DNA from: Moritella yayanosii
GTDB taxonomy: Bacteria; Pseudomonadota; Gammaproteobacteria; Enterobacterales; Moritellaceae
Direction of reading: 5' to 3'
Assembly: GCF_900465055.1 (NCBI RefSeq)
Contig: NZ_LS483250.1
Span: 3,906,001-3,970,000 of the forward strand
Length of the DNA stretch: 64,000 bases
Part shown: positions 1 to 64,000 of the stretch, piece after piece
Numbering within the stretch: position 1 is the first letter of the stretch
How the letters are laid out: each line of letters starts with the position of its first letter
Translations under genes and position numbers: made by a program
The notes under the pieces: generated by a model
What the model saw: the letters and a program-made list of their open reading frames with translations, nothing else
Told to the model about the DNA's origin: nothing
Database searches by the model: none

Positions 1-42
1 GAATACTTTGCCAAGCAAAGTGAGGCAGCTAAAGAATCGTAA
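1..42 (+). CDS. C-terminal end of an upstream gene (partial)
   Basis: Frame 1 is open from the left edge and ends at a TAA at 40-42, giving thirteen residues (EYFAKQSEAAKES). The charged, Ala/Lys/Glu-rich tail looks like an ordinary protein C-terminus, but nothing identifies the family. It could be chance, because only 39 coding bases are visible. Confidence 0.35.
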   Translation, partial: EYFAKQSEAAKES

Positions 43-244
43 GCAGTAACTTTCTCGTCTAGAGAGCCTTTGCTAACAAGTACGATTAAGCCCCGGTTTG
101 ATTTTCTTTGGAAAATTGGCCCAGGGTTTTATTTTATCCAGCCACAACGAATATTATTCATTGCCTGTCACTCTATCTTTCGCTACTGTGTTTTTAAAGA
201 TGTAATTGATATTACAATACGAGTGAGCAGGGAAAAACATTATT

Positions 245-1432
245 ATGAGTTCAGATAAATTAGCCACACAACTTGTCTCGGCAGGACGCGATAAAAAATT
301 CTCACACGGTGCAGTGAACCCGGTTGTTCAGCGTGCATCATCAATTGTATTTGATTCAGTTAAAGCGAAAAAAGCGGCAACAGCAAAACGCGCTGACGGT
401 GCACTATTTTACGGTCGTCGTGGCACTCAAACTCATTTCGCTCTACAGCAAGCGATGACCGAGCTTGAAGGTGGCGAAGGTTGTGCGCTTTATCCTTGTG
501 GCGCAGCTGCAGTGACCAATTCGATCTTGTCATTTGTAAGCGCGGGTGAGCATATTCTCATGACGGGTGCGGCCTATGAACCAACGCAAGATTTTTGTAA
601 TGTCATGTTAGCTAAAATGAACGTAGCAACAACCTATTATGATCCTATGTTAGGCGAAGGTATTGCAGCATTAATGCAGGCGAATACCAGTGTGGTATTT
701 TTAGAGTCGCCAAGTTCGATCACGATGGAAATACAAGACATTCCGGCGATTGTAAAAGCAGTGCGCGCGGTAAATCCTGACGTGATCATCATGATCGATA
801 ATACCTGGGCGGCGGGTGTGTTATTCAAAGCTCTTGAACATGATATTGATATCTCAATTCAAGCCGGTACTAAATACATTATTGGCCATTCTGATTATAT
901 GTTAGGTACTGCGGTGGCTAATAAACGCTGCTGGGTACAACTTCGTGAACAGTCGTATTTAATGGGACAAATGGTTGATGCTGATACAGCCTACATGGCA
1001 AGCCGTGGTTTACGTACTATGGGTATACGTTTAAAGCAGCATGAAGCGGCTAGTATTCAAGTGGCTAACTGGTTAAGCACCTGTGCAGAAGTCGAGCGTG
1101 TTAATCACCCCGCATTACCAAGTTGTAAAGGCCATGAATTCTATAAACGTGACTTTAACGGTTGTAACGGTTTATTCTCGTTTATCTTAAAAGACAAATT
1201 AAGCAATGAACAACTGGCTAACTATTTAGATAACTTTGTCCATTTCAGTATGGCGTATTCATGGGGCGGTTATGAGTCATTAATCTTGGCTAACCAAGCT
1301 GCAGAATTAAATCGTATTCGTCCCGCTGGTGATGTTGATTTCACCGGCACCTTGGTACGTTTACATATCGGTTTGGAAGATGTTGAAGATCTGATCGCTG
1401 ATTTAGACGCTGGTTTTGCGAGATTAAAATAA
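245..1432 (+). CDS. metC: Cystathionine beta-lyase (PLP-dependent)
   Basis: This 395-residue protein is a Cys/Met-metabolism PLP enzyme (AAT fold type I) of normal MetC length. MetC cleaves cystathionine to homocysteine, pyruvate and ammonia in the cytoplasm, the step before the final methylation to methionine. Visible signatures are [17 protein letters not shown] near residues 55-72, the DNTWAAG segment after the cofactor-binding Asp, and [11 protein letters not shown], where the Lys should form the internal aldimine with PLP. The ATG at 245 follows a GCAGGGAA ribosome-binding region with suitable spacing. It stands alone, convergent with cobD. A link to the neighbouring B12 genes is only thematic (B12-dependent methionine synthase uses homocysteine). 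Other gamma-family members (MetB, methionine gamma-lyase) are less likely. Confidence 0.9.
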
Positions 1433-1460
1433 CTAATACTGGTCAATATCTTGCGGTAAG

Positions 1461-1487
1461 CGCCATTATCACTTGCTGTTAATGGCG
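1461..1487. terminator. Hairpin between convergent metC and cobD
   Basis: An 8-bp inverted repeat (CGCCATTA at 1461-1468, TAATGGCG at 1480-1487) with an 11-nt loop lies between the two convergent stop codons. There is no long T-run on either side, so it is at best a weak bidirectional terminator. Confidence 0.35.
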
Positions 1488-1527
1488 TTATATTCAAGTT
1501 ACTGCCGATGTTAATTATTTTGATTAC

Positions 1528-2529
1528 TTACTTAGGTAGTAGTTGCAATACCTTGGTTAACTTCGCTAATCCATTCTGGTCAGGTATGCCAAACCGTAAC
1601 GCATTCTGTTCATCACACAAGCGTACATAAATCCCTTGCTGACACAATAATGCATATACCGCTGGCGCGTTGTCTAACCGTATGCTTTTAAATAACGCAG
1701 ATCCTGCGACAGGGCAATCAAACGTAGTCATCAACAATAGCTCTAGTGCGGCCGATAAAGCCGTGAGACTTAATAATTGCTGCTGTTGCCATTGCGTATC
1801 CATTAAGGCTTTTTCGGTAATATATTGCGCGGGTCCATTGACTTCCCACGGACTGGATAATGTCTCCAATGCTTGCAACCATTGTTGATGCGCACTTAAA
1901 AAACCCAGGCGGATCCCAGCTAAACCAAAAAATTTACCCACAGAGCGCAATACTAATAGGTGCGGATTATCTGTGTGAGCGATAATAGATTGACTGGGCT
2001 CGACGACATCCATAAAAGCCTCATCAAGGATCAACCATCCTTTTAACATTTGAATGTTATCCAGTAATGCCAGTAACGTATTACGGCTGAAAAGTTCACC
2101 TGTCGGATTATTGGGGTTGATCACCACGACAATACAGTGTGCTGTTAATTGCGCGCTAGTCGGTAAGTGAGTGTATTGCTGGATCGTAAAACCTTGTTCA
2201 CGCCAGGCTCTTTCATGTTCTTTATAACCGATTTGTGGTAGCCATACTGTCGTTTGCTCAGCTACGTGCTGTTTAAATACCGTTGGCAGTTGTTTGATCA
2301 CGGCCTGACTGCCGCTAGTGGCGACAATATTAGTCGTAGCGTAATAGAGTTTCGCTGCCTTAACCAGTGACTGACTTGGCTGTGGTAGTTGCTGCCAAAC
2401 CGGCGTTGGAATGGACGGTATCGGATAGCTGGATGGGCTGATACCAGTGGAGAGATCTAACCACTCAACAATGGGTCTGGCATATTGCAGTGCAACTTGT
2501 TGCAGTTGCCCTCCGTGCACTAATGTCAT
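1528..2529 (-). CDS. cobD: Threonine-phosphate decarboxylase
   Basis: A 333-residue class I/II aminotransferase-fold protein. CobD (CobC in Pseudomonas naming) decarboxylates L-threonine phosphate to (R)-1-amino-2-propanol phosphate, the linker between the corrin ring and the nucleotide loop. Visible motifs are STGISP at the N-terminus, NPNNPTGELF (cofactor region), LILDEAFMD and SVGKFFGLAGIRLGF, whose Lys should bind PLP. The last block is characteristic of CobD against histidinol-phosphate aminotransferase, its close relative. It is the last gene of the leftward cobC-cbiB-cobD unit, with about 100 AT-rich bases between it and cbiB. Its direct product user, CbiB, is encoded next door, which supports the assignment. 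Confidence 0.93.
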   Translation of the reverse strand: MTLVHGGQLQQVALQYARPIVEWLDLSTGISPSSYPIPSIPTPVWQQLPQPSQSLVKAAKLYYATTNIVATSGSQAVIKQLPTVFKQHVAEQTTVWLPQIGYKEHERAWREQGFTIQQYTHLPTSAQLTAHCIVVVINPNNPTGELFSRNTLLALLDNIQMLKGWLILDEAFMDVVEPSQSIIAHTDNPHLLVLRSVGKFFGLAGIRLGFLSAHQQWLQALETLSSPWEVNGPAQYITEKALMDTQWQQQQLLSLTALSAALELLLMTTFDCPVAGSALFKSIRLDNAPAVYALLCQQGIYVRLCDEQNALRFGIPDQNGLAKLTKVLQLLPK

Positions 2530-2632
2530 TTTAAATTCCTTGTTTGCTCTTTTTAGGCTAGTGTTTATTGAGTCAGTGTTTACTTGAATAAGCGCTTATT
2601 CAATATTTGAATTTAAGTTTAAATAAAATCGG

Positions 2633-3586
2633 TTAGACAGCGGCAATCAAACTAACCAAGAAACAGCTGATGATAAAAATGATGGCAGCATTGCGGACTA
2701 AATTTAAGCTGGGAATAATGTCTGCAGTAGTAACCTGCGGGCCTTGGCCTAGGGTGACAGATTTAACAATTTTGCCATCATAAATACCTTGCCCACCCAA
2801 TGATACATTTAATACGGTGGCACCGGTGGCCATGACCCAACCACCATTTAAACTTTTATATTGTCGACCTTGGCGCCAGCCGTTACGCAGCGCGTTGAAC
2901 ACGCTGGTATGGCGACACCATAAGGCCTGACTTGCATACAGTAAACTCGATACTTTCGCGGTTGGCCACCCGAGTAAATCGTCCATTCGTGCCGCGCACC
3001 AGCCAAAATACAAAAACTGTGGATTTTTGTAGCCCCACATCGCATCGAGGGTATTCACCAAGCGATGTAAGATCACTAAGGGCGCACCACCAATCGCAAA
3101 CCAGACTAAAGAAGCAATGACTGCATCATGGCCATTTTCTAATACCGACTCTGTGATCGCCCGAGCAATTTGTTGTTCGCTCAGATTGCTGGTATCTCGG
3201 CTTACCATGTAAGAACAAAAATGCCGTGCTTGTTGCATATCATCATTCATTAAAGGCGCAGCTATCTGTTTAGCATGTTTAACCAGACTATTATAACCCA
3301 TAGCAGAATAGACAATGACAGCGTCGAGGCACCAGAATAGCAGTGTATCTTGATGTAATAGATAATATCCCAAGGGCAGGGGAAGGGTTAGCAAAGACCA
3401 GGCTAAAATGCCGAAGAGTTGAGTCCGCCAAGGTTTGTCATTACCTTTGCGATTGAATAAACGCTCTAGTTTTTGCGTTAAATTACCAAAACCGACTAAT
3501 GGGTGATAACGACGTGGCTCACCCAGTAATATATCAAGTATAAATGCCGCCATCAGGATCACGCTGCCAGTCATGTAATCATTCAT
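2633..3586 (-). CDS. cbiB: Adenosylcobinamide-phosphate synthase
   Basis: This 317-residue integral membrane protein matches the CbiB/CobD family, which joins aminopropanol (phosphate) to adenosylcobyric acid. The N-terminal DILLGEPRRYHPLVGFG block is diagnostic, followed by several hydrophobic helices, the conserved SRDTSNLSEQQIARAITESVLEN region near residues 130-152 and the MWGYKNPQFLYFGW motif near 185-200. The length is normal for the family. Its start overlaps the end of cobC by four bases (3583-3586), indicating translational coupling, and cobD follows downstream. The three genes together make and attach the nucleotide-loop linker and remove the final phosphate. Confidence 0.95.
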   Translation of the reverse strand: MNDYMTGSVILMAAFILDILLGEPRRYHPLVGFGNLTQKLERLFNRKGNDKPWRTQLFGILAWSLLTLPLPLGYYLLHQDTLLFWCLDAVIVYSAMGYNSLVKHAKQIAAPLMNDDMQQARHFCSYMVSRDTSNLSEQQIARAITESVLENGHDAVIASLVWFAIGGAPLVILHRLVNTLDAMWGYKNPQFLYFGWCAARMDDLLGWPTAKVSSLLYASQALWCRHTSVFNALRNGWRQGRQYKSLNGGWVMATGATVLNVSLGGQGIYDGKIVKSVTLGQGPQVTTADIIPSLNLVRNAAIIFIISCFLVSLIAAV

Positions 3587-4176
3587 GCTTGCAGTGTACC
3601 GCTAATAGAAAAAGACTGCTTAAGATGATCAAACGCGGTGGTGGATACACCGCAATTCGCATATAACGGTAATTCATCATTGGCAGAGGCTTGATTAATC
3701 TGTGCTAAGAAACAGCGTAAAATATCACCGTGGGTCATGACTAAAATGGTTTGTTGTGGATAGGCTTCGGCAATTTCAATCAATGCATTTTTGAAACGCA
3801 GGGCACAAGCTTCGCCCGTTTCACCATTTGGCGGTGCATCTGCGGTCACTTGCAAAAATATATTATTGTAATCGGGATGTGTGCTGACCTTAGAAATGAG
3901 TGCGCCTTGCCAGTCACCAAAGTGTCGTTCGATGAGTGCGGGGTGTTGCTGTAGTGGCAGGCTAAGTGTTTGATTAATTATATTGGCGGTCATTTCTGCC
4001 CGTGGCAGTGGCGAGCTGATAATACGATTTATGGCTGGTGTGGCTAATCGCTGGGCGAGTTGCTGGGCTTGCAATAAGCCGGCTTCGGTCAGTGGACTAT
4101 CTAACTGACCTTGGAGTTTTTGTTGCTTATTCCACAGGGTTTCACCATGACGGGCGAGAAAAAATAACGTTTTCAT
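3583..4176 (-). CDS. cobC: Alpha-ribazole phosphatase, first copy
   Basis: A 197-residue histidine phosphatase (phosphoglycerate-mutase superfamily). The phospho-accepting His lies in LARHGETLWN at residues 7-16, followed by LQGQLDSPLTEAG, ISSPLPRAEMTA, the acidic ERHFGDWQG block and the second catalytic His in MTHGDILRCFL. CobC removes the 5'-phosphate of alpha-ribazole phosphate or of adenosylcobalamin phosphate in the last steps of B12 synthesis. The context (first gene of cobC-cbiB-cobD) supports this over a general phosphatase. A second, diverged CobC is encoded at 25250-25867, so the two may split the nucleotide and the corrinoid-phosphate substrates; that is inference. Confidence 0.88.
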   Translation of the reverse strand: MKTLFFLARHGETLWNKQQKLQGQLDSPLTEAGLLQAQQLAQRLATPAINRIISSPLPRAEMTANIINQTLSLPLQQHPALIERHFGDWQGALISKVSTHPDYNNIFLQVTADAPPNGETGEACALRFKNALIEIAEAYPQQTILVMTHGDILRCFLAQINQASANDELPLYANCGVSTTAFDHLKQSFSISGTLQA

Positions 4177-4404
4177 GATTAATAGGTTACATATTGCGAG
4201 ATATAAGAAGTCATAATTTTATCATGATAGTGAAACGCTGAACAATCGTTAGGTTCGGGTTTGGAGTTTTGAATTGGATGGTATTTGAATTTAAGTTTTT
4301 AAATTTGAATTTTACTTTCCAATTGGTGTTTAATGCTTTAAAAGTTAATTATCTTGTTGATAGTGGATGAGTTTATATCGTTAGTCAGCGTGGCGACTGG
4401 CTTG

Positions 4405-4445
4405 CTTGTTAGCGACTATAATAGTATTATTTTGCCGCTAACAAG
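4405..4445. promoter_or_regulatory. Perfect 10-bp inverted repeat upstream of cbtB
   Basis: Between the divergent cobC and cbtB starts (a 396-base gene-free stretch, 4177-4572) the only striking structure is a perfect inverted repeat, CTTGTTAGCG at 4405-4414 and CGCTAACAAG at 4436-4445. A TATAAT (4417-4422) lies in its 21-base loop. I see no matching -35 at normal spacing. The arrangement suits an operator for an unidentified regulator or an RNA hairpin in a leader. The rest of the stretch is AT-rich, and no cobalamin-riboswitch core could be recognised in it. Confidence 0.4.
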
Positions 4446-4572
4446 GATGATATAAGTGTTGTATTTACGATCAGGTTACTCATGGTAGTAAAGTACTTTT
4501 TAGCCCTTTTTAAACATTATCTACATTAGATCTTTATTCATCATCAGCACAATGACGTGCCTAGGGTTTTTT

Positions 4573-4770
4573 ATGCCAACATCAGTGACGACAAATAAAG
4601 CAATAAATGCTACTCAAACAACGCCTTTAACCCGCTCTGAATCATTACAGCATGCTGCTATATTTGCATTTGGTGCGTTAATCATTTTTGCTGTTGGCTT
4701 TGCTCCGATGCAAATAGTACATAACGCTGCGCACGATACGCGTCATTCAATTTCATTTCCTTGTCATTAA
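4573..4770 (+). CDS. cbtB: Cobalt transporter small subunit CbtB
   Basis: A 65-residue protein with one hydrophobic helix (AAIFAFGALIIFAVGFAPM) and a C-terminal His-rich tail, HNAAHDTRHSISFPCH, the hallmark of CbtB, the small partner of the predicted cobalt importer CbtA. The ATG at 4573 was preferred to that at 4552 because AGGG at 4563-4566 gives a ribosome-binding site six bases upstream, while nothing comparable precedes 4552. The His tail may bind Co2+ at the membrane surface. It is the first gene of the large rightward cobalamin unit and is followed by cbtA after 71 bases. Function is known for the family only by prediction from B12-linked regulation and context. Confidence 0.85.
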   Translation: MPTSVTTNKAINATQTTPLTRSESLQHAAIFAFGALIIFAVGFAPMQIVHNAAHDTRHSISFPCH

Positions 4771-4841
4771 TTTAATTTTTGAGTGTTGCTATTGAAGGTT
4801 GTTATTGATTATTTAGTGATGAATTTATTGGAGCGTGTTTG

Positions 4842-5573
4842 ATGTTTTTTCGTCGTATTATGTTTAGTGCCGTGATGGTCGGTATGCTTACTGGCATATT
4901 ATTGAGTGCAATTCAAGTCATTGGCGTTACTCCGATCCTGTTAGATGCCGAAGTATATGAAGTGGCTGGTGAGTCGGTACAAATAATGCCAAATATGTCA
5001 GGGGCCGAGTCACATCACAGGGATGAAGCGTGGGGACCCGAAGATGGGGTTGAGCGTGTTGGTTATACTGTGTTGGCAAATGTATTAGCTGCCATTGGTT
5101 TTGCCTGTATGTTGTTAGTTGCCATGAGTCAGTTTGAGTCACGTGGTTTGGTTAAACTGACTAAGTTGCAAGGTATACTCTGGGGATTAGCGGGGTACTT
5201 TATCTTTTTTGTGGTGCCTGGTGTCGGTTTACCTCCAGAGGTACCGGGTTCTTCTGCTGATTTACTTGAGCATCGTCAAGCCTGGTGGTTGTTGGCCGTT
5301 TGCGGCGCAGCGATTAGTTTAGTTACGTTTGTATTCGCCCCAGTTAAATTCAAATTATTCGGTTTACTTAGTTTGGCATTGCCCTTCGTTGTGGGTGCTC
5401 CGCACTTTGATGGACCACTGTTTTCTAATCCTGATGCCAATGTTGTCATGGCGCTGACTGAATTACATCAGCAGTTTATTGTGGCGACGACGGTCAGTAA
5501 TTTTATTTTCTGGATAGCCCTCGGGATGTCTTGTGCGTGGATGCTGAAAAGTTCGTTGCACGCTAGATTATAA
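4842..5573 (+). CDS. cbtA: Cobalt transporter subunit CbtA
   Basis: A 243-residue membrane protein of the CbtA family, with about five to six hydrophobic segments. The N-terminal helix, FSAVMVGMLTGILLSAIQVI, is typical. Conserved His residues lie in the first outer loop (AESHHRDEAWGPEDG), in LLEHRQAWWLLA, in GAPHFDG and in LTELHQQF. With CbtB it is predicted to import cobalt for corrin synthesis. The ATG at 4842 is chosen over the adjacent TTG because GGAG (4830-4833) lies eight bases upstream. Its stop codon is the first unit of a heptamer repeat tract leading into the next gene. Confidence 0.88.
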   Translation: MFFRRIMFSAVMVGMLTGILLSAIQVIGVTPILLDAEVYEVAGESVQIMPNMSGAESHHRDEAWGPEDGVERVGYTVLANVLAAIGFACMLLVAMSQFESRGLVKLTKLQGILWGLAGYFIFFVVPGVGLPPEVPGSSADLLEHRQAWWLLAVCGAAISLVTFVFAPVKFKLFGLLSLALPFVVGAPHFDGPLFSNPDANVVMALTELHQQFIVATTVSNFIFWIALGMSCAWMLKSSLHARL

Positions 5574-5598
5574 TAAATAATAAATAATAAATAATAAA
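5571..5598 (+). repeat. Four tandem TAATAAA heptamers
   Basis: Four exact copies of TAATAAA run from 5571 to 5598, beginning with the stop codon of cbtA and ending just before the ribosome-binding site (AAAGG, 5602-5606) of the chelatase gene. This is a short-unit repeat that could change in copy number by slippage. The tract is rich in stop codons in every frame, so it cannot encode a linker. Confidence 0.85.
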
Positions 5599-5613
5599 GA
5601 TAAAGGTTAAATA

Positions 5614-7374
5614 TTGCTGATGTCCCGAGTTAACTTTCCATTTACGGCCGTATCGGGTCAGTCACTGTTTAAGACAGCACTGATCCTGGCGGCGATTAAT
5701 CCTGGTATTGGCGGGGTATTGGTGAATGGCCCACGCGGCACAGCTAAATCGACGTTAGCCCGCGGTTTTGCAGACATATTACCGAATGAATTACAAAACT
5801 TTGTGACCTTACCGCTCTCTGCGACAGAAGAGATGCTAGTGGGGTCGCTGGATTTACAATTGGTATTGAGCGAGCAAAAAGTTAATTTCAAACCGGGTAT
5901 TCTGGCCAAGGCTCATCAGGGTATTGTGTATGTTGATGAAGTTAATTTATTAGCTGATTCGCTGGTGGATCTATTATTAGATGTGTCGGCCAGTGGTATT
6001 AATTATATTGAGCGTGATGGGATCAGCCATCAACACGACTCCCGCTTTATATTATTAGGCACAATGAACCCTGAAGAAGGGGAACTACGTGCCCAGCTAT
6101 TAGACCGATTCGGTTTATCAGTTGAGTTATCAGCACAATACAGTATTAACGAGCGGGTTGAAATAGTCTGCTTACGTGAAGCGTTCGATCAAGACCCTAA
6201 CGCGTTTATAGCGACATACGCAGACCAACAGCAGCAGTTACAACAAGACATAACCAACGCGCAGGCCTTACTTGGGCAAGTGAGTTGTCCGCTGGCATTA
6301 CGTCAGTTTATTGCCCAACGTTGCCATGATGCTAATGTTGACGGTTTACGTGCTGATATTGTTTGGTTTAAAACCGCGCTTGCCCATGCTGCTTGGCAAG
6401 GTCATGCTGAAGTGACGAAAGCGGATATCCTCGCGGTTGAAGAATTGGTATTAAACCATCGCCGTAATGCGGGTTCATCACAATCGCCACCGCCAGCAGA
6501 ACATAATCAACACCAGCCGGCATCATCAACATCACCATTTTCTCGGCCTGAGTCGACATACCCACAAGCGTCAAAATTTTCGCCGCCCTCGACTTCAGCA
6601 GAACAAGCTGGTTCGAATACGCAGCAGCAAAGCGATAGTAGTGAATGGGGCTGTATGCCTGCGGTTTCTCAGCCGATGACCAATATTTTGGCTGTAGAGC
6701 TACCGATTAAACAACAAGACGCTAAAAAAAAACTAACCGATAAACTTGTCTTAGTATCAAAAAATAATAACGGTGCGGTGTTAGGCGGGCAAAAAACTAG
6801 CCAGAACACCACCGCTTCTCCCGATTGGTTTGCTACTTTGGTTGCGTCATTAGGATGTTGGCCGCCAGCGGGTTTACGTTTTAAAAAAGCCAAAACCGGC
6901 CAGCCAATATTACATATTATTTTATTGGATACCTCGGGGTCAACATTAAAAAAGCTGCAATTATCGCGTGCTAAAGCGGCCATTATGCATATTGCAGAAC
7001 AGGCTTATAAACAACGTGAGTTGTTGTGTATTTTTGGGTTTGGTAACGATGCGATCGAAGCGGTTATGCCAAAACAAAAAGCCCCAAAATATATTCAGCA
7101 TCTGCTTGATGGTATAACTGCTGGTGGCGGCACTCCAATCAGAGAAATGTTAACGCAAGTACGTGCCTATCAAGCTAACAGCCAGAAACAACAAGGCGGG
7201 TTAGCGTTTCGCAATTATGTACTGACTGATGGGCGTATTAGCCAAGACGTTGATGATCTTAAATTAACGGGTCATACCGTATTGATAGATACTGAAGACA
7301 GTGCCATTAAACGTGGCCGTGGAGTTGAAATTGCCCAGCAGCTCGATTGTGAATATGTAGTACTACCGACTTAA
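5614..7374 (+). CDS. Fused AAA+/VWA chelatase ATPase (ChlI-ChlD type)
   Basis: A 586-residue single-chain version of the magnesium-chelatase motor subunits. An AAA+ domain (residues about 1-280) carries Walker A GPRGTAKST (39-47), Walker B VYVDEVNLL and an LLGTMNPEEGELRAQLLDRFGL sensor region. A Pro/Gln/Ser-rich linker spans about 285-345. A VWA domain has the MIDAS motif DTSGS at 439-443. Such proteins drive CobN, encoded at 18924, in ATP-dependent metal insertion into the corrin ring; pairing them here is inference. The start is uncertain: TTG at 5614 lies seven bases after AAAGG, whereas the more usual ATG at 5620 (MSRVNFPF) lies thirteen after it. Confidence 0.9.
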   Translation: MLMSRVNFPFTAVSGQSLFKTALILAAINPGIGGVLVNGPRGTAKSTLARGFADILPNELQNFVTLPLSATEEMLVGSLDLQLVLSEQKVNFKPGILAKAHQGIVYVDEVNLLADSLVDLLLDVSASGINYIERDGISHQHDSRFILLGTMNPEEGELRAQLLDRFGLSVELSAQYSINERVEIVCLREAFDQDPNAFIATYADQQQQLQQDITNAQALLGQVSCPLALRQFIAQRCHDANVDGLRADIVWFKTALAHAAWQGHAEVTKADILAVEELVLNHRRNAGSSQSPPPAEHNQHQPASSTSPFSRPESTYPQASKFSPPSTSAEQAGSNTQQQSDSSEWGCMPAVSQPMTNILAVELPIKQQDAKKKLTDKLVLVSKNNNGAVLGGQKTSQNTTASPDWFATLVASLGCWPPAGLRFKKAKTGQPILHIILLDTSGSTLKKLQLSRAKAAIMHIAEQAYKQRELLCIFGFGNDAIEAVMPKQKAPKYIQHLLDGITAGGGTPIREMLTQVRAYQANSQKQQGGLAFRNYVLTDGRISQDVDDLKLTGHTVLIDTEDSAIKRGRGVEIAQQLDCEYVVLPT

Positions 7375-7436
7375 ATTTAGCTTAAATAAATAGCTGTATA
7401 TCTTAACATAACCATTTGTTGTAAGAGTTGTAATCA

Positions 7437-8753
7437 ATGACCAGAGTTCTTTGTCCTGCACTAATATTAGCGGCACCTTCGTCTAGCCAAGGTAAAACCA
7501 CGATCACTGCCGCATTGGCCTCCATGTTGACCAAGCAAGGCAAACTGGTTCGCGTATTTAAGGTGGGTCCTGATTATCTCGATCCACAAATACTACGGCA
7601 GGCATCTGGGCAACCTGTTGAACCGTTAGATTTATGGATGGGCGGCCCTGAGTATTGCCAGCAAAAAATGTATGAAGCGGCGCTGGTGGCCGATATTATT
7701 TTAATCGAAGGGGCGATGGGGATTTTTGATGGTGATCCATCAAGTGCCGATCTTGCTGCGCATTTTGGTATTCCGATTGCGATTGTGATGGATGTAAAAG
7801 GCATGGCACAAACTGCTGCCGCAATCGCAGTGGGTTTAGCTAATTTCCGCGATGATTTTGATGTTACCGGACTGATTGCCAATAATTGTGGCAGTGAACG
7901 CCATGCGCAATTGATCCGTGATGCCCTGCCTGCAAGTTTACCGTTACTGGGCACATTAAAACGCTCTGATGCTATCACGTTACCCGAGCGGCATCTTGGC
8001 TTGGTGCAAGCGGAAGAGATCCAAGCCGAATTAAAACAAAAATTAGCGGCGGGTATCGAGTGGATTGAAGCATCGGACTTAAAGTATATTCTTGACGTAG
8101 TAAAACCGGTTGAGTTTCATCCGGTTGCGAAGGAAAAATTATTACCAATAGCACCAGAACTGGCTGGAAAGACCATTGCGATCGCTAAAGATACAGCGTT
8201 TAGTTTTATCTATGATGCTAATTTACGCTTGTTAACGGATCTGGGCGCGAGTTATGTATTTTTCTCACCTATGTATGATGACGTGATGCCAAAAGCGGAT
8301 GCGTTGTGGTTACCGGGCGGTTATCCAGAACTGCATGTCGATAAATTGACAAGTAACTTATCTATGTTGCAATCGATTCGTGACTTTGCGCAAACCGATA
8401 ACGCTATTTTGGCGGAATGTGGAGGATTTTTGTATTGCCTTGAGTCGTTGGCTGACTTGCAAGATAACTCATTCACCATGTTGGGATTACTGCAAGGTAA
8501 AGGTCAAATGCGTGAGCGTGGTGGCTGTCAAGGCATGCAAACAGCACCGTTACCGGAAGGCGATATTCGTGGTCACTCTCATCACCGATCATTAAGTTTT
8601 GATACACCTGAGCCGATTGCTATCGGCCGTCGTCCTAAACATCCGGCACCGGGTGAAGCTATTTATCGCGTCGGCAATATCACCGCCAGTTACTTACATT
8701 TATTTTTTCCATCCAATCCACAGGCTATCGCAGCACTTTTTAAGGAATTATAG
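7437..8753 (+). CDS. cbiA: Cobyrinate a,c-diamide synthase
   Basis: A 438-residue glutamine amidotransferase of the CbiA/CobB family, which amidates the a and c carboxyls of (cob)yrinic acid with ATP and glutamine. The N-terminal dethiobiotin-synthetase-like domain has the P-loop APSSSQGKTTITAAL (residues 13-27), then KVGPDYLDP and EGAMGIFDG. The C-terminal class I-like amidotransferase domain has the nucleophile Cys in LAECGGFLYCLE and the PGGYPELH segment. The GPDYLDP signature separates CbiA from cobyric acid synthase CbiP, which is absent from the window. It follows the chelatase gene after 62 bases, and the transporter gene begins four bases after its stop. Confidence 0.94.
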   Translation: MTRVLCPALILAAPSSSQGKTTITAALASMLTKQGKLVRVFKVGPDYLDPQILRQASGQPVEPLDLWMGGPEYCQQKMYEAALVADIILIEGAMGIFDGDPSSADLAAHFGIPIAIVMDVKGMAQTAAAIAVGLANFRDDFDVTGLIANNCGSERHAQLIRDALPASLPLLGTLKRSDAITLPERHLGLVQAEEIQAELKQKLAAGIEWIEASDLKYILDVVKPVEFHPVAKEKLLPIAPELAGKTIAIAKDTAFSFIYDANLRLLTDLGASYVFFSPMYDDVMPKADALWLPGGYPELHVDKLTSNLSMLQSIRDFAQTDNAILAECGGFLYCLESLADLQDNSFTMLGLLQGKGQMRERGGCQGMQTAPLPEGDIRGHSHHRSLSFDTPEPIAIGRRPKHPAPGEAIYRVGNITASYLHLFFPSNPQAIAALFKEL

Positions 8754-8757
8754 ACTT

Positions 8758-9444
8758 ATGTTAATGGAACAGTTACCGATTATTTTATTGGGTTTTACCC
8801 TGGGTATGATGCATGCACTGGATGCGGATCATGTGATGGCGGTTTCCAGTCTGAGTAATCAGAAACCAAGCCTACGCCGAACAGTATTGTTCAGTGCTAA
8901 CTGGGCGATTGGTCATGGCAGTGTGTTGGTCATCAGTGGCTTGTTGTTATTTGGTCTTGGTATTGCACTGCCTGAAGCATTAATTCATGTTGCCGAGATG
9001 AGTGTTGGCGTACTACTTATCGGGTTAGGTCTGTATTCATTTTGGCAGTTTAGACAACAAAAATTAGTGATAACTAAGCATCGTCATGGCGATGTCGAAC
9101 ACAGTCATTGGCACCATGATGAACATGGTAAAGATGTAGAGAAAACCGCGACCAAAGACGGTCATTTACCGGTAATGGTTGGTGTTTTACATGGCCTAGC
9201 TGGGAGTGCTCCGGCACTGGCGTTGATCCCTGCTATCGGACAAACCGAGTTATCGGTAGTGATTGGCTATTTGTTGATGTTTTCGATTGGCGTGATGTTA
9301 TCTATGATGGCGTTTGGCTTGGGCCTTGGCTCACTGCAAGGTTTATTAAAACAGCGCTATGATATGCTATTTTATTGGAGCCGTCGCGTGATTGCGTTAG
9401 CTTCAACCTTGTTAGGCTGTTTCTGGTTGTATCAGGCGGTTTGA
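8758..9444 (+). CDS. NiCoT-like cobalt/nickel transporter with His-rich loop
   Basis: A 228-residue membrane protein with about six hydrophobic helices. The first helix carries HALDADH (residues 19-25), the HAxDADH metal-selectivity motif of the NiCoT/HoxN group, and the second region has AIGHGSVLVIS, resembling their GHSxVV motif. A cytosolic or periplasmic loop at 108-123 (HRHGDVEHSHWHHDEH) is packed with His and could buffer metal. It is shorter than classical HoxN/NixA. Start ATG 8758 follows AAGGA inside the end of cbiA. Lying between cbiA and cbiD, it most likely imports Co2+ for corrin synthesis; export or nickel use cannot be excluded. Confidence 0.8.
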   Translation: MLMEQLPIILLGFTLGMMHALDADHVMAVSSLSNQKPSLRRTVLFSANWAIGHGSVLVISGLLLFGLGIALPEALIHVAEMSVGVLLIGLGLYSFWQFRQQKLVITKHRHGDVEHSHWHHDEHGKDVEKTATKDGHLPVMVGVLHGLAGSAPALALIPAIGQTELSVVIGYLLMFSIGVMLSMMAFGLGLGSLQGLLKQRYDMLFYWSRRVIALASTLLGCFWLYQAV

Positions 9445-9448
9445 TTTT

Positions 9449-10546
9449 ATGTGGCCAGAGAGTGATGAAACCAGTAAAAAACTAAGAACTGGTTTAACAA
9501 CAGGTTGTTGTGCAACAGCTTGCTGTGTTGCTGCTGCCCATCATTTACTCAGTAAGACGACAACGGATACAGTCAACGTGACGTTACCCAAAGGTAAGGT
9601 TGTTGACTTGAGTATTATTCAATACCATTTTTTGTCACCTCTGAGCACGCGTGCTGATGTGACCAAAGATGCGGGTGATGATCCCGACGTGACGCATGGT
9701 GCGACAATATTTGTAGAGCTAACGCTAACGCCGCAATCGGGCATTGTGTTTAAAGCTGCGCAAGGTGTTGGTATTGTTACTCGTGAAGGACTTGCTCTGG
9801 CAGTGGGTGAACCGGCAATTAATCCGGTGCCGCGCCAAATGATGACTGAACACTTGCAATACATGGCCGCAGAGCACGATTATCAAGGTGGCTTTGCAGT
9901 CGCGGTCGGTGTTGAAAACGGTGAACAGATTGCATTGAAAACCATGAATGGCCGCTTGGGTATCGTTGGTGGTTTATCTATTTTAGGCGTATCAGGGATT
10001 GTTCGCCCCTTTTCTTGTTCTGCGTATATCGCCTCTATTTTTCAAGGTCTGGATGTCGCCACGACGAATGGTTATACCCACATTGCCGCCTCCACAGGCA
10101 ATCGCAGTGAAGATGCAATTAAAGACTATTATCAACTGCCCGATATCGCGTTAATTGAGATGGGCGACTTTGTTGGGGCGGTAATAAAACACATCAAAAA
10201 AGTACCTGTGCGTAAACTGAGTATTTGTGGTGGTTTTGGTAAAATAAGTAAATTAGCCATGGGTAAATGGAATCTGCACAGTAAGGTTTCTGCTATTGAT
10301 TTACCTTTTTTAGCGGAGCTTGCCCAGCAGCAAGGTGCAAGCTTTGAGTTAATGACCATGATGGTAAATTCAAATACCTCGATCGAGGCGTTAAACCATT
10401 GTTATGCGCATAAAATTGATTTGGCAACCGCTGTGTGTCAGGCTGCATTTACACAGGTGAGCAGTAAAATACCTGCACACACTGAATTAGAAATATGGGT
10501 TATTAACCGACAGGGAGATTTGATTGGCTTTGCTGATCATAACTAA
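9449..10546 (+). CDS. cbiD: Cobalt-precorrin-5B C1-methyltransferase
   Basis: A 365-residue CbiD, the SAM-dependent C1 methyltransferase of the anaerobic, cobalt-early corrin pathway. The N-terminal LRTGLTTGCCATACCVAAAHHLL block (residues 11-33) is the family signature, followed by DVTKDAGDDPDVTHGA (about 70-85) and TNGYTHIAASTGNRSEDAIK. The length is normal. CbiD has no counterpart in the aerobic route, where CobF carries out this methylation, so it marks the ring chemistry here as anaerobic-type. The start is four bases after the transporter stop, with AGGCGG at 9434-9439. It carries four Cys within the first 30 residues, more than I expect for the family. Confidence 0.95.
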   Translation: MWPESDETSKKLRTGLTTGCCATACCVAAAHHLLSKTTTDTVNVTLPKGKVVDLSIIQYHFLSPLSTRADVTKDAGDDPDVTHGATIFVELTLTPQSGIVFKAAQGVGIVTREGLALAVGEPAINPVPRQMMTEHLQYMAAEHDYQGGFAVAVGVENGEQIALKTMNGRLGIVGGLSILGVSGIVRPFSCSAYIASIFQGLDVATTNGYTHIAASTGNRSEDAIKDYYQLPDIALIEMGDFVGAVIKHIKKVPVRKLSICGGFGKISKLAMGKWNLHSKVSAIDLPFLAELAQQQGASFELMTMMVNSNTSIEALNHCYAHKIDLATAVCQAAFTQVSSKIPAHTELEIWVINRQGDLIGFADHN

Positions 10547-10552
10547 GTCAGA

Positions 10553-11335
10553 ATGAAATTATTATTACTGGGTGGTACTGCCGATGGCCGAAAACTGGCA
10601 ACCCAATTACATGCCAGCCATATTCCACTGATTTATAGCGTCGCAGGACTGGTACGTGCACCGAATGTCGATTGTGACATTGTCAGTGGTGGTTTTAGCC
10701 AGTTTGGCGGCTTAGCACAGTATATTAATGCGCAAAACATTACGGCAATTTTAGATGTCACACACCCTTATGCGCAACAGATGAGTAGCACCGCAGCGCA
10801 AGTTGCCAAAGATTGTGGTTTACCTTATTGGCGTTTTCATCGCCTGCAATGGCAGCAAGGACGCGATGATAATTGGCAAACATTCACTCGCTGGTCACAA
10901 TTATTAACCTTGTTAGAAGCACAATCTTCACTTGAGTTAGCACACGTTAGCCAGCTCTGTCCTTTCTTCACTGTCGGCCAATTAGAGCCGCAATTACTCA
11001 GTTTAATCGCGGATTCCTCATTGGTATCATTACCGCAATTAGTGCGTACGGCGGTTAAACCCAAAACAGCATTATTACCTGCAATGCAATGGTTAAAAGC
11101 CATCGGGCCATTTGCGGTTGATGATGAGATCACCTTGTTTGAACATTATGGTATCAATGCGCTGATCACCAAAAACAGTGGCGGCGACTCGACTATCGCG
11201 AAGTTAACGGCAGCACGGATATTGGGAATACCGGTATTCATGCAAACACGGCCAAGCTTACCGCCAGCGGATGTTGAGTTTAGCAATCGAGATGAGTGTC
11301 ATGCGTTTGTCTGTCAGCAATTTGTAACTTATTAA
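10553..11335 (+). CDS. cbiJ: Precorrin-6A / cobalt-precorrin-6A reductase
   Basis: A 260-residue CbiJ/CobK-family reductase that uses NADPH to reduce the precorrin-6A macrocycle. It begins with a Rossmann-like MKLLLLGGTADGRKLATQL and has DVTHPYAQQMSSTAAQVAKDCGLPYWRFHR at about 66-95 and the C-terminal ALITKNSGGDSTIAKLTAAR segment, which is the strongest family hallmark. The gene starts six bases after the cbiD stop. It is followed by 54 bases of AT-rich spacer before cbiC, one of the larger gaps in the unit, with no evident terminator. Confidence 0.93.
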   Translation: MKLLLLGGTADGRKLATQLHASHIPLIYSVAGLVRAPNVDCDIVSGGFSQFGGLAQYINAQNITAILDVTHPYAQQMSSTAAQVAKDCGLPYWRFHRLQWQQGRDDNWQTFTRWSQLLTLLEAQSSLELAHVSQLCPFFTVGQLEPQLLSLIADSSLVSLPQLVRTAVKPKTALLPAMQWLKAIGPFAVDDEITLFEHYGINALITKNSGGDSTIAKLTAARILGIPVFMQTRPSLPPADVEFSNRDECHAFVCQQFVTY

Positions 11336-11389
11336 CCCTTTAACAGATTAATTGGTTTAACTAATTAACAAGAATAGTAGCCGCATTAT

Positions 11390-12031
11390 ATGGATTATAA
11401 TTACGAAATTCGACCACAGCAAATTGAGCAAGAAAGCTTTCGCCAAATACGCCAATTAACCGCATTAGACCATTTTAGCAAAGAACAGCAACAAGTAGTG
11501 ATGCGTATTGTGCACAGTATTGGTATGCCTGAGGTGAGTGAGCAAGTTCATTTTAGCCGTAATGCTTGCGCAAGTGGTATCGACGCTATCAATGCACAAG
11601 CGCCTATTCTATGTGATGTAGAAATGGTGCGCCACGGTATTACCAAACGCATGATCTCGCAACCGCCACTTTGTTATCTTAACGATCCGCGCGTGCCTCC
11701 TCTCGCTAAACAAAGAGGTGAAACCCGTACCATGGCGGCGTTAGAATTTTGGCAACAAGATCTGGCCAACAGCATCGTTCTCATTGGTAATGCGCCAACC
11801 GCATTGTTTCGGTTATTAGAAATGATAGCCAACGGCGCACCAAAACCAGCCTTGATTATTGGTATGCCGGTGGGTTTTGTTGGGGCCGCAGAATCAAAAC
11901 AAGCATTGTGGGATGCCCATGAGAAATTGGGGATTGAATGTATCACCTTGCTTGGTCGCCAGGGTGGTAGTGCAGTGACTTCTGCGACCTTAAATGCCTT
12001 GTTACGTTGTGTAAATGGCGAATGGTATTAA
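11390..12031 (+). CDS. cbiC: Precorrin-8X / cobalt-precorrin-8 methylmutase
   Basis: A 213-residue CbiC/CobH protein. It moves the C11 methyl group to C12, producing (cob)yrinic acid from precorrin-8. The catalytic His is expected in the CDVEMVRHGITKR segment (residues about 75-87), followed by LIGNAPTALFRLLEMI and PALIIGMPVGFVGAAESKQAL near 147-167, all strongly conserved. The length is typical. Its TAA is directly abutted by the ATG of cbiET, implying coupled translation. Confidence 0.95.
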   Translation: MDYNYEIRPQQIEQESFRQIRQLTALDHFSKEQQQVVMRIVHSIGMPEVSEQVHFSRNACASGIDAINAQAPILCDVEMVRHGITKRMISQPPLCYLNDPRVPPLAKQRGETRTMAALEFWQQDLANSIVLIGNAPTALFRLLEMIANGAPKPALIIGMPVGFVGAAESKQALWDAHEKLGIECITLLGRQGGSAVTSATLNALLRCVNGEWY

Positions 12032-13378
12032 ATGATGCAAGATAGCGATAAGGCAATTCATAAGACCATTAATAAGACAGATAGCCGAGTCTGCATTGAT
12101 GTGATTGGTTTGGGTGTTGCAGAACACGCATTGTTAACCCCCGCTGCGCAGCAAGCCATACAGCAAGCTGAGGTGATAATTGGTTCTGATCGTCAGCTAG
12201 CCGTTATTAGTCAATTGTTGATTAGCAATGTTGAACATCAGGCAGAACCTAAGCCTCAACCTAAACAAACGCTGTTACCGGCATTATCTCAGTTACTTGT
12301 GTTATTAGCTGCGCATCAGCAACAGCGGGTGGTGATATTAGCGTCAGGCGATCCGTTACATTATGGTATTGGTCGTTGGTTGCTGACTAAATTTGGCAAA
12401 GATAATTTACAGTTTCATGCCGGTATTTCGAGTATGCAAGCGGCTTGTCATGCATTAGGTTTGGCACTGCAAGATGTTGAAGTATTAAGTTTGCATGGTC
12501 GACCGCTGGCCAAAATTCGTACCTGTCTTAAAACCAAACAAACCTTAGTGATATTGACAGATAAACACAGTCAGCCTCAGCATTTAGCCCAAGAATGTAT
12601 TAACGCCGGATTTGCACAATCGATTATTTGGGTGTGTGAATTATTGGGTTATGCCCAGCAGCGTATTCGTGCATTTACTGTTACGCAATTAATGGCAGCA
12701 TCAGCATTAAGCTTTGACCCATTACATGTATCTGTGATTGAACCACTTGGTACTGGCGGCATATTGCCAAACTTTCCGGGTATTGAAGATCATTGTTTTG
12801 TTACCGATCGCGAAGCGGGCAAGGGCATGATCACCAAACGTGAAGTACGTTTGCAGATCTTATCCCTCATGCAACCGAGCAAAGGCGATGTAATTTGGGA
12901 TATTGGTGCGGGTTGTGGTGGTGTTGCGGTTGAGTTGGCTTATTGGCAGCAGGACGCAAAAGTATATGCCATAGAGCATCATCCCGAGCGATTAAGCTGT
13001 CTGGTAGCAAATCAACAGCGCTTTGGTGTTGTGGCTAACTTAACCATTATTACAGGCCGCGCGCCAGCTGAACTAGCGACATTACCAGTAGCGAATAAAA
13101 TATTTATTGGTGGCAGCGATGGTGAGTTAGCGTCGGTATTAGCCCTAAGTTGGCAACAATTACCTGCTGGTGGGGTATTAGTTGCCAGTGCGGTAACGGA
13201 AACCACCAAGTACCAATTACAGCATTTTGCCCAGTCGTTGTCCGAACAACAAACGGAAACCTTGCAAGTAGCGATTAGCAAGGGCACTAAATTAGCAGGT
13301 CAGTTAATGTATAAACCGAATCTCCCAGTGACCTTATTTAAGTTTACCAAATATGAAGAAGTTGATAATGAAGTATAA
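12032..13378 (+). CDS. cbiET: Fused precorrin-6Y C5,15-methyltransferase and decarboxylase
   Basis: A 448-residue fusion equivalent to CobL. The N-terminal half (about 20-235) is a CbiE-type SAM methylase with IDVIGLGVAEHALLTPAA and an ASGDPLHYGIGRWL motif. The C-terminal half (about 255-445) is a CbiT-type Rossmann methyltransferase/decarboxylase with KREVRLQIL, WDIGAGCGGVAVELAY and IFIGGSDGEL. Together they methylate C5 and C15 and decarboxylate the acetate side chain at C12. The fusion is common in proteobacteria. It starts directly after cbiC and its last 11 bases overlap cbiL. Confidence 0.95.
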   Translation: MMQDSDKAIHKTINKTDSRVCIDVIGLGVAEHALLTPAAQQAIQQAEVIIGSDRQLAVISQLLISNVEHQAEPKPQPKQTLLPALSQLLVLLAAHQQQRVVILASGDPLHYGIGRWLLTKFGKDNLQFHAGISSMQAACHALGLALQDVEVLSLHGRPLAKIRTCLKTKQTLVILTDKHSQPQHLAQECINAGFAQSIIWVCELLGYAQQRIRAFTVTQLMAASALSFDPLHVSVIEPLGTGGILPNFPGIEDHCFVTDREAGKGMITKREVRLQILSLMQPSKGDVIWDIGAGCGGVAVELAYWQQDAKVYAIEHHPERLSCLVANQQRFGVVANLTIITGRAPAELATLPVANKIFIGGSDGELASVLALSWQQLPAGGVLVASAVTETTKYQLQHFAQSLSEQQTETLQVAISKGTKLAGQLMYKPNLPVTLFKFTKYEEVDNEV

Positions 13379-14093
13379 CCAGCTAGGTAAATTAATTGGT
13401 GTTGGCGTTGGTCCGGGTGATCCTGAGCTGATGACGTTAAAAGCCTTTCGTTTGCTACAGCAAGTGGACGTGATCTGTTATTTAACCAATGACGATAATG
13501 TCTCGCAGGCCAAAATAATCGCCAGTGACGCGATTGCCGCCAGAAAGTCACCTGCCATTGAGATCGGCATTGTGATGCCAATGAGTAAAGACCGTACCTT
13601 AGCTAACCAAGCTTATGATGATGGCGCCACTCGCGTTCAACAACAATTAGAGCAAGGCAAGGATGTGGTTTTTATCTGTGAAGGTGATCCGTTATTCTTC
13701 GGTTCATTCAGTTATTTGTTAGAACGCTTACAAGATCAGTTTGTCTGTGAAGTGGTGCCGGGAATTACATCTATTAATGCTGCGGCATCAGCATTAGTAA
13801 GCCCTCTGACGGCATTAACAGATTCTTTTGCTGTGGTGAGTGGTCGGCATAGTGATGAATTCTTACGCCAAACCTTAAGCGAACACAACAGTGTGGTGAT
13901 CATGAAAGCGGGTCAATCTCGTCCGCGTATTTTAGCTGCATTAGCGGCAACAGGGCGCACCCAAGATGCCAGCTATTTAGAATATATCAGCCGTGAACAA
14001 CAGATTATCGAGAAAGACGTGACTAAGCTGGCGCATGAAGCCGGGCCGTATTTTTCGTTGTTTGTGGTTCGTCATAACGCAACAACGAGGTAA
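13368..14093 (+). CDS. cbiL: Precorrin-2 / cobalt-factor II C20-methyltransferase
   Basis: A 241-residue tetrapyrrole methylase of the CbiL/CobI group, which adds the C20 methyl using SAM. Visible blocks are IGVGVGPGDPELMTLKAFRLLQ (SAM loop), the FICEGDPLFFGSFSYLLERL motif near 105-125 and VPGITSINAAASAL. The ATG at 13368 is preferred over 13353 because it gives the usual short N-terminus and an 11-base overlap with cbiET; neither start has a strong ribosome-binding site. Whether the substrate holds cobalt at this point depends on when CbiX acts. Confidence 0.93.
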   Translation: MKYNQLGKLIGVGVGPGDPELMTLKAFRLLQQVDVICYLTNDDNVSQAKIIASDAIAARKSPAIEIGIVMPMSKDRTLANQAYDDGATRVQQQLEQGKDVVFICEGDPLFFGSFSYLLERLQDQFVCEVVPGITSINAAASALVSPLTALTDSFAVVSGRHSDEFLRQTLSEHNSVVIMKAGQSRPRILAALAATGRTQDASYLEYISREQQIIEKDVTKLAHEAGPYFSLFVVRHNATTR

Positions 14094-14096
14094 ACC

Positions 14097-14861
14097 ATGA
14101 TCCGTATTGTGGCGTTAACGGAAGCGGGCGAAAAACTAGCGAAACAAATCCAGCAACTACTGCCTGAGCAAAGCGACATCTGGTTTAAACCCAAGCCGTT
14201 CACGGCACAGGTGCAGCAGGCATTTCAAGCCGGAGAACGGCTTATCTTGATCTGTGCGACGGGTATTGCGGTGCGGACATTAGCGCCCGTATTAGGGCAT
14301 AAAAATACTGATCCAGCGGTCTTGGTATTAGATGAAGCGGGTCAGTTTGTGATCCCGTTATTATCCGGTCATGAAGGTGGCGCTAATGACTGGGCTGATA
14401 ATATTGCCAGTTTGATTGAGGCGCAATTAGTGATGACCACCGCTAATCCTTACCTGTCACCGGTATACAGTGTCGGCATGGGCTGTGAGCGACATTGTCC
14501 GGTGGATAAATTATATGAATTATTAATGGCTTGTTTAGCGCAAGCTAATTTAACTCTCGCGCAAATTAGTCATATTAATAGCATTGATATTAAAGCCGAT
14601 GAACTCGGTTTAATTGCATTAGCAAAACAGATTGATAAACCTTTTGTTACTTGGGATAAATACCAGTTATGCGAAATGGAAGCCTTATTAAGTACCAAGT
14701 CAGATTATGTATACAGTGTTGTTGGGGTATATGGGGTCGCAGAATCGGCCGCCTTATTTGATGTACAACAGATCACCCAACAACAAGGTGAATTAGTTTT
14801 AACCAAGCAAAAATCAGCGGTAGCTACCTGCGCAATAGCCAGAGCATATCCAAAAAATTAA
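14097..14861 (+). CDS. cbiG: Cobalt-precorrin-5A hydrolase, shortened
   Basis: CbiG opens the delta-lactone of cobalt-precorrin-5A and releases acetaldehyde, a step peculiar to the anaerobic route. The N-terminal domain is clear: LICATGIAVRTLAPVLGHKNTDPAVLVLDEAG followed by PLLSGHEGGAN (about residues 57-100). The C-terminal CobE-like domain begins at SVGMGCERHCP (about 125). At 254 residues the protein is about 100 shorter than enteric CbiG, and the central domain that normally joins the two ends appears to be missing rather than truncated at a terminus. It starts three bases after the cbiL stop. Confidence 0.88.
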   Translation: MIRIVALTEAGEKLAKQIQQLLPEQSDIWFKPKPFTAQVQQAFQAGERLILICATGIAVRTLAPVLGHKNTDPAVLVLDEAGQFVIPLLSGHEGGANDWADNIASLIEAQLVMTTANPYLSPVYSVGMGCERHCPVDKLYELLMACLAQANLTLAQISHINSIDIKADELGLIALAKQIDKPFVTWDKYQLCEMEALLSTKSDYVYSVVGVYGVAESAALFDVQQITQQQGELVLTKQKSAVATCAIARAYPKN

Positions 14862-14891
14862 GCAAAATAGCGTAGTTACAAAGGTGATGAA

Positions 14892-15668
14892 ATGAGTAAA
14901 TTATTTTTAATTGGTACCGGACCAGGTGATAAAGACTTGATTGCACCAAAGGCGATAGCCGCTATTCAAGCCAGCACAGATTTAGTGGCTTATGGCTTGT
15001 ATCTGGATTTATTAGGTGATGTTTGTGATGGTAAAACCCATCATGATTTACCACTCGGGCAAGAAATTGATCGTGCTCGTTTAGCATTGAGTTTAACCGC
15101 CAGTGGCAAAGATACGGCGTTAGTATCAAGTGGTGATATCGGTATTTATGCGATGGCTACCTTGGTATTTGAATTATTAGATCGCCAGCTGCAAGGCCTA
15201 GAAGATCACCCTGAGTGGTTAGATGTGGATATTGAAGTGGTACCTGGTATTTCGGCAATGCAAGCAGGCGCCAGTCGGGTTGGCGCTATGCTCGGTCATG
15301 ATTTTTGTACTATCTCGTTATCGGATTTATTAACACCTTGGGAAACCATTGAGAAACGTATCCATAGCTGTGGTACCGGGGATTTTGTGGTGTCGTTTTA
15401 TAACCCCAGATCGAAAAAACGTGATTGGCAGATTAATACCGCGCGAGATATTTTACTGCAATACCGTCCTGCCAATACGCCAGTATTATTAGGCCGTCAA
15501 CTTACCCGTGAAGATGAAAGTATTACCATGACCACATTAGACAAACTACATTCTGATGATGTTGATATGTTCACAATGGTGACGGTTGGCAATAGTCAGT
15601 CTCGTCATATCATCAACGGCCAAAAAGAATGGATTTATACACCGCGAGGATATAATAAAAAATTATGA
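14892..15668 (+). CDS. cbiH: Precorrin-3B / cobalt-factor III C17-methyltransferase
   Basis: A 258-residue tetrapyrrole methylase matching CbiH/CobJ, which methylates C17 and drives ring contraction. It has LFLIGTGPGDKDLIAPKAIAAI at the N-terminus, the LVSSGDIGIYAMATLVFELL motif (about residues 78-97), VPGISAMQAGASRVGAMLGHDFCTISLSDLLTPW (about 118-152) and FYNPRSKKRDWQ. The order of these blocks and the HDFCTISLSD segment separate it from CbiF. A good AAGGTGA site precedes the ATG. Its stop overlaps the start of cbiF in an ATGA. Confidence 0.94.
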   Translation: MSKLFLIGTGPGDKDLIAPKAIAAIQASTDLVAYGLYLDLLGDVCDGKTHHDLPLGQEIDRARLALSLTASGKDTALVSSGDIGIYAMATLVFELLDRQLQGLEDHPEWLDVDIEVVPGISAMQAGASRVGAMLGHDFCTISLSDLLTPWETIEKRIHSCGTGDFVVSFYNPRSKKRDWQINTARDILLQYRPANTPVLLGRQLTREDESITMTTLDKLHSDDVDMFTMVTVGNSQSRHIINGQKEWIYTPRGYNKKL

Positions 15669-16426
15669 CAGTTTATTTCATCGGTGCAGGACCGGGTGAT
15701 CCCGAGTTGATCACGGTCAAAGGGCAGAAATTAATTAATAACTGTCCGGTAATTTTATATGCAGGATCATTGGTGCCTCGGGCATTATTTGCGGATGTGG
15801 AAGAGACTGCGGAGCAGATTATCGATACCGCACCAATAGCCCTGGATGAGATCATTGAACATATCCGAGTGGCGGATGCAGCAGGCAAAGACGTTGCTCG
15901 CGTGCATTCTGGTGATCCTTCTTTATACGGCGCGATTGGCGAACAGATCCGCCGTTTAGAGCAATTGGATATCGATTATCAAGTGATCCCAGGGGTGACT
16001 GCAACGGCGGCCTCAGCGGCGTGGTTACGTAAAGAGTTAACATTATCTGGGGTATCACAAACTATTATTTTTACCCGTTATGAAGGCAAAACTCCGTTTC
16101 CAGAACGTGAGCGTTTACCCGCATTGGCAGCCAGTGGTGCGACACTCGCGATCCATTTAGGCGTGACTAAGATTGCTAAAATTGTCGATGAACTTATTCC
16201 GTTTTATGGCGAAGATTGCCCTGTGGCCGTTTGCTACCGTACCTCATGGCCAGACCAGGACAAAGTGATTGGTACGTTAAAAGATATTGTTGAAAAGGTC
16301 AGAGCGAAGAAATTTACTTTAACTGCCCTTATTCTGGTCGGCCATGTATTAGGTACGCAGAAGTTTGATGATTCGTATTTATATGACAAAGACCAGCCAC
16401 ATATTTATCGCCCACCAGTGAAATAA
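15665..16426 (+). CDS. cbiF: Precorrin-4 / cobalt-precorrin-4 C11-methyltransferase
   Basis: A 253-residue CbiF/CobM methylase that adds the C11 methyl. The N-terminus VYFIGAGPGDPELITVKGQKLI, then PVILYAGSLVPRALF, the HSGDPSLYGAIGEQIRRLE motif (about 80-98) and VIPGVTATAASAAWLRKELTLSGVSQTIIFTRYEGKTP are all textbook for the family. The start overlaps the cbiH stop by four bases. It is the final gene of the cbtB-to-cbiF unit and is followed by a strong intrinsic terminator. Confidence 0.96.
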   Translation: MTVYFIGAGPGDPELITVKGQKLINNCPVILYAGSLVPRALFADVEETAEQIIDTAPIALDEIIEHIRVADAAGKDVARVHSGDPSLYGAIGEQIRRLEQLDIDYQVIPGVTATAASAAWLRKELTLSGVSQTIIFTRYEGKTPFPERERLPALAASGATLAIHLGVTKIAKIVDELIPFYGEDCPVAVCYRTSWPDQDKVIGTLKDIVEKVRAKKFTLTALILVGHVLGTQKFDDSYLYDKDQPHIYRPPVK

Positions 16427-16452
16427 TAACGCTGTTTTTTATTGCCGTAACT

Positions 16453-16493
16453 AAGCCAATTGAGTAGCTCTTAATTGGCTTTTTTGTTTTTTT
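16453..16493 (+). terminator. Intrinsic terminator after cbiF
   Basis: A perfect 9-bp stem (AAGCCAATT at 16453-16461, AATTGGCTT at 16473-16481) with an 11-base loop is followed by a T-rich run to 16493. It lies 27 bases after the cbiF stop and ends the first long rightward unit. Confidence 0.85.
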
Positions 16494-16550
16494 AATTAAA
16501 ATGAGAAACAAAAAAACGTGGCATTCAGCAATGTAATGGCATCGCTGGTA

Positions 16551-17657
16551 TTAGTTTTTATCACCCGCCGCTTTTTCTTCGGCAATGATCTGTTCTGGTA
16601 ATTGGCTCATGAAGTATCCGCAGATATTGTCATTCACCATGGTACGTGGACCATGTGGATGAGCAATATGCTTGTAAGGTGCATGATGATGGCCGTGACG
16701 ATGAGAGTGGCTGTGGTCATGTGAATGACTATTATTGTGTTCATGACTATTACTGTGTTCATGACTGTGCTCACCTTCAGCTTTAAATTCGGCATGATGG
16801 TGATGAACATCTACTTCGCCACGTGCTAGGCGCGCTTGGAAATCGGCCATTAGGGTAATACTTGGCGCTGGTTCGGCAATAGTTTCATTGATACGTAGTT
16901 CAAAAGTATTGATCACATGGTCTTGCGCGCGCAGGTAATCAGCTTTGAAAAACGTAACATCAGGGTTTTCATTGGCCACTTTATCAACATAATTGTAGAT
17001 ACGGTCGATTAGCTTGCCACCGAATAAGAAATAAGGTGCCACCACGATCTTTTTGAAGCCCAGTTTTAGTGCCATTTCTAAACCACGGCCTACAGACGGG
17101 AAAGTAACACCAGAATAAACTGTTTCTGACCAACCAAAACCCAGGTTTTCACAAGCGATACGAGTCAGTTTAGCTGCATCGGCATTAGCATCAACAACCG
17201 ATGTACCACGACCAACCACAACCAACATGGTGTCGTAAAGTTCACCCGCAGCTGGGATCGTGTCGTGACCAAGTGCATTGAGAATACGCTGTTGAAACGC
17301 CATGATCATTTCATCATGTAAGCCTAGTTCTTTACCGTATTCGATAGTCAGATTAGGGTGCTTGGCTTGATACGTCGTTAATACCGATGGAATGTCATTT
17401 TTAGCATGGGTTGCCGCAAATAGCATGCCTGGTACTGCATGGATCTTAGTGACACCTTGGGCCACTAAACGATCTAACGCGGTATGCAAATTCGGCGCAG
17501 AATATTCCAGAAAGCCATATTCAACTTTCAATTCTGGATGACGTTCTTTTAGTCCCTTTGCTAATAAAGAAAACTCTTCTTCTGCGATCTTCGCACGGCT
17601 GCCGTGCCCACAAATAAGAACACCTGAAGTTTCAGGCAATGTTGCAATTGTTGTCAT
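16551..17657 (-). CDS. cbiX: Sirohydrochlorin cobaltochelatase, long form with His-rich tail
   Basis: A 368-residue two-domain class II chelatase (CbiX long form) that inserts Co2+ into sirohydrochlorin at the start of the anaerobic route. Domain one has ICGHGSR with His18 and GMLFAATHAKNDIP with His84, the metal-binding/catalytic pair. Domain two has VVVGRGTSVVDANAD and VVAPYFLFGG and lacks the paired His, as usual. Residues about 285-335 are extremely His-rich, followed by the conserved end GPRTMVNDNICGYF. The ATG at 17657 is chosen over upstream starts because AGAGG lies seven bases before it. It diverges from cobW, sharing a 166-base control region. Confidence 0.92.
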   Translation of the reverse strand: MTTIATLPETSGVLICGHGSRAKIAEEEFSLLAKGLKERHPELKVEYGFLEYSAPNLHTALDRLVAQGVTKIHAVPGMLFAATHAKNDIPSVLTTYQAKHPNLTIEYGKELGLHDEMIMAFQQRILNALGHDTIPAAGELYDTMLVVVGRGTSVVDANADAAKLTRIACENLGFGWSETVYSGVTFPSVGRGLEMALKLGFKKIVVAPYFLFGGKLIDRIYNYVDKVANENPDVTFFKADYLRAQDHVINTFELRINETIAEPAPSITLMADFQARLARGEVDVHHHHAEFKAEGEHSHEHSNSHEHNNSHSHDHSHSHRHGHHHAPYKHIAHPHGPRTMVNDNICGYFMSQLPEQIIAEEKAAGDKN

Positions 17658-17751
17658 GATTAATACCTCTGCGCGCCAGTATACGACAAAATAGTTAAAC
17701 ACTGATAATGCTTTATAGCGTTTGCCTCCAACTTATAATAATAAACAAACA

Positions 17752-17780
17752 TTGTAATAACCCAGGACTCAAATTATAAT
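17752..17780 (+). promoter_or_regulatory. Sigma-70 type promoter for cobW operon
   Basis: TTGTAA at 17752-17757 and a perfect TATAAT at 17775-17780 are separated by 17 bases. The ATG of cobW lies 44 bases further on, with a GGAG site at 17814-17817. This is the best promoter candidate for the cobW-cobN-cobT-cobS-cobU-cobC-cobO unit. Confidence 0.55.
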
Positions 17781-17823
17781 TTCAGCACTTTTCGCTCATC
17801 AACATGGCAGTTTGGAGCTATAC

Positions 17824-18924
17824 ATGCAATTAAAAAAAATCCCCGTTACCGTAGTTACCGGTTTTCTTGGCAGTGGTAAAACCACCTTACTTTCTAATAT
17901 TTTAAAACAAGCTGCGGGCAAACGTATCGCAGTTATCGTTAATGAATTTGGCGAACTGGATATTGATGCGGATTTATTACGCAGTTGCCCACTCGATTGT
18001 GACGATGAATCGACCCCGCAACGGCAGGGCAAGAACGGTATTTATGAATTAGCCAATGGCTGTATTTGCTGTACGGTAGAAGAAGAATTTTTACCTGTGA
18101 TGAAAGAGTTAGTCGCACGTCGTGATGATATCGACCATATTCTGATTGAAACCAGTGGTTTGGCATTACCTAAACCCTTGGTTCAGGCATTCAACTGGCC
18201 GGAAATAAAGCAATATTGTACGGTCGATGCGGTGATCACCCTGATTGATGGCCCGGCTGTGGCTGCGGGTCGTTTTGCCAATGATACCGACAAGGTACAA
18301 GCACAGCGTTTGGCTGATGAAAGCTTAGATCACGATCCAAGTTTACAAGAATTACTGGATGATCAATTAAGTGCGGCAGACTTAGTGCTGGTCAGTAAAA
18401 ACGATTTATTGACCGACGCTGAGCGTGAACAGGTTAAAATTGTGGTCGCTAACCGGGTTCCCGATGCCGTTAAAACCATTTATGTCGACAATGGTGACAT
18501 TGCCCTAGACGTTATCATGGGTTTAGATTCGGCGGCAGAAGAGCAAATTGATCATCTGCATAACCATCATGATCATCATCATGCGCATGGCGCACATCAC
18601 GACCACGCTCACGACCACTTCGATTCTTTTGTGTTGACGTTTGGTGAAGTGGATGGTCCGCGTTTACAGCAGATCTTAACGCAATTATTAACCGAGCATA
18701 ATATCTTCCGGGCCAAAGGTTTTGCGGCCTTACCGGGTAAACCTATGCGTCAGGTACTACAAGCAGTGGGTGAACGCCTTAATGTGCATTTTGATCGGAT
18801 GTGGAATAGCGATGAAGTACGTCAGACTCAGTTAGTGGTGATTGGTAAAAATCTTGACCGTAAGGTGCTGGAAAGTGCACTGCAACAAGCCGTTATTGGC
18901 GCCGATGATGCTGTAACTGCCTAA
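17824..18924 (+). CDS. cobW: CobW-type GTPase metallochaperone
   Basis: A 366-residue COG0523 G3E GTPase. It has the P-loop GFLGSGKTT (13-21), NEFGELDID (40-48), the metal-binding CICC motif (80-83), IETSGLALP (109-117) and a GTP-specificity segment SKNDLL (191-196). Residues 243-265 form a His/Asp-rich linker ahead of the C-terminal CobW_C domain. CobW members are thought to deliver cobalt to the corrin chelatase; direct adjacency to cobN supports this. The ATG at 17824 follows GGAG by six bases. Its TAA shares the final A with the cobN ATG. Confidence 0.93.
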   Translation: MQLKKIPVTVVTGFLGSGKTTLLSNILKQAAGKRIAVIVNEFGELDIDADLLRSCPLDCDDESTPQRQGKNGIYELANGCICCTVEEEFLPVMKELVARRDDIDHILIETSGLALPKPLVQAFNWPEIKQYCTVDAVITLIDGPAVAAGRFANDTDKVQAQRLADESLDHDPSLQELLDDQLSAADLVLVSKNDLLTDAEREQVKIVVANRVPDAVKTIYVDNGDIALDVIMGLDSAAEEQIDHLHNHHDHHHAHGAHHDHAHDHFDSFVLTFGEVDGPRLQQILTQLLTEHNIFRAKGFAALPGKPMRQVLQAVGERLNVHFDRMWNSDEVRQTQLVVIGKNLDRKVLESALQQAVIGADDAVTA

Positions 18925-21900
18925 TGCATTTATTGGCGGCACAACCCGGTGGTTTCACCGATGACGAAGGTATCATTGATCTTGAGCAATCACCGGCGGA
19001 CATTGTTATTTTGTCAGCTGCCGATAGTTCATTGGCGGCACTGGCCAGTGCCGCTGAAGCATTAGCCCCTGATTTCCCCTCCATCCGGTTAGCTAACTGG
19101 ATGCAATTATTAAAACCTGCCGCATTCGATCTCTATCAAGATAAAGTACTCGATCACGCTAAAGTGGTGGTGGTGTCTTTATTGGGCGGCGAAAATTACT
19201 GGCAGTATGGTTTTGCGCAATTACAGGCATGGTTAGCGGCGGGTTCGGTCAGAAATCCTCGCCAATTAATCATAGTGCCGGGTGATGATACAGCTGATGA
19301 GGCATTATTTTCGGCATCAAGTGTCGCTCGTGATGACGCGGTTGCAGTGTGGCGTTATTTGCGAGAGGGTGGCGAAGTCAATATAAACAACCTGTATCAT
19401 TATCTGGCCAGCCAATACCTCAACCACAATTATGCATGGCGGCCACCACAAGTGCTGCCAAATTGCATGTTGTATATGCCCAAAGCGATACAGGCAGCGC
19501 TAAGACATGATAACAAATCGTATCAACAAGTCAGTTTGAATGATTGGCAGCAGCGTTGGCAGCAAGTCTCGGATCGCGCTGATGTGAGTGAATCAGATCG
19601 ACCTATTTGTTTATTGCTGTTTTATCGCAGTCATTTACAAAGTGACAATACCGCGATGTTTGATGGTTTAATCGATTGTATTGAGCAGCAGGGCATGTTG
19701 CCATTACCGATTGCGATCCAATCATTGAAAGATGATGAATCTATTGGCCTAGTGAATGAGTTATTATTACAGACTCAAGCGAAAGTGATCATCAATACCA
19801 CTGGTTTTTCTTGTAACCGCGCCGCTAGTCCCGATTTAAGCGCTGAACCTAGCTCATTCATTTCACCGTTTAGCCTTAACATTCCAGTATTTCAGTTAGT
19901 GTTATCCAGTAGTACCGAACAAGATTGGCTGGATTACAAACAAGGTTTACGCAGTCGTGATATTGCTATGCAAGTGGTATTGCCAGAAATGGATGGCCGT
20001 ATTCAGACCCGGGCGGTAAGCTTTAAAACCGCCGCTAATTTTAGTGAGCGCTGTCAAACCGCCATTGTTAAATATCAGTTACACCGCGAACGGGCAGAAT
20101 TTGTGGTGACCTTGGTCTTTAAATATTGTCAGTTATCGATAAAAGCCAATCAAGACAAACGCATCGCCTTGATTATTGCTAATTATCCCACCAAAGATGG
20201 GCGTATTGGTAATGGCGTTGGTTTAGATACCCCCGAGTCAACGGTGAATATTTTAACGGCGTTAGCCGCGGCTAATTATCCGGTCGATAATATTCCTGAA
20301 AATGGCACTGCGCTGATCAATGAGTTACTCGGCTCTATTACTAACAATCCAGATACTTTGCACCATCTAGGTTGCTGGCAAAGTATTGCGGTTGATGAAT
20401 ATATGCAGTATCTACAACAGTTACCGATTGAGAATCAACAGGCTATTTTGGATAAATGGGGTGGGCCAGAGCAGGATCCTAAATATCGGGACGGTCGCTT
20501 AATGCTATCCGGTATTCGCTTAGGCCAAACCTTTGTGGGAATTCAGCCCGCGCGGGGGTTTAATATTGATTTAGCCGCTAATTATCACGATCCCGATTTA
20601 ATTCCGCCACACAGTTATTTGGCATTTTATTTTTGGTTACGTCATAGCTATCAAGTGGATGCCATTATTCATGTGGGTAAACACGGTAATTTAGAATGGT
20701 TACCGGGCAAGGGTAATGCATTATCAGAGACGTGCTGGCCTGATCTGGTATTGGGGCCGATGCCGAACTTTTATCCTTTTATTGTTAATGATCCGGGGGA
20801 AGGCGCACAGGCTAAGCGGCGTATTCAGTCGGTGATTATCGACCATTTAATGCCGCCGATGACCCGCGCGGAAGTCTATGGCGAACTGGCTGAACTTGAA
20901 GGGCTGGTGGATGAATATTACCAAGCCATGGGCATGGATGAACCACGCGAACTTTGGTTGCGTGAGGCGATCGTAGATGCGGTGAAGAACTCGCATGTCG
21001 CCGAAGAGCTCGGTGGTAATAGTGATAGTTATGGTGATAGTGATAGCAGCGATGACATGTTTGCTGAACTCGATACTTATTTATGTGACATCAAAGAAGC
21101 GCAAATACGTCACGGTTTGCATATTCTTGGGGTATTACCGCAAGCGGATAAACTCAGCGATACCATCGTGGCCCTGTTACGGTTACCACGCGGTAAAGAG
21201 CATCACAGTCAGGGCATATTACATAATCTGGCGTTAGATCTTAATCTACAACAAGCGGGTGAGATATTTGATCCGTTGGCGGCCAGTAGTGATGTTTGGC
21301 AAGGGGCGAAACCATCGCTGTTAGCTGATCTCAGTGATGACAGTTGGCGAACAGAGTTTGATACCCATGAACGTCTAGAACTGCTCGCCATGCAGTTAGT
21401 CAGTGAGCTGGTATTAGTGAATGAAGCGACAATTGCACCGACCATTGCGACCGATAAATATAATAGTTTAATGACAGCGTTGCCACGCACCATGCAGCAG
21501 TTGACTTACGTCAAAAACACCTTATTAACAGCGTTAGAACAAAGTGTTGAGAATGAAATTTCAGCCTTGTTAGATGGCTTAGCTGGTTTATTTGTGGAGC
21601 CTGGACCGAGTGGCGCACCCACCCGAGGTCGATTAGATACGTTACCGACGGGCCGTAATTTTTTCTCGGTAGATAATCGCTCGATACCGTCACCTGCCGC
21701 ATGGGCAATTGGCCAACGGTCAACGCAAGCTGTTATTGAACGCCATTTACAAGAACATGGCGATTATCCTAAACAACTAGGGTTATCGGTCTGGGGTACG
21801 GCCACTATGCGTACTGGCGGTGATGACATCGCCCAGGCATTTGCACTCATGGGGATCAAACCCATTTGGGCACCAGGTTCGCAACGGGTTATCGATTTTG

Positions 21901-22865
21901 AAATCATTCCCTGTGCATTATTAGGTCGTCCTCGTGTTGATGTGACGTTGCGGGTCTCTGGATTTTTCCGCGATGCTTTTCCCAATGTGATGAAACTGTT
22001 TGATGCAGCGGTATTGGCATTAGCGGATTATGACGATCCCGGTGCACAAAATACCATTCAACAAAATATTAAGCAGCGAGTACAAGAGTTATCTGCGCAA
22101 GGCCTGACCGAAGCTGACGCAAAACGCCAAGCGTCCTATCGAGTATTTGGCAGCAAACCCGGGGCTTATGGTGCCGGTTTACAGGGACTGATTGATGAAC
22201 GTTGTTGGCAACAAGAATCAGATCTGGCTGATGCCTATTTGAATTGGGGCGGCTATGCTTACGGCAGTCTTGCCGAGGATGTTGATGGTGTGGTTGCCAG
22301 AGACGCCTTTGAAAATCGCTTATCGCAACTTGATGTGGTGATGCACAATCAGGACAACCGTGAACATGACTTATTGGATTCTGATGATTATTATCAGTTT
22401 CAGGGCGGCATGACCAATGCAGTTAGGGTGTTAAAAAATGAAATGCCGGTGGTATATCATAACGATCACTCTAATCCGTCAATGCCCAAGATCAGAACCT
22501 TAAAAGAAGAATTAAACCGGGTTATTCGTTCTCGGGTATTAAATCCGAAATGGATTGCCGCGATGCGTGAACATGGTTACAAAGGCGCGTTTGAAATGGC
22601 GGCCAGTATTGATTATATGTTTGCTTATGATGCGACAACCAATTTGATCGATGATTATCAATATGAAAAAGTGGCGGATGCATTAATTTTTGATCAAGAA
22701 AACCAAGCCTTTATGCTGGAACATAATGTTAATGCGTTAGAGGAGATGACCGAGCGATTATTAGAAGCAACGCAACGGGGATTATGGCAGGAACCGGGTG
22801 ACTACAGTGGTAAGTTACAATCGTTATTGTTAGAGCTCGATGCCAAACAAGAAAGCTCGAATTAA
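18924..22865 (+). CDS. cobN: Cobaltochelatase large subunit CobN
   Basis: A 1313-residue CobN/BchH-family chelatase subunit that binds the corrin (hydrogenobyrinate a,c-diamide in the aerobic route) and receives cobalt with ATP-driven partner subunits. Visible family blocks include PTKDGRIGNGVGLDTPES (about residues 425-442), DAIIHVGKHGNLEWLPGK, LVLGPMPNFYPFIVNDPGEGAQAKRR, LSVWGTATMRTGGDDIAQAF, PRVDVTLRVSGFFRDAFP and KPGAYGAGLQGLID. A Ser/Asp/Gly-rich insert near 695-710 is probably a flexible loop. Its likely partner ATPase is the fused protein at 5614-7374, since separate cobS/cobT-type chelatase subunits are not seen. It is unusual beside a full cobalt-early gene set. Confidence 0.95.
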   Translation: MHLLAAQPGGFTDDEGIIDLEQSPADIVILSAADSSLAALASAAEALAPDFPSIRLANWMQLLKPAAFDLYQDKVLDHAKVVVVSLLGGENYWQYGFAQLQAWLAAGSVRNPRQLIIVPGDDTADEALFSASSVARDDAVAVWRYLREGGEVNINNLYHYLASQYLNHNYAWRPPQVLPNCMLYMPKAIQAALRHDNKSYQQVSLNDWQQRWQQVSDRADVSESDRPICLLLFYRSHLQSDNTAMFDGLIDCIEQQGMLPLPIAIQSLKDDESIGLVNELLLQTQAKVIINTTGFSCNRAASPDLSAEPSSFISPFSLNIPVFQLVLSSSTEQDWLDYKQGLRSRDIAMQVVLPEMDGRIQTRAVSFKTAANFSERCQTAIVKYQLHRERAEFVVTLVFKYCQLSIKANQDKRIALIIANYPTKDGRIGNGVGLDTPESTVNILTALAAANYPVDNIPENGTALINELLGSITNNPDTLHHLGCWQSIAVDEYMQYLQQLPIENQQAILDKWGGPEQDPKYRDGRLMLSGIRLGQTFVGIQPARGFNIDLAANYHDPDLIPPHSYLAFYFWLRHSYQVDAIIHVGKHGNLEWLPGKGNALSETCWPDLVLGPMPNFYPFIVNDPGEGAQAKRRIQSVIIDHLMPPMTRAEVYGELAELEGLVDEYYQAMGMDEPRELWLREAIVDAVKNSHVAEELGGNSDSYGDSDSSDDMFAELDTYLCDIKEAQIRHGLHILGVLPQADKLSDTIVALLRLPRGKEHHSQGILHNLALDLNLQQAGEIFDPLAASSDVWQGAKPSLLADLSDDSWRTEFDTHERLELLAMQLVSELVLVNEATIAPTIATDKYNSLMTALPRTMQQLTYVKNTLLTALEQSVENEISALLDGLAGLFVEPGPSGAPTRGRLDTLPTGRNFFSVDNRSIPSPAAWAIGQRSTQAVIERHLQEHGDYPKQLGLSVWGTATMRTGGDDIAQAFALMGIKPIWAPGSQRVIDFEIIPCALLGRPRVDVTLRVSGFFRDAFPNVMKLFDAAVLALADYDDPGAQNTIQQNIKQRVQELSAQGLTEADAKRQASYRVFGSKPGAYGAGLQGLIDERCWQQESDLADAYLNWGGYAYGSLAEDVDGVVARDAFENRLSQLDVVMHNQDNREHDLLDSDDYYQFQGGMTNAVRVLKNEMPVVYHNDHSNPSMPKIRTLKEELNRVIRSRVLNPKWIAAMREHGYKGAFEMAASIDYMFAYDATTNLIDDYQYEKVADALIFDQENQAFMLEHNVNALEEMTERLLEATQRGLWQEPGDYSGKLQSLLLELDAKQESSN

Positions 22866-22899
22866 AACAGATTTTATTTACAGGGATGAAAGGTACCGT

Positions 22900-23928
22900 A
22901 TGTTTGATGTTAAAACGCTGGATCGCACTGACCAAGAATTTATTCAGAACAAGATCCATAATAAAACCAAACCTCCGGGCGCATTGGGGGCGTTAGAATC
23001 GCTAGCGCTGCAATTAGCGCTTATCACGGGCAAAGACACGATCAGCCTTAAGCAGCCAACGATACTGGTGTTCGCTGGTGATCATGGCATTGCCGAAGAA
23101 GGTATCAGTATTGCGCCGTCAGCGGTGACGCAGCAAATGGTGCTGAATTTTCTCAACGGTGGCGCGGCAATCAATTGTTTTTGTCGCAGTAACCAAATCG
23201 CCATGGACGTGATCGATGCCGGTATTTTATTACCGGTGACGGATGAACGCTTAACCATGCAATCACTAGGAAATGGCACGGCTAACTTTACTCAACAAGC
23301 GGCGATGACATTAGCCAGCGTTGAGCAAGGTTTACAGTTTGGTGCTGATGTGGCGATTAAACATTTGAATAATGGCAGTAATGTATTAGGTTTTGGTGAA
23401 ATGGGCATAGGTAATACCTCGTCTGCGGCGGCGATCATGTCTGCCATTACTAAGTTACCTGTTGCAGATTGTGTTGGTCGTGGTACCGGCATCAGTGATG
23501 AAGCTTATGCTAAGAAAGTCGCGTTGATTAAACAGGCAATGGTATTACATGAAGGTAAACTTGATACTGCGATGGATATCATGGCCAATGTTGGCGGCTT
23601 TGAAATTGTGCAGATAACCGGTGCTATGTTAGCAACGGCGCAGCGTCAAAGTATCATCCTAGTTGATGGTTTTATTACCACTGCTGCAGCAATGTTAGCG
23701 GTGATGATAGAGCCTAATTGCCAGCAATACATGGTGTTCTGCCATCAATCCCAAGAGCAAGGTCATCAATTAATGCTTAAGCACCTTAATGTTGATGCAC
23801 TGCTGACGTTAGATCTACGTTTAGGTGAAGGCACAGGTGTGGCGTTGGCTTATCCATTATTACAAGCGGCCGCTAGTTTTTATAATGATATGGCGAGCTT
23901 TGCAGCGGCAGGTATTGACGCGGTATGA
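22900..23928 (+). CDS. cobT: Nicotinate-nucleotide:dimethylbenzimidazole phosphoribosyltransferase
   Basis: A 342-residue CobT (CobU in Pseudomonas naming) that transfers phosphoribosyl from nicotinate mononucleotide to the lower-ligand base, giving alpha-ribazole phosphate. Key blocks are NKTKPPGALGALESLALQLA (about 20-40), FAGDHGIAEEGIS, NGGAAINCF, EMGIGNTSSAAAIMSA and the C-terminal LRLGEGTGVALAYPLL, whose Glu is the proposed general base. The ATG at 22900 has AAAGG six bases upstream; an earlier in-frame ATG (22840) would lie inside cobN and lacks such a site. Its stop overlaps cobS. Confidence 0.94.
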   Translation: MFDVKTLDRTDQEFIQNKIHNKTKPPGALGALESLALQLALITGKDTISLKQPTILVFAGDHGIAEEGISIAPSAVTQQMVLNFLNGGAAINCFCRSNQIAMDVIDAGILLPVTDERLTMQSLGNGTANFTQQAAMTLASVEQGLQFGADVAIKHLNNGSNVLGFGEMGIGNTSSAAAIMSAITKLPVADCVGRGTGISDEAYAKKVALIKQAMVLHEGKLDTAMDIMANVGGFEIVQITGAMLATAQRQSIILVDGFITTAAAMLAVMIEPNCQQYMVFCHQSQEQGHQLMLKHLNVDALLTLDLRLGEGTGVALAYPLLQAAASFYNDMASFAAAGIDAV

Positions 23929-24710
23929 TGAATCGACTCAAAGTTGAGTTAGCACTATTTTGGTTGGCATTGGGATTCTTTTCTCGTATTCCAGTGCCCG
24001 CTAATTTAGATTTTAGTGCCAGGAAGCTAAATCAATCTTGTCGTTATTTTCCGGTGGTGGGCTGGTTAATTGGCGGTTGTTGTAGCGCGGTATATTACTT
24101 TACTCAGCTCTATTTCAGTATCGAAATTGCCATCTTGTTTGCCATGCTTACTGGAGTATTGCTTACTGGTGCGTTTCATGAAGACGGTCTGATGGACTCG
24201 GCTGATGGACTCGGTGGTGGTTGGACGCGCGAACAGAAACTCGCGATCATGAAAGACTCACGAGTCGGCAGTTACGGTTCCATCGCAATCTGGTTTGTAT
24301 TAACGCTTAAATTTGCGTTGTTATTGAGTTATAGCAGCATCAGTGTCTCTAGTTATAACAGTATTATGTTGGCATTGCTTATTGCCCATCCGCTCAGTCG
24401 GACGGTAGCAACTGTGATGATGTTTATCTCGCCATATGTGCGTGAAACTGCGGATACTAAATCTAAATCTGTCGCGGAACCTAAGCACAATAGTGATTTG
24501 GTGATCAGCTTAATACTGGGTCTATTACCTCTGTTACTGTGGCCTGAACTAATCTTGCCAATGTTGTTTGTATTAGTGATTTTTGTGTTTTGTTTCCGTC
24601 ATTTTGTGCATAAACAAGTGGGTGGTATTACCGGTGATTTACTTGGTTTAGCGCAGCAACTCAGTGAGCTATTAATTTATATGGTATTAATTATAGGACT
24701 ACAAGGATGA
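23925..24710 (+). CDS. cobS: Adenosylcobinamide-GDP ribazoletransferase (cobalamin synthase)
   Basis: A 261-residue integral membrane protein of the CobS/CobV family, which joins alpha-ribazole to adenosylcobinamide-GDP. It has the N-terminal ALGFFSRIPVP, the catalytic metal-binding segment GAFHEDGLMDSADGLGGGWTREQKLAIMKDSRVGSYG (about 85-122), and about six hydrophobic helices. The ATGA overlap with cobT and a similar overlap with cobU place it firmly in the nucleotide-loop assembly unit at the membrane, together with CbiB. Confidence 0.95.
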   Translation: MMNRLKVELALFWLALGFFSRIPVPANLDFSARKLNQSCRYFPVVGWLIGGCCSAVYYFTQLYFSIEIAILFAMLTGVLLTGAFHEDGLMDSADGLGGGWTREQKLAIMKDSRVGSYGSIAIWFVLTLKFALLLSYSSISVSSYNSIMLALLIAHPLSRTVATVMMFISPYVRETADTKSKSVAEPKHNSDLVISLILGLLPLLLWPELILPMLFVLVIFVFCFRHFVHKQVGGITGDLLGLAQQLSELLIYMVLIIGLQG

Positions 24711-25249
24711 TCCATTTAGTCATTGGTGGTGCTCGTTCGGGCAAGAGTGTCCATGCTGAAACCCTCGCGGGTGAATTAAGCCAAAGCCCTGGTAAGCAAA
24801 GCCCGGCTAAAAAATTAATTTATCTCGCCACTGCCACCATTTACGACGATGAAATGCAACAACGCATTGACCTGCATAAGCAACGTCGTGATCAGAATTG
24901 GTTGCTGGTGGAAGAACCTTTGCAACTGGCGAGTTGTTTGCAAACACTATCGGGCACCAATGCTGTGGTACTGATTGACTGCATGACCTTGTGGTTAAGC
25001 AATTGGATTTGTTCTGAGAATTTTGCCGAATTTGAATCACAGCGTCAGGCGTTTATCACTGCGTTAACGACGTTCGAGGGTGATTGTGTGATCGTCAGTA
25101 ACGAAGTCGGCAGTGGGATTGTGCCAATGGGGGCATTGTCCCGCAGTTTTGTTGATCATGCTGGTTGGTTAAACCAAGCGATAGCGAAGGTGTCTGATAA
25201 AGCGACGTTAGTAGTAGCAGGGTTACCGTTAGCATTGAAAGGGGGTTAG
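24707..25249 (+). CDS. cobU: Adenosylcobinamide kinase / guanylyltransferase
   Basis: A 180-residue CobU/CobP that phosphorylates adenosylcobinamide and then transfers GMP to give adenosylcobinamide-GDP. It has the P-loop GGARSGKSVHAE (7-18), LATATIYDDEM, the HKQRRDQNW segment containing the guanylylated His, LIDCMTLWLSNW and IVSNEVGSGIVP (about 126-137). The start overlaps cobS by four bases, and the second cobC begins immediately after its TAG. The length is normal. Confidence 0.95.
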   Translation: MIHLVIGGARSGKSVHAETLAGELSQSPGKQSPAKKLIYLATATIYDDEMQQRIDLHKQRRDQNWLLVEEPLQLASCLQTLSGTNAVVLIDCMTLWLSNWICSENFAEFESQRQAFITALTTFEGDCVIVSNEVGSGIVPMGALSRSFVDHAGWLNQAIAKVSDKATLVVAGLPLALKGG

Positions 25250-25867
25250 ATGCAGACTGAATTGTATTTAATGCGTCATGGTGAACCGCAGATCCGTAAT
25301 GCATTATTAGGCCGTACCAATCCGGAGTTATCTGAATTAGGTTGGCAACAAATGCTTGGCAATAGCGCCAATCTTACTGATATTGATGTGATGATCTCGT
25401 CACCCTTACAGCGTTGTGCGTTATTCGCTGAATACATAGCAGCGCAACAACAATTGCCTGTGCATATTAAATCTGACTTTGCTGAGTTTGATTTTGGTGA
25501 TTGGGATGGCCGTTCTTATCAGGATTTGCACAATGACTTTCCGCAAGACATGCACAACTTCTTTATTGACCCGGGTAACAATACGCCGCCGAATGGGGAG
25601 TCATTAGCGGACTTTTCACAACGTGTTGAAACTGCATTACTGAGTGTATTACAACAGCACCAAGGCAAGCGTATTGCATTGTTTGTGCATTCAGGCGTGA
25701 TCCGCACGTTAATCGCGTGGTGTTTAAAAATAGATTATCTGCAAGGCGTACAATTTCAGCGGCTTAAAATTGATTATGCCAGCATTAGCCACATCAGTGT
25801 ATTCGCCCACGAAGGTGAACACTTTCCGCAATTGTGTTACACCAATAAAGTTGCAGATTCAAAATAG
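25250..25867 (+). CDS. cobC: Alpha-ribazole phosphatase, second copy
   Basis: A 205-residue histidine phosphatase. MRHGEPQIRNALLGRTNPELSELG (about 8-31) holds the catalytic His, ISSPLQRCALFAEY follows, then EFDFGDWDGRSYQDL and a second His in LFVHSGVIRTLIAWCL. The RHGEP start and FGDWDGR block are typical of CobC. It directly abuts cobU and precedes cobO, so it is the copy tied to the main nucleotide-loop operon. It is clearly diverged from the copy at 3583-4176, so the pair is not a recent duplication. Confidence 0.9.
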   Translation: MQTELYLMRHGEPQIRNALLGRTNPELSELGWQQMLGNSANLTDIDVMISSPLQRCALFAEYIAAQQQLPVHIKSDFAEFDFGDWDGRSYQDLHNDFPQDMHNFFIDPGNNTPPNGESLADFSQRVETALLSVLQQHQGKRIALFVHSGVIRTLIAWCLKIDYLQGVQFQRLKIDYASISHISVFAHEGEHFPQLCYTNKVADSK

Positions 25868-25911
25868 CAAACATTGCCAAAGCAAATAGAATGACAGGGA
25901 AGGGTAAAATA

Positions 25912-26514
25912 ATGACAGCAATGACCGAAGTAGAAAAGCATTTACGTAAATCTCGAAACCGTAAAATCAAGGTTGAAAAAGGCGTCGAAAAAGCCAAAGA
26001 AGAGCGCGGTATTATGTTGGTGATCACGGGGAATGGTAAAGGTAAATCCACCGCGGGTTTTGGTAATGTCACGCGCTGTGTCGGTCATGGTTATAAAGCC
26101 GCAGTGGTGCAGTTTATTAAAGGTAAATGGGATTGCGGTGAGCGTAACCTGTTAGAAAAACTTGGTGTACCTTTTGCGGTGATGGGCACTGGTTTTACCT
26201 GGAATACCCAAGACCGAGAAGTCGATATCTCCGCCGCAAAAATCGTATGGGAACAGGCTAAAGTGTTTTTAAAAGACCCAGATATTCACGTGGTATTGCT
26301 GGATGAACTCACTTACATGTTAAGTTATGACTACTTGCCAAAAGACGAAATTCTTGATGCATTAAAGAACCGCCCACGCGAGCAATCTGTGGTTGTCACT
26401 GGCCGCCGAGCCAGTGCTGAGTTAATTGAAATGGCTGACACCGTCAGTGATATTCAAGATACCAAACATGCATTCAGAGCTGGAATTAAAATTAGAAAAG
26501 GCGTTGATTGGTAG
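25912..26514 (+). CDS. cobO: Corrinoid adenosyltransferase (CobA/CobO/BtuR type)
   Basis: A 200-residue ATP:cob(I)alamin adenosyltransferase, which makes the Co-C bond of adenosylated corrinoids. The N-terminal 35 residues are basic, then the P-loop ITGNGKGKSTAGFGN appears, followed by VVQFIKGKWDCGERN, the LLDELTYMLSYDYLP block and VVTGRRASAELIEMAD. The ATG at 25912 is preferred to 25891 because GGAAGGG lies about seven bases upstream. It is the last gene of the cobW unit, 44 bases after cobC. Confidence 0.94.
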   Translation: MTAMTEVEKHLRKSRNRKIKVEKGVEKAKEERGIMLVITGNGKGKSTAGFGNVTRCVGHGYKAAVVQFIKGKWDCGERNLLEKLGVPFAVMGTGFTWNTQDREVDISAAKIVWEQAKVFLKDPDIHVVLLDELTYMLSYDYLPKDEILDALKNRPREQSVVVTGRRASAELIEMADTVSDIQDTKHAFRAGIKIRKGVDW

Positions 26515-26541
26515 TTTGAATTAGATTATTGGTTAGTGGAT

Positions 26542-26575
26542 ATAACCCCTAGTGATGTTATTACTTGGGGGTTAT
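26542..26575. terminator. Hairpin between convergent cobO and an exporter gene
   Basis: An 8-bp perfect stem (ATAACCCC at 26542-26549, GGGGTTAT at 26568-26575), extendable through wobble pairs, lies between convergent genes. The T-tract is short and mixed, so strength is uncertain; it could serve either direction. Confidence 0.55.
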
Positions 26576-26592
26576 TTGATATAAGTGCTCGA

Positions 26593-27486
26593 CTAAGACG
26601 GGTTCGTTACCACTTTCGTTGCTGGTTTCTTGGATTTTAACTGGGTCATGATTACCCCAGCCAATACCAATGCACCACCGATGAACTGCTCACTTGATAG
26701 CTGTTCATCGAGAATGAAGGTCGCCATGATCGCGGTAAATACCGGCAATAAATTCATGAACATGGAGGTCTTATCTGCGCCGAGATGGTGAATGCTCTGC
26801 ATCCATAACCAAGTGGCTAATATCGAGGTTGGGATCGCCGCATACAATACTAACGGTAATGATTCACTGCTCAGGCTAACTTGGCCGTTATACGTAAGTA
26901 CAGGTAATAAAATGATGACGGCAAATACCATCTGCACATACAGCGCTATCCAGTTATTAAACGGCAGACGCCAGCGTTTGAGTAGAACCCCGTAAAGGGC
27001 GTAACTACTGGCTGCAATCAGCATGTAGGTATCACCGATATTAATACCCTCAGACAGTAAGTTACTAATTTTACCGTGGCTTAACATATACACCAAACCC
27101 GTCATTGAAATAGCCGCGCCGATCAATGCTTTTTTAGTCAATGATATTCCGAGTAATGGCACACTAAATATTAAGCTTAATAACGGTACTAAGGCAAAAA
27201 TCAGCGTCATATGTGTTGCTGTCGTGGTCGCTGCTGCAAAGTAGGCGAGGGATTGGTTAATCGCCATGCCCAGTAATGCCAGGAATGCTAATTTAGTTAA
27301 ATAGGGTTTAATCGCGTGGCGTTTTTTCCATACCGGTTTGATCAAAAAAGGCGTAAGCGTCATTAAGGCAATAAACCAGCGATAGAAGGAAATAGTTTCG
27401 GGAGCGATGACATTGGTCGATAAGATATTAACAATTGAATTGCCTGACCAGATGATAACGGTGAATAGCGGGAGTAAAAAGTACAT
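26593..27486 (-). CDS. EamA/DMT-family exporter
   Basis: A 297-residue inner-membrane protein with about ten hydrophobic segments in two tandem halves, the architecture of EamA (DUF6) drug/metabolite transporters. The start LLPLFTVIIWSGNSIVNIL and SFYRWFIALMTLTPF are typical of the first repeat; AIPTSILATWLWMQSIHHLGADKTSMFMNLLPVFTAIMATFILDEQL in the second half is strongly conserved in the family. The substrate cannot be told from sequence. It converges with the cobalamin unit and has no obvious functional tie to it. The start codon lacks a strong ribosome-binding site. Confidence 0.85.
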   Translation of the reverse strand: MYFLLPLFTVIIWSGNSIVNILSTNVIAPETISFYRWFIALMTLTPFLIKPVWKKRHAIKPYLTKLAFLALLGMAINQSLAYFAAATTTATHMTLIFALVPLLSLIFSVPLLGISLTKKALIGAAISMTGLVYMLSHGKISNLLSEGINIGDTYMLIAASSYALYGVLLKRWRLPFNNWIALYVQMVFAVIILLPVLTYNGQVSLSSESLPLVLYAAIPTSILATWLWMQSIHHLGADKTSMFMNLLPVFTAIMATFILDEQLSSEQFIGGALVLAGVIMTQLKSKKPATKVVTNPS

Positions 27487-27575
27487 GGAGATCTGCTCGC
27501 GTGTAAAAAGGCGATTGTAGCAGAGATTACGGCGTTATTGAAAAGTACTCATTTTTTAAAGTTTGGAGGGGTGGT

Positions 27576-27618
27576 TACCCTAGATAATTTCATATGTATA
27601 CAAAAATCACCTAGGGTA
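27576..27618. repeat. Perfect 8-bp inverted repeat between two exporter genes
   Basis: TACCCTAG (27576-27583) and CTAGGGTA (27611-27618) form a perfect inverted repeat around 27 AT-rich bases. It lies upstream of the exporter start at 27486 and downstream of the exporter ending at 27644. It may be an operator or a weak terminator for the latter; no T-run is present. Confidence 0.4.
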
Positions 27619-27643
27619 TTGCTAGATTCAAGTCATTAAGCAA

Positions 27644-28528
27644 TTAGCCTTGTTGCGCTAATTCTTTTTGTTTTATTTTTTGCTTTCCCACGGTTTCGTT
27701 AAATATCAGTGATAGCAAAATGATACCACCGCCTAACGCCAGTTTGACTAAGTCGGCATCACGGTTCCAAATCACCAGATTAACCAGTAAACCTAATGGT
27801 ACTAGCACGTTATTCATTGCTGCTAACGTACCGGCATTCACCAAACATGCGCCTTTATTCCACATGAAATAACCTAAGCCGGATGCGATAATACCAAGGT
27901 AAGTTAATACCCCCCATTGTGTAGTAGTCGTCGGCATTTTTTCTGTGCTGCCCAGTAACATGAACGCGACAACGGCAACCAGGAATGCGCCAATATAGAA
28001 CAGACCAAATACTTCACTGTGTTTCACATCTTTTAATTCGTTTTCAGATAGTTTTTTATAAGCCACTTGGCCAATCGCCATGGCCATATTCGCACCTTGC
28101 ACTACGAGGAAACCAACGACGAAACCTTCGTTAATACCGGCATATTTAATGACCACTGCACCCAATACCGCGATGATCGCAGTAATTAAATACCAAGGGT
28201 TGAAGCGAGAATGTAATAAATCATCAATTAAGGTCACGTAAATCGGGGTAAATACGGTAAACAGCAACACTTCAGGTACAGATAGTAGCAAGAAGGATTG
28301 ATAATAAAATCCGTACATAATACCCAGCTGACAAGCACCAATGGCCATGACTTTAGCCATTGTAGTACGCGATAAATTGCCCAATTTTAAGAATGGGATA
28401 AATACCAACATGGCTAAGCCAATGCGGAATAGTACCGAGAACCAAGCATCAACCTGACCCGCCAGGTAAACGCCGATAAGGCTAAATGAAAAAGCCCATA
28501 CCAAGTTTGTAATGATTAAAAAGTGCAT
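27644..28528 (-). CDS. EamA/DMT-family carboxylate or amino-acid type exporter
   Basis: A 294-residue polytopic membrane protein with about ten helices in two EamA halves. LVWAFSFSLIGVYLAGQVDAWFSVLFRIGLAMLVF at the N-terminus and TYLGIIASGLGYFMWNKGACLVNAGTLAAMNNVLVPLG in the second half match the carboxylate/amino acid/amine branch of the family. It lies upstream of another, diverged exporter on the same strand but separated by 157 bases and an inverted repeat, so they are probably not one transcript. The ATG follows AAGG with a spacing of about nine. Substrate unknown. Confidence 0.84.
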   Translation of the reverse strand: MHFLIITNLVWAFSFSLIGVYLAGQVDAWFSVLFRIGLAMLVFIPFLKLGNLSRTTMAKVMAIGACQLGIMYGFYYQSFLLLSVPEVLLFTVFTPIYVTLIDDLLHSRFNPWYLITAIIAVLGAVVIKYAGINEGFVVGFLVVQGANMAMAIGQVAYKKLSENELKDVKHSEVFGLFYIGAFLVAVVAFMLLGSTEKMPTTTTQWGVLTYLGIIASGLGYFMWNKGACLVNAGTLAAMNNVLVPLGLLVNLVIWNRDADLVKLALGGGIILLSLIFNETVGKQKIKQKELAQQG

Positions 28529-28754
28529 TGATGGTTACCTTAATTAATTTTGTATGGGGTTGCAGGTGTCAATAAAGTGTAAATTACTCGTCTTAGAGTT
28601 TATATTTTGTCTAAATTGCATTACAGTTTTGTGTTTGTAATTTGATGGTTAGATTTACATCGGGGTGATAAATGCACACTTGTAAACAATTAAGCCTATT
28701 CATCACCATGACTATTATTTTATAGCGACCAATGACAGCGAGATTTATAAAACA

Positions 28755-29957
28755 ATGAAATTTAGTGCTTTATTTCTCTTTACCATGAATGTGCTGGTGG
28801 CCTGGAGTACTTATGCGAGTACTGCAACTGTTAGTCACCAAAACATAAAGCTTAACTTAAACCCTGGTGCGGCAGTAACATCATCTGCAAAGCGTATTTA
28901 CCAACTAGAAAAAAGTCCTGCTATTGGCAAGATGGTCACACCATCTACCGCCGAGCTCTGTAGTGTTGCTAAAGGCACGGTGGATTATCTTGGCTTAGGT
29001 AAAGATTACGATCCCGGTATTATTACCGCTGGCATGACGGCGCAATTTGGTGGTGATTTAGAACGAGTAAAACGCACTCTCAATTTTATTTGCCAAATAG
29101 AGCAAGAAGATAAATTAACCGGTGCGCCAAGCCGTTTGATGGACGCTGAGTTTATTGTCCAACATTTTGATGTGATCCGCTGGATGCCAGATAAAAAGCA
29201 AGCGCAGGGCTTTGCCAAAAATAAACCGCTGTTAAAAAACATGCCTGACGATAAAATTTTACTGACCAAATATTATATTAAACTAGCGAAAGGAACGGCG
29301 AAGCAAACCCCTGAAACCCCTTATGCGTTATATGCCATTCCGAATGATGAAAAAGATCTAACGCTTGAGCAAGCTAATGCTGAACTAGGTTTGACTCGCC
29401 ATCAATTTACTAAACAGGATGTAATTACGGGTATTTTAGATCAAGATAAATTAGCCAACCCTATGGTGTGGTTGTCGCGTTACGATTTAGAAGACTCATT
29501 AATGCAAGGCACAGTAAAAGTCGACATTACTAATAATGAGAGTACCAGTGACGATAGTAGCGAGATCACTAGCCAGTTTTTTAATGTACATCGTAATAAC
29601 GGCATTGGTTATCAGCGTAATCTAAAGAAAGAAGAACAAGGTCGTTACTGGTACTTCAAGAAAACGAACTCTGTAATGGGCTACGGTAAAGATGCTAATT
29701 ATAAGATCCCAGTTTATCCGTTAGTGACAGTTGCAGGTGATCTAGCGCATTTAGGTTTAGGTAAGTTGATCATGCTCACTCATGATGGCGAAAGTCGATT
29801 AACGGTATTAGCAGACACGGGTGGTGCATTTGAAAACAACCAATATCAGCTGGACTATTTAGGTGGTTATTTTAAAAACTGGGATGACTATATTAATACT
29901 TATCGTACTTTCCCTGATTACTTTGAAGCGCGGATATTGTTGCTGAAAGATAAATAG
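28755..29957 (+). CDS. Secreted protein with MltA/3D-like C-terminal domain
   Basis: A 400-residue protein I cannot name. A signal peptide is clear (MKFSALFLFTMNVLVAW, cleavage probably after TYAS near residue 22). The C-terminal ~80 residues (YPLVTVAGDLAHLGLGKL then LTVLADTGGAFENNQYQLDYLGGYF) resemble the 3D/MltA double-psi beta-barrel, with the DTGGA signature whose Asp is catalytic in MltA lytic transglycosylases. The middle part is not recognisable. A periplasmic role in peptidoglycan handling is inference. It is a single gene, followed by a strong terminator, convergent with aceA. No lipobox Cys is seen. Confidence 0.65.
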   Translation: MKFSALFLFTMNVLVAWSTYASTATVSHQNIKLNLNPGAAVTSSAKRIYQLEKSPAIGKMVTPSTAELCSVAKGTVDYLGLGKDYDPGIITAGMTAQFGGDLERVKRTLNFICQIEQEDKLTGAPSRLMDAEFIVQHFDVIRWMPDKKQAQGFAKNKPLLKNMPDDKILLTKYYIKLAKGTAKQTPETPYALYAIPNDEKDLTLEQANAELGLTRHQFTKQDVITGILDQDKLANPMVWLSRYDLEDSLMQGTVKVDITNNESTSDDSSEITSQFFNVHRNNGIGYQRNLKKEEQGRYWYFKKTNSVMGYGKDANYKIPVYPLVTVAGDLAHLGLGKLIMLTHDGESRLTVLADTGGAFENNQYQLDYLGGYFKNWDDYINTYRTFPDYFEARILLLKDK

Positions 29958-30001
29958 ACCTCTCCCTAACCCTCCCCTTAAAGTAAAGGAGGGGGGAAAG
30001 C

Positions 30002-30027
30002 AAAAAACCAGCCGAAGCTGGTTTTTT
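30002..30027. terminator. Bidirectional intrinsic terminator
   Basis: A perfect 11-bp stem, AAAAAACCAGC (30002-30012) and GCTGGTTTTTT (30017-30027), with a CGAA tetraloop, gives a T-run on both strands. It serves the gene ending at 29957 and, on the other strand, aceA ending at 30092. Confidence 0.9.
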
Positions 30028-30091
30028 CATATTAACTGACTTTTTATTTTAACGAATAAATCATTCTAAAACAATGCGTGTCTAACGATTA

Positions 30092-31696
30092 TTAGAACTG
30101 GTTCATGGTGTTGTCTTCGCCGCCAGCTTTAAGCGCGTTATCACCAGAGAAGTAACCTTTATGAGCATCACCAATATCTGAACCCGCTAGGTTTTGGTGC
30201 TTAACAGAAGCCTGTTCACGACGGATTTCTTTACGTTGAATATCACGTACATATGCAAGCATACCCAGTTCACCGAAGTAACCTTCAGAAAGAATATCTG
30301 TACCCAGTGCGGTTTCATGGTAAGTCGGCAATGTGATCAAGTGATGGAAGATACCCGCTTCACGTGCTGAATCCGCTTGGAACGTTTGTATTTTCTTATC
30401 TGCTGCAAGGGCAAGTTCTGTCGTATCGAACTTCTCATCCATCAGGCCGCGTGGGTCTGTTGCTGGGTCTGGGTAGGCTGATACATCTTTACCTGCTTCA
30501 ACCCATGCTGCGTATTCTTGTTGACGGAAGTTAAGCGTCCAGTTGAATGATGGTGAGTTGTTATAAACCAATTTCGCATCAGGAACCACTTTACGTACTT
30601 CGTTAACCATGTGAGCGATTTGACCTACGTGTGGTTTTTCAGTTTCAATCCACAATAAATCAGCGCCGTTTTGTAAGCTAACGATACAATCAAGTACCAC
30701 GCGGTCAATCTCGGTGCCTTCACGGAATGCATACAGACCAGATGCTAAACGGGTTGGTTTCACTAATTTACCGTTTTGCTTGATGATCATGTCGCCTTCG
30801 GCAACGTCTGCTGCAGATTCAACTGGTGTTGTTTCTAGGAATGCATTGTATTGCGATGCTAAGTCACCTGGCGTTTGTGATACCGGCACTTTTTGCGTTA
30901 GGCCAGCGCCTAATGAGTCAGTACGTGCCACGATAATACCGTTGTCGATACCCAATTCAAGGAATGCATAACGTACCGCGTTGATTTTCGCTAGGAAATC
31001 TTCGTGTGGAACCGTTACTTTACCTGCTTGGTGACCACATTGTTTAGCATCAGATACTTGGTTTTCAATTTGGATACAACATGCACCGGCTTCAATCATT
31101 TTCTTAGCCAGGAGGTACGTTGCTTCTTCGTTACCAAAACCGGCATCGATATCAGCAATGATTGGCACTACATGTGTTTCGTGGTTGTCGATAGCGGCTT
31201 GTGCTGCGACTACGTCACCGCCGTTGTTACGGGCATCATCTAATTCGTTGAATAAGATATCGAGTTCACGTGCATCTGCTTGACGTAGGAACGTATAAAT
31301 TTCTTCGATTAGTGCCGGTACCGAGGTTTTTTCGTGCATTGATTGGTCTGGTAACGGACCAAACTCAGAACGCAGTGCCGCAACCATCCAACCAGAAAGG
31401 TAAACGTAGCTTTTCTTGGTGGTTTTTTCGTGACGTTTAACAGCCATCATCATTTGTTGGGCTGTGAAACCATGCCAGCAACCTAAAGACTGCGTATATT
31501 GTGAAGAATCTTGGTCGTATTCCGCCATATCTGCACGCATGATATCAGCAGTAAACTGTGCCACTTCAAGACCAGTTTTGAAACGATTTTGAGTACGCAT
31601 ACGCGCGGCATATTCTGGGTTAATAGCAGCCCATTTAGAACCTTGTTCAGCTTTTAGTGTGGCAACTGAATCGATATCATTGTTGTATGTTGACAT
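30092..31696 (-). CDS. aceA: Isocitrate lyase, long type
   Basis: A 534-residue isocitrate lyase, the longer form found in Pseudomonas and marine gammaproteobacteria rather than the ~430-residue E. coli form. It splits isocitrate to succinate and glyoxylate, the first step of the glyoxylate bypass on acetate or fatty acids. The catalytic loop reads KQCGHQAGKVTVPHEDF with Cys at about residue 220 (KQCGH instead of the more common KKCGH). Other blocks are YLSGWMVAA, PIIADIDAGFGNEE and LVYNNSPSFNW. Malate synthase is not nearby. It is transcribed away from a LysR gene across a 294-base region. Confidence 0.95.
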   Translation of the reverse strand: MSTYNNDIDSVATLKAEQGSKWAAINPEYAARMRTQNRFKTGLEVAQFTADIMRADMAEYDQDSSQYTQSLGCWHGFTAQQMMMAVKRHEKTTKKSYVYLSGWMVAALRSEFGPLPDQSMHEKTSVPALIEEIYTFLRQADARELDILFNELDDARNNGGDVVAAQAAIDNHETHVVPIIADIDAGFGNEEATYLLAKKMIEAGACCIQIENQVSDAKQCGHQAGKVTVPHEDFLAKINAVRYAFLELGIDNGIIVARTDSLGAGLTQKVPVSQTPGDLASQYNAFLETTPVESAADVAEGDMIIKQNGKLVKPTRLASGLYAFREGTEIDRVVLDCIVSLQNGADLLWIETEKPHVGQIAHMVNEVRKVVPDAKLVYNNSPSFNWTLNFRQQEYAAWVEAGKDVSAYPDPATDPRGLMDEKFDTTELALAADKKIQTFQADSAREAGIFHHLITLPTYHETALGTDILSEGYFGELGMLAYVRDIQRKEIRREQASVKHQNLAGSDIGDAHKGYFSGDNALKAGGEDNTMNQF

Positions 31697-31836
31697 AGCA
31701 AATCCTTTACAGTGATCAAGTGATGATTAATTAAATTGAAACGCAGCGACTAAAGCCTTTTATTCGTTTGCGTTTTGATGAGTAAATATTAAACGCTCAA
31801 TTAATATTTAGTTAGTTTATAATTTCTATAGTCACC

Positions 31837-31851
31837 ATTCACATCGTGAAT
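31837..31851. promoter_or_regulatory. Candidate LysR-type operator (T-N11-A palindrome)
   Basis: ATTCACATCGTGAAT is a 15-bp palindrome of the T-N11-A form bound by LysR regulators, in the space between divergent aceA and the LysR gene at 31991. A TATAAT (31818-31823, + strand) lies just beside it. Binding by the neighbouring regulator is inference. Confidence 0.45.
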
Positions 31852-31990
31852 ACTCGAGACGGTTAATTTCACTTATTTATGGTGTATTCTGGTGACAATT
31901 GTTATTTACGAACAAGCTTAACTTAATGTAAGTGGCTAAATCATTGGGTTAATGTTGCTTTATTAATTTTTTATTGTGGGTATTTATTTT

Positions 31991-32938
31991 ATGAATATAT
32001 CAGGGATTGATCTTAATTTATTGATTTACTTCGATGTTTTATTACGTGAAAAAAACGTAACACGTGCTGCAAGTATGCTTAACATTACTCAACCGGCAAT
32101 GAGTAATGGTTTGCGTCGATTACGTACCTTGCTTAATGATCCTGTTTTAGTACGTACCTCTAATGGTATGACTCCGACTGAAAAATCACGTAAATTAGCC
32201 CCTGTGATCAGAAAGTTACTACTGGAACTCGAAGAAGCCTTACAAGAAGAAAAAGAATTTGATCAAAGTAGCGAACGTGTTTTTCGTATTATGGCCAGTG
32301 ACTATGCTGAGTCGACTCTGGTCCCGCGTTTACTGAGTAAGTTAAGCAAAGTAGCGCCAAACATGACGTTGGATATAATGACACCGTCGGATGTGACCTT
32401 TCATGATGTTGAGGAAGGCAAGATTGATATGGCGATTAATCGCTTTGATGAATTACCGCAATCGTTTTATCAAAAAACACTGTGGCATGATTCGTTTACT
32501 TGCATGATGAATGCAGATAACCCGATCGTAAATAAGTTTAATTTGAATTATTACTTAGCCTCAAAACATGTGTGGGTATCGAAGACTGGTTTTGGTGTAG
32601 GTGTCGGCATGAACCCAAACGATGTACAAAAATTAGGTTGGGTTGATGAAGCACTCAATCGCTTAGGTAAAAAACGTGATATTACAGTATTTACCCGTAA
32701 TTATAATGTCGCGATGCAACTGGCGCTACAAGATGAGCTAATCGCGACATTACCGACTCAGGCAGCACTCATTCATAAAAACAACAGTTGCTATACTTTG
32801 CTTGAACCGCCATTCCCGATCCCGAATATTGAATTGAAAATGATCTGGAGTCCGTTGCTGCATCATGACGCTAGCCATATTTGGTTCCGCCAGTTGGTAC
32901 TTGAAGCGGCAACGGAGCTGCGTGCTGACAATGAATAG
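31991..32938 (+). CDS. LysR-family transcriptional regulator divergent from aceA
   Basis: A 315-residue LysR regulator. The N-terminal winged helix-turn-helix (LNLLIYFDVLLREKNVTRAASMLNITQPAMSNGLRRLRTLLNDPVLVRTSNGM) is of the NodD/NahR/LeuO-like subgroup, and the rest is a periplasmic-binding-protein-like effector domain. The ATG at 31991 is preferred to an in-frame GTG at 31976 because it gives the usual short N-terminus (MNISGIDLNLL). Divergence from aceA suggests control of the glyoxylate bypass, but the regulator may simply autoregulate. It converges with the next gene, with ten bases between stops. Confidence 0.88.
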   Translation: MNISGIDLNLLIYFDVLLREKNVTRAASMLNITQPAMSNGLRRLRTLLNDPVLVRTSNGMTPTEKSRKLAPVIRKLLLELEEALQEEKEFDQSSERVFRIMASDYAESTLVPRLLSKLSKVAPNMTLDIMTPSDVTFHDVEEGKIDMAINRFDELPQSFYQKTLWHDSFTCMMNADNPIVNKFNLNYYLASKHVWVSKTGFGVGVGMNPNDVQKLGWVDEALNRLGKKRDITVFTRNYNVAMQLALQDELIATLPTQAALIHKNNSCYTLLEPPFPIPNIELKMIWSPLLHHDASHIWFRQLVLEAATELRADNE

Positions 32939-32948
32939 GGGCTGGCAA

Positions 32949-33614
32949 TCAGTACTCTTGGATCTCTAAGCTACTGATAACGTGATGGCCACTTGTTACT
33001 TGCTGACTCAGTTGATACATAGCATTCGCAAGTTGCTCAATGGCTATCGGTTTTTGCTGCTTTAATAGCGTAAAAGGTAACAAAGATATTATCGCCAGTG
33101 GATAATAAGCGACGGCTTCTATTAATCTAAATTCATCACGTTTTCCGTGTAATAGGGTAGGTTGATAAAGGTATAGTGCTGATAGCGGTAACTGACGTAA
33201 TAATTGCTCTGTCTCGCCTTTAGTTTGTAAGTAACCACTGGCAGACTTAGCGTTGGCACCAACAGCGCTAATGACATGTAATTGTGCTTTAGTATGGTTT
33301 GCTACCCAAGTGCCAAAGTTAACAATGTAGTCTTTATCCACTTGTCTAAATGCCGCTAATGATCCTGCTTTTTTACGTGTGGTCCCAAGGCAACAATAAG
33401 CGCAGTCAATCTCAGCGTCACTATCTACGGTAATTACCAAATCATCAAAATTGGCTAAATCAATAATAATCTCCGTTACTTTATCTTGATGCTCAAACGG
33501 TGTCGGTCGATAATGGACGACATAGATATTCTCAATAGTCACATCATTGAGTAACTGCTGCATGAGTTGGTTACCTGTTGCCCCTGTAGCGCCGACGATA
33601 ATGACGTTTTTCAT
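32949..33614 (-). CDS. NAD(P)-binding Rossmann protein (NmrA/HTATIP2-like)
   Basis: A 221-residue short atypical SDR. The N-terminal VIIVGATGATGNQLMQQLL is the GxxGxxG dinucleotide-binding loop, and YCCLGTTRKKAGSLAAFRQVDKDYIVNFG followed by LHVISAVGANAKSASGYLQTKGETEQLL is typical of small epimerase-like oxidoreductases, with a YxxxK near residue 130. No substrate can be assigned. It is the last gene of the leftward rsmE-gshB-algH-ruvX series, 31 bases after the DUF2937 gene, so probably co-transcribed. Confidence 0.78.
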   Translation of the reverse strand: MKNVIIVGATGATGNQLMQQLLNDVTIENIYVVHYRPTPFEHQDKVTEIIIDLANFDDLVITVDSDAEIDCAYCCLGTTRKKAGSLAAFRQVDKDYIVNFGTWVANHTKAQLHVISAVGANAKSASGYLQTKGETEQLLRQLPLSALYLYQPTLLHGKRDEFRLIEAVAYYPLAIISLLPFTLLKQQKPIAIEQLANAMYQLSQQVTSGHHVISSLEIQEY

Positions 33615-33645
33615 AGTGTTCCCTTATTTATCATTCCATTTTTTG

Positions 33646-34170
33646 TTAAACAGATTTTTTAGTCTGGGTATGCTTGCGGTAAAAAATCAGTGAGAGTAGT
33701 TTTAAACTGAATAGCCAAAGTAGATTTAAGGTTATGCCGCCAATTAATCCCGTCACTATTGCAGCTTGGCTTAATGGTATGCCAGGTGTGAACAGTGATA
33801 AGGTATTTTCAGCTAATTTACTGTCTATGCGAGTAACAAAATAAGTGAGCTTATTTATATAACTACCTTCTGTTAGGATCGCCAAATCACTCGCTAATAC
33901 GGGCAATGCTTGCTGTAATGTGAGTACCTGCTTACCCACTTGCTGCACGGCGGGAGCTGGACTGGCATTAAAATCGGCAATGAGAGTGTCGAGCTGACCA
34001 TTAAAGTTGCTATCGGCAATTAATTGAAACTGTTGTAGTTGGTTTTGTTGGGCGAGGTAATAACCGGAAAGTTGCTGGCTGTAATGATCAATAAATTGCG
34101 GTAGTTGCATGAATAGCATGACGCCAAAAGTGAATAATAAGCGTTGTAGTAAACCATTAATAAACGTCAT
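33646..34170 (-). CDS. DUF2937-family membrane protein
   Basis: A 174-residue protein with a hydrophobic N-terminal helix (LLFTFGVMLFMQLPQFI) and a C-terminal one (AAIVTGLIGGITLNLLWLFSLKLLSLIF), joined by an amphipathic, Gln-rich, probably helical region of about 100 residues. This matches the uncharacterised DUF2937 family of gammaproteobacteria. Both ends would sit in the inner membrane, with the middle in the periplasm. It is 15 bases downstream of ruvX and likely in its operon. Function unknown. Confidence 0.75.
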   Translation of the reverse strand: MTFINGLLQRLLFTFGVMLFMQLPQFIDHYSQQLSGYYLAQQNQLQQFQLIADSNFNGQLDTLIADFNASPAPAVQQVGKQVLTLQQALPVLASDLAILTEGSYINKLTYFVTRIDSKLAENTLSLFTPGIPLSQAAIVTGLIGGITLNLLWLFSLKLLSLIFYRKHTQTKKSV

Positions 34171-34185
34171 GCTGTGCGTGTCCTG

Positions 34186-34632
34186 TTATAGCTCTGCACC
34201 GTATTGTGCTTCCATCCAGCTTTCTAAGATCACCATTGCGGAAGCGCTATCAATGGCGCCTTTTTGTAGGGCTTTAAAACCACCTTCTTCAAACAAACGT
34301 GCTTTGGCATCTTTGGTTGTTAAGCGTTCGTCATGCATTTCGGTTTTGACATTAAAGCGACCCGTTAAACGATTAGCAAACTTAGTCGCACGTTTGGTGA
34401 TCTCTTGCTCGGTACCATCCATGTTTAATGGTTTACCGACGATCACAAGATCCGGTTGCCATTCTTTAATTTGCTTTTCGATTAAATCCCAATCTGGAAT
34501 ACCATCATTGGCTTTAAAAGCCACAAGCGGGCGTGCTGTACCTGTGATCTCTTGACCAACGGCGATACCAATACTTTTAGTACCAAAATCAAAACCAAGC
34601 AGGGTTCGTTGTCCGCTTTCTGCATTACTCAT
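34186..34632 (-). CDS. ruvX: RuvX/YqgF RNase H-fold nuclease
   Basis: A 148-residue RNase H-like protein (Holliday-junction resolvase-like, also implicated in processing of the 5' end of 16S rRNA precursor). Family blocks are [17 protein letters not shown] with the first catalytic Asp, [47 protein letters not shown] and the C-terminal [13 protein letters not shown] acidic block. The ATG at 34632 has GGAG about six bases upstream; an earlier TTG is rejected. It follows algH in the conserved rsmE-gshB-yqgE-yqgF order. Confidence 0.93.
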
Positions 34633-34653
34633 ATTTTTCTCCGTAGGGTCCTT

Positions 34654-34675
34654 TATACCCAAGTAGCTTGGTATA
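34654..34675. repeat. Minimal terminal-repeat palindrome
   Basis: The 22-base near-palindrome TATACCCAAGTAGCTTGGTATA lies between algH and ruvX. It consists of the outer ends of the terminal inverted repeats of the element at 47015-47278 joined directly. It could be an excision scar or a minimal target-like copy. Confidence 0.6.
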
Positions 34676-34677
34676 TA

Positions 34678-35259
34678 TTAAGAGTGACCTACCTGACTCG
34701 ATAATTGGCTGACGTCGATACCTATTTTCTGCACGGCCTGTTCCCAGCGTTGGTGTACGGGCACGTTAAATAAAATATTTTCGTCTGCATTAATGGTTAG
34801 CCAACTGTTGTCAGCTATTTCTTGTTCTAATTGGCCTTTCGTCCAACCGGAATAACCTAACGCGACAATATAATTGTCAGGTTGTTTGTTGGTGCCAAGT
34901 GTTGCTAATACATCAAGTGATGAGGTGATCATCAAGTCATCATTGATTTGTAAACTCGAGCTAAACCCTGGGTAGGCAGTATGCAATACAAAGCCACGAT
35001 CTTCAGATACAGGACCACCTTTAAATACCCGTTCATTGATGGTTATTTTCGGTTCTGCTGGTGCAGCAGTCTCATCGTCGAGATCTGCTATGACTGTTTG
35101 TGATAATAACTCGTCGATAGAAATGTTGACGGGAAGGTTGATGATGATCCCCATCGCACCGTCGGCGTTATGCTCACAAATATAGATAACAGCGCGTTCG
35201 AAAATGCCATCTTTCATGCTCGGCATTGCGATAAGGAAGTGATCTTGTAAAGAGTCCAT
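34678..35259 (-). CDS. algH: YqgE/AlgH family protein (UPF0301)
   Basis: A 193-residue protein with the UPF0301 signature: LQDHFLIAMPSMKDGIFERAVIYICEHNADGAMGIIINLP at the N-terminus, FKGGPVSEDRGFVLHT (about 88-103) and ALGYSGWTKGQLEQEIADNSWL (about 140-161). It is cytosolic and of normal length. The biochemical function is unsettled; the AlgH name comes from a Pseudomonas alginate-regulation gene. It sits between gshB and ruvX, with a short palindrome in the gap to ruvX. Confidence 0.93.
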   Translation of the reverse strand: MDSLQDHFLIAMPSMKDGIFERAVIYICEHNADGAMGIIINLPVNISIDELLSQTVIADLDDETAAPAEPKITINERVFKGGPVSEDRGFVLHTAYPGFSSSLQINDDLMITSSLDVLATLGTNKQPDNYIVALGYSGWTKGQLEQEIADNSWLTINADENILFNVPVHQRWEQAVQKIGIDVSQLSSQVGHS

Positions 35260-35364
35260 AAGCCTATCCTCTGTTGTTAGCGGTGAGTTTATTATGGCAG
35301 AAAATCATAGCTTAAGCGGTGGAATTCACTATAAGCTATGATTTATTTAAGAGCTGCGGATAAA

Positions 35365-36318
35365 TTAATCTTTGTTTAAACGCGCTTCGATCGCATCCAT
35401 CAACATACCTGTGATGCTTATGTCATAGGCAGCTTCGATTTCGCGGATACACGTTGGGCTCGTTACATTGATTTCAGTAAGCTTGTCACCAATCACGTCT
35501 AGACCAACAAAAATTAAGCCTTTTTCTTTTAATTTAGGCCCTATTGCTTTGGCAATTTTCCAATCACTGTCTGATAATGGGCGTGCGACACCACGACCGC
35601 CAGCCGCGATATTACCGCGCGTTTCACCACTTGCTGGGATACGTGCTAGGCAATATGGTACCGGTTCGCCATCAATCACTAAGATACGTTTGTCGCCATC
35701 TTTAATTTCTGGAATGAATTTTTGTGCCATGCAGTATCGCGTTCCGTGTTCAGTCAGTGTTTCGATGATCACGCTGACGTTTTTATCTTGCTCGTTAAGA
35801 CGGAAAATTGATGCGCCGCCCATACCATCAAGAGGTTTTAAGATCACATCTTTGTGCTCTTTGTGGAATGCGCGTAATTTGTCTTTACGACGTGTTACTA
35901 GTGTTGTTGGCGTGAATTCATTAAACCATGCTGTGTATAGCTTTTCATTGGCATCACGTAGACTTTGCGGTTTGTTCACGATTAATGTGCCTTCGTCTTC
36001 AGCACGCTCAAGCATGTAAGTTGCGTAAAGAAATTCAGTATCGAACGGCGGATCTTTACGCATTAATATCACGTCAAGATCGGATAGAAGATGGTTAGTT
36101 TCTTCACCTAGTTCGTACCAGCATGCTGGGTCTTGTTGTACTTTTAATGAACGAGACGAAGCATATGCACGGCCTTCAAGCATAGATAGATCTTGCATTT
36201 CCATGTAGAAAAGTTCGTAACCACGGTTTTGCGCTTCCATTAACATTGCAAAGCTAGAATCTTTTTTAATGTTGATGTCTGCAATGGGATCCATCACGAT
36301 GCCAAGTTTAATTGTCAT
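35365..36318 (-). CDS. gshB: Glutathione synthetase
   Basis: A 317-residue ATP-grasp ligase that joins gamma-glutamylcysteine and glycine. It shows LGIVMDPIADINIKKDSSFAMLMEAQ (N-terminal), MRKDPPFDTEFLYATYMLERAE, VNKPQSLRDANEKL, LKPLDGMGGASIFRL (glycine-rich ATP loop, about 155-170) and FVGLDVIGDKLTEINVTSPTC, which bears the metal-binding Asn. The length equals the E. coli enzyme. AGGA lies eight bases before the ATG, and it is ten bases after rsmE, so the two are coupled. Confidence 0.96.
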   Translation of the reverse strand: MTIKLGIVMDPIADINIKKDSSFAMLMEAQNRGYELFYMEMQDLSMLEGRAYASSRSLKVQQDPACWYELGEETNHLLSDLDVILMRKDPPFDTEFLYATYMLERAEDEGTLIVNKPQSLRDANEKLYTAWFNEFTPTTLVTRRKDKLRAFHKEHKDVILKPLDGMGGASIFRLNEQDKNVSVIIETLTEHGTRYCMAQKFIPEIKDGDKRILVIDGEPVPYCLARIPASGETRGNIAAGGRGVARPLSDSDWKIAKAIGPKLKEKGLIFVGLDVIGDKLTEINVTSPTCIREIEAAYDISITGMLMDAIEARLNKD

Positions 36319-36328
36319 ATTCTTTATC

Positions 36329-37060
36329 CTATCCTAAATCGCCAAAGCGGCATTGTAGTGCGGTGATCGCTGTTAATGCTGCTGTTTCTGTTCGTAATAC
36401 TCGAGGGCCTAATAACGTTTCTTCAAAGTTAAATTGCTCTGTCATGTTGATTTCATCCGCAGATAAACCGCCTTCAGGACCAATTAATAAACGCACGCCA
36501 TGCTTAGGCTCGGGTAAGGTATTAATGCTGTATTTTGCGCGTGGGTGCAGGTTCAGTTTTAATTCAGTCGTGTCTTCTGCTGCCCAGTCTTTTAACTGTT
36601 TTGGTGCTAATACTTGTGGTACGAAATTACGCCCACTTTGTTCACAAGCAGCGATGACAATTTTTTGCCATTGCTGTACTTTTTTCTCTAAGCGTTCACC
36701 AGAGATCTTAACACCACAACGTTCACTAAACAGTGGGGTGATGGCTGTTACACCCAGCTCGACAGCTTTTTGGATAGTGAAATCCATTTTGTCGCCGCGA
36801 GATATTGTTTGACCAAGGTGGATCTTGAGTGGTGATTCACTGTCGATATCTTGGAATTCGTCAATGTGAACGGTCACCGATTTTTTTGTGGTCTGTTCAA
36901 TTGTGGCATGGTATTGGCCACCTTTACCGTTAAATAAAGTTAGCGTATCACCTGTAATCATACGTAATACACGACCCACGTGGCCTGCGCCGTCTGGTGA
37001 TAATTCAAAGCTAGAACCCACGATTAATTCGCCGGATTCGAAGATGCGAGGATGACGCAT
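36329..37060 (-). CDS. rsmE: 16S rRNA m3U1498 methyltransferase
   Basis: A 243-residue SPOUT methyltransferase that methylates U1498 in helix 44 of 16S rRNA. It begins [34 protein letters not shown] (PUA-like domain), followed by [31 protein letters not shown], the SAM knot segment [15 protein letters not shown] and [20 protein letters not shown]. The order of these blocks and the position ahead of gshB match the enteric arrangement. In E. coli endA and sprT lie directly upstream; here about 6.4 kb of other genes intervene. Confidence 0.95.
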
Positions 37061-37385
37061 GCTGTTTACCTTTATTTAAATATGTAGTTAATAAAATGAT
37101 TATACCCACTTTTTTAATTTGCTGATGAAATTTATCCGTTAACAAATAAAAAAGTTGTTTGGGGCCGTAATAAGCCAGGGTGATCTTAGTCTCATTACTG
37201 GCATCGTCAGATTCATCCTAAGGTTAAAAATTGATCCTTTGTTCGTTTAAGCGGGGTCGATGCATACTCGTTACATTGAAAAGAATAAGTTATGAAGCGT
37301 GTAAGTGACAAGCTGAAGCGTCTTATATTGGCTCTGTGATGGTCGGTATTTTACTTTTTATTTTACTGTGTAGTTAAGGCATATG
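37061..37385. other. Intergenic region before dsdA
   Basis: This 325-base gap separates divergent rsmE and dsdA. It holds AT-rich tracts and presumably both promoters. AAGG at 37376-37379 is the dsdA ribosome-binding site. I found no convincing -35/-10 pair, operator or RNA fold. It is the likely left edge of the accessory insert that splits rsmE from endA. Confidence 0.5.
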
Positions 37386-38714
37386 ATGAATCAGACTCGA
37401 AACATACAATTAATAAATGAATTTCCATTGTTGGAATCACTGATAGATCTTAAACCTCTGAGTTGGTTTAATCCTAAAGTGACGAGTTATGCCGAAGCCT
37501 TACCGTATGTTGGTTTAACTGCCCTTGATGTGCAGGAGGCGAGTAAACGTTTGCTGCGTTTCGCGCCTTTCTTTTGTCAGGCATTTCCTGAGACACAGCA
37601 AAGTAACGGTATTATTGAATCACCGCTACAGACGATCCCGGCTATGCAAGCGGCGCTGAGCGATTACTATCAGACGTCATTACCAGGTCGTATGATGATC
37701 AAGTTAGACTCTCAATTACCGATATCGGGGTCAATTAAAGCGCGGGGTGGCATTTATGAGGTTCTGCAGCATGCCGAAAAACTGGCAATTTCAGCAGGTC
37801 TACTTAGTTTAGATGATGATTATAGTAAGATTAATTCAGCGCAATTCAGGGCATTTTTCAGCCAGTATAAAATTGCAGTTGGCTCAACCGGAAACTTAGG
37901 TTTATCTATTGGTATTATAGGGGCCAGCTTAGGGTTTCAGGTTAGTGTGCATATGTCTGCGGATGCGCGGCAATGGAAAAAAGATCGCCTGCGAAGTCAT
38001 GGCGTTAATGTGATTGAATATGAATCTGACTACAGTATTGCGGTCGAACACGGTCGTGAAGAAGCGCTACAAGATCCATTCTGTCATTTTGTTGATGATG
38101 AAAACTCGACATCCTTGTTCTTGGGTTATGCGGTTGCCGGAGAGCGATTAAAGCAGCAGTTTATTGAGCAAGATATTATTGTTGATGCCGAGCATCCGCT
38201 CTTTGTTTATCTGCCTTGTGGTGTGGGCGGTGGCCCGGGTGGGGTCGCTTTTGGCCTTAAGCTGGCTTTTGGCGATCATGTGCATTGTATCTTTGCCGAA
38301 CCGACGCATTCGCCGTGTATGTTATTAGGCGTTTATACTGGCCTGCATGATCAGATCTCCGTTCAGGATCTCGGTATTGATAATATCACGGCTGCCGATG
38401 GTCTTGCTGTCGGTCGTGCTTCGGGTTTTATTGGTAAAGCCATGGAGCGTATGTTAGATGGCTATATTACGTTAACGGATGCTGACATGTATCAGTTATT
38501 AGGGCTAGTTCATGATACTGAGCAGCTTAAGCTTGAACCTTCTGCACTGGCTGGTATGCCGGGTATTATGCATGTGGTCACCAATTCAGACTATCTTGAA
38601 CGGATGCAACTGAGTGATAGTTTGGCTAATGCCACACATTTGGTGTGGGCAACCGGTGGTGGCATGGTGCCAGAGGCGGAAATGACAGCCTACTTACAGC
38701 AAGCTAAACATTGA
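37386..38714 (+). CDS. dsdA: D-serine ammonia-lyase
   Basis: A 442-residue fold-type II PLP enzyme that deaminates D-serine to pyruvate and ammonia. DsdA-type features are [28 protein letters not shown], in which SIKARGG carries the PLP Lys (about residue 117), [40 protein letters not shown], and [16 protein letters not shown], the glycine loop holding PLP phosphate. ATG 37386 is preferred to the adjacent 37383 because AAGG lies six rather than three bases upstream. The regulator gene dsdC lies downstream in the same direction, unlike the divergent E. coli layout. Confidence 0.96.
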
Positions 38715-38718
38715 TCCT

Positions 38719-38865
38719 TCCTTCGCTTACCCTACGGGAGGCTCGCTCGAATAACAGTACTGCGTTACAATATTTGCAAAAGGAATAATTATTATCTGCA
38801 TATTGAGCCTTGTTCTGATATCCCAGCGAGTCTCTGATATAGCATCTTGAAGGAGTTTGGGTATG
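38719..38865 (+). repeat. Half copy of the 264-bp inverted-repeat element
   Basis: This 147-base stretch between dsdA and dsdC aligns over its length with the right part of the complete element at 47015-47278, from CCTTCG to the right terminal repeat (GCATCTTGAAGGAGTTTGGGTAT). The left part is absent. Its internal hairpin arms (GAGGCTCGCT at 38738-38747, AGCGAGTCTC at 38825-38834) still pair, though their sequence differs from the complete copy. The end of this copy contains AGGAG (38851-38855). Confidence 0.8.
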
Positions 38866-38870
38866 AAGTT

Positions 38871-39815
38871 ATGGAACTAACATTCGGCAGTCATAAAAAA
38901 TTTAACGGTAGCCAATTAGCTAACCTAGATACCTTTGTCAAAGCGGCGCAGTACAGTTCATTTACGCAAGCGGCTGAGGTGCTGTTTATCACCCCCAGCG
39001 CGGTTAGTCATCGTATTGCCAAGTTGGAACAAGAACTCGGCTTTAAGCTGTTTCATCGTTTGCATAAACAATTGAAATTGACGAGCGAGGGCGCGAGATT
39101 ATGCCGCAGTTGCGAGCGGTTGTTTAATTCACTGGATGAAGAGTTAAATGATATTCGCAGCAATGAATTATCCGGTCGTCTGACCATCTATGCCCGTCCT
39201 TCTATTTCACTGTGTTGGCTGGTGCCTCGGATCCATGATTTTCATCGTCAATATCCGGCTATTCAGTTGGATATTCTCACCGGTAATGACGATATTAATT
39301 TTCATACCCAGTTTATTGATGTCGCACTCTATTATACATCAGGTCCCTTTCCTGGATTATCGAACATCGAATTGATGTCTGAGGAGGTTACACCTGTCTG
39401 CTCTCCCGCTTATGCGGAGTTACACGACCTTATTGATAACCCCGAAAATATTCGCAATTGCAGCTTATTGCATGATTGTAAGGCGTGGCCACAAGCCGCT
39501 TATAATGCGGAATGGTTAGAGTGGACAGAGCGCCATCAGGTCCGTGAGGTGAATTATAATCGCGGTTTGAGTTTTGACCGTTCTGATCTGGCGATGGTCG
39601 CCGCGATGAATCATGCTGGCTTGGCAATCGGGCGTAAACGATTAGTCGATAAACATTTGCGTAGTGGTGAGTTAATCGCGCCCTTTCCGGCACTCATTAG
39701 CCCTGCAACCTATCAATATCATGCCGTATATAGCGCAGACATTACCCCTAATCCAAGAGTGAAGGTGTTATTAGACTGGTTACAGCAACAGGCTGAGCAA
39801 CAGTCCCGTTATTAG
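38871..39815 (+). CDS. dsdC: LysR-type regulator of D-serine deaminase
   Basis: A 314-residue LysR regulator closely resembling DsdC. The helix-turn-helix spans LANLDTFVKAAQYSSFTQAAEVLFITPSAVSHRIAKLEQELGFKLF. The effector domain has LSGRLTIYARPSISLCWLVPRIHDFHRQYPAIQLDILTGNDDINF and FDRSDLAMVAAMNHAGLAIGRKRLV, which are hallmarks of DsdC over GcvA. It should activate dsdA with D-serine as inducer. The start is uncertain: ATG 38871 lies 15 bases from AGGAG, while an out-of-frame ATG at 38863 lies at ideal distance. Its stop overlaps the convergent pip stop by four bases. Confidence 0.9.
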   Translation: MELTFGSHKKFNGSQLANLDTFVKAAQYSSFTQAAEVLFITPSAVSHRIAKLEQELGFKLFHRLHKQLKLTSEGARLCRSCERLFNSLDEELNDIRSNELSGRLTIYARPSISLCWLVPRIHDFHRQYPAIQLDILTGNDDINFHTQFIDVALYYTSGPFPGLSNIELMSEEVTPVCSPAYAELHDLIDNPENIRNCSLLHDCKAWPQAAYNAEWLEWTERHQVREVNYNRGLSFDRSDLAMVAAMNHAGLAIGRKRLVDKHLRSGELIAPFPALISPATYQYHAVYSADITPNPRVKVLLDWLQQQAEQQSRY

Positions 39816-41101
39816 CGCAGAATAATACCTTTATTTAAGTCGATAAGTTTACTCAGTACTTTATCACCGTCCATACGGATACCATTGTGCTCGAACTCTG
39901 AAGTTAACCAATATTTAAGGTTGTTAACGCGTGCCGCTGTTTCGAGGCTGTATTGCATTTCAACATACATATCTTCGCTATAGATTGCTGCAGCCACGGG
40001 TACTTGGTTATTTTTAAGTACCTCAAGATCGTAAAGATCTGACCAATCTTGTTTTTTCGCTAACTGTTGCGCCGCTGCTTGCAGTGGTTTCAAGTTATTA
40101 AATTGCTCGAACATCCACGGGTAGATCATTTCGCCAGTGAATAAGAAGGGCTGACCCGCTTGATAATTAAATTCAGCATAATCTGCGCGAACGCGATGTG
40201 CAGCCCAATCGGACGCTTGCTGTTGGCAATAGATAGACTCATGCAGTAAGGCAAAAATTGGGTTGGTATTGTAATCAAGGAACTGACAAAACTGAGCCAA
40301 GAACAGAGGGTTAACTTGGGTGCCTTTTTGCGTCGTGATAAGCGCTTGTTCAAGTAAATAATAAACCGCTTCTGGGCCTTCTTCCATGCCTAGGTTAACG
40401 CCAAGTAGTTGCAGCATTTCAACCGTGAGTTTTTCACCTGTCGCCAGGTAAGTATCGTGTTCGGTAATGTGTGTTGCTAATGCAGTGACAAGCTCTTGCG
40501 CATCGCTAAAACGGCTAAAGAAGTCGTTATTCTTTGCTTGAACGCGTTTATAGGTTTTTTGATAAACCTCATCTGCAGTGCGTGTCAGTGATGGTAATCC
40601 ACCAGTGATGAAAGCTTGTGTTAAGCCTTCTGGCGCAGCGGTTAAATAACGTAATACACAGAAACCACCAAAACTTTGACCGATGATGCTCCAGGTATTA
40701 AACGGTGATAGTTGTGCGCGGATCGCTTCAGCATCACGGACAATATTATCCGCGCGGAAGTGAGTTAGGTAGTCAGCTTGTTCATTGGCAGTTAAGTGGG
40801 CAAGACTCACCGCGCTGATTGGAGAAGATAACCCTGTGCCACGCTGATCTAGCAGCAATACCCGATATTCTTGTAATGCGCGTTTTATCCAACCGCCATT
40901 TGCCATCGGACGCACCGCCCCAAACCCTGGACCACCTTGAAAATAAACCAAATACGGCAGGTCTTGATCTTGTTTATCTGGGGCGACAAGTTCACGTACA
41001 AATACGTCAATCGTGTCACCGTCAGGTTTGTTGTAATCAAGTGGCAAGGTGAATGTGTGCTTTTGTGCAACTAAGCCGCTTAATATGAGATCAATTTTCA
41101 T
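39812..41101 (-). CDS. Proline iminopeptidase-like alpha/beta hydrolase (S33)
   Basis: A 429-residue alpha/beta hydrolase. YFQGGPGFGAVRP (about 53-65) is the oxyanion-hole block, LLLDQRGTGLSSP is typical of prolyl aminopeptidases, and IIGQSFGGFCVLRYL carries the nucleophilic Ser of GQSFGG (about residue 141). The catalytic His is expected in LTSEFEHNGIRMDG near the C-terminus. No signal peptide is seen, so it is cytosolic, releasing N-terminal proline from peptides or cleaving related amides. Its role next to D-serine genes is unclear. The convergent overlap of stop codons with dsdC is notable. Confidence 0.86.
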   Translation of the reverse strand: MKIDLILSGLVAQKHTFTLPLDYNKPDGDTIDVFVRELVAPDKQDQDLPYLVYFQGGPGFGAVRPMANGGWIKRALQEYRVLLLDQRGTGLSSPISAVSLAHLTANEQADYLTHFRADNIVRDAEAIRAQLSPFNTWSIIGQSFGGFCVLRYLTAAPEGLTQAFITGGLPSLTRTADEVYQKTYKRVQAKNNDFFSRFSDAQELVTALATHITEHDTYLATGEKLTVEMLQLLGVNLGMEEGPEAVYYLLEQALITTQKGTQVNPLFLAQFCQFLDYNTNPIFALLHESIYCQQQASDWAAHRVRADYAEFNYQAGQPFLFTGEMIYPWMFEQFNNLKPLQAAAQQLAKKQDWSDLYDLEVLKNNQVPVAAAIYSEDMYVEMQYSLETAARVNNLKYWLTSEFEHNGIRMDGDKVLSKLIDLNKGIILR

Positions 41102-41238
41102 GGCAATCCTTTGTTAGCAATAAGGTAATGATATAGGTTATTGTAACCTTAAATGAGTGCTAAGTATTAATGCCGGGTATCAACTCTGGATAAATAGCCT
41201 CAGTTAATTACTAGAGGTGGATGTGCATTATCTGCTTG

Positions 41239-41850
41239 CTATGATTTCAACGCGAGTAATGCGCCAAAGCTGACAAGCCCAACGCCACATAGCTGATTCA
41301 ATCGTTTTCTAACGCGTAATAATCGCGTTTGTAATGCCGCAGAGGTAAATAATATCGCGACGATGGCAAACCAGATGCCATGTAAAGCAATCATATAAGC
41401 CCCGTAGATGAAGGCGTAGGTATTATCATTTGAGTCTGGTGAGATCACTTGGCTAAACACGCTTAAGAAAAACAGCATTGTTTTAGGGTTTAAAACATTA
41501 CACAGAAAACCTTGCGCGAGATATTGCCAGTTTTTATTTTTCGGTTGTTCTGTCGACGTGGTATTTAGTGGACTGTTCGCCGAGTAAATACCTTTGACGC
41601 CAAGGTAGATCAAATAGCCTGCCCCAGCATAGCGGATCATATTATACAGAAATTCATTCTGTGAGATTAAATAACTGATGCCGAACATTGAATAGCTGAT
41701 GTGAACGCAGATGGCGAGGCTTAGTCCTAGTGCAGTAAGAATCCCCGCTTTACGTCCATCGTTAATACTGGTTTTTAACACGAGAACAAAGTCAGCTCCG
41801 GGGCTGATAACGATTAATATGCCTAATATAGCCAGGCTAAATACTTCCAT
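41239..41850 (-). CDS. LysE/RhtB-family amino-acid exporter
   Basis: A 203-residue inner-membrane protein with about six helices. The LysE signature is visible: ILIVISPGADFVLVLKTSINDGRKAGILTALGLSLAICVHISYSMFG (about 11-57), then YAGAGYLIYLGVKGIYSA and FLCNVLNPKTMLFFLSVF. Family members export amino acids such as lysine, threonine or homoserine lactone. Substrate unknown. It diverges from the LysR gene at 41959 over a 108-base region with a palindromic T-N11-A site, suggesting regulation by that protein. Confidence 0.9.
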   Translation of the reverse strand: MEVFSLAILGILIVISPGADFVLVLKTSINDGRKAGILTALGLSLAICVHISYSMFGISYLISQNEFLYNMIRYAGAGYLIYLGVKGIYSANSPLNTTSTEQPKNKNWQYLAQGFLCNVLNPKTMLFFLSVFSQVISPDSNDNTYAFIYGAYMIALHGIWFAIVAILFTSAALQTRLLRVRKRLNQLCGVGLVSFGALLALKS

Positions 41851-41909
41851 AACGACTTCCTATATGATCCATAATTATTAATAAGCATGCATTGTAGGTG
41901 AATTATGGG

Positions 41910-41924
41910 TTCGCTATAATCGAA
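41910..41924. promoter_or_regulatory. Candidate LysR-type operator between lysE-like and LysR genes
   Basis: TTCGCTATAATCGAA is a 15-bp element with TTCG/CGAA arms in T-N11-A form, overlapping a TATAAT (41915-41920, + strand) upstream of the LysR gene at 41959. It would let the regulator repress itself and control the divergent exporter. Confidence 0.45.
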
Positions 41925-41958
41925 TAGATTTCAATAAATATGTGAGAAAAAGTCACCA

Positions 41959-42885
41959 ATGAGGCATTTAAAAGCATTCCATGTTTTTCATGTAGCAGCT
42001 GCGCTGGAAAGTTACAGCAAAGCAGCAGACAAGCTGTGTATTACCCATGGCGCGGTGAGTAAGCAGATCAAAACATTAGAAGCTCACTTAGCGGTGAGCC
42101 TGTTTTATCGTGACGGGCGAAATGTGAAATTAACGCCTGCTGGTAAACTGTTATCTGGTTATACCGAACAAGCATTTAATGCCTTGGAAGCAGGTGTCCA
42201 GCATGTGACTCAAGTTACGCATAAACACTTAGAAGTATCGTGTGAGCCAACATTAACAATGCGTTGGTTAATGCCTCGCTTGAGTTATTTTTATCAAGAT
42301 AATATCGATGCGGATGTGCGATTATCAACAGCCGGTGGCCCTGTGATACTCGGTAGTAATGGTTTGTCGTTGGCGATACGACGGGATGACTTTCCGCTAT
42401 TGCATGACTACCAACAGACTCCCTTAGTTGAAGAGTGGGTTGGGCCGGTTTTTTCACCTGAGTATTGGCAACAGGTGCAAAATGACGCGGGTAAGATCAA
42501 GTTATTACACAGTCAAACACGCCCACAGGCTTGGGATAATTGGTTACAAGGTAACGCTGTATCATGCCTTAAAGTACAACGTCTGAAAGTGCAAAGCGAA
42601 CAGACATTCGCACATTTCTATTTTTGCTTACAAGCGGTGGTTGATAACTTAGGGGCGGCGATAGGCTCATACCCCTTAGTCATGGATGATCTGGAACGGG
42701 GTAATTTAGTTGCCCCGTTTGGCTTTAAACGCTCAGGGTACAACTATATTTTATTAAGCCAAGATGACGTTTTATTAAAGCAAGGCAATACTTTGTTAGC
42801 TAAAGACAGTGAATCTGATACTTTACAGCGAAACTTCATTAATTGGCTGCAACTGAATCTCGCTATGTGCGTACCGAGTCAGTAA
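41959..42885 (+). CDS. GcvA-like LysR regulator
   Basis: A 308-residue LysR regulator. MRHLKAFHVFHVAAALESYSKAADKLCITHGAVSKQIKTLEAHLAVSLFYRDGRNVKLTPAG is a GcvA-type DNA-binding domain, and TLTMRWLMPRLSYFYQDN with DVRLSTAGGP begins the effector domain. By position it is likely to control the divergent LysE exporter. It is tail-to-tail with the toxin gene yoeB, 37 bases away. The effector is unknown. Confidence 0.88.
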   Translation: MRHLKAFHVFHVAAALESYSKAADKLCITHGAVSKQIKTLEAHLAVSLFYRDGRNVKLTPAGKLLSGYTEQAFNALEAGVQHVTQVTHKHLEVSCEPTLTMRWLMPRLSYFYQDNIDADVRLSTAGGPVILGSNGLSLAIRRDDFPLLHDYQQTPLVEEWVGPVFSPEYWQQVQNDAGKIKLLHSQTRPQAWDNWLQGNAVSCLKVQRLKVQSEQTFAHFYFCLQAVVDNLGAAIGSYPLVMDDLERGNLVAPFGFKRSGYNYILLSQDDVLLKQGNTLLAKDSESDTLQRNFINWLQLNLAMCVPSQ

Positions 42886-42922
42886 CAATAACCAGATTTT
42901 AATTGTTGGCTGGCTAAGTTAG

Positions 42923-43186
42923 CTATTTACCATAATGAAATCGAGTGCTGACGATCGTAACAACATCATCGCCCGCTTTATATACTAGGCGATGTTCATC
43001 ATTAATACGTCGAGACCAATAACCAGTTAAATTCTCTTTAAGGGGTTCTGGTTTGCCTATGCCTTCAAATGGCATACGTTGCACCGCTTCGATGAGTTTG
43101 TTGATGCGTTTCAGCGTTCGCTTATCTTGCGTCTGCCAATATGTATAATCTTCCCAAGCATGTGGGGTAAAAAGTATATTCCGCAT
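42923..43186 (-). CDS. yoeB: YoeB-family mRNA interferase toxin
   Basis: An 87-residue RelE-superfamily toxin that cuts mRNA on translating ribosomes. Family blocks are [66 protein letters not shown] and the C-terminal RFHYGK. The Glu of KPEPLK, the Arg of [12 protein letters not shown] and the C-terminal His-Tyr match YoeB's active-site set. The end reads FHYGK rather than the CHYHY-like ending of E. coli. The gene overlaps yefM by one base and is co-transcribed with it. Confidence 0.94.
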
Positions 43187-43437
43187 TAATCTAACAATTC
43201 TTTATTAAGTACTTCTCCGTGCTCTGCTTGGGCAATTGATTCAAGTAGACGTTTTGAATTATTCGGGTTCGCCATCAAGTACATGGTTTCTTTCCAAGCG
43301 TTGAATTCAGATGCAGATAATAAGACTACATCTTCGCCCCCACGCCTGTGTATATGCACTGGTTCACAATCATCAACGGCTGAATCACAGATTGATTTAA
43401 AGTTATTGCGAGCTTCTGAAAATGTTACGACGCTCAT
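43186..43437 (-). CDS. yefM: YefM-family antitoxin
   Basis: An 83-residue Phd/YefM antitoxin. The N-terminal DNA-binding part reads [55 protein letters not shown], which is canonical. The C-terminal 25 residues ([20 protein letters not shown]) form the toxin-neutralising segment. It is encoded just before yoeB, and a YefM-type operator lies upstream. The pair lies in the accessory insert, consistent with horizontal spread of toxin-antitoxin modules. Confidence 0.94.
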
Positions 43438-43476
43438 AATTAAATACCTTATTTACAACTATCAGTTAATAAAACA

Positions 43477-43518
43477 ATATTAGCTCATACATATAACTTG
43501 TACAAGATATGGTACAAC
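43477..43518 (-). promoter_or_regulatory. yefM-yoeB promoter with YefM operator
   Basis: On the minus strand TTGTAC (43505 to 43500), a 17-base spacer and TAATAT (43482 to 43477) form a good promoter. The -35 is embedded in the perfect palindrome CTTGTACAAG (43497-43506), and a second half-site (GGTACAA, 43511-43517) lies one turn upstream. TGTACA is the known core recognised by YefM, so autorepression by the YefM-YoeB complex is expected. Confidence 0.75.
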
Positions 43519-43531
43519 TTTGGTTTGTTAT

Positions 43532-44290
43532 TTACCAAAAACCACGATCTAAACAGGCAGACTTAACCACGTTATTTTCATTGCCTTGCAAATTTTCAAT
43601 AAGTTGCGTGCGTCGACATTCAGTGCGGGTTACTGGATATTGTTTATTCCAGGCTTGCAGTTCACGTTTTTGTCTACCTATCTTGTACATAGGGTAGGCG
43701 GATTCCATATATAGATAAGCACGGGCAATTTGGCCTTTGGCATAATTTGGTGGTTGCACCGTTTTATTTTTTATTTTGATTGGGCAGCTGCCGAATTGAT
43801 TTTTTTCAGCCGTTACTTTTGAAGCAAAATTATAGTTACTGCGCAGCGCATTTACAGCGCCAATGGCAGGATAGAGATTGTACATATCCGCTTGCATGTA
43901 ACGATAAGGAATATTGATTTTTTCCGCGCAGCGACGACCTTTAAAGTTTTTGCCTTTGCTATTCACGCAAGCACTATTACCTTCTCGCCATTCACTAAAG
44001 TGACGACCGAAGTTCTCCGCAGGCACCACGTGTACCCATTCTATTTTTTTTTGGCGCTTAACATGTTTGGTTGAGGTGAAACCATTGTGATCGGTGATCT
44101 TCTTTTTACTATTGAAATCAGCCAAACAATAGATAGTCAGTTTCGGTACATCATTGTAAACCTGTCGTTCAAGCATCTTTTTGGCTTTACTAAAGGATTG
44201 ATTGGTTTGATTACCATTGTTAGAAGCATGAGACAAGGAAGAGAATGCTAACGCGGTTGATATAACTATAATACTAAGATGTTTTAACAT
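43532..44290 (-). CDS. endA: Secreted/periplasmic endonuclease I
   Basis: A 252-residue EndA/Dns nuclease. A signal peptide (MLKHLSIIVISTALAFSSLSHA) is present. The beta-beta-alpha-metal nuclease core reads IEWVHVVPAENFGRHFSEW, with catalytic His in HVVPA, followed by YMQADMYNLYPAIGAVNALRSNYNF, where the Asn binds Mg2+. QFGSCPIK, PPNYAKGQIARAYLYMESAYPM and AWNKQYPVTRTECRR complete the family pattern. It degrades double-stranded DNA outside the cytoplasm for nutrient use or to limit DNA uptake. Basic residues are abundant. In E. coli endA lies between sprT and rsmE, as here in outline. Confidence 0.94.
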   Translation of the reverse strand: MLKHLSIIVISTALAFSSLSHASNNGNQTNQSFSKAKKMLERQVYNDVPKLTIYCLADFNSKKKITDHNGFTSTKHVKRQKKIEWVHVVPAENFGRHFSEWREGNSACVNSKGKNFKGRRCAEKINIPYRYMQADMYNLYPAIGAVNALRSNYNFASKVTAEKNQFGSCPIKIKNKTVQPPNYAKGQIARAYLYMESAYPMYKIGRQKRELQAWNKQYPVTRTECRRTQLIENLQGNENNVVKSACLDRGFW

Positions 44291-44495
44291 TTAAGGCTGC
44301 TATAATGTAATAAAACAGCATTGTAGCATAGCTAAAACAAGACCATAGGATTGTGAAATTAGTGGGTTTACAATTACTGGGTTCATTTAATGACGACTCA
44401 TACATAATACTGAGATGAGTTATTTGGGCTAGACTAGGTATTTTTCGGGTATGGAAATAGCGGTATCAAAATGAGAACTAAAAAGCAGGTATAAA

Positions 44496-44523
44496 AAAGA
44501 GCAGATGATAGCAACTGCTCTTT
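44496..44523 (-). terminator. Intrinsic terminator of the 76-residue gene
   Basis: A perfect 9-bp stem (AAAGAGCAG at 44496-44504, CTGCTCTTT at 44515-44523) is followed on the minus strand by a run of six T. It lies 21 bases after the stop of the small gene at 44544-44774. Confidence 0.8.
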
Positions 44524-44543
44524 AGATTAGAGTTCTAGGTGAA

Positions 44544-44774
44544 TTAGTTGGCGCGAGAAGCTGCGTAACGCACTGCGATATCTGAATCTAATAACATTGT
44601 TTCTTTTAACACACCTGATTTAGCTATGAAAATACGTTGAGAGATGGATAAAGCACTAAGATCAAGAGTACGAGCAATTTGCTCAGCTTGATGGGTGTTA
44701 CGCTTTAAAATTGCAGTTATCAGTTTTTCCATTTCATAATCGGTTGATCTTGCAGTATCTAACGTTTGAGTCAT
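44544..44774 (-). CDS. Small conserved-looking protein of unknown function
   Basis: A 76-residue protein not recognised. It is mostly helical by eye (TDYEMEKLITAILKRNTHQAEQIARTLDLSALSISQRIFIAKSGVL), has no membrane segment or signal peptide, no Cys, and ends DSDIAVRYAASRAN. It has a dedicated terminator, a purine-rich ribosome-binding region, and lies between endA and sprT, which argues that it is a real gene. The repeated helical pattern with an AVRYAASR end vaguely recalls a single HEAT-like helix pair; this is speculation. Confidence 0.6.
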   Translation of the reverse strand: MTQTLDTARSTDYEMEKLITAILKRNTHQAEQIARTLDLSALSISQRIFIAKSGVLKETMLLDSDIAVRYAASRAN

Positions 44775-44923
44775 AACCTAGTTCTCTTCACAATGGTATG
44801 TATGGCGTCATTTTATCTGATGACTTTAGATAAATACACCTATATAGGTTAATTTTTTAGATAGTTATATAACAAATAGTCACATTTATAGGTTTAAGTT
44901 AACTGATTGTTATTAAATAGTAT

Positions 44924-45442
44924 TTAATGCTTTATGATTAAACTTTGTTTGCATAAACGACAAGTATATTTGATATTGTCCCGTATAATTTTATGGTGAC
45001 GACGAATAGTTAGTTGATGGTCTGCACACTGACAAGCATAGGTAAAGGTTTTACCTTTTACATTCGAGACATCGTATTGATGTGTTGTTTTGGCTGTGAG
45101 GTTAAATATTTGATTCATGATTTGTTGCCACTCTTTACCATGCGGCTTAGTACGACCATAAAGTTGATAAACTAATAAATGCGCCACTTCATGAGGGACT
45201 GTATGCGTTATAAAATGCTGCTGGTTTTCTTGCAATAAAACAGGATTAAAGCGTAACTCATTGGTTTGTAATCGCGCACTGCCGGCTGCTTTGCCACGTT
45301 GCTTGAAATTAATATGAGGGCGAGGAAAGGTTCTATTTAAGCGTAACTCAGCGTGTTGATAGCAAGTTGCTATCTTAATTAAAACTAACTGTTCAATGGT
45401 TTGTGAACTGTCATGTTGTTGCTGGGATATATCATCAAGCAT
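44924..45442 (-). CDS. sprT: SprT-family zinc metalloprotease-like protein
   Basis: A 172-residue SprT protein. The zinc protease motif HEVAH lies at 84-88 in HTVPHEVAHLLVYQLYG, with the third ligand likely His at about 99 in RTKPHGKEWQQIM. A C-terminal zinc ribbon is formed by YACQC and YTCRLCKQS. The family (Spartan-like) acts on proteins or DNA-protein crosslinks in eukaryotes; the bacterial role is not settled. The gene follows metK in the same direction after a strong terminator, as in E. coli where galP intervenes. Confidence 0.92.
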   Translation of the reverse strand: MLDDISQQQHDSSQTIEQLVLIKIATCYQHAELRLNRTFPRPHINFKQRGKAAGSARLQTNELRFNPVLLQENQQHFITHTVPHEVAHLLVYQLYGRTKPHGKEWQQIMNQIFNLTAKTTHQYDVSNVKGKTFTYACQCADHQLTIRRHHKIIRDNIKYTCRLCKQSLIIKH

Positions 45443-45486
45443 AGTTTTGTCTAATGGCAGGCTAAAGGTTATCTACAAATAATCTA

Positions 45487-45525
45487 TAAAAAAGGCGCTT
45501 TGGTTATATCACCAAAAGCGCCTTT
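45487..45525 (-). terminator. Intrinsic terminator of metK
   Basis: A long stem, AAAGGCGCTTTGGT (45491-45504) and ACCAAAAGCGCCTTT (45511-45525), paired with a one-base bulge, closes on a six-base loop and is followed on the minus strand by a run of seven T. It lies 54 bases after the metK stop. Confidence 0.9.
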
Positions 45526-45578
45526 ACTATTAACTAACAACTATTAACTAGCAAGAGCTAACTAAAAGCTAATGTTAA

Positions 45579-46730
45579 TTAAATACCTGCTGCATCACGT
45601 AGGATTTCAGCTTTGTCAGTCGCTTCCCAAGGGAATTCGCTACGACCAAAGTGACCATAAGCCGCTGTACTTAGGTAAATAGGGCGCATAAGATCGAGCA
45701 TTTCGATGAGACCGTGTGGACGTAATTCGAAATGTTCCCGTACCAATTTAATCAGTAGTTCTTCGCTTACTTTACCCGTACCGAACGTTTCAATACTGAT
45801 CGACGTTGGCTCGGCAACACCGATTGCGTAAGACAGTTGTAATTCACAACGGTCAGCCAGGCCAGCTGCAACGATGTTTTTAGCGACATAACGAGCTGCA
45901 TATGCTGCGCTGCGGTCTACTTTTGATGGATCTTTACCAGAGAACGCACCGCCACCGTGACGAGCCATGCCGCCATAGGTATCGACGATGATTTTACGAC
46001 CCGTTAGACCACAATCACCCATTGGGCCACCGATAACGAAACGACCGGTTGGGTTAATAAAGAATTTAGTTTCTTTATTTAACCATTCCGCAGGTAATAC
46101 TGGCTTAATAATTGTTTCCATAACGGCTTCAACTAGATCTGCTTGTTTGATATCTTCTGAATGTTGTGTTGAAAGAACCACTGCATCGATACCAACAATT
46201 TTGCCGTCATCATAAGCAAAGGTGATTTGGCTTTTTGCATCTGGGCGTAACCAAGGAAGCGTACCGTTTTTACGTACTTCAGCTTGGCGTTTAACCAATC
46301 TGTGTGAGTAAGTGATCGGAGCAGGCATTAACTCTTCAGTTTCATTGTTTGCATAACCGAACATTAAACCTTGGTCACCCGCGCCTTGCTCTAGCGGATC
46401 ATCACGGTCAACACCTTGGTTGATGTCTGGAGATTGCTTACCGATGGTGTTTAATACTGCACAAGAGTCGGCGTCAAAACCCATTTCTGAGTTGACGTAA
46501 CCGATTTCACGTATTGTTTTACGGGTGATTTCTTCGATATCAACCCACGCGTTAGTCGTTACTTCACCGCCAACCATAACCATACCGGTTTTAACATAAG
46601 TCTCACAGGCTACGCGTGCTTTCGGGTCTTGAGCGATGATTGCATCAAGTACAGCATCGGAGATTTGGTCTGCAATTTTATCAGGATGACCTTCTGATAC
46701 TGACTCAGAGGTAAACAAGTGTTTAGCCAT
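45579..46730 (-). CDS. metK: S-adenosylmethionine synthetase
   Basis: A 383-residue MetK, which makes SAM from methionine and ATP in the cytoplasm. Hallmarks are [26 protein letters not shown] at the N-terminus, [12 protein letters not shown] (about 116-127), [26 protein letters not shown] and [23 protein letters not shown] (about 257-279). The length matches E. coli. SAM from this enzyme feeds the six SAM-dependent ring methylations of the B12 locus in the same window. A tandem MetJ operator lies upstream. Confidence 0.98.
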
Positions 46731-46770
46731 GGTTTTAATTCTCTCTTAATTTAAACACAATAGACGTGAT

Positions 46771-46810
46771 GTACGTTTATATGTGTAGAAGTTTTAACAT
46801 CTAGACGGCT
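46771..46810. promoter_or_regulatory. MetJ operator: five tandem met boxes
   Basis: Five adjacent 8-bp units starting at 46771, 46779, 46787, 46795 and 46803 match the met box AGACGTCT at 5, 5, 6, 5 and 7 of 8 positions. They lie 41-80 bases upstream of the metK start. Tandem imperfect boxes in register are the classic MetJ-SAM target, so metK should be repressed when SAM is high. metJ itself is not in the window. Confidence 0.8.
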
Positions 46811-47014
46811 ATTCTAAACTATTTTGTCAGTATTAAGATAGACCCTAATTCATATTAATTTTGTATATGGTTTAAAAGCATTCTTTTTAACGGATATTAT
46901 TTATGTATATATGTTATAAACGGGCAATATGCAGTAGCATAGAACGAAAGTATTAAAAGTATGAAGTGATGAGTTTTTAGCTGAAAATAAATAACCGTTC
47001 ACTATCATTAAATA

Positions 47015-47278
47015 TATACCCAAGCTACTTCAAGATGCACAATCAGCAAACCGAATGAAGAGTATATTCAAGGCATGAAGTCGAGGATTTAGTTATTCTA
47101 AATCAAGACGTCATAACGCCGAAGATGCCTTCGTTCGGCTTGCCCTGTGGGAGGCGAGCAGGAATAGCAGCACTGCGTTGCAATATTTGAAAATGGAATA
47201 ACCATTATCTACATATAGCGCCTTGTTTTGATATCCCTGCTCGTCTCTGATATAGCATCTTGAAGTAACTTGGGTATA
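47015..47278. mobile_element. 264-bp inverted-repeat element (MITE-like), complete copy
   Basis: Left end TATACCCAAGCTACTTCAAGATGC (47015-47038) and right end 47255-47278 are terminal inverted repeats matching at 23 of 24 positions. The inside codes for nothing obvious and holds a 12-bp hairpin (47151-47162 with 47236-47247, one G-T pair). A TA precedes the left end, but no clear target duplication is visible. It lies between metK and the YfaZ-like gene, in the promoter zone of the latter. Related pieces occur at 34654, 38719 and 52329. Confidence 0.8.
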
Positions 47279-47309
47279 ACAACACTCATTTGCCATTGGG
47301 AATTATAAA

Positions 47310-47846
47310 GTGTCATTGAAAAAATCATTAGTTATCACTGCCGCATTACTTGCTAGCTTTAGTAGTGCTGCATCAAATGTCTCACTCGCTTTCAATAACG
47401 ACAATATTATTTTGGGTTATGATATTGAGATGCAAGAAGCACTTAAGCTAAAAGGTGACTACCTACAGACTATCGACAATGGTTATACCTTAGATACAGG
47501 TCTTTATGCGTTTCAAGATGCGGGTGCTACATTCTTTGAACTCGGCGCTAAAGCAATGAGAATGGATAACGACAATGGTGATGGCTATGCATTAGCATTT
47601 GGTGGCTTAGCTGGTTTACGCTTAACTGAAGAATTTAGCTTGGAGGCTGAATTCCATTTTAGCCCTGAAATATTGGCATTTGGTGATACAGAGAACTACA
47701 CGCAATGGATCGTTCGTGCTGAGTATGCTGTTATGCCTACTGCACATTTCTTTGTTGAATATAATCACACCACGGTTGAATATAAAAAGATGCCAGATGA
47801 ACGTTTATCAAGCGACATATTATTTGGCTTGAAATGGGTTTTCTAG
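47310..47846 (+). CDS. YfaZ-like outer-membrane beta-barrel protein
   Basis: A 178-residue protein with a signal peptide (MSLKKSLVITAALLASFSSAAS) and alternating polar/hydrophobic strands ending in an aromatic residue (FGLKWVF), typical of an outer-membrane barrel. The DNDNGDGYALAFGGLAGLRLTEEFSLEAEFHFSPEILAFGD region resembles the YfaZ family. The start is a GTG at 47310 with GGGA about eight bases upstream. The promoter must lie within or very close to the repeat element that ends 31 bases upstream. Function unknown. Confidence 0.78.
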   Translation: MSLKKSLVITAALLASFSSAASNVSLAFNNDNIILGYDIEMQEALKLKGDYLQTIDNGYTLDTGLYAFQDAGATFFELGAKAMRMDNDNGDGYALAFGGLAGLRLTEEFSLEAEFHFSPEILAFGDTENYTQWIVRAEYAVMPTAHFFVEYNHTTVEYKKMPDERLSSDILFGLKWVF

Positions 47847-47871
47847 TTATCATTTGAAACAGTAAGAATAC

Positions 47872-47899
47872 AAAAAAGCATCGTTTTCGATGCTTTTTT
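47872..47899. terminator. Bidirectional intrinsic terminator
   Basis: A perfect 12-bp stem, AAAAAAGCATCG (47872-47883) and CGATGCTTTTTT (47888-47899), with a TTTT loop sits between the convergent YfaZ-like and chloride-channel genes. A-run and T-run make it work both ways. Confidence 0.92.
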
Positions 47900-47919
47900 G
47901 TATCTATAAATAAGTGTAA

Positions 47920-49305
47920 CTAGGTAGTCGAGTTATCTATTGCTTTATGATCGCGTATGGATAATTTCAGTAATTCAGAATATAGTGGTTTGCCCCCTAA
48001 CGCTTGAGCGATAAATGTTGCACCTAAGCAAGTCATCAGTAACGGTAAAATAAGTGCATAGTTATCGGTCATTTCCACCACTAAAATAATACCGGTTACA
48101 GGGGCTCGCACCGTTGCAGCAAATAATGCGCCCATACCGGCAACCGCATAAACTGCGGGTTCGGCAACAAATCCGGGGAATAAATCAGCAGCTATCACAC
48201 CGTATGCCAAACCAAACAAAGTGCCTAATGTCAGCATCGGGGTGAATACGCCGCCTGGGGCTCCGGAAGCAAAACAAGCGACAGTTCCCAGTAATCGCAC
48301 CATGAACAACCCAACCAAAAGCAGCCAGGTCAAAGGGTCCTGAATTATACTGGTAATTAGTTCGATACCACTGCCCGCTGCATCTGGCAGCAAGATTTGT
48401 AATAAAGTAAAGATACTGCCAAACAAGACCCCAGTCATGACAATGCGGCTGAGTTTATTATCTTGGTGATGCTTTAAGTGTTTCGTTGCACTTAATATCC
48501 AATGGTTAAAACCCACGCCAATAAAGCCAAAAAGAGTACCCAGAAGCAGAAATAACCACAGAGAAGTTAAAGGCGGCACGGTAAAATGGGGAATGTGCAT
48601 CACGGCTTGTTGACCATGAAATGAGCGCATTACAATAGTACCAATAGCTGCAGCAAGGGTAACGCATTTTATTGACGTGATGTTGTAACGAAACTGCGGA
48701 CGCATCTCTTCAATGACAAAAAGAATGCCTGCTAAAGGTGCGTTAAAGGCTGCTGCAAGGCCCGCCGCAGCGCCTGCTGCTGTGAGAATATGAGTTGCAT
48801 GTGCATAGCGTTTGGCTGTATCTGACAACATGCGGCCAATTGCCCCTCCAATCTGAATTGAAGGTCCCTCTCGACCTAATACCATTCCAGATCCTATCGC
48901 CAGAGTACCAGCAATAAACTTTACTGGCAGCACGCGGCGCCAGCGAATATCGTAAATACCATCAAGCGCCCCTTCGATATGAGGGATGCCACTGCCTGAC
49001 GCTTCGGGTGCAAAACGCCGTGTTAACCAAAATGCAAAGCCCGTCATGATCCCTCCGAGCAGCATTAGCAGTAATACCTTCACAAACAGCGGCCCTGATA
49101 ACTGCTCAAATAAAAGCATTCGATGCGCATTGACCCATAATATTGCAGCCTCAAAGAGGGCGATAATCAACCCTGTTAAAGCGCCGACACCAGCAGAAAG
49201 TGCCAGTAATACGATGTAGTCATGTTTTGTCGAAAGTAGTTTCGGGGTCGTACGATGTTTAAGAAGACCACCTTGAAAAAATCTGAAATTGGGGGATTTA
49301 GGCAT
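47920..49305 (-). CDS. clcA: ClC-family H+/Cl- exchange transporter
   Basis: A 461-residue ClC protein. The selectivity blocks are GSGIPHIEGAL, LGREGPSIQIGGAIGRM (the gating Glu, E148 in E. coli ClcA) and FASGAPGGVFTPMLTLG. The intracellular proton Glu (E203 in E. coli) is kept in LFVIEEMRPQFRY, so it should be a proton-coupled antiporter, not a channel. The ATG at 49305 is chosen because the upstream in-frame extension is not family-like; its ribosome-binding site is weak. Such exchangers help survive acid shock. Confidence 0.9.
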   Translation of the reverse strand: MPKSPNFRFFQGGLLKHRTTPKLLSTKHDYIVLLALSAGVGALTGLIIALFEAAILWVNAHRMLLFEQLSGPLFVKVLLLMLLGGIMTGFAFWLTRRFAPEASGSGIPHIEGALDGIYDIRWRRVLPVKFIAGTLAIGSGMVLGREGPSIQIGGAIGRMLSDTAKRYAHATHILTAAGAAAGLAAAFNAPLAGILFVIEEMRPQFRYNITSIKCVTLAAAIGTIVMRSFHGQQAVMHIPHFTVPPLTSLWLFLLLGTLFGFIGVGFNHWILSATKHLKHHQDNKLSRIVMTGVLFGSIFTLLQILLPDAAGSGIELITSIIQDPLTWLLLVGLFMVRLLGTVACFASGAPGGVFTPMLTLGTLFGLAYGVIAADLFPGFVAEPAVYAVAGMGALFAATVRAPVTGIILVVEMTDNYALILPLLMTCLGATFIAQALGGKPLYSELLKLSIRDHKAIDNSTT

Positions 49306-49533
49306 GTGTGTGTAGAACCTGAGCGAATCTAATGGTAGAAAAATAAATAACAAATCATTATAGTCAATAATGAGTAGGTTGCATAGCAGATACTGCCCTG
49401 TTGCTAGCTAATTATGCTAATAAAGCTAATTACGGACTAAAAAGTGTTAATACGTGTCATGCTCACATAATTACCAATAAAATAATGAGTTTTATTCATT
49501 TGAGCGGTAATATGATTTCATTTGAAACCATCG

Positions 49534-49570
49534 TTGGTTGGTTTGAAGTCTGTATGTATAATACAGACTT
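49534..49570 (+). promoter_or_regulatory. tktA promoter overlapping a perfect palindrome
   Basis: TTGGTT (49534-49539), 17 bases, and TATAAT (49557-49562) form a strong promoter. The -10 lies in the seven-base loop and first right-arm base of a perfect 9-bp inverted repeat, AAGTCTGTA (49546-49554) and TACAGACTT (49562-49570). A bound protein there would block transcription. The rest of the 398-base gap between clcA and tktA is AT-rich with nothing else clear, apart from the CAGGAG ribosome-binding site. Confidence 0.6.
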
Positions 49571-49703
49571 GGTTTAATTTAAATTAATTAATCGAAAATT
49601 CAAGAAACATAAATAAACTAAAGAAACTTGTTATACATAAGATAATTTTATGACAATATAACAGCTTAAAAGTATTTTAAACTAATCTCTGCAGGAGCAA
49701 ATT

Positions 49704-51692
49704 ATGCCATCTCGTCAAGAGCTAGCGAACGCGATCCGTGCCCTAAGTATGGACGCGGTTCAACAAGCAAATTCAGGCCATCCCGGCGCACCAATGGGCA
49801 TGGCAGATATTGCCGAAGTATTATGGCGTAAGAACCTAAACCATAATCCAGCAAATCCAAACTGGGTTGATCGTGACCGCTTTATTCTGTCTAACGGTCA
49901 TGGTTCAATGCTTATTTACTCACTGCTACACCTAACCGGTTACGCACTACCAATTGAAGAATTGAAGAACTTCCGTCAATTGCATTCAAAAACTCCTGGT
50001 CACCCAGAGTACGGTTATGCACCTGGTATTGAAACCACGACTGGTCCACTCGGTCAAGGTATCACTAATGCTATAGGCATGGCGATTGCTGAAAAAACCT
50101 TAGCAGCACAGTTCAATAAACCAGAACATGAAGTTGTTGATCATTTCACTTACTCTTTCTTAGGTGATGGCTGTCTAATGGAAGGTATCTCTCACGAAGC
50201 ATGTTCACTTGCTGGCACATTAGGCTTAGGTAAACTAGTTGCATTCTGGGATGACAACGGTATTTCAATTGATGGCGAAGTTGATGGTTGGTTCACTGAC
50301 GATACAGTAAAACGTTTTGAAGCTTACGGCTGGCATGTAGTCTCTGTAGATGGTCATAACCCGGCAGAAATCCAAGCGGCAATCGACGCATCTAAAGCTG
50401 AAACATCACGTCCAAGTCTTATCTGTTGTAAAACAGTGATCGGTTTTGGTTCACCAAACAAAGAAGGTACGCATGGCTGTCATGGTGCTCCTCTGGGTGA
50501 AGCTGAAATCATAGCTACACGTGAAAAACTGGGTTGGAAACACGCTGCATTTGAAATTCCTGCAGATATCTATGCTGAGTGGGATGCCAATGAAGCTGGC
50601 GCACAAGCGGAAGCGGCATGGAATGAAAAATTTGCGGCTTATCAAGCGGCATATCCAGAACTAGCTGCAGAATACCTACGTCGTACTTCTGGTGAACTAC
50701 CTGCAGATTGGGAAACAAAAACAACTAATTACATCAAACAGTTACAAGTTGATTCTGTAAAAATAGCCACACGTAAAGCATCGCAAAACTGTATCGAAGA
50801 GTTTGGTGCAATGTTACCAGAACTACTCGGTGGCTCAGCTGATCTAGCACCATCTAACTTAACTATGTGGTCTGGTACTAAAGCGATTACTGCTGATGAC
50901 GCATCTGGTAACTACTTGCATTATGGTGTACGTGAGTTTGCTATGACGGCAATCATCAATGGTATGTCTTTACACGGTGGTTTAATGCCTTACGGTGCAA
51001 CATTCCTGATGTTCATGGAGTATGCGCGTAATGCAATGCGTATGGCTGCATTAATGAAAATTCAGAACATCCAAGTTTATACTCATGACTCAATCGGTCT
51101 AGGTGAAGATGGTCCAACTCACCAGCCAGTAGAGCAAGTTGCAAGTCTACGTTTAACACCAAACATGAGCGCATGGCGTCCATGTGATTCTGTTGAATCT
51201 GCGGTAGCATGGAAATATGCAATCGAACGTAAAGACGGTCCAACTGCACTAATCTTCAGTCGCCAAGGTCTAGCACCTATGCCGCGTACTGATGCACAGT
51301 TAGCGAACGTTGTTAAAGGTGGTTACACGCTAGTAGATTGTGATGGAAAACCAGAAATTATCCTTATCTCTACCGGTTCTGAAGTTGAACTTTGTACGAA
51401 AGCAGCGGCAGAACTAACAGCGAAAGGCCGTAAGGTTCGTGTTGTATCTATGCCTGCTACAGACGTATTTGACAAGCAAGATGCGGCATACCGTGAATCT
51501 GTGTTACCGTCTGACGTTGTTAAACGTGTTGCGGTGGAAGCGGGTATCGCTGACTTCTGGCACAAATACACTGGCTTTAACGGTAAGATCATCGGCATGA
51601 CAACATTCGGCGAATCAGCACCTGCTGACCAACTGTTTGAAATGTTCGGTTTCACTGTGGCTAACGTGGTTGCAACTGCTGAATCACTGTAA
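49704..51692 (+). CDS. tktA: Transketolase
   Basis: A 662-residue transketolase of normal bacterial length, transferring two-carbon ketol units in the pentose phosphate pathway. The thiamine-diphosphate motif runs from [13 protein letters not shown] to [10 protein letters not shown] (about residues 153-192). [42 protein letters not shown] and the [17 protein letters not shown] pyrimidine-domain block are all clear. CAGGAG lies seven bases upstream of ATG. It ends at a strong terminator, so downstream epd/pgk, often linked to tkt, are not present. Confidence 0.97.
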
Positions 51693-51749
51693 TTTAAGTA
51701 CTGTGTGTTGATAACATAGCACACAGATTTAATGTGTTACGGTAACGAT

Positions 51750-51774
51750 AAAAGAGCGCATCGCGCTCTTTTTT
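51750..51774 (+). terminator. Intrinsic terminator after tktA
   Basis: A perfect 10-bp stem, AAAAGAGCGC (51750-51759) and GCGCTCTTTT (51763-51772), with a three-base loop and T-run follows tktA by 58 bases. Confidence 0.9.
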
Positions 51775-51862
51775 ATTGTCTGTAATTTATTGACGGTAAT
51801 AGTGAGTTATTTACAGTAATAGAATTTAATACATTATCGGCTAGATGGTAGATGCCAGATAC

Positions 51863-51889
51863 AAAAAAACCAGCATAACGCTGGTTTTT
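51863..51889 (-). terminator. Intrinsic terminator after panD
   Basis: AAAAACCAGC (51865-51874) and GCTGGTTTTT (51880-51889) form a 10-bp stem with a five-base loop. On the minus strand it is followed by seven T, 25 bases after the panD stop. Confidence 0.88.
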
Positions 51890-51913
51890 CATTATTCCGT
51901 ATCGGTTTGCTAA

Positions 51914-52294
51914 CTAGGCAACCTGTACTGGAATATCGTTACTGGTACGAACGATGTCATTAACTTGATTAAGATAAACAAGCGAAGGTTTATGCTGTTT
52001 CGCTTCTTCATTGTCCATACGTACGTATGCACAGATAATGATACGATCGCCTACTGCTGCTTTACGCGCTGCAGCGCCGTTCACTGAAATGATTTTTGAA
52101 CCGCGTTCGCCAGCGATAGCATAAGTTGAAAAGCGCTCACCATTATCAATGTTATAGATATCGATTGCTTCATATTCTAGGATCCCTGACGCATCAAGCA
52201 TATCTTGATCGATTGCGCATGAACCTTCATAGTTTAATTCTGCATGTGTTACACGCGCTTGGTGTAATTTACCTTTTAGCATTGTGGTTTGCAT
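51914..52294 (-). CDS. panD: Aspartate 1-decarboxylase proenzyme
   Basis: A 126-residue PanD, which makes beta-alanine for pantothenate. The self-cleavage site is in NYEGSCAID; with the ATG at 52294 the Gly and Ser fall exactly at positions 24 and 25, the canonical numbering, which decides the start against an in-frame codon five residues earlier. Ser25 becomes the pyruvoyl cofactor. [30 protein letters not shown] completes the family pattern. It lies downstream of panB-panC but after a gap with a minimal repeat copy, so it may have its own promoter. Confidence 0.96.
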
Positions 52295-52328
52295 TGTTCT
52301 AAAACCCATTCCATTAATAGTTTATGAA

Positions 52329-52375
52329 TATACCCAAGTTACTGATTGTTCATCTTAGAGTCGCTTGGGGATATA
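52329..52375. repeat. Minimal copy of the terminal-repeat element
   Basis: This 47-base stretch begins TATACCCAAGTTACT and ends with CATCTTAGAGTCGCTTGGGGATATA, resembling the two ends of the element at 47015-47278 with no interior. It lies in the panC-panD gap, just upstream of panD. Confidence 0.5.
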
Positions 52376-52490
52376 TATATACCGTACAAAATATGTACCG
52401 GCGTCCATAGTAGCGTATTTGTTTAATTAGCGCAATTGGACTATTTGATCAGGTAAATAGTCCTAGTTATCAGTACTATTGCGTTTATGA

Positions 52491-53342
52491 TTAACTTAAT
52501 TTAACTACTTTATTATCGATTAAACGTGCTTTCCCTAAAAATGCAGCCATTAAAATAACGGCTTGCTTACTGTTTTTAGTAATAATCGCTAAAGTATCGG
52601 CATCGACAATATCAATCGCGTCGGTATTAAAACCGGCGGCATTGAGTTGTGCTGTGGCTTGCGTGACTAATGCTTTATTTGCTTGTTCATCAATAGTAAC
52701 TTGATCAGCAATGGTCTGCATTACATCCGCTAATAGAGGCGCAATAGTACGTTCTTCAGCTGTTAACAGACCATTACGAGAACTCATTGCTAGGCCCGAT
52801 TCTTCACGTACAGTCGGCACGCCAACAATTTGAATTGGCATTGCAAGATCATCGACCATATGACGAATTAACGCTAATTGCTGGAAATCTTTTTCACCAA
52901 ACAAAGCCACGTCAGGCTGCACTAAGTTAAATAATTTAGCCACGATAGTCGACACACCGTTGAAATGACCTGGGCGATGCACGCCTTCTAGTACCTCAGA
53001 GATCCCCGGTACTTGAATGAAGGTTTGTGACGTTAAGCCATGTGGATACATTAGCTCTGGTGTTGGGGTAAAGACCAAATCAGTATCAACGCTTTGTAAT
53101 GCCCGGCAATCTGCGTCTAAGGTGCGCGGATAAGCGGCTAAATCGGCAGCTTGGTTAAACTGCATCGGATTAACAAAGATACTGACGACAACTCGGTCTG
53201 CGAATTTTTGTGCTTCTTTAACCAGGGCTAAATGACCATCATGTAAATTACCCATGGTCGGCACAAATGCGGTAGATAGACCAAGACGACGCCAAGCGAT
53301 CACTTGCTCTCTAAGAACATCAATATTTGCAATAATATCCAT
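52491..53342 (-). CDS. panC: Pantothenate synthetase
   Basis: A 283-residue PanC that condenses pantoate and beta-alanine with [22 protein letters not shown] (about 26-44) carries the HIGH-like nucleotide motif, followed by [52 protein letters not shown] and [16 protein letters not shown] with the KMSKS-like SSRN. The length is standard. It starts 33 bases after panB and is co-transcribed with it. Confidence 0.97.
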
Positions 53343-53375
53343 ATATGAATTACCTAATAAAATGGGGCGGGTATG

Positions 53376-54170
53376 TTATGAAAACATGTGCTCATCGGCA
53401 GGGAACGTCTGTGCGGCAACTTCATCGATATAAGCGCTAATTGCTTTGCGCATATCACCGGTTTCGGCTAAGAAATTCTTGGAGAATTTAGGTATAAAGC
53501 CTTTTGAAATACCGAACGCATCATGCATGACTAAGATTTGACCATCAGTATCACGACCAGCGCCAATACCAATCACTGGGATCGTTAAGGCTTCAGTGAT
53601 GCGTTTTGCCAGTGGTGCTGGGATACATTCTACAACTAACAGTTGGATACCAGCGGCCTGTAATAACAGCGCATGCTCTACCATTTCATCGGCTTTATCG
53701 GGTGCGCGGCCTTGTATTTTAAAACCACCAAAGACGTGTACTGACTGGGGTGTTAAACCAAGGTGGCCACAGACTGGAATGCCTCGTTCAGTTAATGCTG
53801 CAACACTTTCTACTAACCATTCGCCACCTTCAACTTTAACCATATTGGCACCGGCTTGCATCAGGATTGTGGCATTGGTTAAGGTCTGCTCTTTAGTGGC
53901 ATAACTCATGAAGGGCATATCAGCGATAACCAGTGAATTTGTCGCCCCTGCACGCACACAACGGGTATGATAAGCAATATCTGTTACTGTGACAGGTAAT
54001 GTATCATTATGGCCTTGTAATACCATGCCCATCGAGTCACCGACTAATAATACAGGCATGCCGACTTCATCAAATAATGCGGCAAAACTCGCATCATACG
54101 CGGTAATACTGGCAAATTTTTGTCCTGCTTCTTTCATCTTAAGCAGTTTCGATACGGTAACCTTGCTCAT
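53376..54170 (-). CDS. panB: 3-methyl-2-oxobutanoate hydroxymethyltransferase
   Basis: A 264-residue PanB, which transfers a hydroxymethyl group from methylene-tetrahydrofolate to ketoisovalerate, the first step of pantoate synthesis. [32 protein letters not shown] (about 24-55), [25 protein letters not shown] and [21 protein letters not shown] are the conserved barrel loops. It lies 18 bases after folK, whose folate product is the cosubstrate source. Confidence 0.97.
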
Positions 54171-54188
54171 TGGAAATCCTTCTTCACA

Positions 54189-54743
54189 TTATTCTGTGTT
54201 TTGATAAATAGCTAAGTCATTACGAGGACAGTCCTTAAGTAATGCTGACAATACTTGACCACAAGGTAACTGCAATTGTGGTGCTATTTCTGCTAATGGA
54301 TAAAGTACGAATTCACGTTTTTTCATGCCGTAATGTGGCACGGTTAAGCGTGGTGTACTGATGATATCATTACCGACCAGTAAGATATCTAAATCGAGGG
54401 TTCTTGCTCCCCAATGTTCTTTACGTACACGGCCTTGTTCATTCTCAATCTGCTGTAGCGCATCGAGTAATTCAATGGGTGCTAACCGGGTATCGACACA
54501 GGCAACCGCATTAATATAATCAGGTTGCTCTTGTGGCCCCATTGGCTTACTTGCATACAGGGATGAAACGCAAATAAAACGACTTGCCGTTAATGTCTCT
54601 AGCGCTGTGATTGCGGCTTTGGCTTGCGCTACCGGATCGGCAAGATTACTGCCGATCGCGATATAACAACGGGTATAACCCTGTTTGTTAATAACATGTT
54701 CGTTAATAGCATGTTCTTTTAGAGATGAGATACGATTAAGCAT
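54189..54743 (-). CDS. folK: Hydroxymethyldihydropterin pyrophosphokinase
   Basis: A 184-residue HPPK of folate synthesis, which pyrophosphorylates 6-hydroxymethyl-7,8-dihydropterin. CYIAIGSNLADPVAQAKAAI (about 27-46), SSLYASKPMGPQEQPDYINAVACVDT and the ENEQGRVRKEHWGARTLDLDILLVG block with DLDILL Asp residues are diagnostic. The ATG at 54743, inside the last eight bases of pcnB, is preferred; longer in-frame starts would only translate pcnB's basic tail in another frame. The N-terminal 25 residues before the domain are longer than usual. Confidence 0.94.
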   Translation of the reverse strand: MLNRISSLKEHAINEHVINKQGYTRCYIAIGSNLADPVAQAKAAITALETLTASRFICVSSLYASKPMGPQEQPDYINAVACVDTRLAPIELLDALQQIENEQGRVRKEHWGARTLDLDILLVGNDIISTPRLTVPHYGMKKREFVLYPLAEIAPQLQLPCGQVLSALLKDCPRNDLAIYQNTE

Positions 54744-56271
54744 CACTTTCGCTTGCGGGCTTTTTCTTTTTCGCGCGGCGTGGACGTGTTTTTTTACCCG
54801 CTGGTGCATTCAATTCTTTAATTAAACTCTGACGGCCAGTGGCATTTTCAGTTTGGTAATCGCGCCACCATTGCGTTACTTCGACTAAGTCACCACCTTG
54901 GATCTCGGCGCGCATTTCTAAGAAATCAAAACCAGCACGGAATTTTAAGTGTTCGAAGGCTTTTTCTGCCCGTTTACCTTGGCGACGTGGTAAGCGGCCT
55001 TGTAAATGCCAGATATCACGGATTGTTGAAGTAAAGCGGCGTGGAATCGCAATGCTCTTCGTTTGTGAGTCTAGCGCGTCATTCATGGCTAATAACAAGG
55101 CATCACTGTAGTTAAGACCGCTGTCAATTACGCGTTCTTCAGCGAGCGCTTCTAGTGGATACCATAACATTGCGGCATATAAATAAGCGGGCGTCACACG
55201 CTTACCAGCATTAATACGGCGGTCGGTATTTTCGAGTGCAATTTCGATGAACTTATCACAGTTACTCGAACCGTCTTCATTTTGATACTTGCTAACCAGT
55301 GGGAACAATGGCTGGAATAAACCATGTTCTTTCATCAGCTTGTATGTTGCTAAACCGTGACCATTTAAGAATAGTTTTAATGTTTCTTCAAATAAACGGG
55401 CGGCAGGAATACTTTGTAGCAAGTTGGCTAGCTGTTTGATAGGTGCTTTTGCTTCGGGGCTAATTTGCATGTCTAATTTAGCGGAAAAACGCACTGCCCG
55501 TAACATACGTACTGGGTCTTCACGGTAACGAGTCACGGGATCGCCAATTAAACGTAGTTGTTTACTTTGTAAATCGGCAAGGCCGCCAGTAAAGTCGTAA
55601 ACAGCACGGTCGGCAATGTTGTAGTAAAGTGCATTAACGGTAAAGTCACGACGTTCAGCATCTTCATTGATGGTACCGTAGACGTTATCACGTAACAACA
55701 TGCCACCATCAGACTGCTTTGATGTTTGTTGATTTTGTTCTTTTTCTTCAACGTGATGACCACGGAAAGTGGCAACTTCGATCATGTCACGGCCAAATAG
55801 GATGTGAGCAAGACGGAAACGGCGGCCAACTAAGCGACAGTTGTGGAATAGTTTTTTGATTTGCTCTGGTTCCGCATTGGTCGCAATATCAAAATCTTTT
55901 GGCTCTTGACCAATAAAAATATCACGTACACCACCACCAACAAGATAAGCTTGATAACCTGATTTATGTAACCGGTAGAGTACTTTTAGGGCGTTTTCAC
56001 TAATTAGATTATGGTTTACCGGGTGTTGACCCTTTTCCAATTTCAGTTCATTTAAGCCTAAATTCTGTGTGTTTTGTGGTACAACTGACGCAGGTACTGC
56101 AACCGCAGCTTTATTCGAACGGGTCTCGTGTGGTGCTTTTTTACTCGCGACATCACGATCGTTGCGTGTCTTTGACGCTGTCTCAGAAGTAGTTTCTTGC
56201 CCATCTGATGCTTGATCTATCTGCTTTCTGCTCAGTATGTTTTTACAGAATCTAGTGATTTGAGTGAAAAT
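54736..56271 (-). CDS. pcnB: Poly(A) polymerase I with an ATT start codon
   Basis: PcnB adds 3' poly(A) tails that promote RNA decay. The nucleotidyltransferase core has YLVGGGVRD and EPKDFDIATNAEPEQIKKLFHNCRLVGRRFRLAHILFG with the catalytic DFD; the C-terminus is basic (KKTRPRRAKKKK). The first ordinary in-frame start is TTG at 56040, but the frame stays open upstream and reads MFTQITRFCKNILSRKQ if ATT at 56271-56269 is used, matching the E. coli N-terminus (MFTRVANFCRKVLSRE), whose gene is known to start at AUU. GAGG lies six bases before the ATT. The result is 511 residues, with a polar linker (about 18-85). Confidence 0.9.
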   Translation of the reverse strand: MFTQITRFCKNILSRKQIDQASDGQETTSETASKTRNDRDVASKKAPHETRSNKAAVAVPASVVPQNTQNLGLNELKLEKGQHPVNHNLISENALKVLYRLHKSGYQAYLVGGGVRDIFIGQEPKDFDIATNAEPEQIKKLFHNCRLVGRRFRLAHILFGRDMIEVATFRGHHVEEKEQNQQTSKQSDGGMLLRDNVYGTINEDAERRDFTVNALYYNIADRAVYDFTGGLADLQSKQLRLIGDPVTRYREDPVRMLRAVRFSAKLDMQISPEAKAPIKQLANLLQSIPAARLFEETLKLFLNGHGLATYKLMKEHGLFQPLFPLVSKYQNEDGSSNCDKFIEIALENTDRRINAGKRVTPAYLYAAMLWYPLEALAEERVIDSGLNYSDALLLAMNDALDSQTKSIAIPRRFTSTIRDIWHLQGRLPRRQGKRAEKAFEHLKFRAGFDFLEMRAEIQGGDLVEVTQWWRDYQTENATGRQSLIKELNAPAGKKTRPRRAKKKKPASESDA

Positions 56272-56383
56272 GGTACACCTCGAATTAATATTAAAATAGG
56301 TTGAATTATTTATGCCGCCACATAATAGCGCTGTGTTGATAAAATGACAAAGATTGTTGACGAAATTTAGTATTAATCTTGCC

Positions 56384-57262
56384 TTATTGACCTAATACGA
56401 TTGATTTCTGTCTGGGTAGGTTTTTGACGGACCAATGTTCTGTTCCCCATTCTACAAGCTGAGGGATAGAGAGATCTTGAAGTTCGTTACTTGCTGGCAA
56501 GGCTAAAAATCTAAACGCATCAATTAATCCCATCTTAGCCTGACGTCGATCTAAACCGGGGGCGTGATTCTGTTTACTTAATTTTGAGCCATCGACATTG
56601 CTGGCCAAAGGTAAATGCAAATATGACGGTGCGGACTGTGCAAATTGAGTAAACAAATATAATTGTCGACCCGTCGGTTCAATGAGGTCTGCGCCTCTCA
56701 CAACCTGGGTAATACCTTGGTAAATATCGTCAACCACGACGGCAAGATTATAAGCAAACAGGCCATCTTTACGATGAATGATAAAGTCTTCTGCGGCCAG
56801 TGCTTTATTAATATCAATTTTACCGTGCAGTTCGTCGATAAAATAATTAACCGGTGCTGTTGTCGTTACCCGTAACGCGGCATTGTCAGCGCTAAGTTGT
56901 TTATACTTACATTGACCTTGATAAAAAGCGCCCTGAGCGTGGTTCTGCTTACGCGTACAATTGCAGAAATAGGTTAGCTGTTGCTGGCTAAGTTGAGCAA
57001 TAGCGTCTTGATAAGCGGCGCTGCGTTGGCTTTGATAGATAACCTCACGGTCCCAGTGTAAGCCAAAGGCTTCGAGAGTGGTTAAAATATTGGCTGCCGC
57101 ACCGGCGACTTCGCGTGGTGGGTCAAGATCTTCAATACGCACTAACCAAGTACCTTGGTTGGCTTTTGCTTGTAAGTAGCTGCCAACAGCAGCAATCAGG
57201 GAGCCAAAATGTAATGGTCCTGAAGGTGAGGGCGCAAAGCGTCCTACATAGCTATTGGACAT
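56384..57262 (-). CDS. gluQ: Glutamyl-Q tRNA(Asp) synthetase
   Basis: A 292-residue truncated relative of glutamyl-tRNA synthetase that attaches glutamate to queuosine in tRNA-Asp. It has the catalytic domain only: FAPSPSGPLHFGSLIAAVGSYLQA (HIGH-like, about 8-31), VRIEDLDPPREV, a zinc site in FCNCTRKQ and CKYKQL, and SKLSKQNHAP in place of KMSKS. The lack of an anticodon-binding domain separates GluQ from GltX. It lies between dksA and pcnB as in E. coli. Confidence 0.95.
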   Translation of the reverse strand: MSNSYVGRFAPSPSGPLHFGSLIAAVGSYLQAKANQGTWLVRIEDLDPPREVAGAAANILTTLEAFGLHWDREVIYQSQRSAAYQDAIAQLSQQQLTYFCNCTRKQNHAQGAFYQGQCKYKQLSADNAALRVTTTAPVNYFIDELHGKIDINKALAAEDFIIHRKDGLFAYNLAVVVDDIYQGITQVVRGADLIEPTGRQLYLFTQFAQSAPSYLHLPLASNVDGSKLSKQNHAPGLDRRQAKMGLIDAFRFLALPASNELQDLSIPQLVEWGTEHWSVKNLPRQKSIVLGQ

Positions 57263-57302
57263 AATATAGAGTTCTTTAAATAAAAAAAGCTACAAATAGA
57301 AA

Positions 57303-57320
57303 GAGGGCTAATAAGCCCTC
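57303..57320 (-). terminator. Hairpin after dksA
   Basis: GAGGGCT (57303-57309) and AGCCCTC (57314-57320) form a perfect 7-bp stem with an AATA loop 27 bases past the dksA stop. The following minus-strand tract is T-rich but interrupted, so readthrough into gluQ is possible. Confidence 0.65.
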
Positions 57321-57346
57321 AATAAAATCATGTCAGTAGAAACTGA

Positions 57347-57790
57347 TTAGCCAACCATTTGCTTTTCTTTAATTTCAGAAAGCGTTTTACAGTCAATGCA
57401 TTGTTCTGCAGTCGGTCGTGCTTCTAGACGGCGGATACCGATTTCGATACCGCATGTGTTGCAAAAACCGAATTCATCATTTTCAATAAATTGAAGTGTT
57501 TTTTCGATTTTCTTGATCAGTTTTCTTTCACGATCACGAGCGCGAAGTTCTAAGCTAAATTCTTCTTCTTGGGCTGCTCGATCCACTGGATCTGGGAAGT
57601 TTGACGCTTCATCCTTCATATGAACCACTGTGCGATCAACTTCTTCACGTAGTTCATTACGCCAAACACTTAAAATATTTTTAAAGTGATTGCGTTGCTT
57701 CACACTCATGTATTCTTCACCAGATTGTAATTGGTAAGCGTCTACACCTGCGATGGCTAAAACACCGAGTAATTTTTTCGCTTCAGGCAT
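57347..57790 (-). CDS. dksA: RNA polymerase-binding factor DksA
   Basis: A 147-residue DksA, which works with ppGpp on RNA polymerase through the secondary channel. The coiled-coil tip carries the two acidic residues of [13 protein letters not shown] (about 64-76), and the C-terminus holds a four-Cys zinc finger, [25 protein letters not shown] (about 114-138). ATG 57790 is preferred to an upstream in-frame start because AGGAGA precedes it by six bases and it gives the standard MPEAKK-like start. Confidence 0.97.
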
Positions 57791-57943
57791 GATATCTCTC
57801 CTAGTCCGCATTACGCCACAATATTACCGAGCACTGCTAAGCAATATTTATGGGCGGTATAAATACCAGAAACACACAAAATGCGCAAACTAAACTGGCA
57901 AATTGTTCAATTGCTCCTCTTTCGGGTTAGTATTGGTGTGACT

Positions 57944-58651
57944 TTAGTCACAGTTGAATGAAATTTGTTCTACCAGTGAAATATTGTCTGTTTCTATTGT
58001 ACTCGCGTATGCGAATACTTCAACTCCCTGGTTAATGGCCTGCTTAACAAGATCACTATAGTCGCTATCTAAGTGTTTCGCAGGTTTTAGGGTCTTAATT
58101 CCGGTATGCTGAACGACAAATAATAAGACTGCTCGGTGTCCGTTTTTCTTTACAGCCATCAGTTCTCTAAGATGTTTTTGCCCCCGAACACTGACCGTAT
58201 CAGGAAAATAACCACAGTCATTTTCTAATAAACTGGCACTTTTCACTTCGATATAACATTTACCGAGTGTTGGATCATCGAGTAAAATATCAATCCGACT
58301 ATTCTCATTGCCGTACTTTACTTCGGTGGTTAGGTGTTCATAACCAGTGAGTTGCGCTATCGCTGCTGATGCTATGGCTTCTTTAGCGAGTTGATTTGCC
58401 CTCATGGTATTAATACAGATCATATCGCCATTGGCTTTTTCGGTGAGTTCCCAAGAGCGTGAATATTTCCGCTTGGGGTTATCCGATGTTGAGTACCAAA
58501 TGGTATCACCGGGATCGCCACAGCCGGTCATTGCACCAGTATTGGCACAATGAATTGTTACTGCTTCACCATTCTCAAGAATGACATCGGTTAAAAAGCG
58601 TTTGTAGCGTTTTATTAACGTTGCGGGCTGTAATGGACTTGGATACTGCAT
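57944..58651 (-). CDS. sfsA: Sugar fermentation stimulation protein homolog
   Basis: A 235-residue SfsA. The start MQYPSPLQPATLIKRYKRFLTDVIL mirrors the E. coli N-terminus and decides for ATG 58651 over one 12 codons upstream. Conserved blocks are HCANTGAMTGCGDPGDTIWYS (about 38-58), YIEVKSASL (PD-D/E-x-K nuclease-like core) and VLLFVVQHTGIKTLKPAKHLD. SfsA has a DNA-binding/nuclease-like fold; its physiological role is unclear. It precedes dksA on the same strand, as in E. coli. Confidence 0.95.
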   Translation of the reverse strand: MQYPSPLQPATLIKRYKRFLTDVILENGEAVTIHCANTGAMTGCGDPGDTIWYSTSDNPKRKYSRSWELTEKANGDMICINTMRANQLAKEAIASAAIAQLTGYEHLTTEVKYGNENSRIDILLDDPTLGKCYIEVKSASLLENDCGYFPDTVSVRGQKHLRELMAVKKNGHRAVLLFVVQHTGIKTLKPAKHLDSDYSDLVKQAINQGVEVFAYASTIETDNISLVEQISFNCD

Positions 58652-58763
58652 AATAATGCTCGATAATAGAAAACTAGCGTAGAGCATAATAATTTTTTGC
58701 AGATAAAGCTATACACAACCACGATGTTAAAACACCATAACTAGGTTTGAGGTGGTAAGGAAA

Positions 58764-60023
58764 TTAATTGAATTGAGATAGCTCCCGTCGCCATTGTTTA
58801 TCTTCTTCAACATCCGCTTTTTGCCATATTTGTTTTACTTTAACGCTAAGCTGACCATCAATCTCATTGGCATTAAGGGTGAACGTGAGTGGGTTGGCGA
58901 TATTGGGTTGCGATAAAATCTGCTGGTCGTTAAATACTTGCTCGACGATACACACTGAGGTTTTATCTTGACTGTCGGCATCCCGCGCGAGAGGGTTATT
59001 ACAATTATTCATTATATCGCCGCCGTTCGGATAGAGTACACCTAACCTTTGATGTTGACTGCCAATCGAAATGTCAAAGTAAATTTTTTGGCTGGCGAGG
59101 TAATGATAGATATTCGCGGAAAGTACTGATGGGGCGCGTTCTTTTTCGTTATAAAAGCGTGATAGTTTTAAGTAGGTAGAGCTGCCCCCAGGTGCAGTTA
59201 CATCGGCAGAACGTACATATTTATGTAATATATGCATATGATGTAATGGTAGCTTCCAGCCCACTCGTACTTGCACTTTGACATTCCCATTACTGAGTTC
59301 TTCAACAGCGGTAATACGGGTTTGTACTTTGGTATTGAGGATGGGCTCGATGACTTGAGTATCAATGCTGTCGCGTATTTTTAATAACTGCGCCAGGTTG
59401 AATTTCGGGCTACGGCCATGCGCTGAAAACAATCGTTTCACATCATCGAGTACCGACGTCAGTTGCATGACTTCATGATCTTGTTGGCGAATTAAGCGGG
59501 CGCTTTGCTGCGTGGTGATCTGTGGTTCGGCAATCGCTAATTTGATCTCGCCTAGATTTTTTAAACTGTTATCGAATTCGTTATCCAGCGTGATCAGACT
59601 TTTTTCTATGCTGACATTGTTACGTAATATCGCCATACTTCGACCAATGTAATGCTCATCAAATGTTACCCGTATTTGTTGTACTACAAATATCTGACCT
59701 TTATATACGTCCTTATCTTTGACTATCTGAGGTTTGTTTTGCGGGGTGATTTTAATGTAAGCGGCTTGAATAATAGGCACATAATGTTTGTAGTTGGTGA
59801 GATCAACGGGTTTGTTCATTAACTTATAATTACGCACATCAAAACTGGCTTTGATACGGGCTTTTTCGATCATAATCTGTTTGGCGCTAGCAATGCTTTC
59901 ACCATTAGTGAGTTGGTGGGTAATAGTATAGGTTTTTGACCAAAATCCCACGTGAGCAATAGCACTACCGCTATAACTGAGTATCACTAATAAAGGTAAA
60001 ATAATAGACAGAAATAAACGCAT
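58764..60023 (-). CDS. Secreted protein of unknown function
   Basis: A 419-residue protein not assigned to a family. A signal peptide is evident (MRLFLSIILPLLVILSYSGSAIAH). The segment ESIASAKQIMIEKARIKASFDV after it has the look of the LPP20/FlgT-type alpha/beta repeat start, and about residues 140-210 are long, charged, probably coiled-coil helices. The last third has beta-rich character (LTFTLNANEIDGQLSVKVKQIW) and two Cys that could form a disulphide. It occupies the slot between sfsA and hrpB held by ligT in E. coli. Probably periplasmic or surface-bound. Confidence 0.7.
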   Translation of the reverse strand: MRLFLSIILPLLVILSYSGSAIAHVGFWSKTYTITHQLTNGESIASAKQIMIEKARIKASFDVRNYKLMNKPVDLTNYKHYVPIIQAAYIKITPQNKPQIVKDKDVYKGQIFVVQQIRVTFDEHYIGRSMAILRNNVSIEKSLITLDNEFDNSLKNLGEIKLAIAEPQITTQQSARLIRQQDHEVMQLTSVLDDVKRLFSAHGRSPKFNLAQLLKIRDSIDTQVIEPILNTKVQTRITAVEELSNGNVKVQVRVGWKLPLHHMHILHKYVRSADVTAPGGSSTYLKLSRFYNEKERAPSVLSANIYHYLASQKIYFDISIGSQHQRLGVLYPNGGDIMNNCNNPLARDADSQDKTSVCIVEQVFNDQQILSQPNIANPLTFTLNANEIDGQLSVKVKQIWQKADVEEDKQWRRELSQFN

Positions 60024-60136
60024 AGTAAGTTCCTTTTGCTATTCCTTATAAATAATAGACTTAAATTTAATGATTGGTGTTTTTAGGGTAAAATCATCCT
60101 ATTACTGATTAATTCATTCTATCCTGAGAGGCCTTT

Positions 60137-62647
60137 GTGGCAGAGTTACCGATCACTTCCGTATTACCAAGTCTATTTACGGCCTTAAAATCATCGAATC
60201 AAGTTATTCTGCAAGCGCCTCCGGGTGCCGGTAAGTCAACGTTATTGCCGTTAAAACTGCTGCAAGAGAAGATCTTTAGTGGCCGCATTTTGATGTTAGA
60301 ACCGCGCCGTCTTGCCGCGCGGAATATTGCCACGTTTATGGCGTCGCAGTTACAACAAAAGGTCGGCGAGGACGTGGGTTATCGTATGCGTGGAGATACC
60401 AAAGTATCGAAATCAACGCGATTGGAAGTGGTAACGGAAGGGATCTTAACCCGGATGATCCAGCAAGATCCGGAACTAAGCGATTATGATTTGATTATCT
60501 TTGATGAGTTTCATGAACGTTCATTGAATGCGGATATTGGCTTGGCGTTTGCATTGGAAGTGCAGCAAGGTCTACGCGATGATTTAAAATTATTAGTGAT
60601 GTCAGCAACACTCGACAGCGAAGGGTTACAGAAAATGTTGCCTGATGCGAAACTGTTGACGGCTGAAGGACGCTGTTTCCCTGTTTCTTATAGTTATCAT
60701 CCGATGAATTTACAGCACCGTACGATCAAGCAAGCGTTGACCGGAGCAATAGTCGCCACGGTTAAATTAGCACTGCAACAGCAGGGCGGTAATATTCTGG
60801 TATTTTTGCCTGGGGTGAGTGAAATTAAACGTTGTCAGCAGCAGTTGCAGGAATTGGTGAATGCGCATCTACAAGTATTGCCTTTATATGGGCAACTGAC
60901 TCAGCAACAGCAACAGGCGGCAATTAATCCTATTGCTAAAGGGCTGCGCAAGATTGTATTGGCGACCAATATAGCCGAAACCTCATTAACCATTGACGGT
61001 ATTTCGGTGGTGATTGATTCAGGGCTTGAACGCAGAGTCAGCTTCTCGCCACGTTCTGGTGTCAGCCGCTTACAAACAAAGCGTATTAGCCAAGCATCGG
61101 CAACGCAGAGAGCCGGACGAGCAGGGCGATTACAAATCGGGCATTGTTATCGTTTATGGCGCGAAGAAGATCACAGCCGCTTAGATGCGCAAATAGAACC
61201 AGAAATTATCACCGCGGATTTAACCTCGACCTGCTTAGAATTAAAGGTATGGGGTGTTAACAGCTTTGCTGAGCTGGCATTACTCGATCAACCTTCAGTG
61301 GCAAATGTGCAATATGCTGAAGCGTTATTAACTGACCTTGGCGCATTAAACGCGGGGAATTGTAGTAAACATGGCCAAGCATTGGCTGAATTTGGTATGT
61401 CACCACGGTTAGCCCATATGTTGTTAACGGCAAAAGACTGGGAACGTGAACGGCCGGGTATTAGTTGGTTAGCGTGTCGATTAATTGCATTACTTGAAGG
61501 TAGTGAACGCTTACCACTGGATTTAGATTTTGCATTGCAACAAATGGCATCGGGGCAATTTGAACAAGCGCAACGTCAAGCACAGCAATGGGCACAACGT
61601 TTTGGTTTTGTTAAAAGCAGCAGTCAGTGTCGAAACACTAACACCTATACCGGGTTGTTATTAGCGTTAGCCTATCCAGACCGAATCGCCCAACGTCGAG
61701 ACAATACTGGACGGGGGCAAGCTGGCCACGGCCAAGATGTGTTGTATATGTTAAGCAATGGACTCGGGGTTAAATTGATGAACGACGCCAGTTTAACCAG
61801 TGCCGAGTTATTGGTTGTTGCTGATTTATCCTTAACCGAACAAGGTGCCGATGCCATGGTATATAACGCCTGTGCAATCGATTTAGTTGAATTACAGACC
61901 TGGTTACCGCAACTGTTTAGCCAGCAGGCATTTGTACAATGGGATTTAAAAGCTCAGAAGTTGATTGCTGAGCAACGTCAATGTTTAGGCAAGTTAGTAT
62001 TATCACGTAAAGTATTAACCGATATTACCCCAGCGCAAAAACAAACCGCGGTGTTGGCTGGTATTCGTAAAGCGGGATTATCGGTATTACCATGGAATGA
62101 CCAAAGTAAGGCGCTATTAACGCGTTTACGTTGTGCGCATTTATGGCTGCCAGAGTTAGGCTTTGTTGATTACAGCGATGAGGCGCTGATGGCGGATTTA
62201 GACAAGTGGTTATTACCCTACTTAACGGGCGTAACAGGACCTGCGCAGATGAAAAAAATACCCATTATCGAGGCATTATTATCGCGATTAGCGTGGTCGT
62301 TGCAAAAGCGTTTGGATAGTGAATTGCCAACTCATTTCACCGTGCCTACAGGCTCAAAAATAAAATTACGTTATAGTGATAATGCCGCGCCGAGTTTACC
62401 CGTGCGTATTCAAGAGATGTTTGGTCAAGCCAATAAACCCACGGTTGCCAATGGTCGCGTGCCGATTGTGATTGAACTACTGTCACCGGCTCAACGTCCG
62501 CTTCAGATAACCCAAGATTTACTGGGTTTTTGGAATGGCAGTTATGCCGAGGTTAAAAAAGAAATGAAAGGCCGTTATCCAAAGCACTATTGGCCTGATA
62601 ATCCACTTGAGGCGATGCCCACTCGACGGGTTAAAAAACATATGTAG
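60137..62647 (+). CDS. hrpB: ATP-dependent DEAH-type helicase HrpB
   Basis: An 836-residue superfamily 2 helicase. Walker A is APPGAGKST (28-36), motif II is DEFH (123-126) in place of DEAH, motif III is MSATLDS, and VLATNIAETSLTIDGISVVIDSGLERR with QRAGRAGR gives motifs V and VI. The C-terminal HrpB-specific region ends in YPKHYWPDNPLEAMPTRRVKK. RNA helicase activity is presumed; its substrate is unknown. The start is GTG 60137 after GAGAGG. It diverges from the unknown secreted gene. Confidence 0.95.
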   Translation: MAELPITSVLPSLFTALKSSNQVILQAPPGAGKSTLLPLKLLQEKIFSGRILMLEPRRLAARNIATFMASQLQQKVGEDVGYRMRGDTKVSKSTRLEVVTEGILTRMIQQDPELSDYDLIIFDEFHERSLNADIGLAFALEVQQGLRDDLKLLVMSATLDSEGLQKMLPDAKLLTAEGRCFPVSYSYHPMNLQHRTIKQALTGAIVATVKLALQQQGGNILVFLPGVSEIKRCQQQLQELVNAHLQVLPLYGQLTQQQQQAAINPIAKGLRKIVLATNIAETSLTIDGISVVIDSGLERRVSFSPRSGVSRLQTKRISQASATQRAGRAGRLQIGHCYRLWREEDHSRLDAQIEPEIITADLTSTCLELKVWGVNSFAELALLDQPSVANVQYAEALLTDLGALNAGNCSKHGQALAEFGMSPRLAHMLLTAKDWERERPGISWLACRLIALLEGSERLPLDLDFALQQMASGQFEQAQRQAQQWAQRFGFVKSSSQCRNTNTYTGLLLALAYPDRIAQRRDNTGRGQAGHGQDVLYMLSNGLGVKLMNDASLTSAELLVVADLSLTEQGADAMVYNACAIDLVELQTWLPQLFSQQAFVQWDLKAQKLIAEQRQCLGKLVLSRKVLTDITPAQKQTAVLAGIRKAGLSVLPWNDQSKALLTRLRCAHLWLPELGFVDYSDEALMADLDKWLLPYLTGVTGPAQMKKIPIIEALLSRLAWSLQKRLDSELPTHFTVPTGSKIKLRYSDNAAPSLPVRIQEMFGQANKPTVANGRVPIVIELLSPAQRPLQITQDLLGFWNGSYAEVKKEMKGRYPKHYWPDNPLEAMPTRRVKKHM

Positions 62648-62722
62648 GAAAGCAGTAATTATTATGGGTAATCTGCTATTATCCCGCAGAGTTCGTTCCA
62701 GTACCATAAAAGAAGATTTATC

Positions 62723-63673
62723 ATGACTAAAAAAACTGCCTCATTGCATCCCCGTAATCCACATCAGGGACGTTATGATTTAACCGCCTTAGTTAAAACA
62801 TACCCAGCGTTAAAAGCGTTCATAACGCTAAATCCTAGTGGAGAAGATACGGTCGATTTTAGTGATGATAAAGCCGTCATTTGCTTGAACAGTGCATTGT
62901 TAGCCCATTTTTACCAAGTACCAAATTGGCAGATCCCACCGGGTTACTTATGTCCGCCAATCCCAGGGCGTGCGGATTATATTCATTATATTGCCGACTT
63001 GCTGGCAGACATGAATAATGGCGAAGTACCAACCGGTAAACGTGTTAAAGCGTTAGACATTGGTACAGGCGCTAACTGTATTTACCCTATTCTTGGTCAT
63101 CGCAGTTATGGCTGGGGTTTTGTGGGTACCGATATTGATACGGTTGCCGCAAAAACCGCGAATGTGATCGTGCAAGCAAACCCGAGCTTAAGCAAAGCGA
63201 TCAAAATCGTGTTAAAGAAAACGCCAGGCAGTACCTTTAAAGGTGTGATTAAATATAACGACAAATACGCTGTCACGATTTGTAACCCGCCGTTCCATGC
63301 ATCGATGGCGGATGCGGCAGCAGGCACTGAGCGTAAGATTAAAAATCTGCACAAAGGTAAAGCAGCGCCAACCGACACCACTAAGTTGAACTTCGGTGGT
63401 CAGCATTCTGAACTTTGGTGTGAAGGTGGCGAACTACGCTTTGTCAAAGACATGGCGAAAGAAAGTAAAGATTTCACGGCGCAAGTATGTTGGTTTACCA
63501 GTCTTATCTCAAAAGGTGAGCATATCGAAGAGCTTGAACAGTATTTACAAGGACTTGGCGTAAAACAAATCCGTGTGATCCCGATGTCGCAAGGCCAGAA
63601 AGTCAGTCGTATATTAGCGTGGAGCTTTATGGATACTGATGAGCAACAACAATGGGCTGCCGATAATTGGTAG
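62723..63673 (+). CDS. rlmF: 23S rRNA m6A1618 methyltransferase
   Basis: A 316-residue SAM-dependent N6-adenine methyltransferase (YbiN) that modifies A1618 of 23S rRNA. NPHQGRYDLTALVKTYPALKAFI (12-34) is the family signature, with IPPGYLCPPIPGRADYIHYIADLL, the SAM motif LDIGTGANCIY (111-121) and the catalytic NPPF (188-191). The length is normal. It lies 75 bases after hrpB and ends in a strong hairpin terminator. Confidence 0.96.
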   Translation: MTKKTASLHPRNPHQGRYDLTALVKTYPALKAFITLNPSGEDTVDFSDDKAVICLNSALLAHFYQVPNWQIPPGYLCPPIPGRADYIHYIADLLADMNNGEVPTGKRVKALDIGTGANCIYPILGHRSYGWGFVGTDIDTVAAKTANVIVQANPSLSKAIKIVLKKTPGSTFKGVIKYNDKYAVTICNPPFHASMADAAAGTERKIKNLHKGKAAPTDTTKLNFGGQHSELWCEGGELRFVKDMAKESKDFTAQVCWFTSLISKGEHIEELEQYLQGLGVKQIRVIPMSQGQKVSRILAWSFMDTDEQQQWAADNW

Positions 63674-63738
63674 AAAACATGGGTAAGGGTACTGGTAAAA
63701 CACACGGGTAGTCGGCGTTATATTTAGGTAGATTAATA

Positions 63739-63764
63739 CGGCAAGCATCGCGCTTGCCGTTTTT
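63739..63764 (+). terminator. Intrinsic terminator after rlmF
   Basis: CGGCAAGC (63739-63746) and GCTTGCCG (63752-63759) form an 8-bp stem with a five-base loop followed by five T. It lies 16 bases before the next start codon. Confidence 0.85.
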
Positions 63765-63779
63765 ATATCAGAGGATAAA

Positions 63780-64000
63780 ATGATGTTGGTATGGCTAGGT
63801 TACAGTTATTTGGTATTGAGCATTATTACCTTGCTGGTATATGGAAAAGATAAATGGGCAGCGACACGACAGGTATGGCGTACACCAGAGCGTACATTGC
63901 ACTTGTTGGCGCTGTTCGGTGGTTGGCCGGGTGCGCTCGTCGGACAAAAACTGTTTTCTCATAAAAAAAGTAAAATAAGCTTCAAACGTATTTTTTGGTT
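63780..64000 (+). CDS. DUF1294 membrane protein (3' end beyond window)
   Basis: An open frame from ATG 63780 (a second ATG follows directly) runs to the window edge, 73 codons. GAGG lies five bases upstream. Two hydrophobic segments flank VYGKDKWAATRQVWRTPERTLHLLALFGGWPGALVGQKLFSHKKSK, the core pattern of DUF1294 proteins. The family is small (about 80-90 residues in its short form), so only a few residues are probably missing. Function unknown; inner-membrane location is likely. Confidence 0.85.
   Translation, partial: MMLVWLGYSYLVLSIITLLVYGKDKWAATRQVWRTPERTLHLLALFGGWPGALVGQKLFSHKKSKISFKRIFW

Follow-up and report, generated by a model that had tools for sequence, protein, structure and literature searches.

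A double-hairpin mobile element with ERIC-like ends and covarying arms in Moritella yayanosii and other marine bacteria

A 260-bp element and its half copy

The 64,000-nucleotide stretch of the Moritella yayanosii genome analysed here (the window) contains a 260-bp element between metK and yfaZ, names that were assigned to these genes from Pfam, and a half copy of the element that precedes a lysR gene (Table 1). The element has terminal inverted repeats of 22 nt, is flanked by a duplicated TA, falls below 500 bp in length, and overlaps no open reading frame of at least 80 aa in the ORF list, which covers that length class only. With these properties it is a small non-autonomous mobile DNA element (MITE) of marine bacteria. 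Its predicted fold consists of an end stem and two arms whose motifs, CAAGGC, GTTATTC, and AACGC, mirror each other, with z = -11.8 for the window copy. The same plan, built from other stem letters, is predicted for a Photobacterium copy (L098, z = -10.1), for a copy that clusters with one from Colwellia (L162, z = -11.3), and for a Vibrio copy (L089, z = -8.1). The linker that joins the arms is conserved as (G)CCC..GGG in the consensus of 35 copies, and a 2-bp linker hairpin is present in the predicted folds of L098 and L162 and absent from those of L089 and the window copy.

In a cluster of 52 copies, 47 have CAAGGC at position 55 counted from the left end and 41 have it at 54 counted from the right; GTTATTC is at 78 on the left in 44 and at 77 on the right in 42, and AACGC is at 101 on the left in 44 and at 100 on the right in 47. 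Exact matches are less common among the remaining 43 copies, of which 19 have CAAGGC at 55-57 on the left and 16 at 55-56 on the right, 12 have GTTATTC at 80 on the left and 3 at 77-79 on the right, and 14 have AACGC at 101-103 on the left and 6 at 101-102 on the right. A few motif matches in these copies occur at other positions.

Table 1 Features of the element and its half copy, with positions in the window.
Feature	Position	Strand	Basis or remark
Full-length element, 260 bp, double-hairpin, ERIC-like ends	47017..47276	+	between metK (-) and yfaZ (+)
TA target-site duplication, left copy	47015..47016	.	occupied and empty sites compared
TA target-site duplication, right copy	47277..47278	.	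occupied and empty sites compared
Left terminal inverted repeat TACCCAAGCTACTTCAAGATGC	47017..47038	+	pattern scan
Right terminal inverted repeat	47255..47276	-	with TA, 24 letters equal to the right end of the Buttiauxella ERIC
Left arm hairpin	47046..47143	+	fold, covarying pairs, motif spacing
Left-arm motifs CAAGGC, GTTATTC, AACGC	47069-47074, 47092-47098, 47115-47119		
Linker CCC-TGT-GGG joining the arms, possible small hairpin	47143..47151	+	consensus of 35 copies
Right arm hairpin, with the originally predicted stem at its base	47150..47248	+	fold, covarying pairs, motif spacing
Right-arm mirror motifs GCGTT, GAATAAC, GCCTTG	47175-47179, 47197-47203, 47220-47225		
Half copy, with only the right arm and right end	38725..38864	+	direct repeat, blast, end-pattern scan
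Half-copy stem	38738-38747 / 38825-38834		
Half-copy right terminal repeat	38842-38863		

The full and half copies are 83% identical over 140 nt and form the sole direct-repeat family of at least 30 nt reported in the window. The original prediction held that a hairpin is preserved between them by compensatory changes, and its stem letters and coordinates are exact: GAGGCGAGCAGG (47151-47162) faces CCTGCTCGTCTC (47236-47247) in the full copy, and GAGGCTCGCT faces AGCGAGTCTC in the half copy. Pairs 6, 7, and 10 of this stem are altered on both sides with pairing intact, and the G-T at pair 4 is retained. Pair 11, which did not form part of the prediction, is G-C in the full copy and a broken C-C in the half copy. 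Alternative stems occupy the same place in other copies (CTAGCAGG/CCTGCTAG, CTAGCTGG/CCAGCTAG, and CTCGCTTG/CCAGCGAG), and one-sided, broken versions likewise occur among copies. Folded alone, the half copy is unremarkable (z = -0.84). Its site is old, with the half copy preceding lysR in 7 of the 10 Moritella genomes in which this gene was found and absent in 3. The ORF caller places the lysR start at TTG 38847, within the half copy, while ATG 38871 is common to the ten aligned genomes, and ATG 38863, created by the end of the element, occurs in this genome only among the seven that carry the half copy.

Distribution and past movement

The end pattern TACCCAAGNNACTTCAAGATGC has 42 and 46 matches with at most 3 mismatches in the 4.43-Mb M. 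yayanosii genome, compared with 0 and 1 for a reversed-pattern control. A blast search of the same genome at E <= 10 returned 98 matches to the element, some of which are fragments or hit the same sites on the opposite strand, and matches were found in all 11 Moritella genomes searched (2 to 78 per genome, fragments counted). Beyond Moritella, the matches listed for the end pattern include Vibrio, Photobacterium, Colwellia, Shewanella, Pseudoalteromonas, Rheinheimera, Legionella, and others. Occurrence is patchy: in an even sample of 369 genomes from the class, 7, M. yayanosii included, have the pattern at up to 1 mismatch. A relative is also present on six Vibrio and Photobacterium records in a plasmid collection. 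We found no description of the 260-bp element in the literature searched, which included few subscription journals, and work on ERIC divergence from 2011 (Zo) may cover long forms.

Inward-facing end pairs lie mostly 260-264 bp apart across genera, with shorter derivatives and some longer ones (275-311 bp). Derivatives of 137-172 bp in the M. yayanosii genome retain one arm or part of one. The same genome holds mini-palindromes of ~42-51 bp (L265-L268; 116332-116373, 2644108-2644152, 4094337-4094387, and 949637-949687), in which two ends stand nearly head to head and both arms are gone. The end pattern is also found in 19 viral contigs, three of which were examined. In two of them it lies inside a phage ORF that appears helicase-like by eye, and these matches were taken as chance. 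The third (L348:7998-8524) carries a derivative of 98 bp from end to end, followed ~430 bp later by a third end, and the 118-aa ORF between its last two ends is possible cargo.

The mobility that was originally proposed is borne out, as past movement, by sites with and without the element. The site upstream of yfaZ is occupied in 3 of 11 Moritella genomes and empty in 8, and comparison of the two states reveals the TA duplication. Of 95 full-length copies, 80 have TA next to both ends. All 64 copies of this set with enough flank to be tested are intergenic according to a simple ORF caller, with flanking genes in tandem at 38, divergent at 17, and convergent at 9, and no bias toward gene ends was found among these 64.

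Covariation of the arms

Covariation was assessed with 95 distinct full-length sequences that have at most 6 mismatches at both ends and end-to-end distances of 250-268 bp. These copies were chosen for intact ends and one length class, and the length limits excluded 8 of the 77 distinct copies of an earlier set, all of them longer. The test is an in-house one modelled on R-scape, rather than R-scape itself, and employs a tree-based null with 40 sets; the trees assume no exchange between copies. Among 35 non-redundant copies (< 92% identity; mean 0.60), Watson-Crick pairing at the consensus pairs is recovered by 121 double changes and not by 14 others. When the partners are shifted by -3 to +3 columns, the same 35 copies yield 13, 9, 20, 25, 11, and 10 recovering changes, and the covariation is therefore real. 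In this cross-genus set, 17 of 57 consensus pairs reach E < 0.05, as do 12 of the 34,923 remaining column pairs; judged by eye, these 12 coincide with the same helices or fall at most about two columns from them.

Power within individual clusters is lower, with 6 of 74, 1 of 93, and 1 of 64 pairs passing, along with 9, 5, and 4 non-pairs. Column pair 144-231 (47156/47242, pair 6 of the originally predicted stem) ranks first of all column pairs in 50 Moritella-like copies with E = 0.054, but its lead is narrow (21.7, with non-pairs next at 21.3) and its score falls short of the 95% point of the null maxima (58.9). In a run on 52 rows with 64 pairs and 40 null sets, it reaches E = 0.014 and is the sole pair to pass in the Moritella cluster, where 4 non-pairs pass the same cut. 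Because the statistics within Moritella are weak, the case rests on the cross-genus set, in which both the R-scape-type test and the slid-partner controls support the predicted covariation.

Timing of the changes

Double and single changes were counted on four cluster trees that include 89 of the 95 copies, the other 6 belonging to no cluster of at least 4. Internal branches carry 50 double and 22 single changes and tips carry 41 double and 159 single changes (Fisher p = 2e-13). The double:single counts in the 52-row cluster are 22:10 on internal branches and 4:69 on tips, and the contrast is weaker in a 19-row, Vibrio-rich cluster (23:7 and 25:33). These counts fit maintenance of pairing in source lineages and its loss once copies have dispersed, and slow correction over time would also fit the excess on internal branches. 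Inserted copies mostly decay uncompensated, and therefore the changes that distinguish the full copy from the half copy probably arose in source lineages before insertion. The original argument that inert junk would not preserve a stem in this way is thus right about the existence of covariation and wrong for most inserted copies.

Ordinary divergence of inert repeats, with compensations arising by chance, would account for the many one-sided broken pairs in dispersed copies (the 159 on tips) and for the lack of any pair within Moritella above the 95% point of the null maxima. We nevertheless consider it very improbable, as it is contradicted by the 121 restoring double changes, which fall to 9-25 with slid partners, and by the share of consensus pairs that pass in the cross-genus set relative to other column pairs.

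Arm-to-arm templated repair, through quasipalindrome correction or template switching, would instead rewrite one arm from the other with no selection on folding. Older internal branches hold more completed pairs, as time-dependent correction predicts, and 18 of the 26 double changes in the 52-row cluster are transversions on both sides, for which a stepwise route needs a mispair that copying would erase. The process would also be strand-symmetric, as is observed in the counts given below. However, the mispair G-T at columns 138-237 is conserved in 50 of 50 rows, and two other clusters keep an A-C at one pair of the end stem (18 of 19 rows and 10 of 10 rows). Further, the 69 single and 4 double changes on tips of the 52-row cluster indicate that correction in place is not fast there. 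Templated repair is, in our judgement, a rather unlikely explanation.

Pairing at the level of RNA or DNA

A structured RNA made from one strand would tolerate C-to-T in a G-C pair, giving G.U, above G-to-A, giving A.C. For this strand test, the pairs came from folds of both strands in which G.U was disallowed. One-sided changes in the element comprise 47 G.U and 57 A.C (binomial p = 0.38), whereas RNA controls treated by the same procedure, 37 RNase P and 26 tmRNA loci from the same order after L221, L229, and 4 of 30 tmRNA loci were dropped for length, comprise 31 G.U and 6 A.C (element versus controls, Fisher p = 4e-5). On internal branches only, where counts are small, G.U:A.C is 1:6 for the element and 14:2 for the controls (p = 0.0017). 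A smaller RNase P control gave 18:9 (p = 0.12; 18 rows, with L221 and L229 left out for length). Raw counts on the given strand, in which related copies are counted repeatedly, are 466 A.C and 278 G.U, and with this lean toward A.C the opposite strand would make the better RNA. One-sided changes in the element therefore lack the preference for G.U over A.C expected of a structured RNA, and no Rfam family matches it. Most single changes in the element belong to tips, where they may reflect neutral decay, a process that would be symmetric for any molecule.

The fold could have been selected as RNA if transcribed copies, like those of ERIC and NEMIS in published reports, serve as processed hairpins or UTR structures. 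The RNA fold of the window copy is very stable, as its z score indicates, transcripts of ERIC and NEMIS are described in the parts of two publications consulted (PMC2229807, PMC10969869), a G-U is present at the base of the right arm in 50 of 50 rows with another in the originally predicted stem in 41 of 50, and a transcript from either strand is still compatible with the data. The balance of G.U and A.C relative to the controls, both overall and on internal branches, the lack of an Rfam match, and the lack of placement bias to gene ends count against this explanation, which we judge to be improbable. The absence of a G.U preference argues against a one-strand RNA and for pairing at the DNA level, and DNA-level pairing, or pairing on both strands equally, fits better than one-strand RNA, without proof. 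The proposal that the fold is selected either as structured RNA or as a hairpin needed for mobility is thus not supported in its first branch, insofar as it concerns RNA from one strand, and its second branch fits better. The element thus offers natural data in which the G.U:A.C ratio can distinguish DNA-level from RNA-level pairing, an approach that could be tried on other bacterial repeats.

IS630-family insertion sequences with matching ends

Six IS630-family insertion sequences (ISs) constitute the related autonomous elements with the same ends that are expected for a MITE, although none was found complete in M. yayanosii. Both ends of these ISs match the element ends at 15-17 of 17 fixed positions, whereas 69 control stretches, each 1.9 kb long, score 10-13. 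The six come from Vibrio, Photobacterium, and Photorhabdus, and the match lists also contain ISs of Salmonella, Klebsiella, and others. Four Vibrio ISs of 1101 bp have similar ends that score 15-16 on both sides, a Photobacterium IS of 1001 bp scores 16 and 16, and a complete Photorhabdus IS (L073) of 1101 bp, with a frame that appears broken by eye, scores 16 and 17. The four Vibrio ISs and the Photobacterium IS were located with the M. yayanosii IS630 protein or its first half. At six Photorhabdus loci, a frame that resembles an IS630-type transposase by eye lies just within the end pattern. Two Vibrio transposases that were scanned are DDE_3/HTH_33 proteins, and the M. yayanosii IS630 relative shares 58% identity with one of the two; the M. 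yayanosii protein also has matches in 1363 plasmid records. The matching ends make IS630-family transposases a candidate mobiliser of the element, and perhaps of ERIC too. A transposase class with matching ends makes the question of the mobiliser testable.

Within Moritella, the IS630 gene of M. yayanosii has a left end with a score of 14, and a matching right end was not found beside it. Adjoining frames at L271:1948-3111 resemble an IS66-type insertion by eye. Ends at the other IS630-type loci examined in the genus (L272-L280) score only 10-12. A DDE_3 gene was found in 2 of 11 Moritella genomes and in none of the other 9, and a mobiliser therefore seems absent from most present hosts of the genus. 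The counts of DDE_3, Y1, and DUF4096 genes do not track element copy number in the genus, and the Y1 transposase, which accompanies REP/RAYT elements, is represented by 3 short fragments in M. yayanosii and by none in 10 congeners. Long-range end pairs were considered as possible borders of an autonomous partner and rejected: the long frames in four M. yayanosii intervals are not transposase-like by eye, and transposase-like ORFs enclosed by ends 1239 bp apart in Pseudoalteromonas sp. NBT06-2 (L124:5867-7105) probably reflect insertion into a copy.

A proposed explanation for movement and pairing

We lean towards the explanation that the element is a MITE of the ERIC kind that is moved in trans by an IS630-family transposase, with its pairing kept at the DNA level and its fold aiding movement. 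In this process, the transposase would recognise the ends TATACC[C]-7nt-TT[C/G]AAGATGC and insert the element at TA. Two mirror arms between these ends would each form a hairpin with the ordered motifs CAAGGC, GTTATTC, and AACGC, and would stay self-complementary in copy-producing lineages while their letters turn over, with an inserted copy expected to decay. The strand would most likely fold on the lagging strand or as a cruciform, with the ends joined as a paired stem beside the two hairpins, and this fold may help the element to excise or replicate. IS630-type elements probably depend mostly on their ends, which counts against movement that depends on a fold. The seeming absence of a mobiliser from most Moritella hosts also counts against the explanation we prefer, as do the weaker excess of internal double changes in the Vibrio-rich cluster and arm-to-arm copying, which could yield double changes in the absence of selection.

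Transposition could also be structure-dependent, such that the folded single strand is part of the IS630-type substrate and pairing is selected across many families, with ERIC as a one-armed relative that uses the same mobiliser. We regard this version as a tentative possibility on the unlikely side.

Relationship to ERIC and other known systems

ERIC (also IRU or RU-1) is a 127-bp repeat of enterobacteria and, according to a review (PMC2229807) that also attributes to it a TA duplication such as the element makes, of Vibrionaceae. Its ends, TATACCC-7nt-TTCRAG-N-TGC, resemble those of the element and score 14-17 of 17 fixed positions. The published E. coli consensus, taken for comparison from a table in PMC2759123, scores 16 and 15 at its two ends and agrees with the element at 18 and 19 of 24 letters, levels that shuffles of the 17 letters beyond TATACCC reach in 68 and 23 of 100,000 cases, respectively. 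A Salmonella copy from the same table scores 15 and 14. ERIC from Buttiauxella noackiae (L083:2820-2946), 127 bp long with 99 of 127 columns identical to that E. coli consensus, scores 16 and 17, and its right end is the same as that of the window element in all 24 letters. This identity suggests that the end came to be shared across genera by exchange or descent. The tabulated E. coli consensus holds CAAGGC followed by AACGC, the order found in the arms of the element, while the tabulated Salmonella copy has AACGC without CAAGGC, and GTTATTC is in neither of these two sequences.

In contrast to ERIC, with ~127 bp and one arm, the element is 260-264 bp long in most copies and has two mirror arms. 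Three profiles of element halves gave no significant match to ERIC when run against 2 ERICs and 1000 shuffles; the E. coli ERIC ranks first in two profiles and second in one, at 4.5-6.7 bits and E 0.5-2.4, in alignments of the end only. The element thus agrees with ERIC in end format and TA duplication and departs from it in length, number of arms, and whole-element similarity. Because the ends are shared with ERIC and there is no significant similarity beyond them, we name the element a two-armed relative of ERIC, not ERIC. The 137-172-bp derivatives show how a one-armed form can arise.

RUP of pneumococcus is, like the element, a MITE with a TA target and ends that resemble those of an IS, IS630-Spn1, but it is 107 bp long, lives in another host, and has no two-arm fold reported in the part of the review consulted (PMC2229807). 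The CIR elements of Caulobacter and Brucella share with the element a plan of two arms and a linker, but belong to alphaproteobacteria and lack terminal inverted repeats according to the table in that review (PMC2229807). The IS630-family ISs of Vibrio, Photobacterium, and Photorhabdus (1001-1101 bp) have the same ends as the element and, unlike it, carry a transposase gene and no arms. In the attC sites of integrons, pairing and a few motifs persist although the stem letters differ, and the folded single strand is the substrate. Although a TA duplication is a trait of the element and not of attC, the 260-bp element would, by analogy, resemble attC in how it works, with stem letters that vary and pairing and motifs that are kept.
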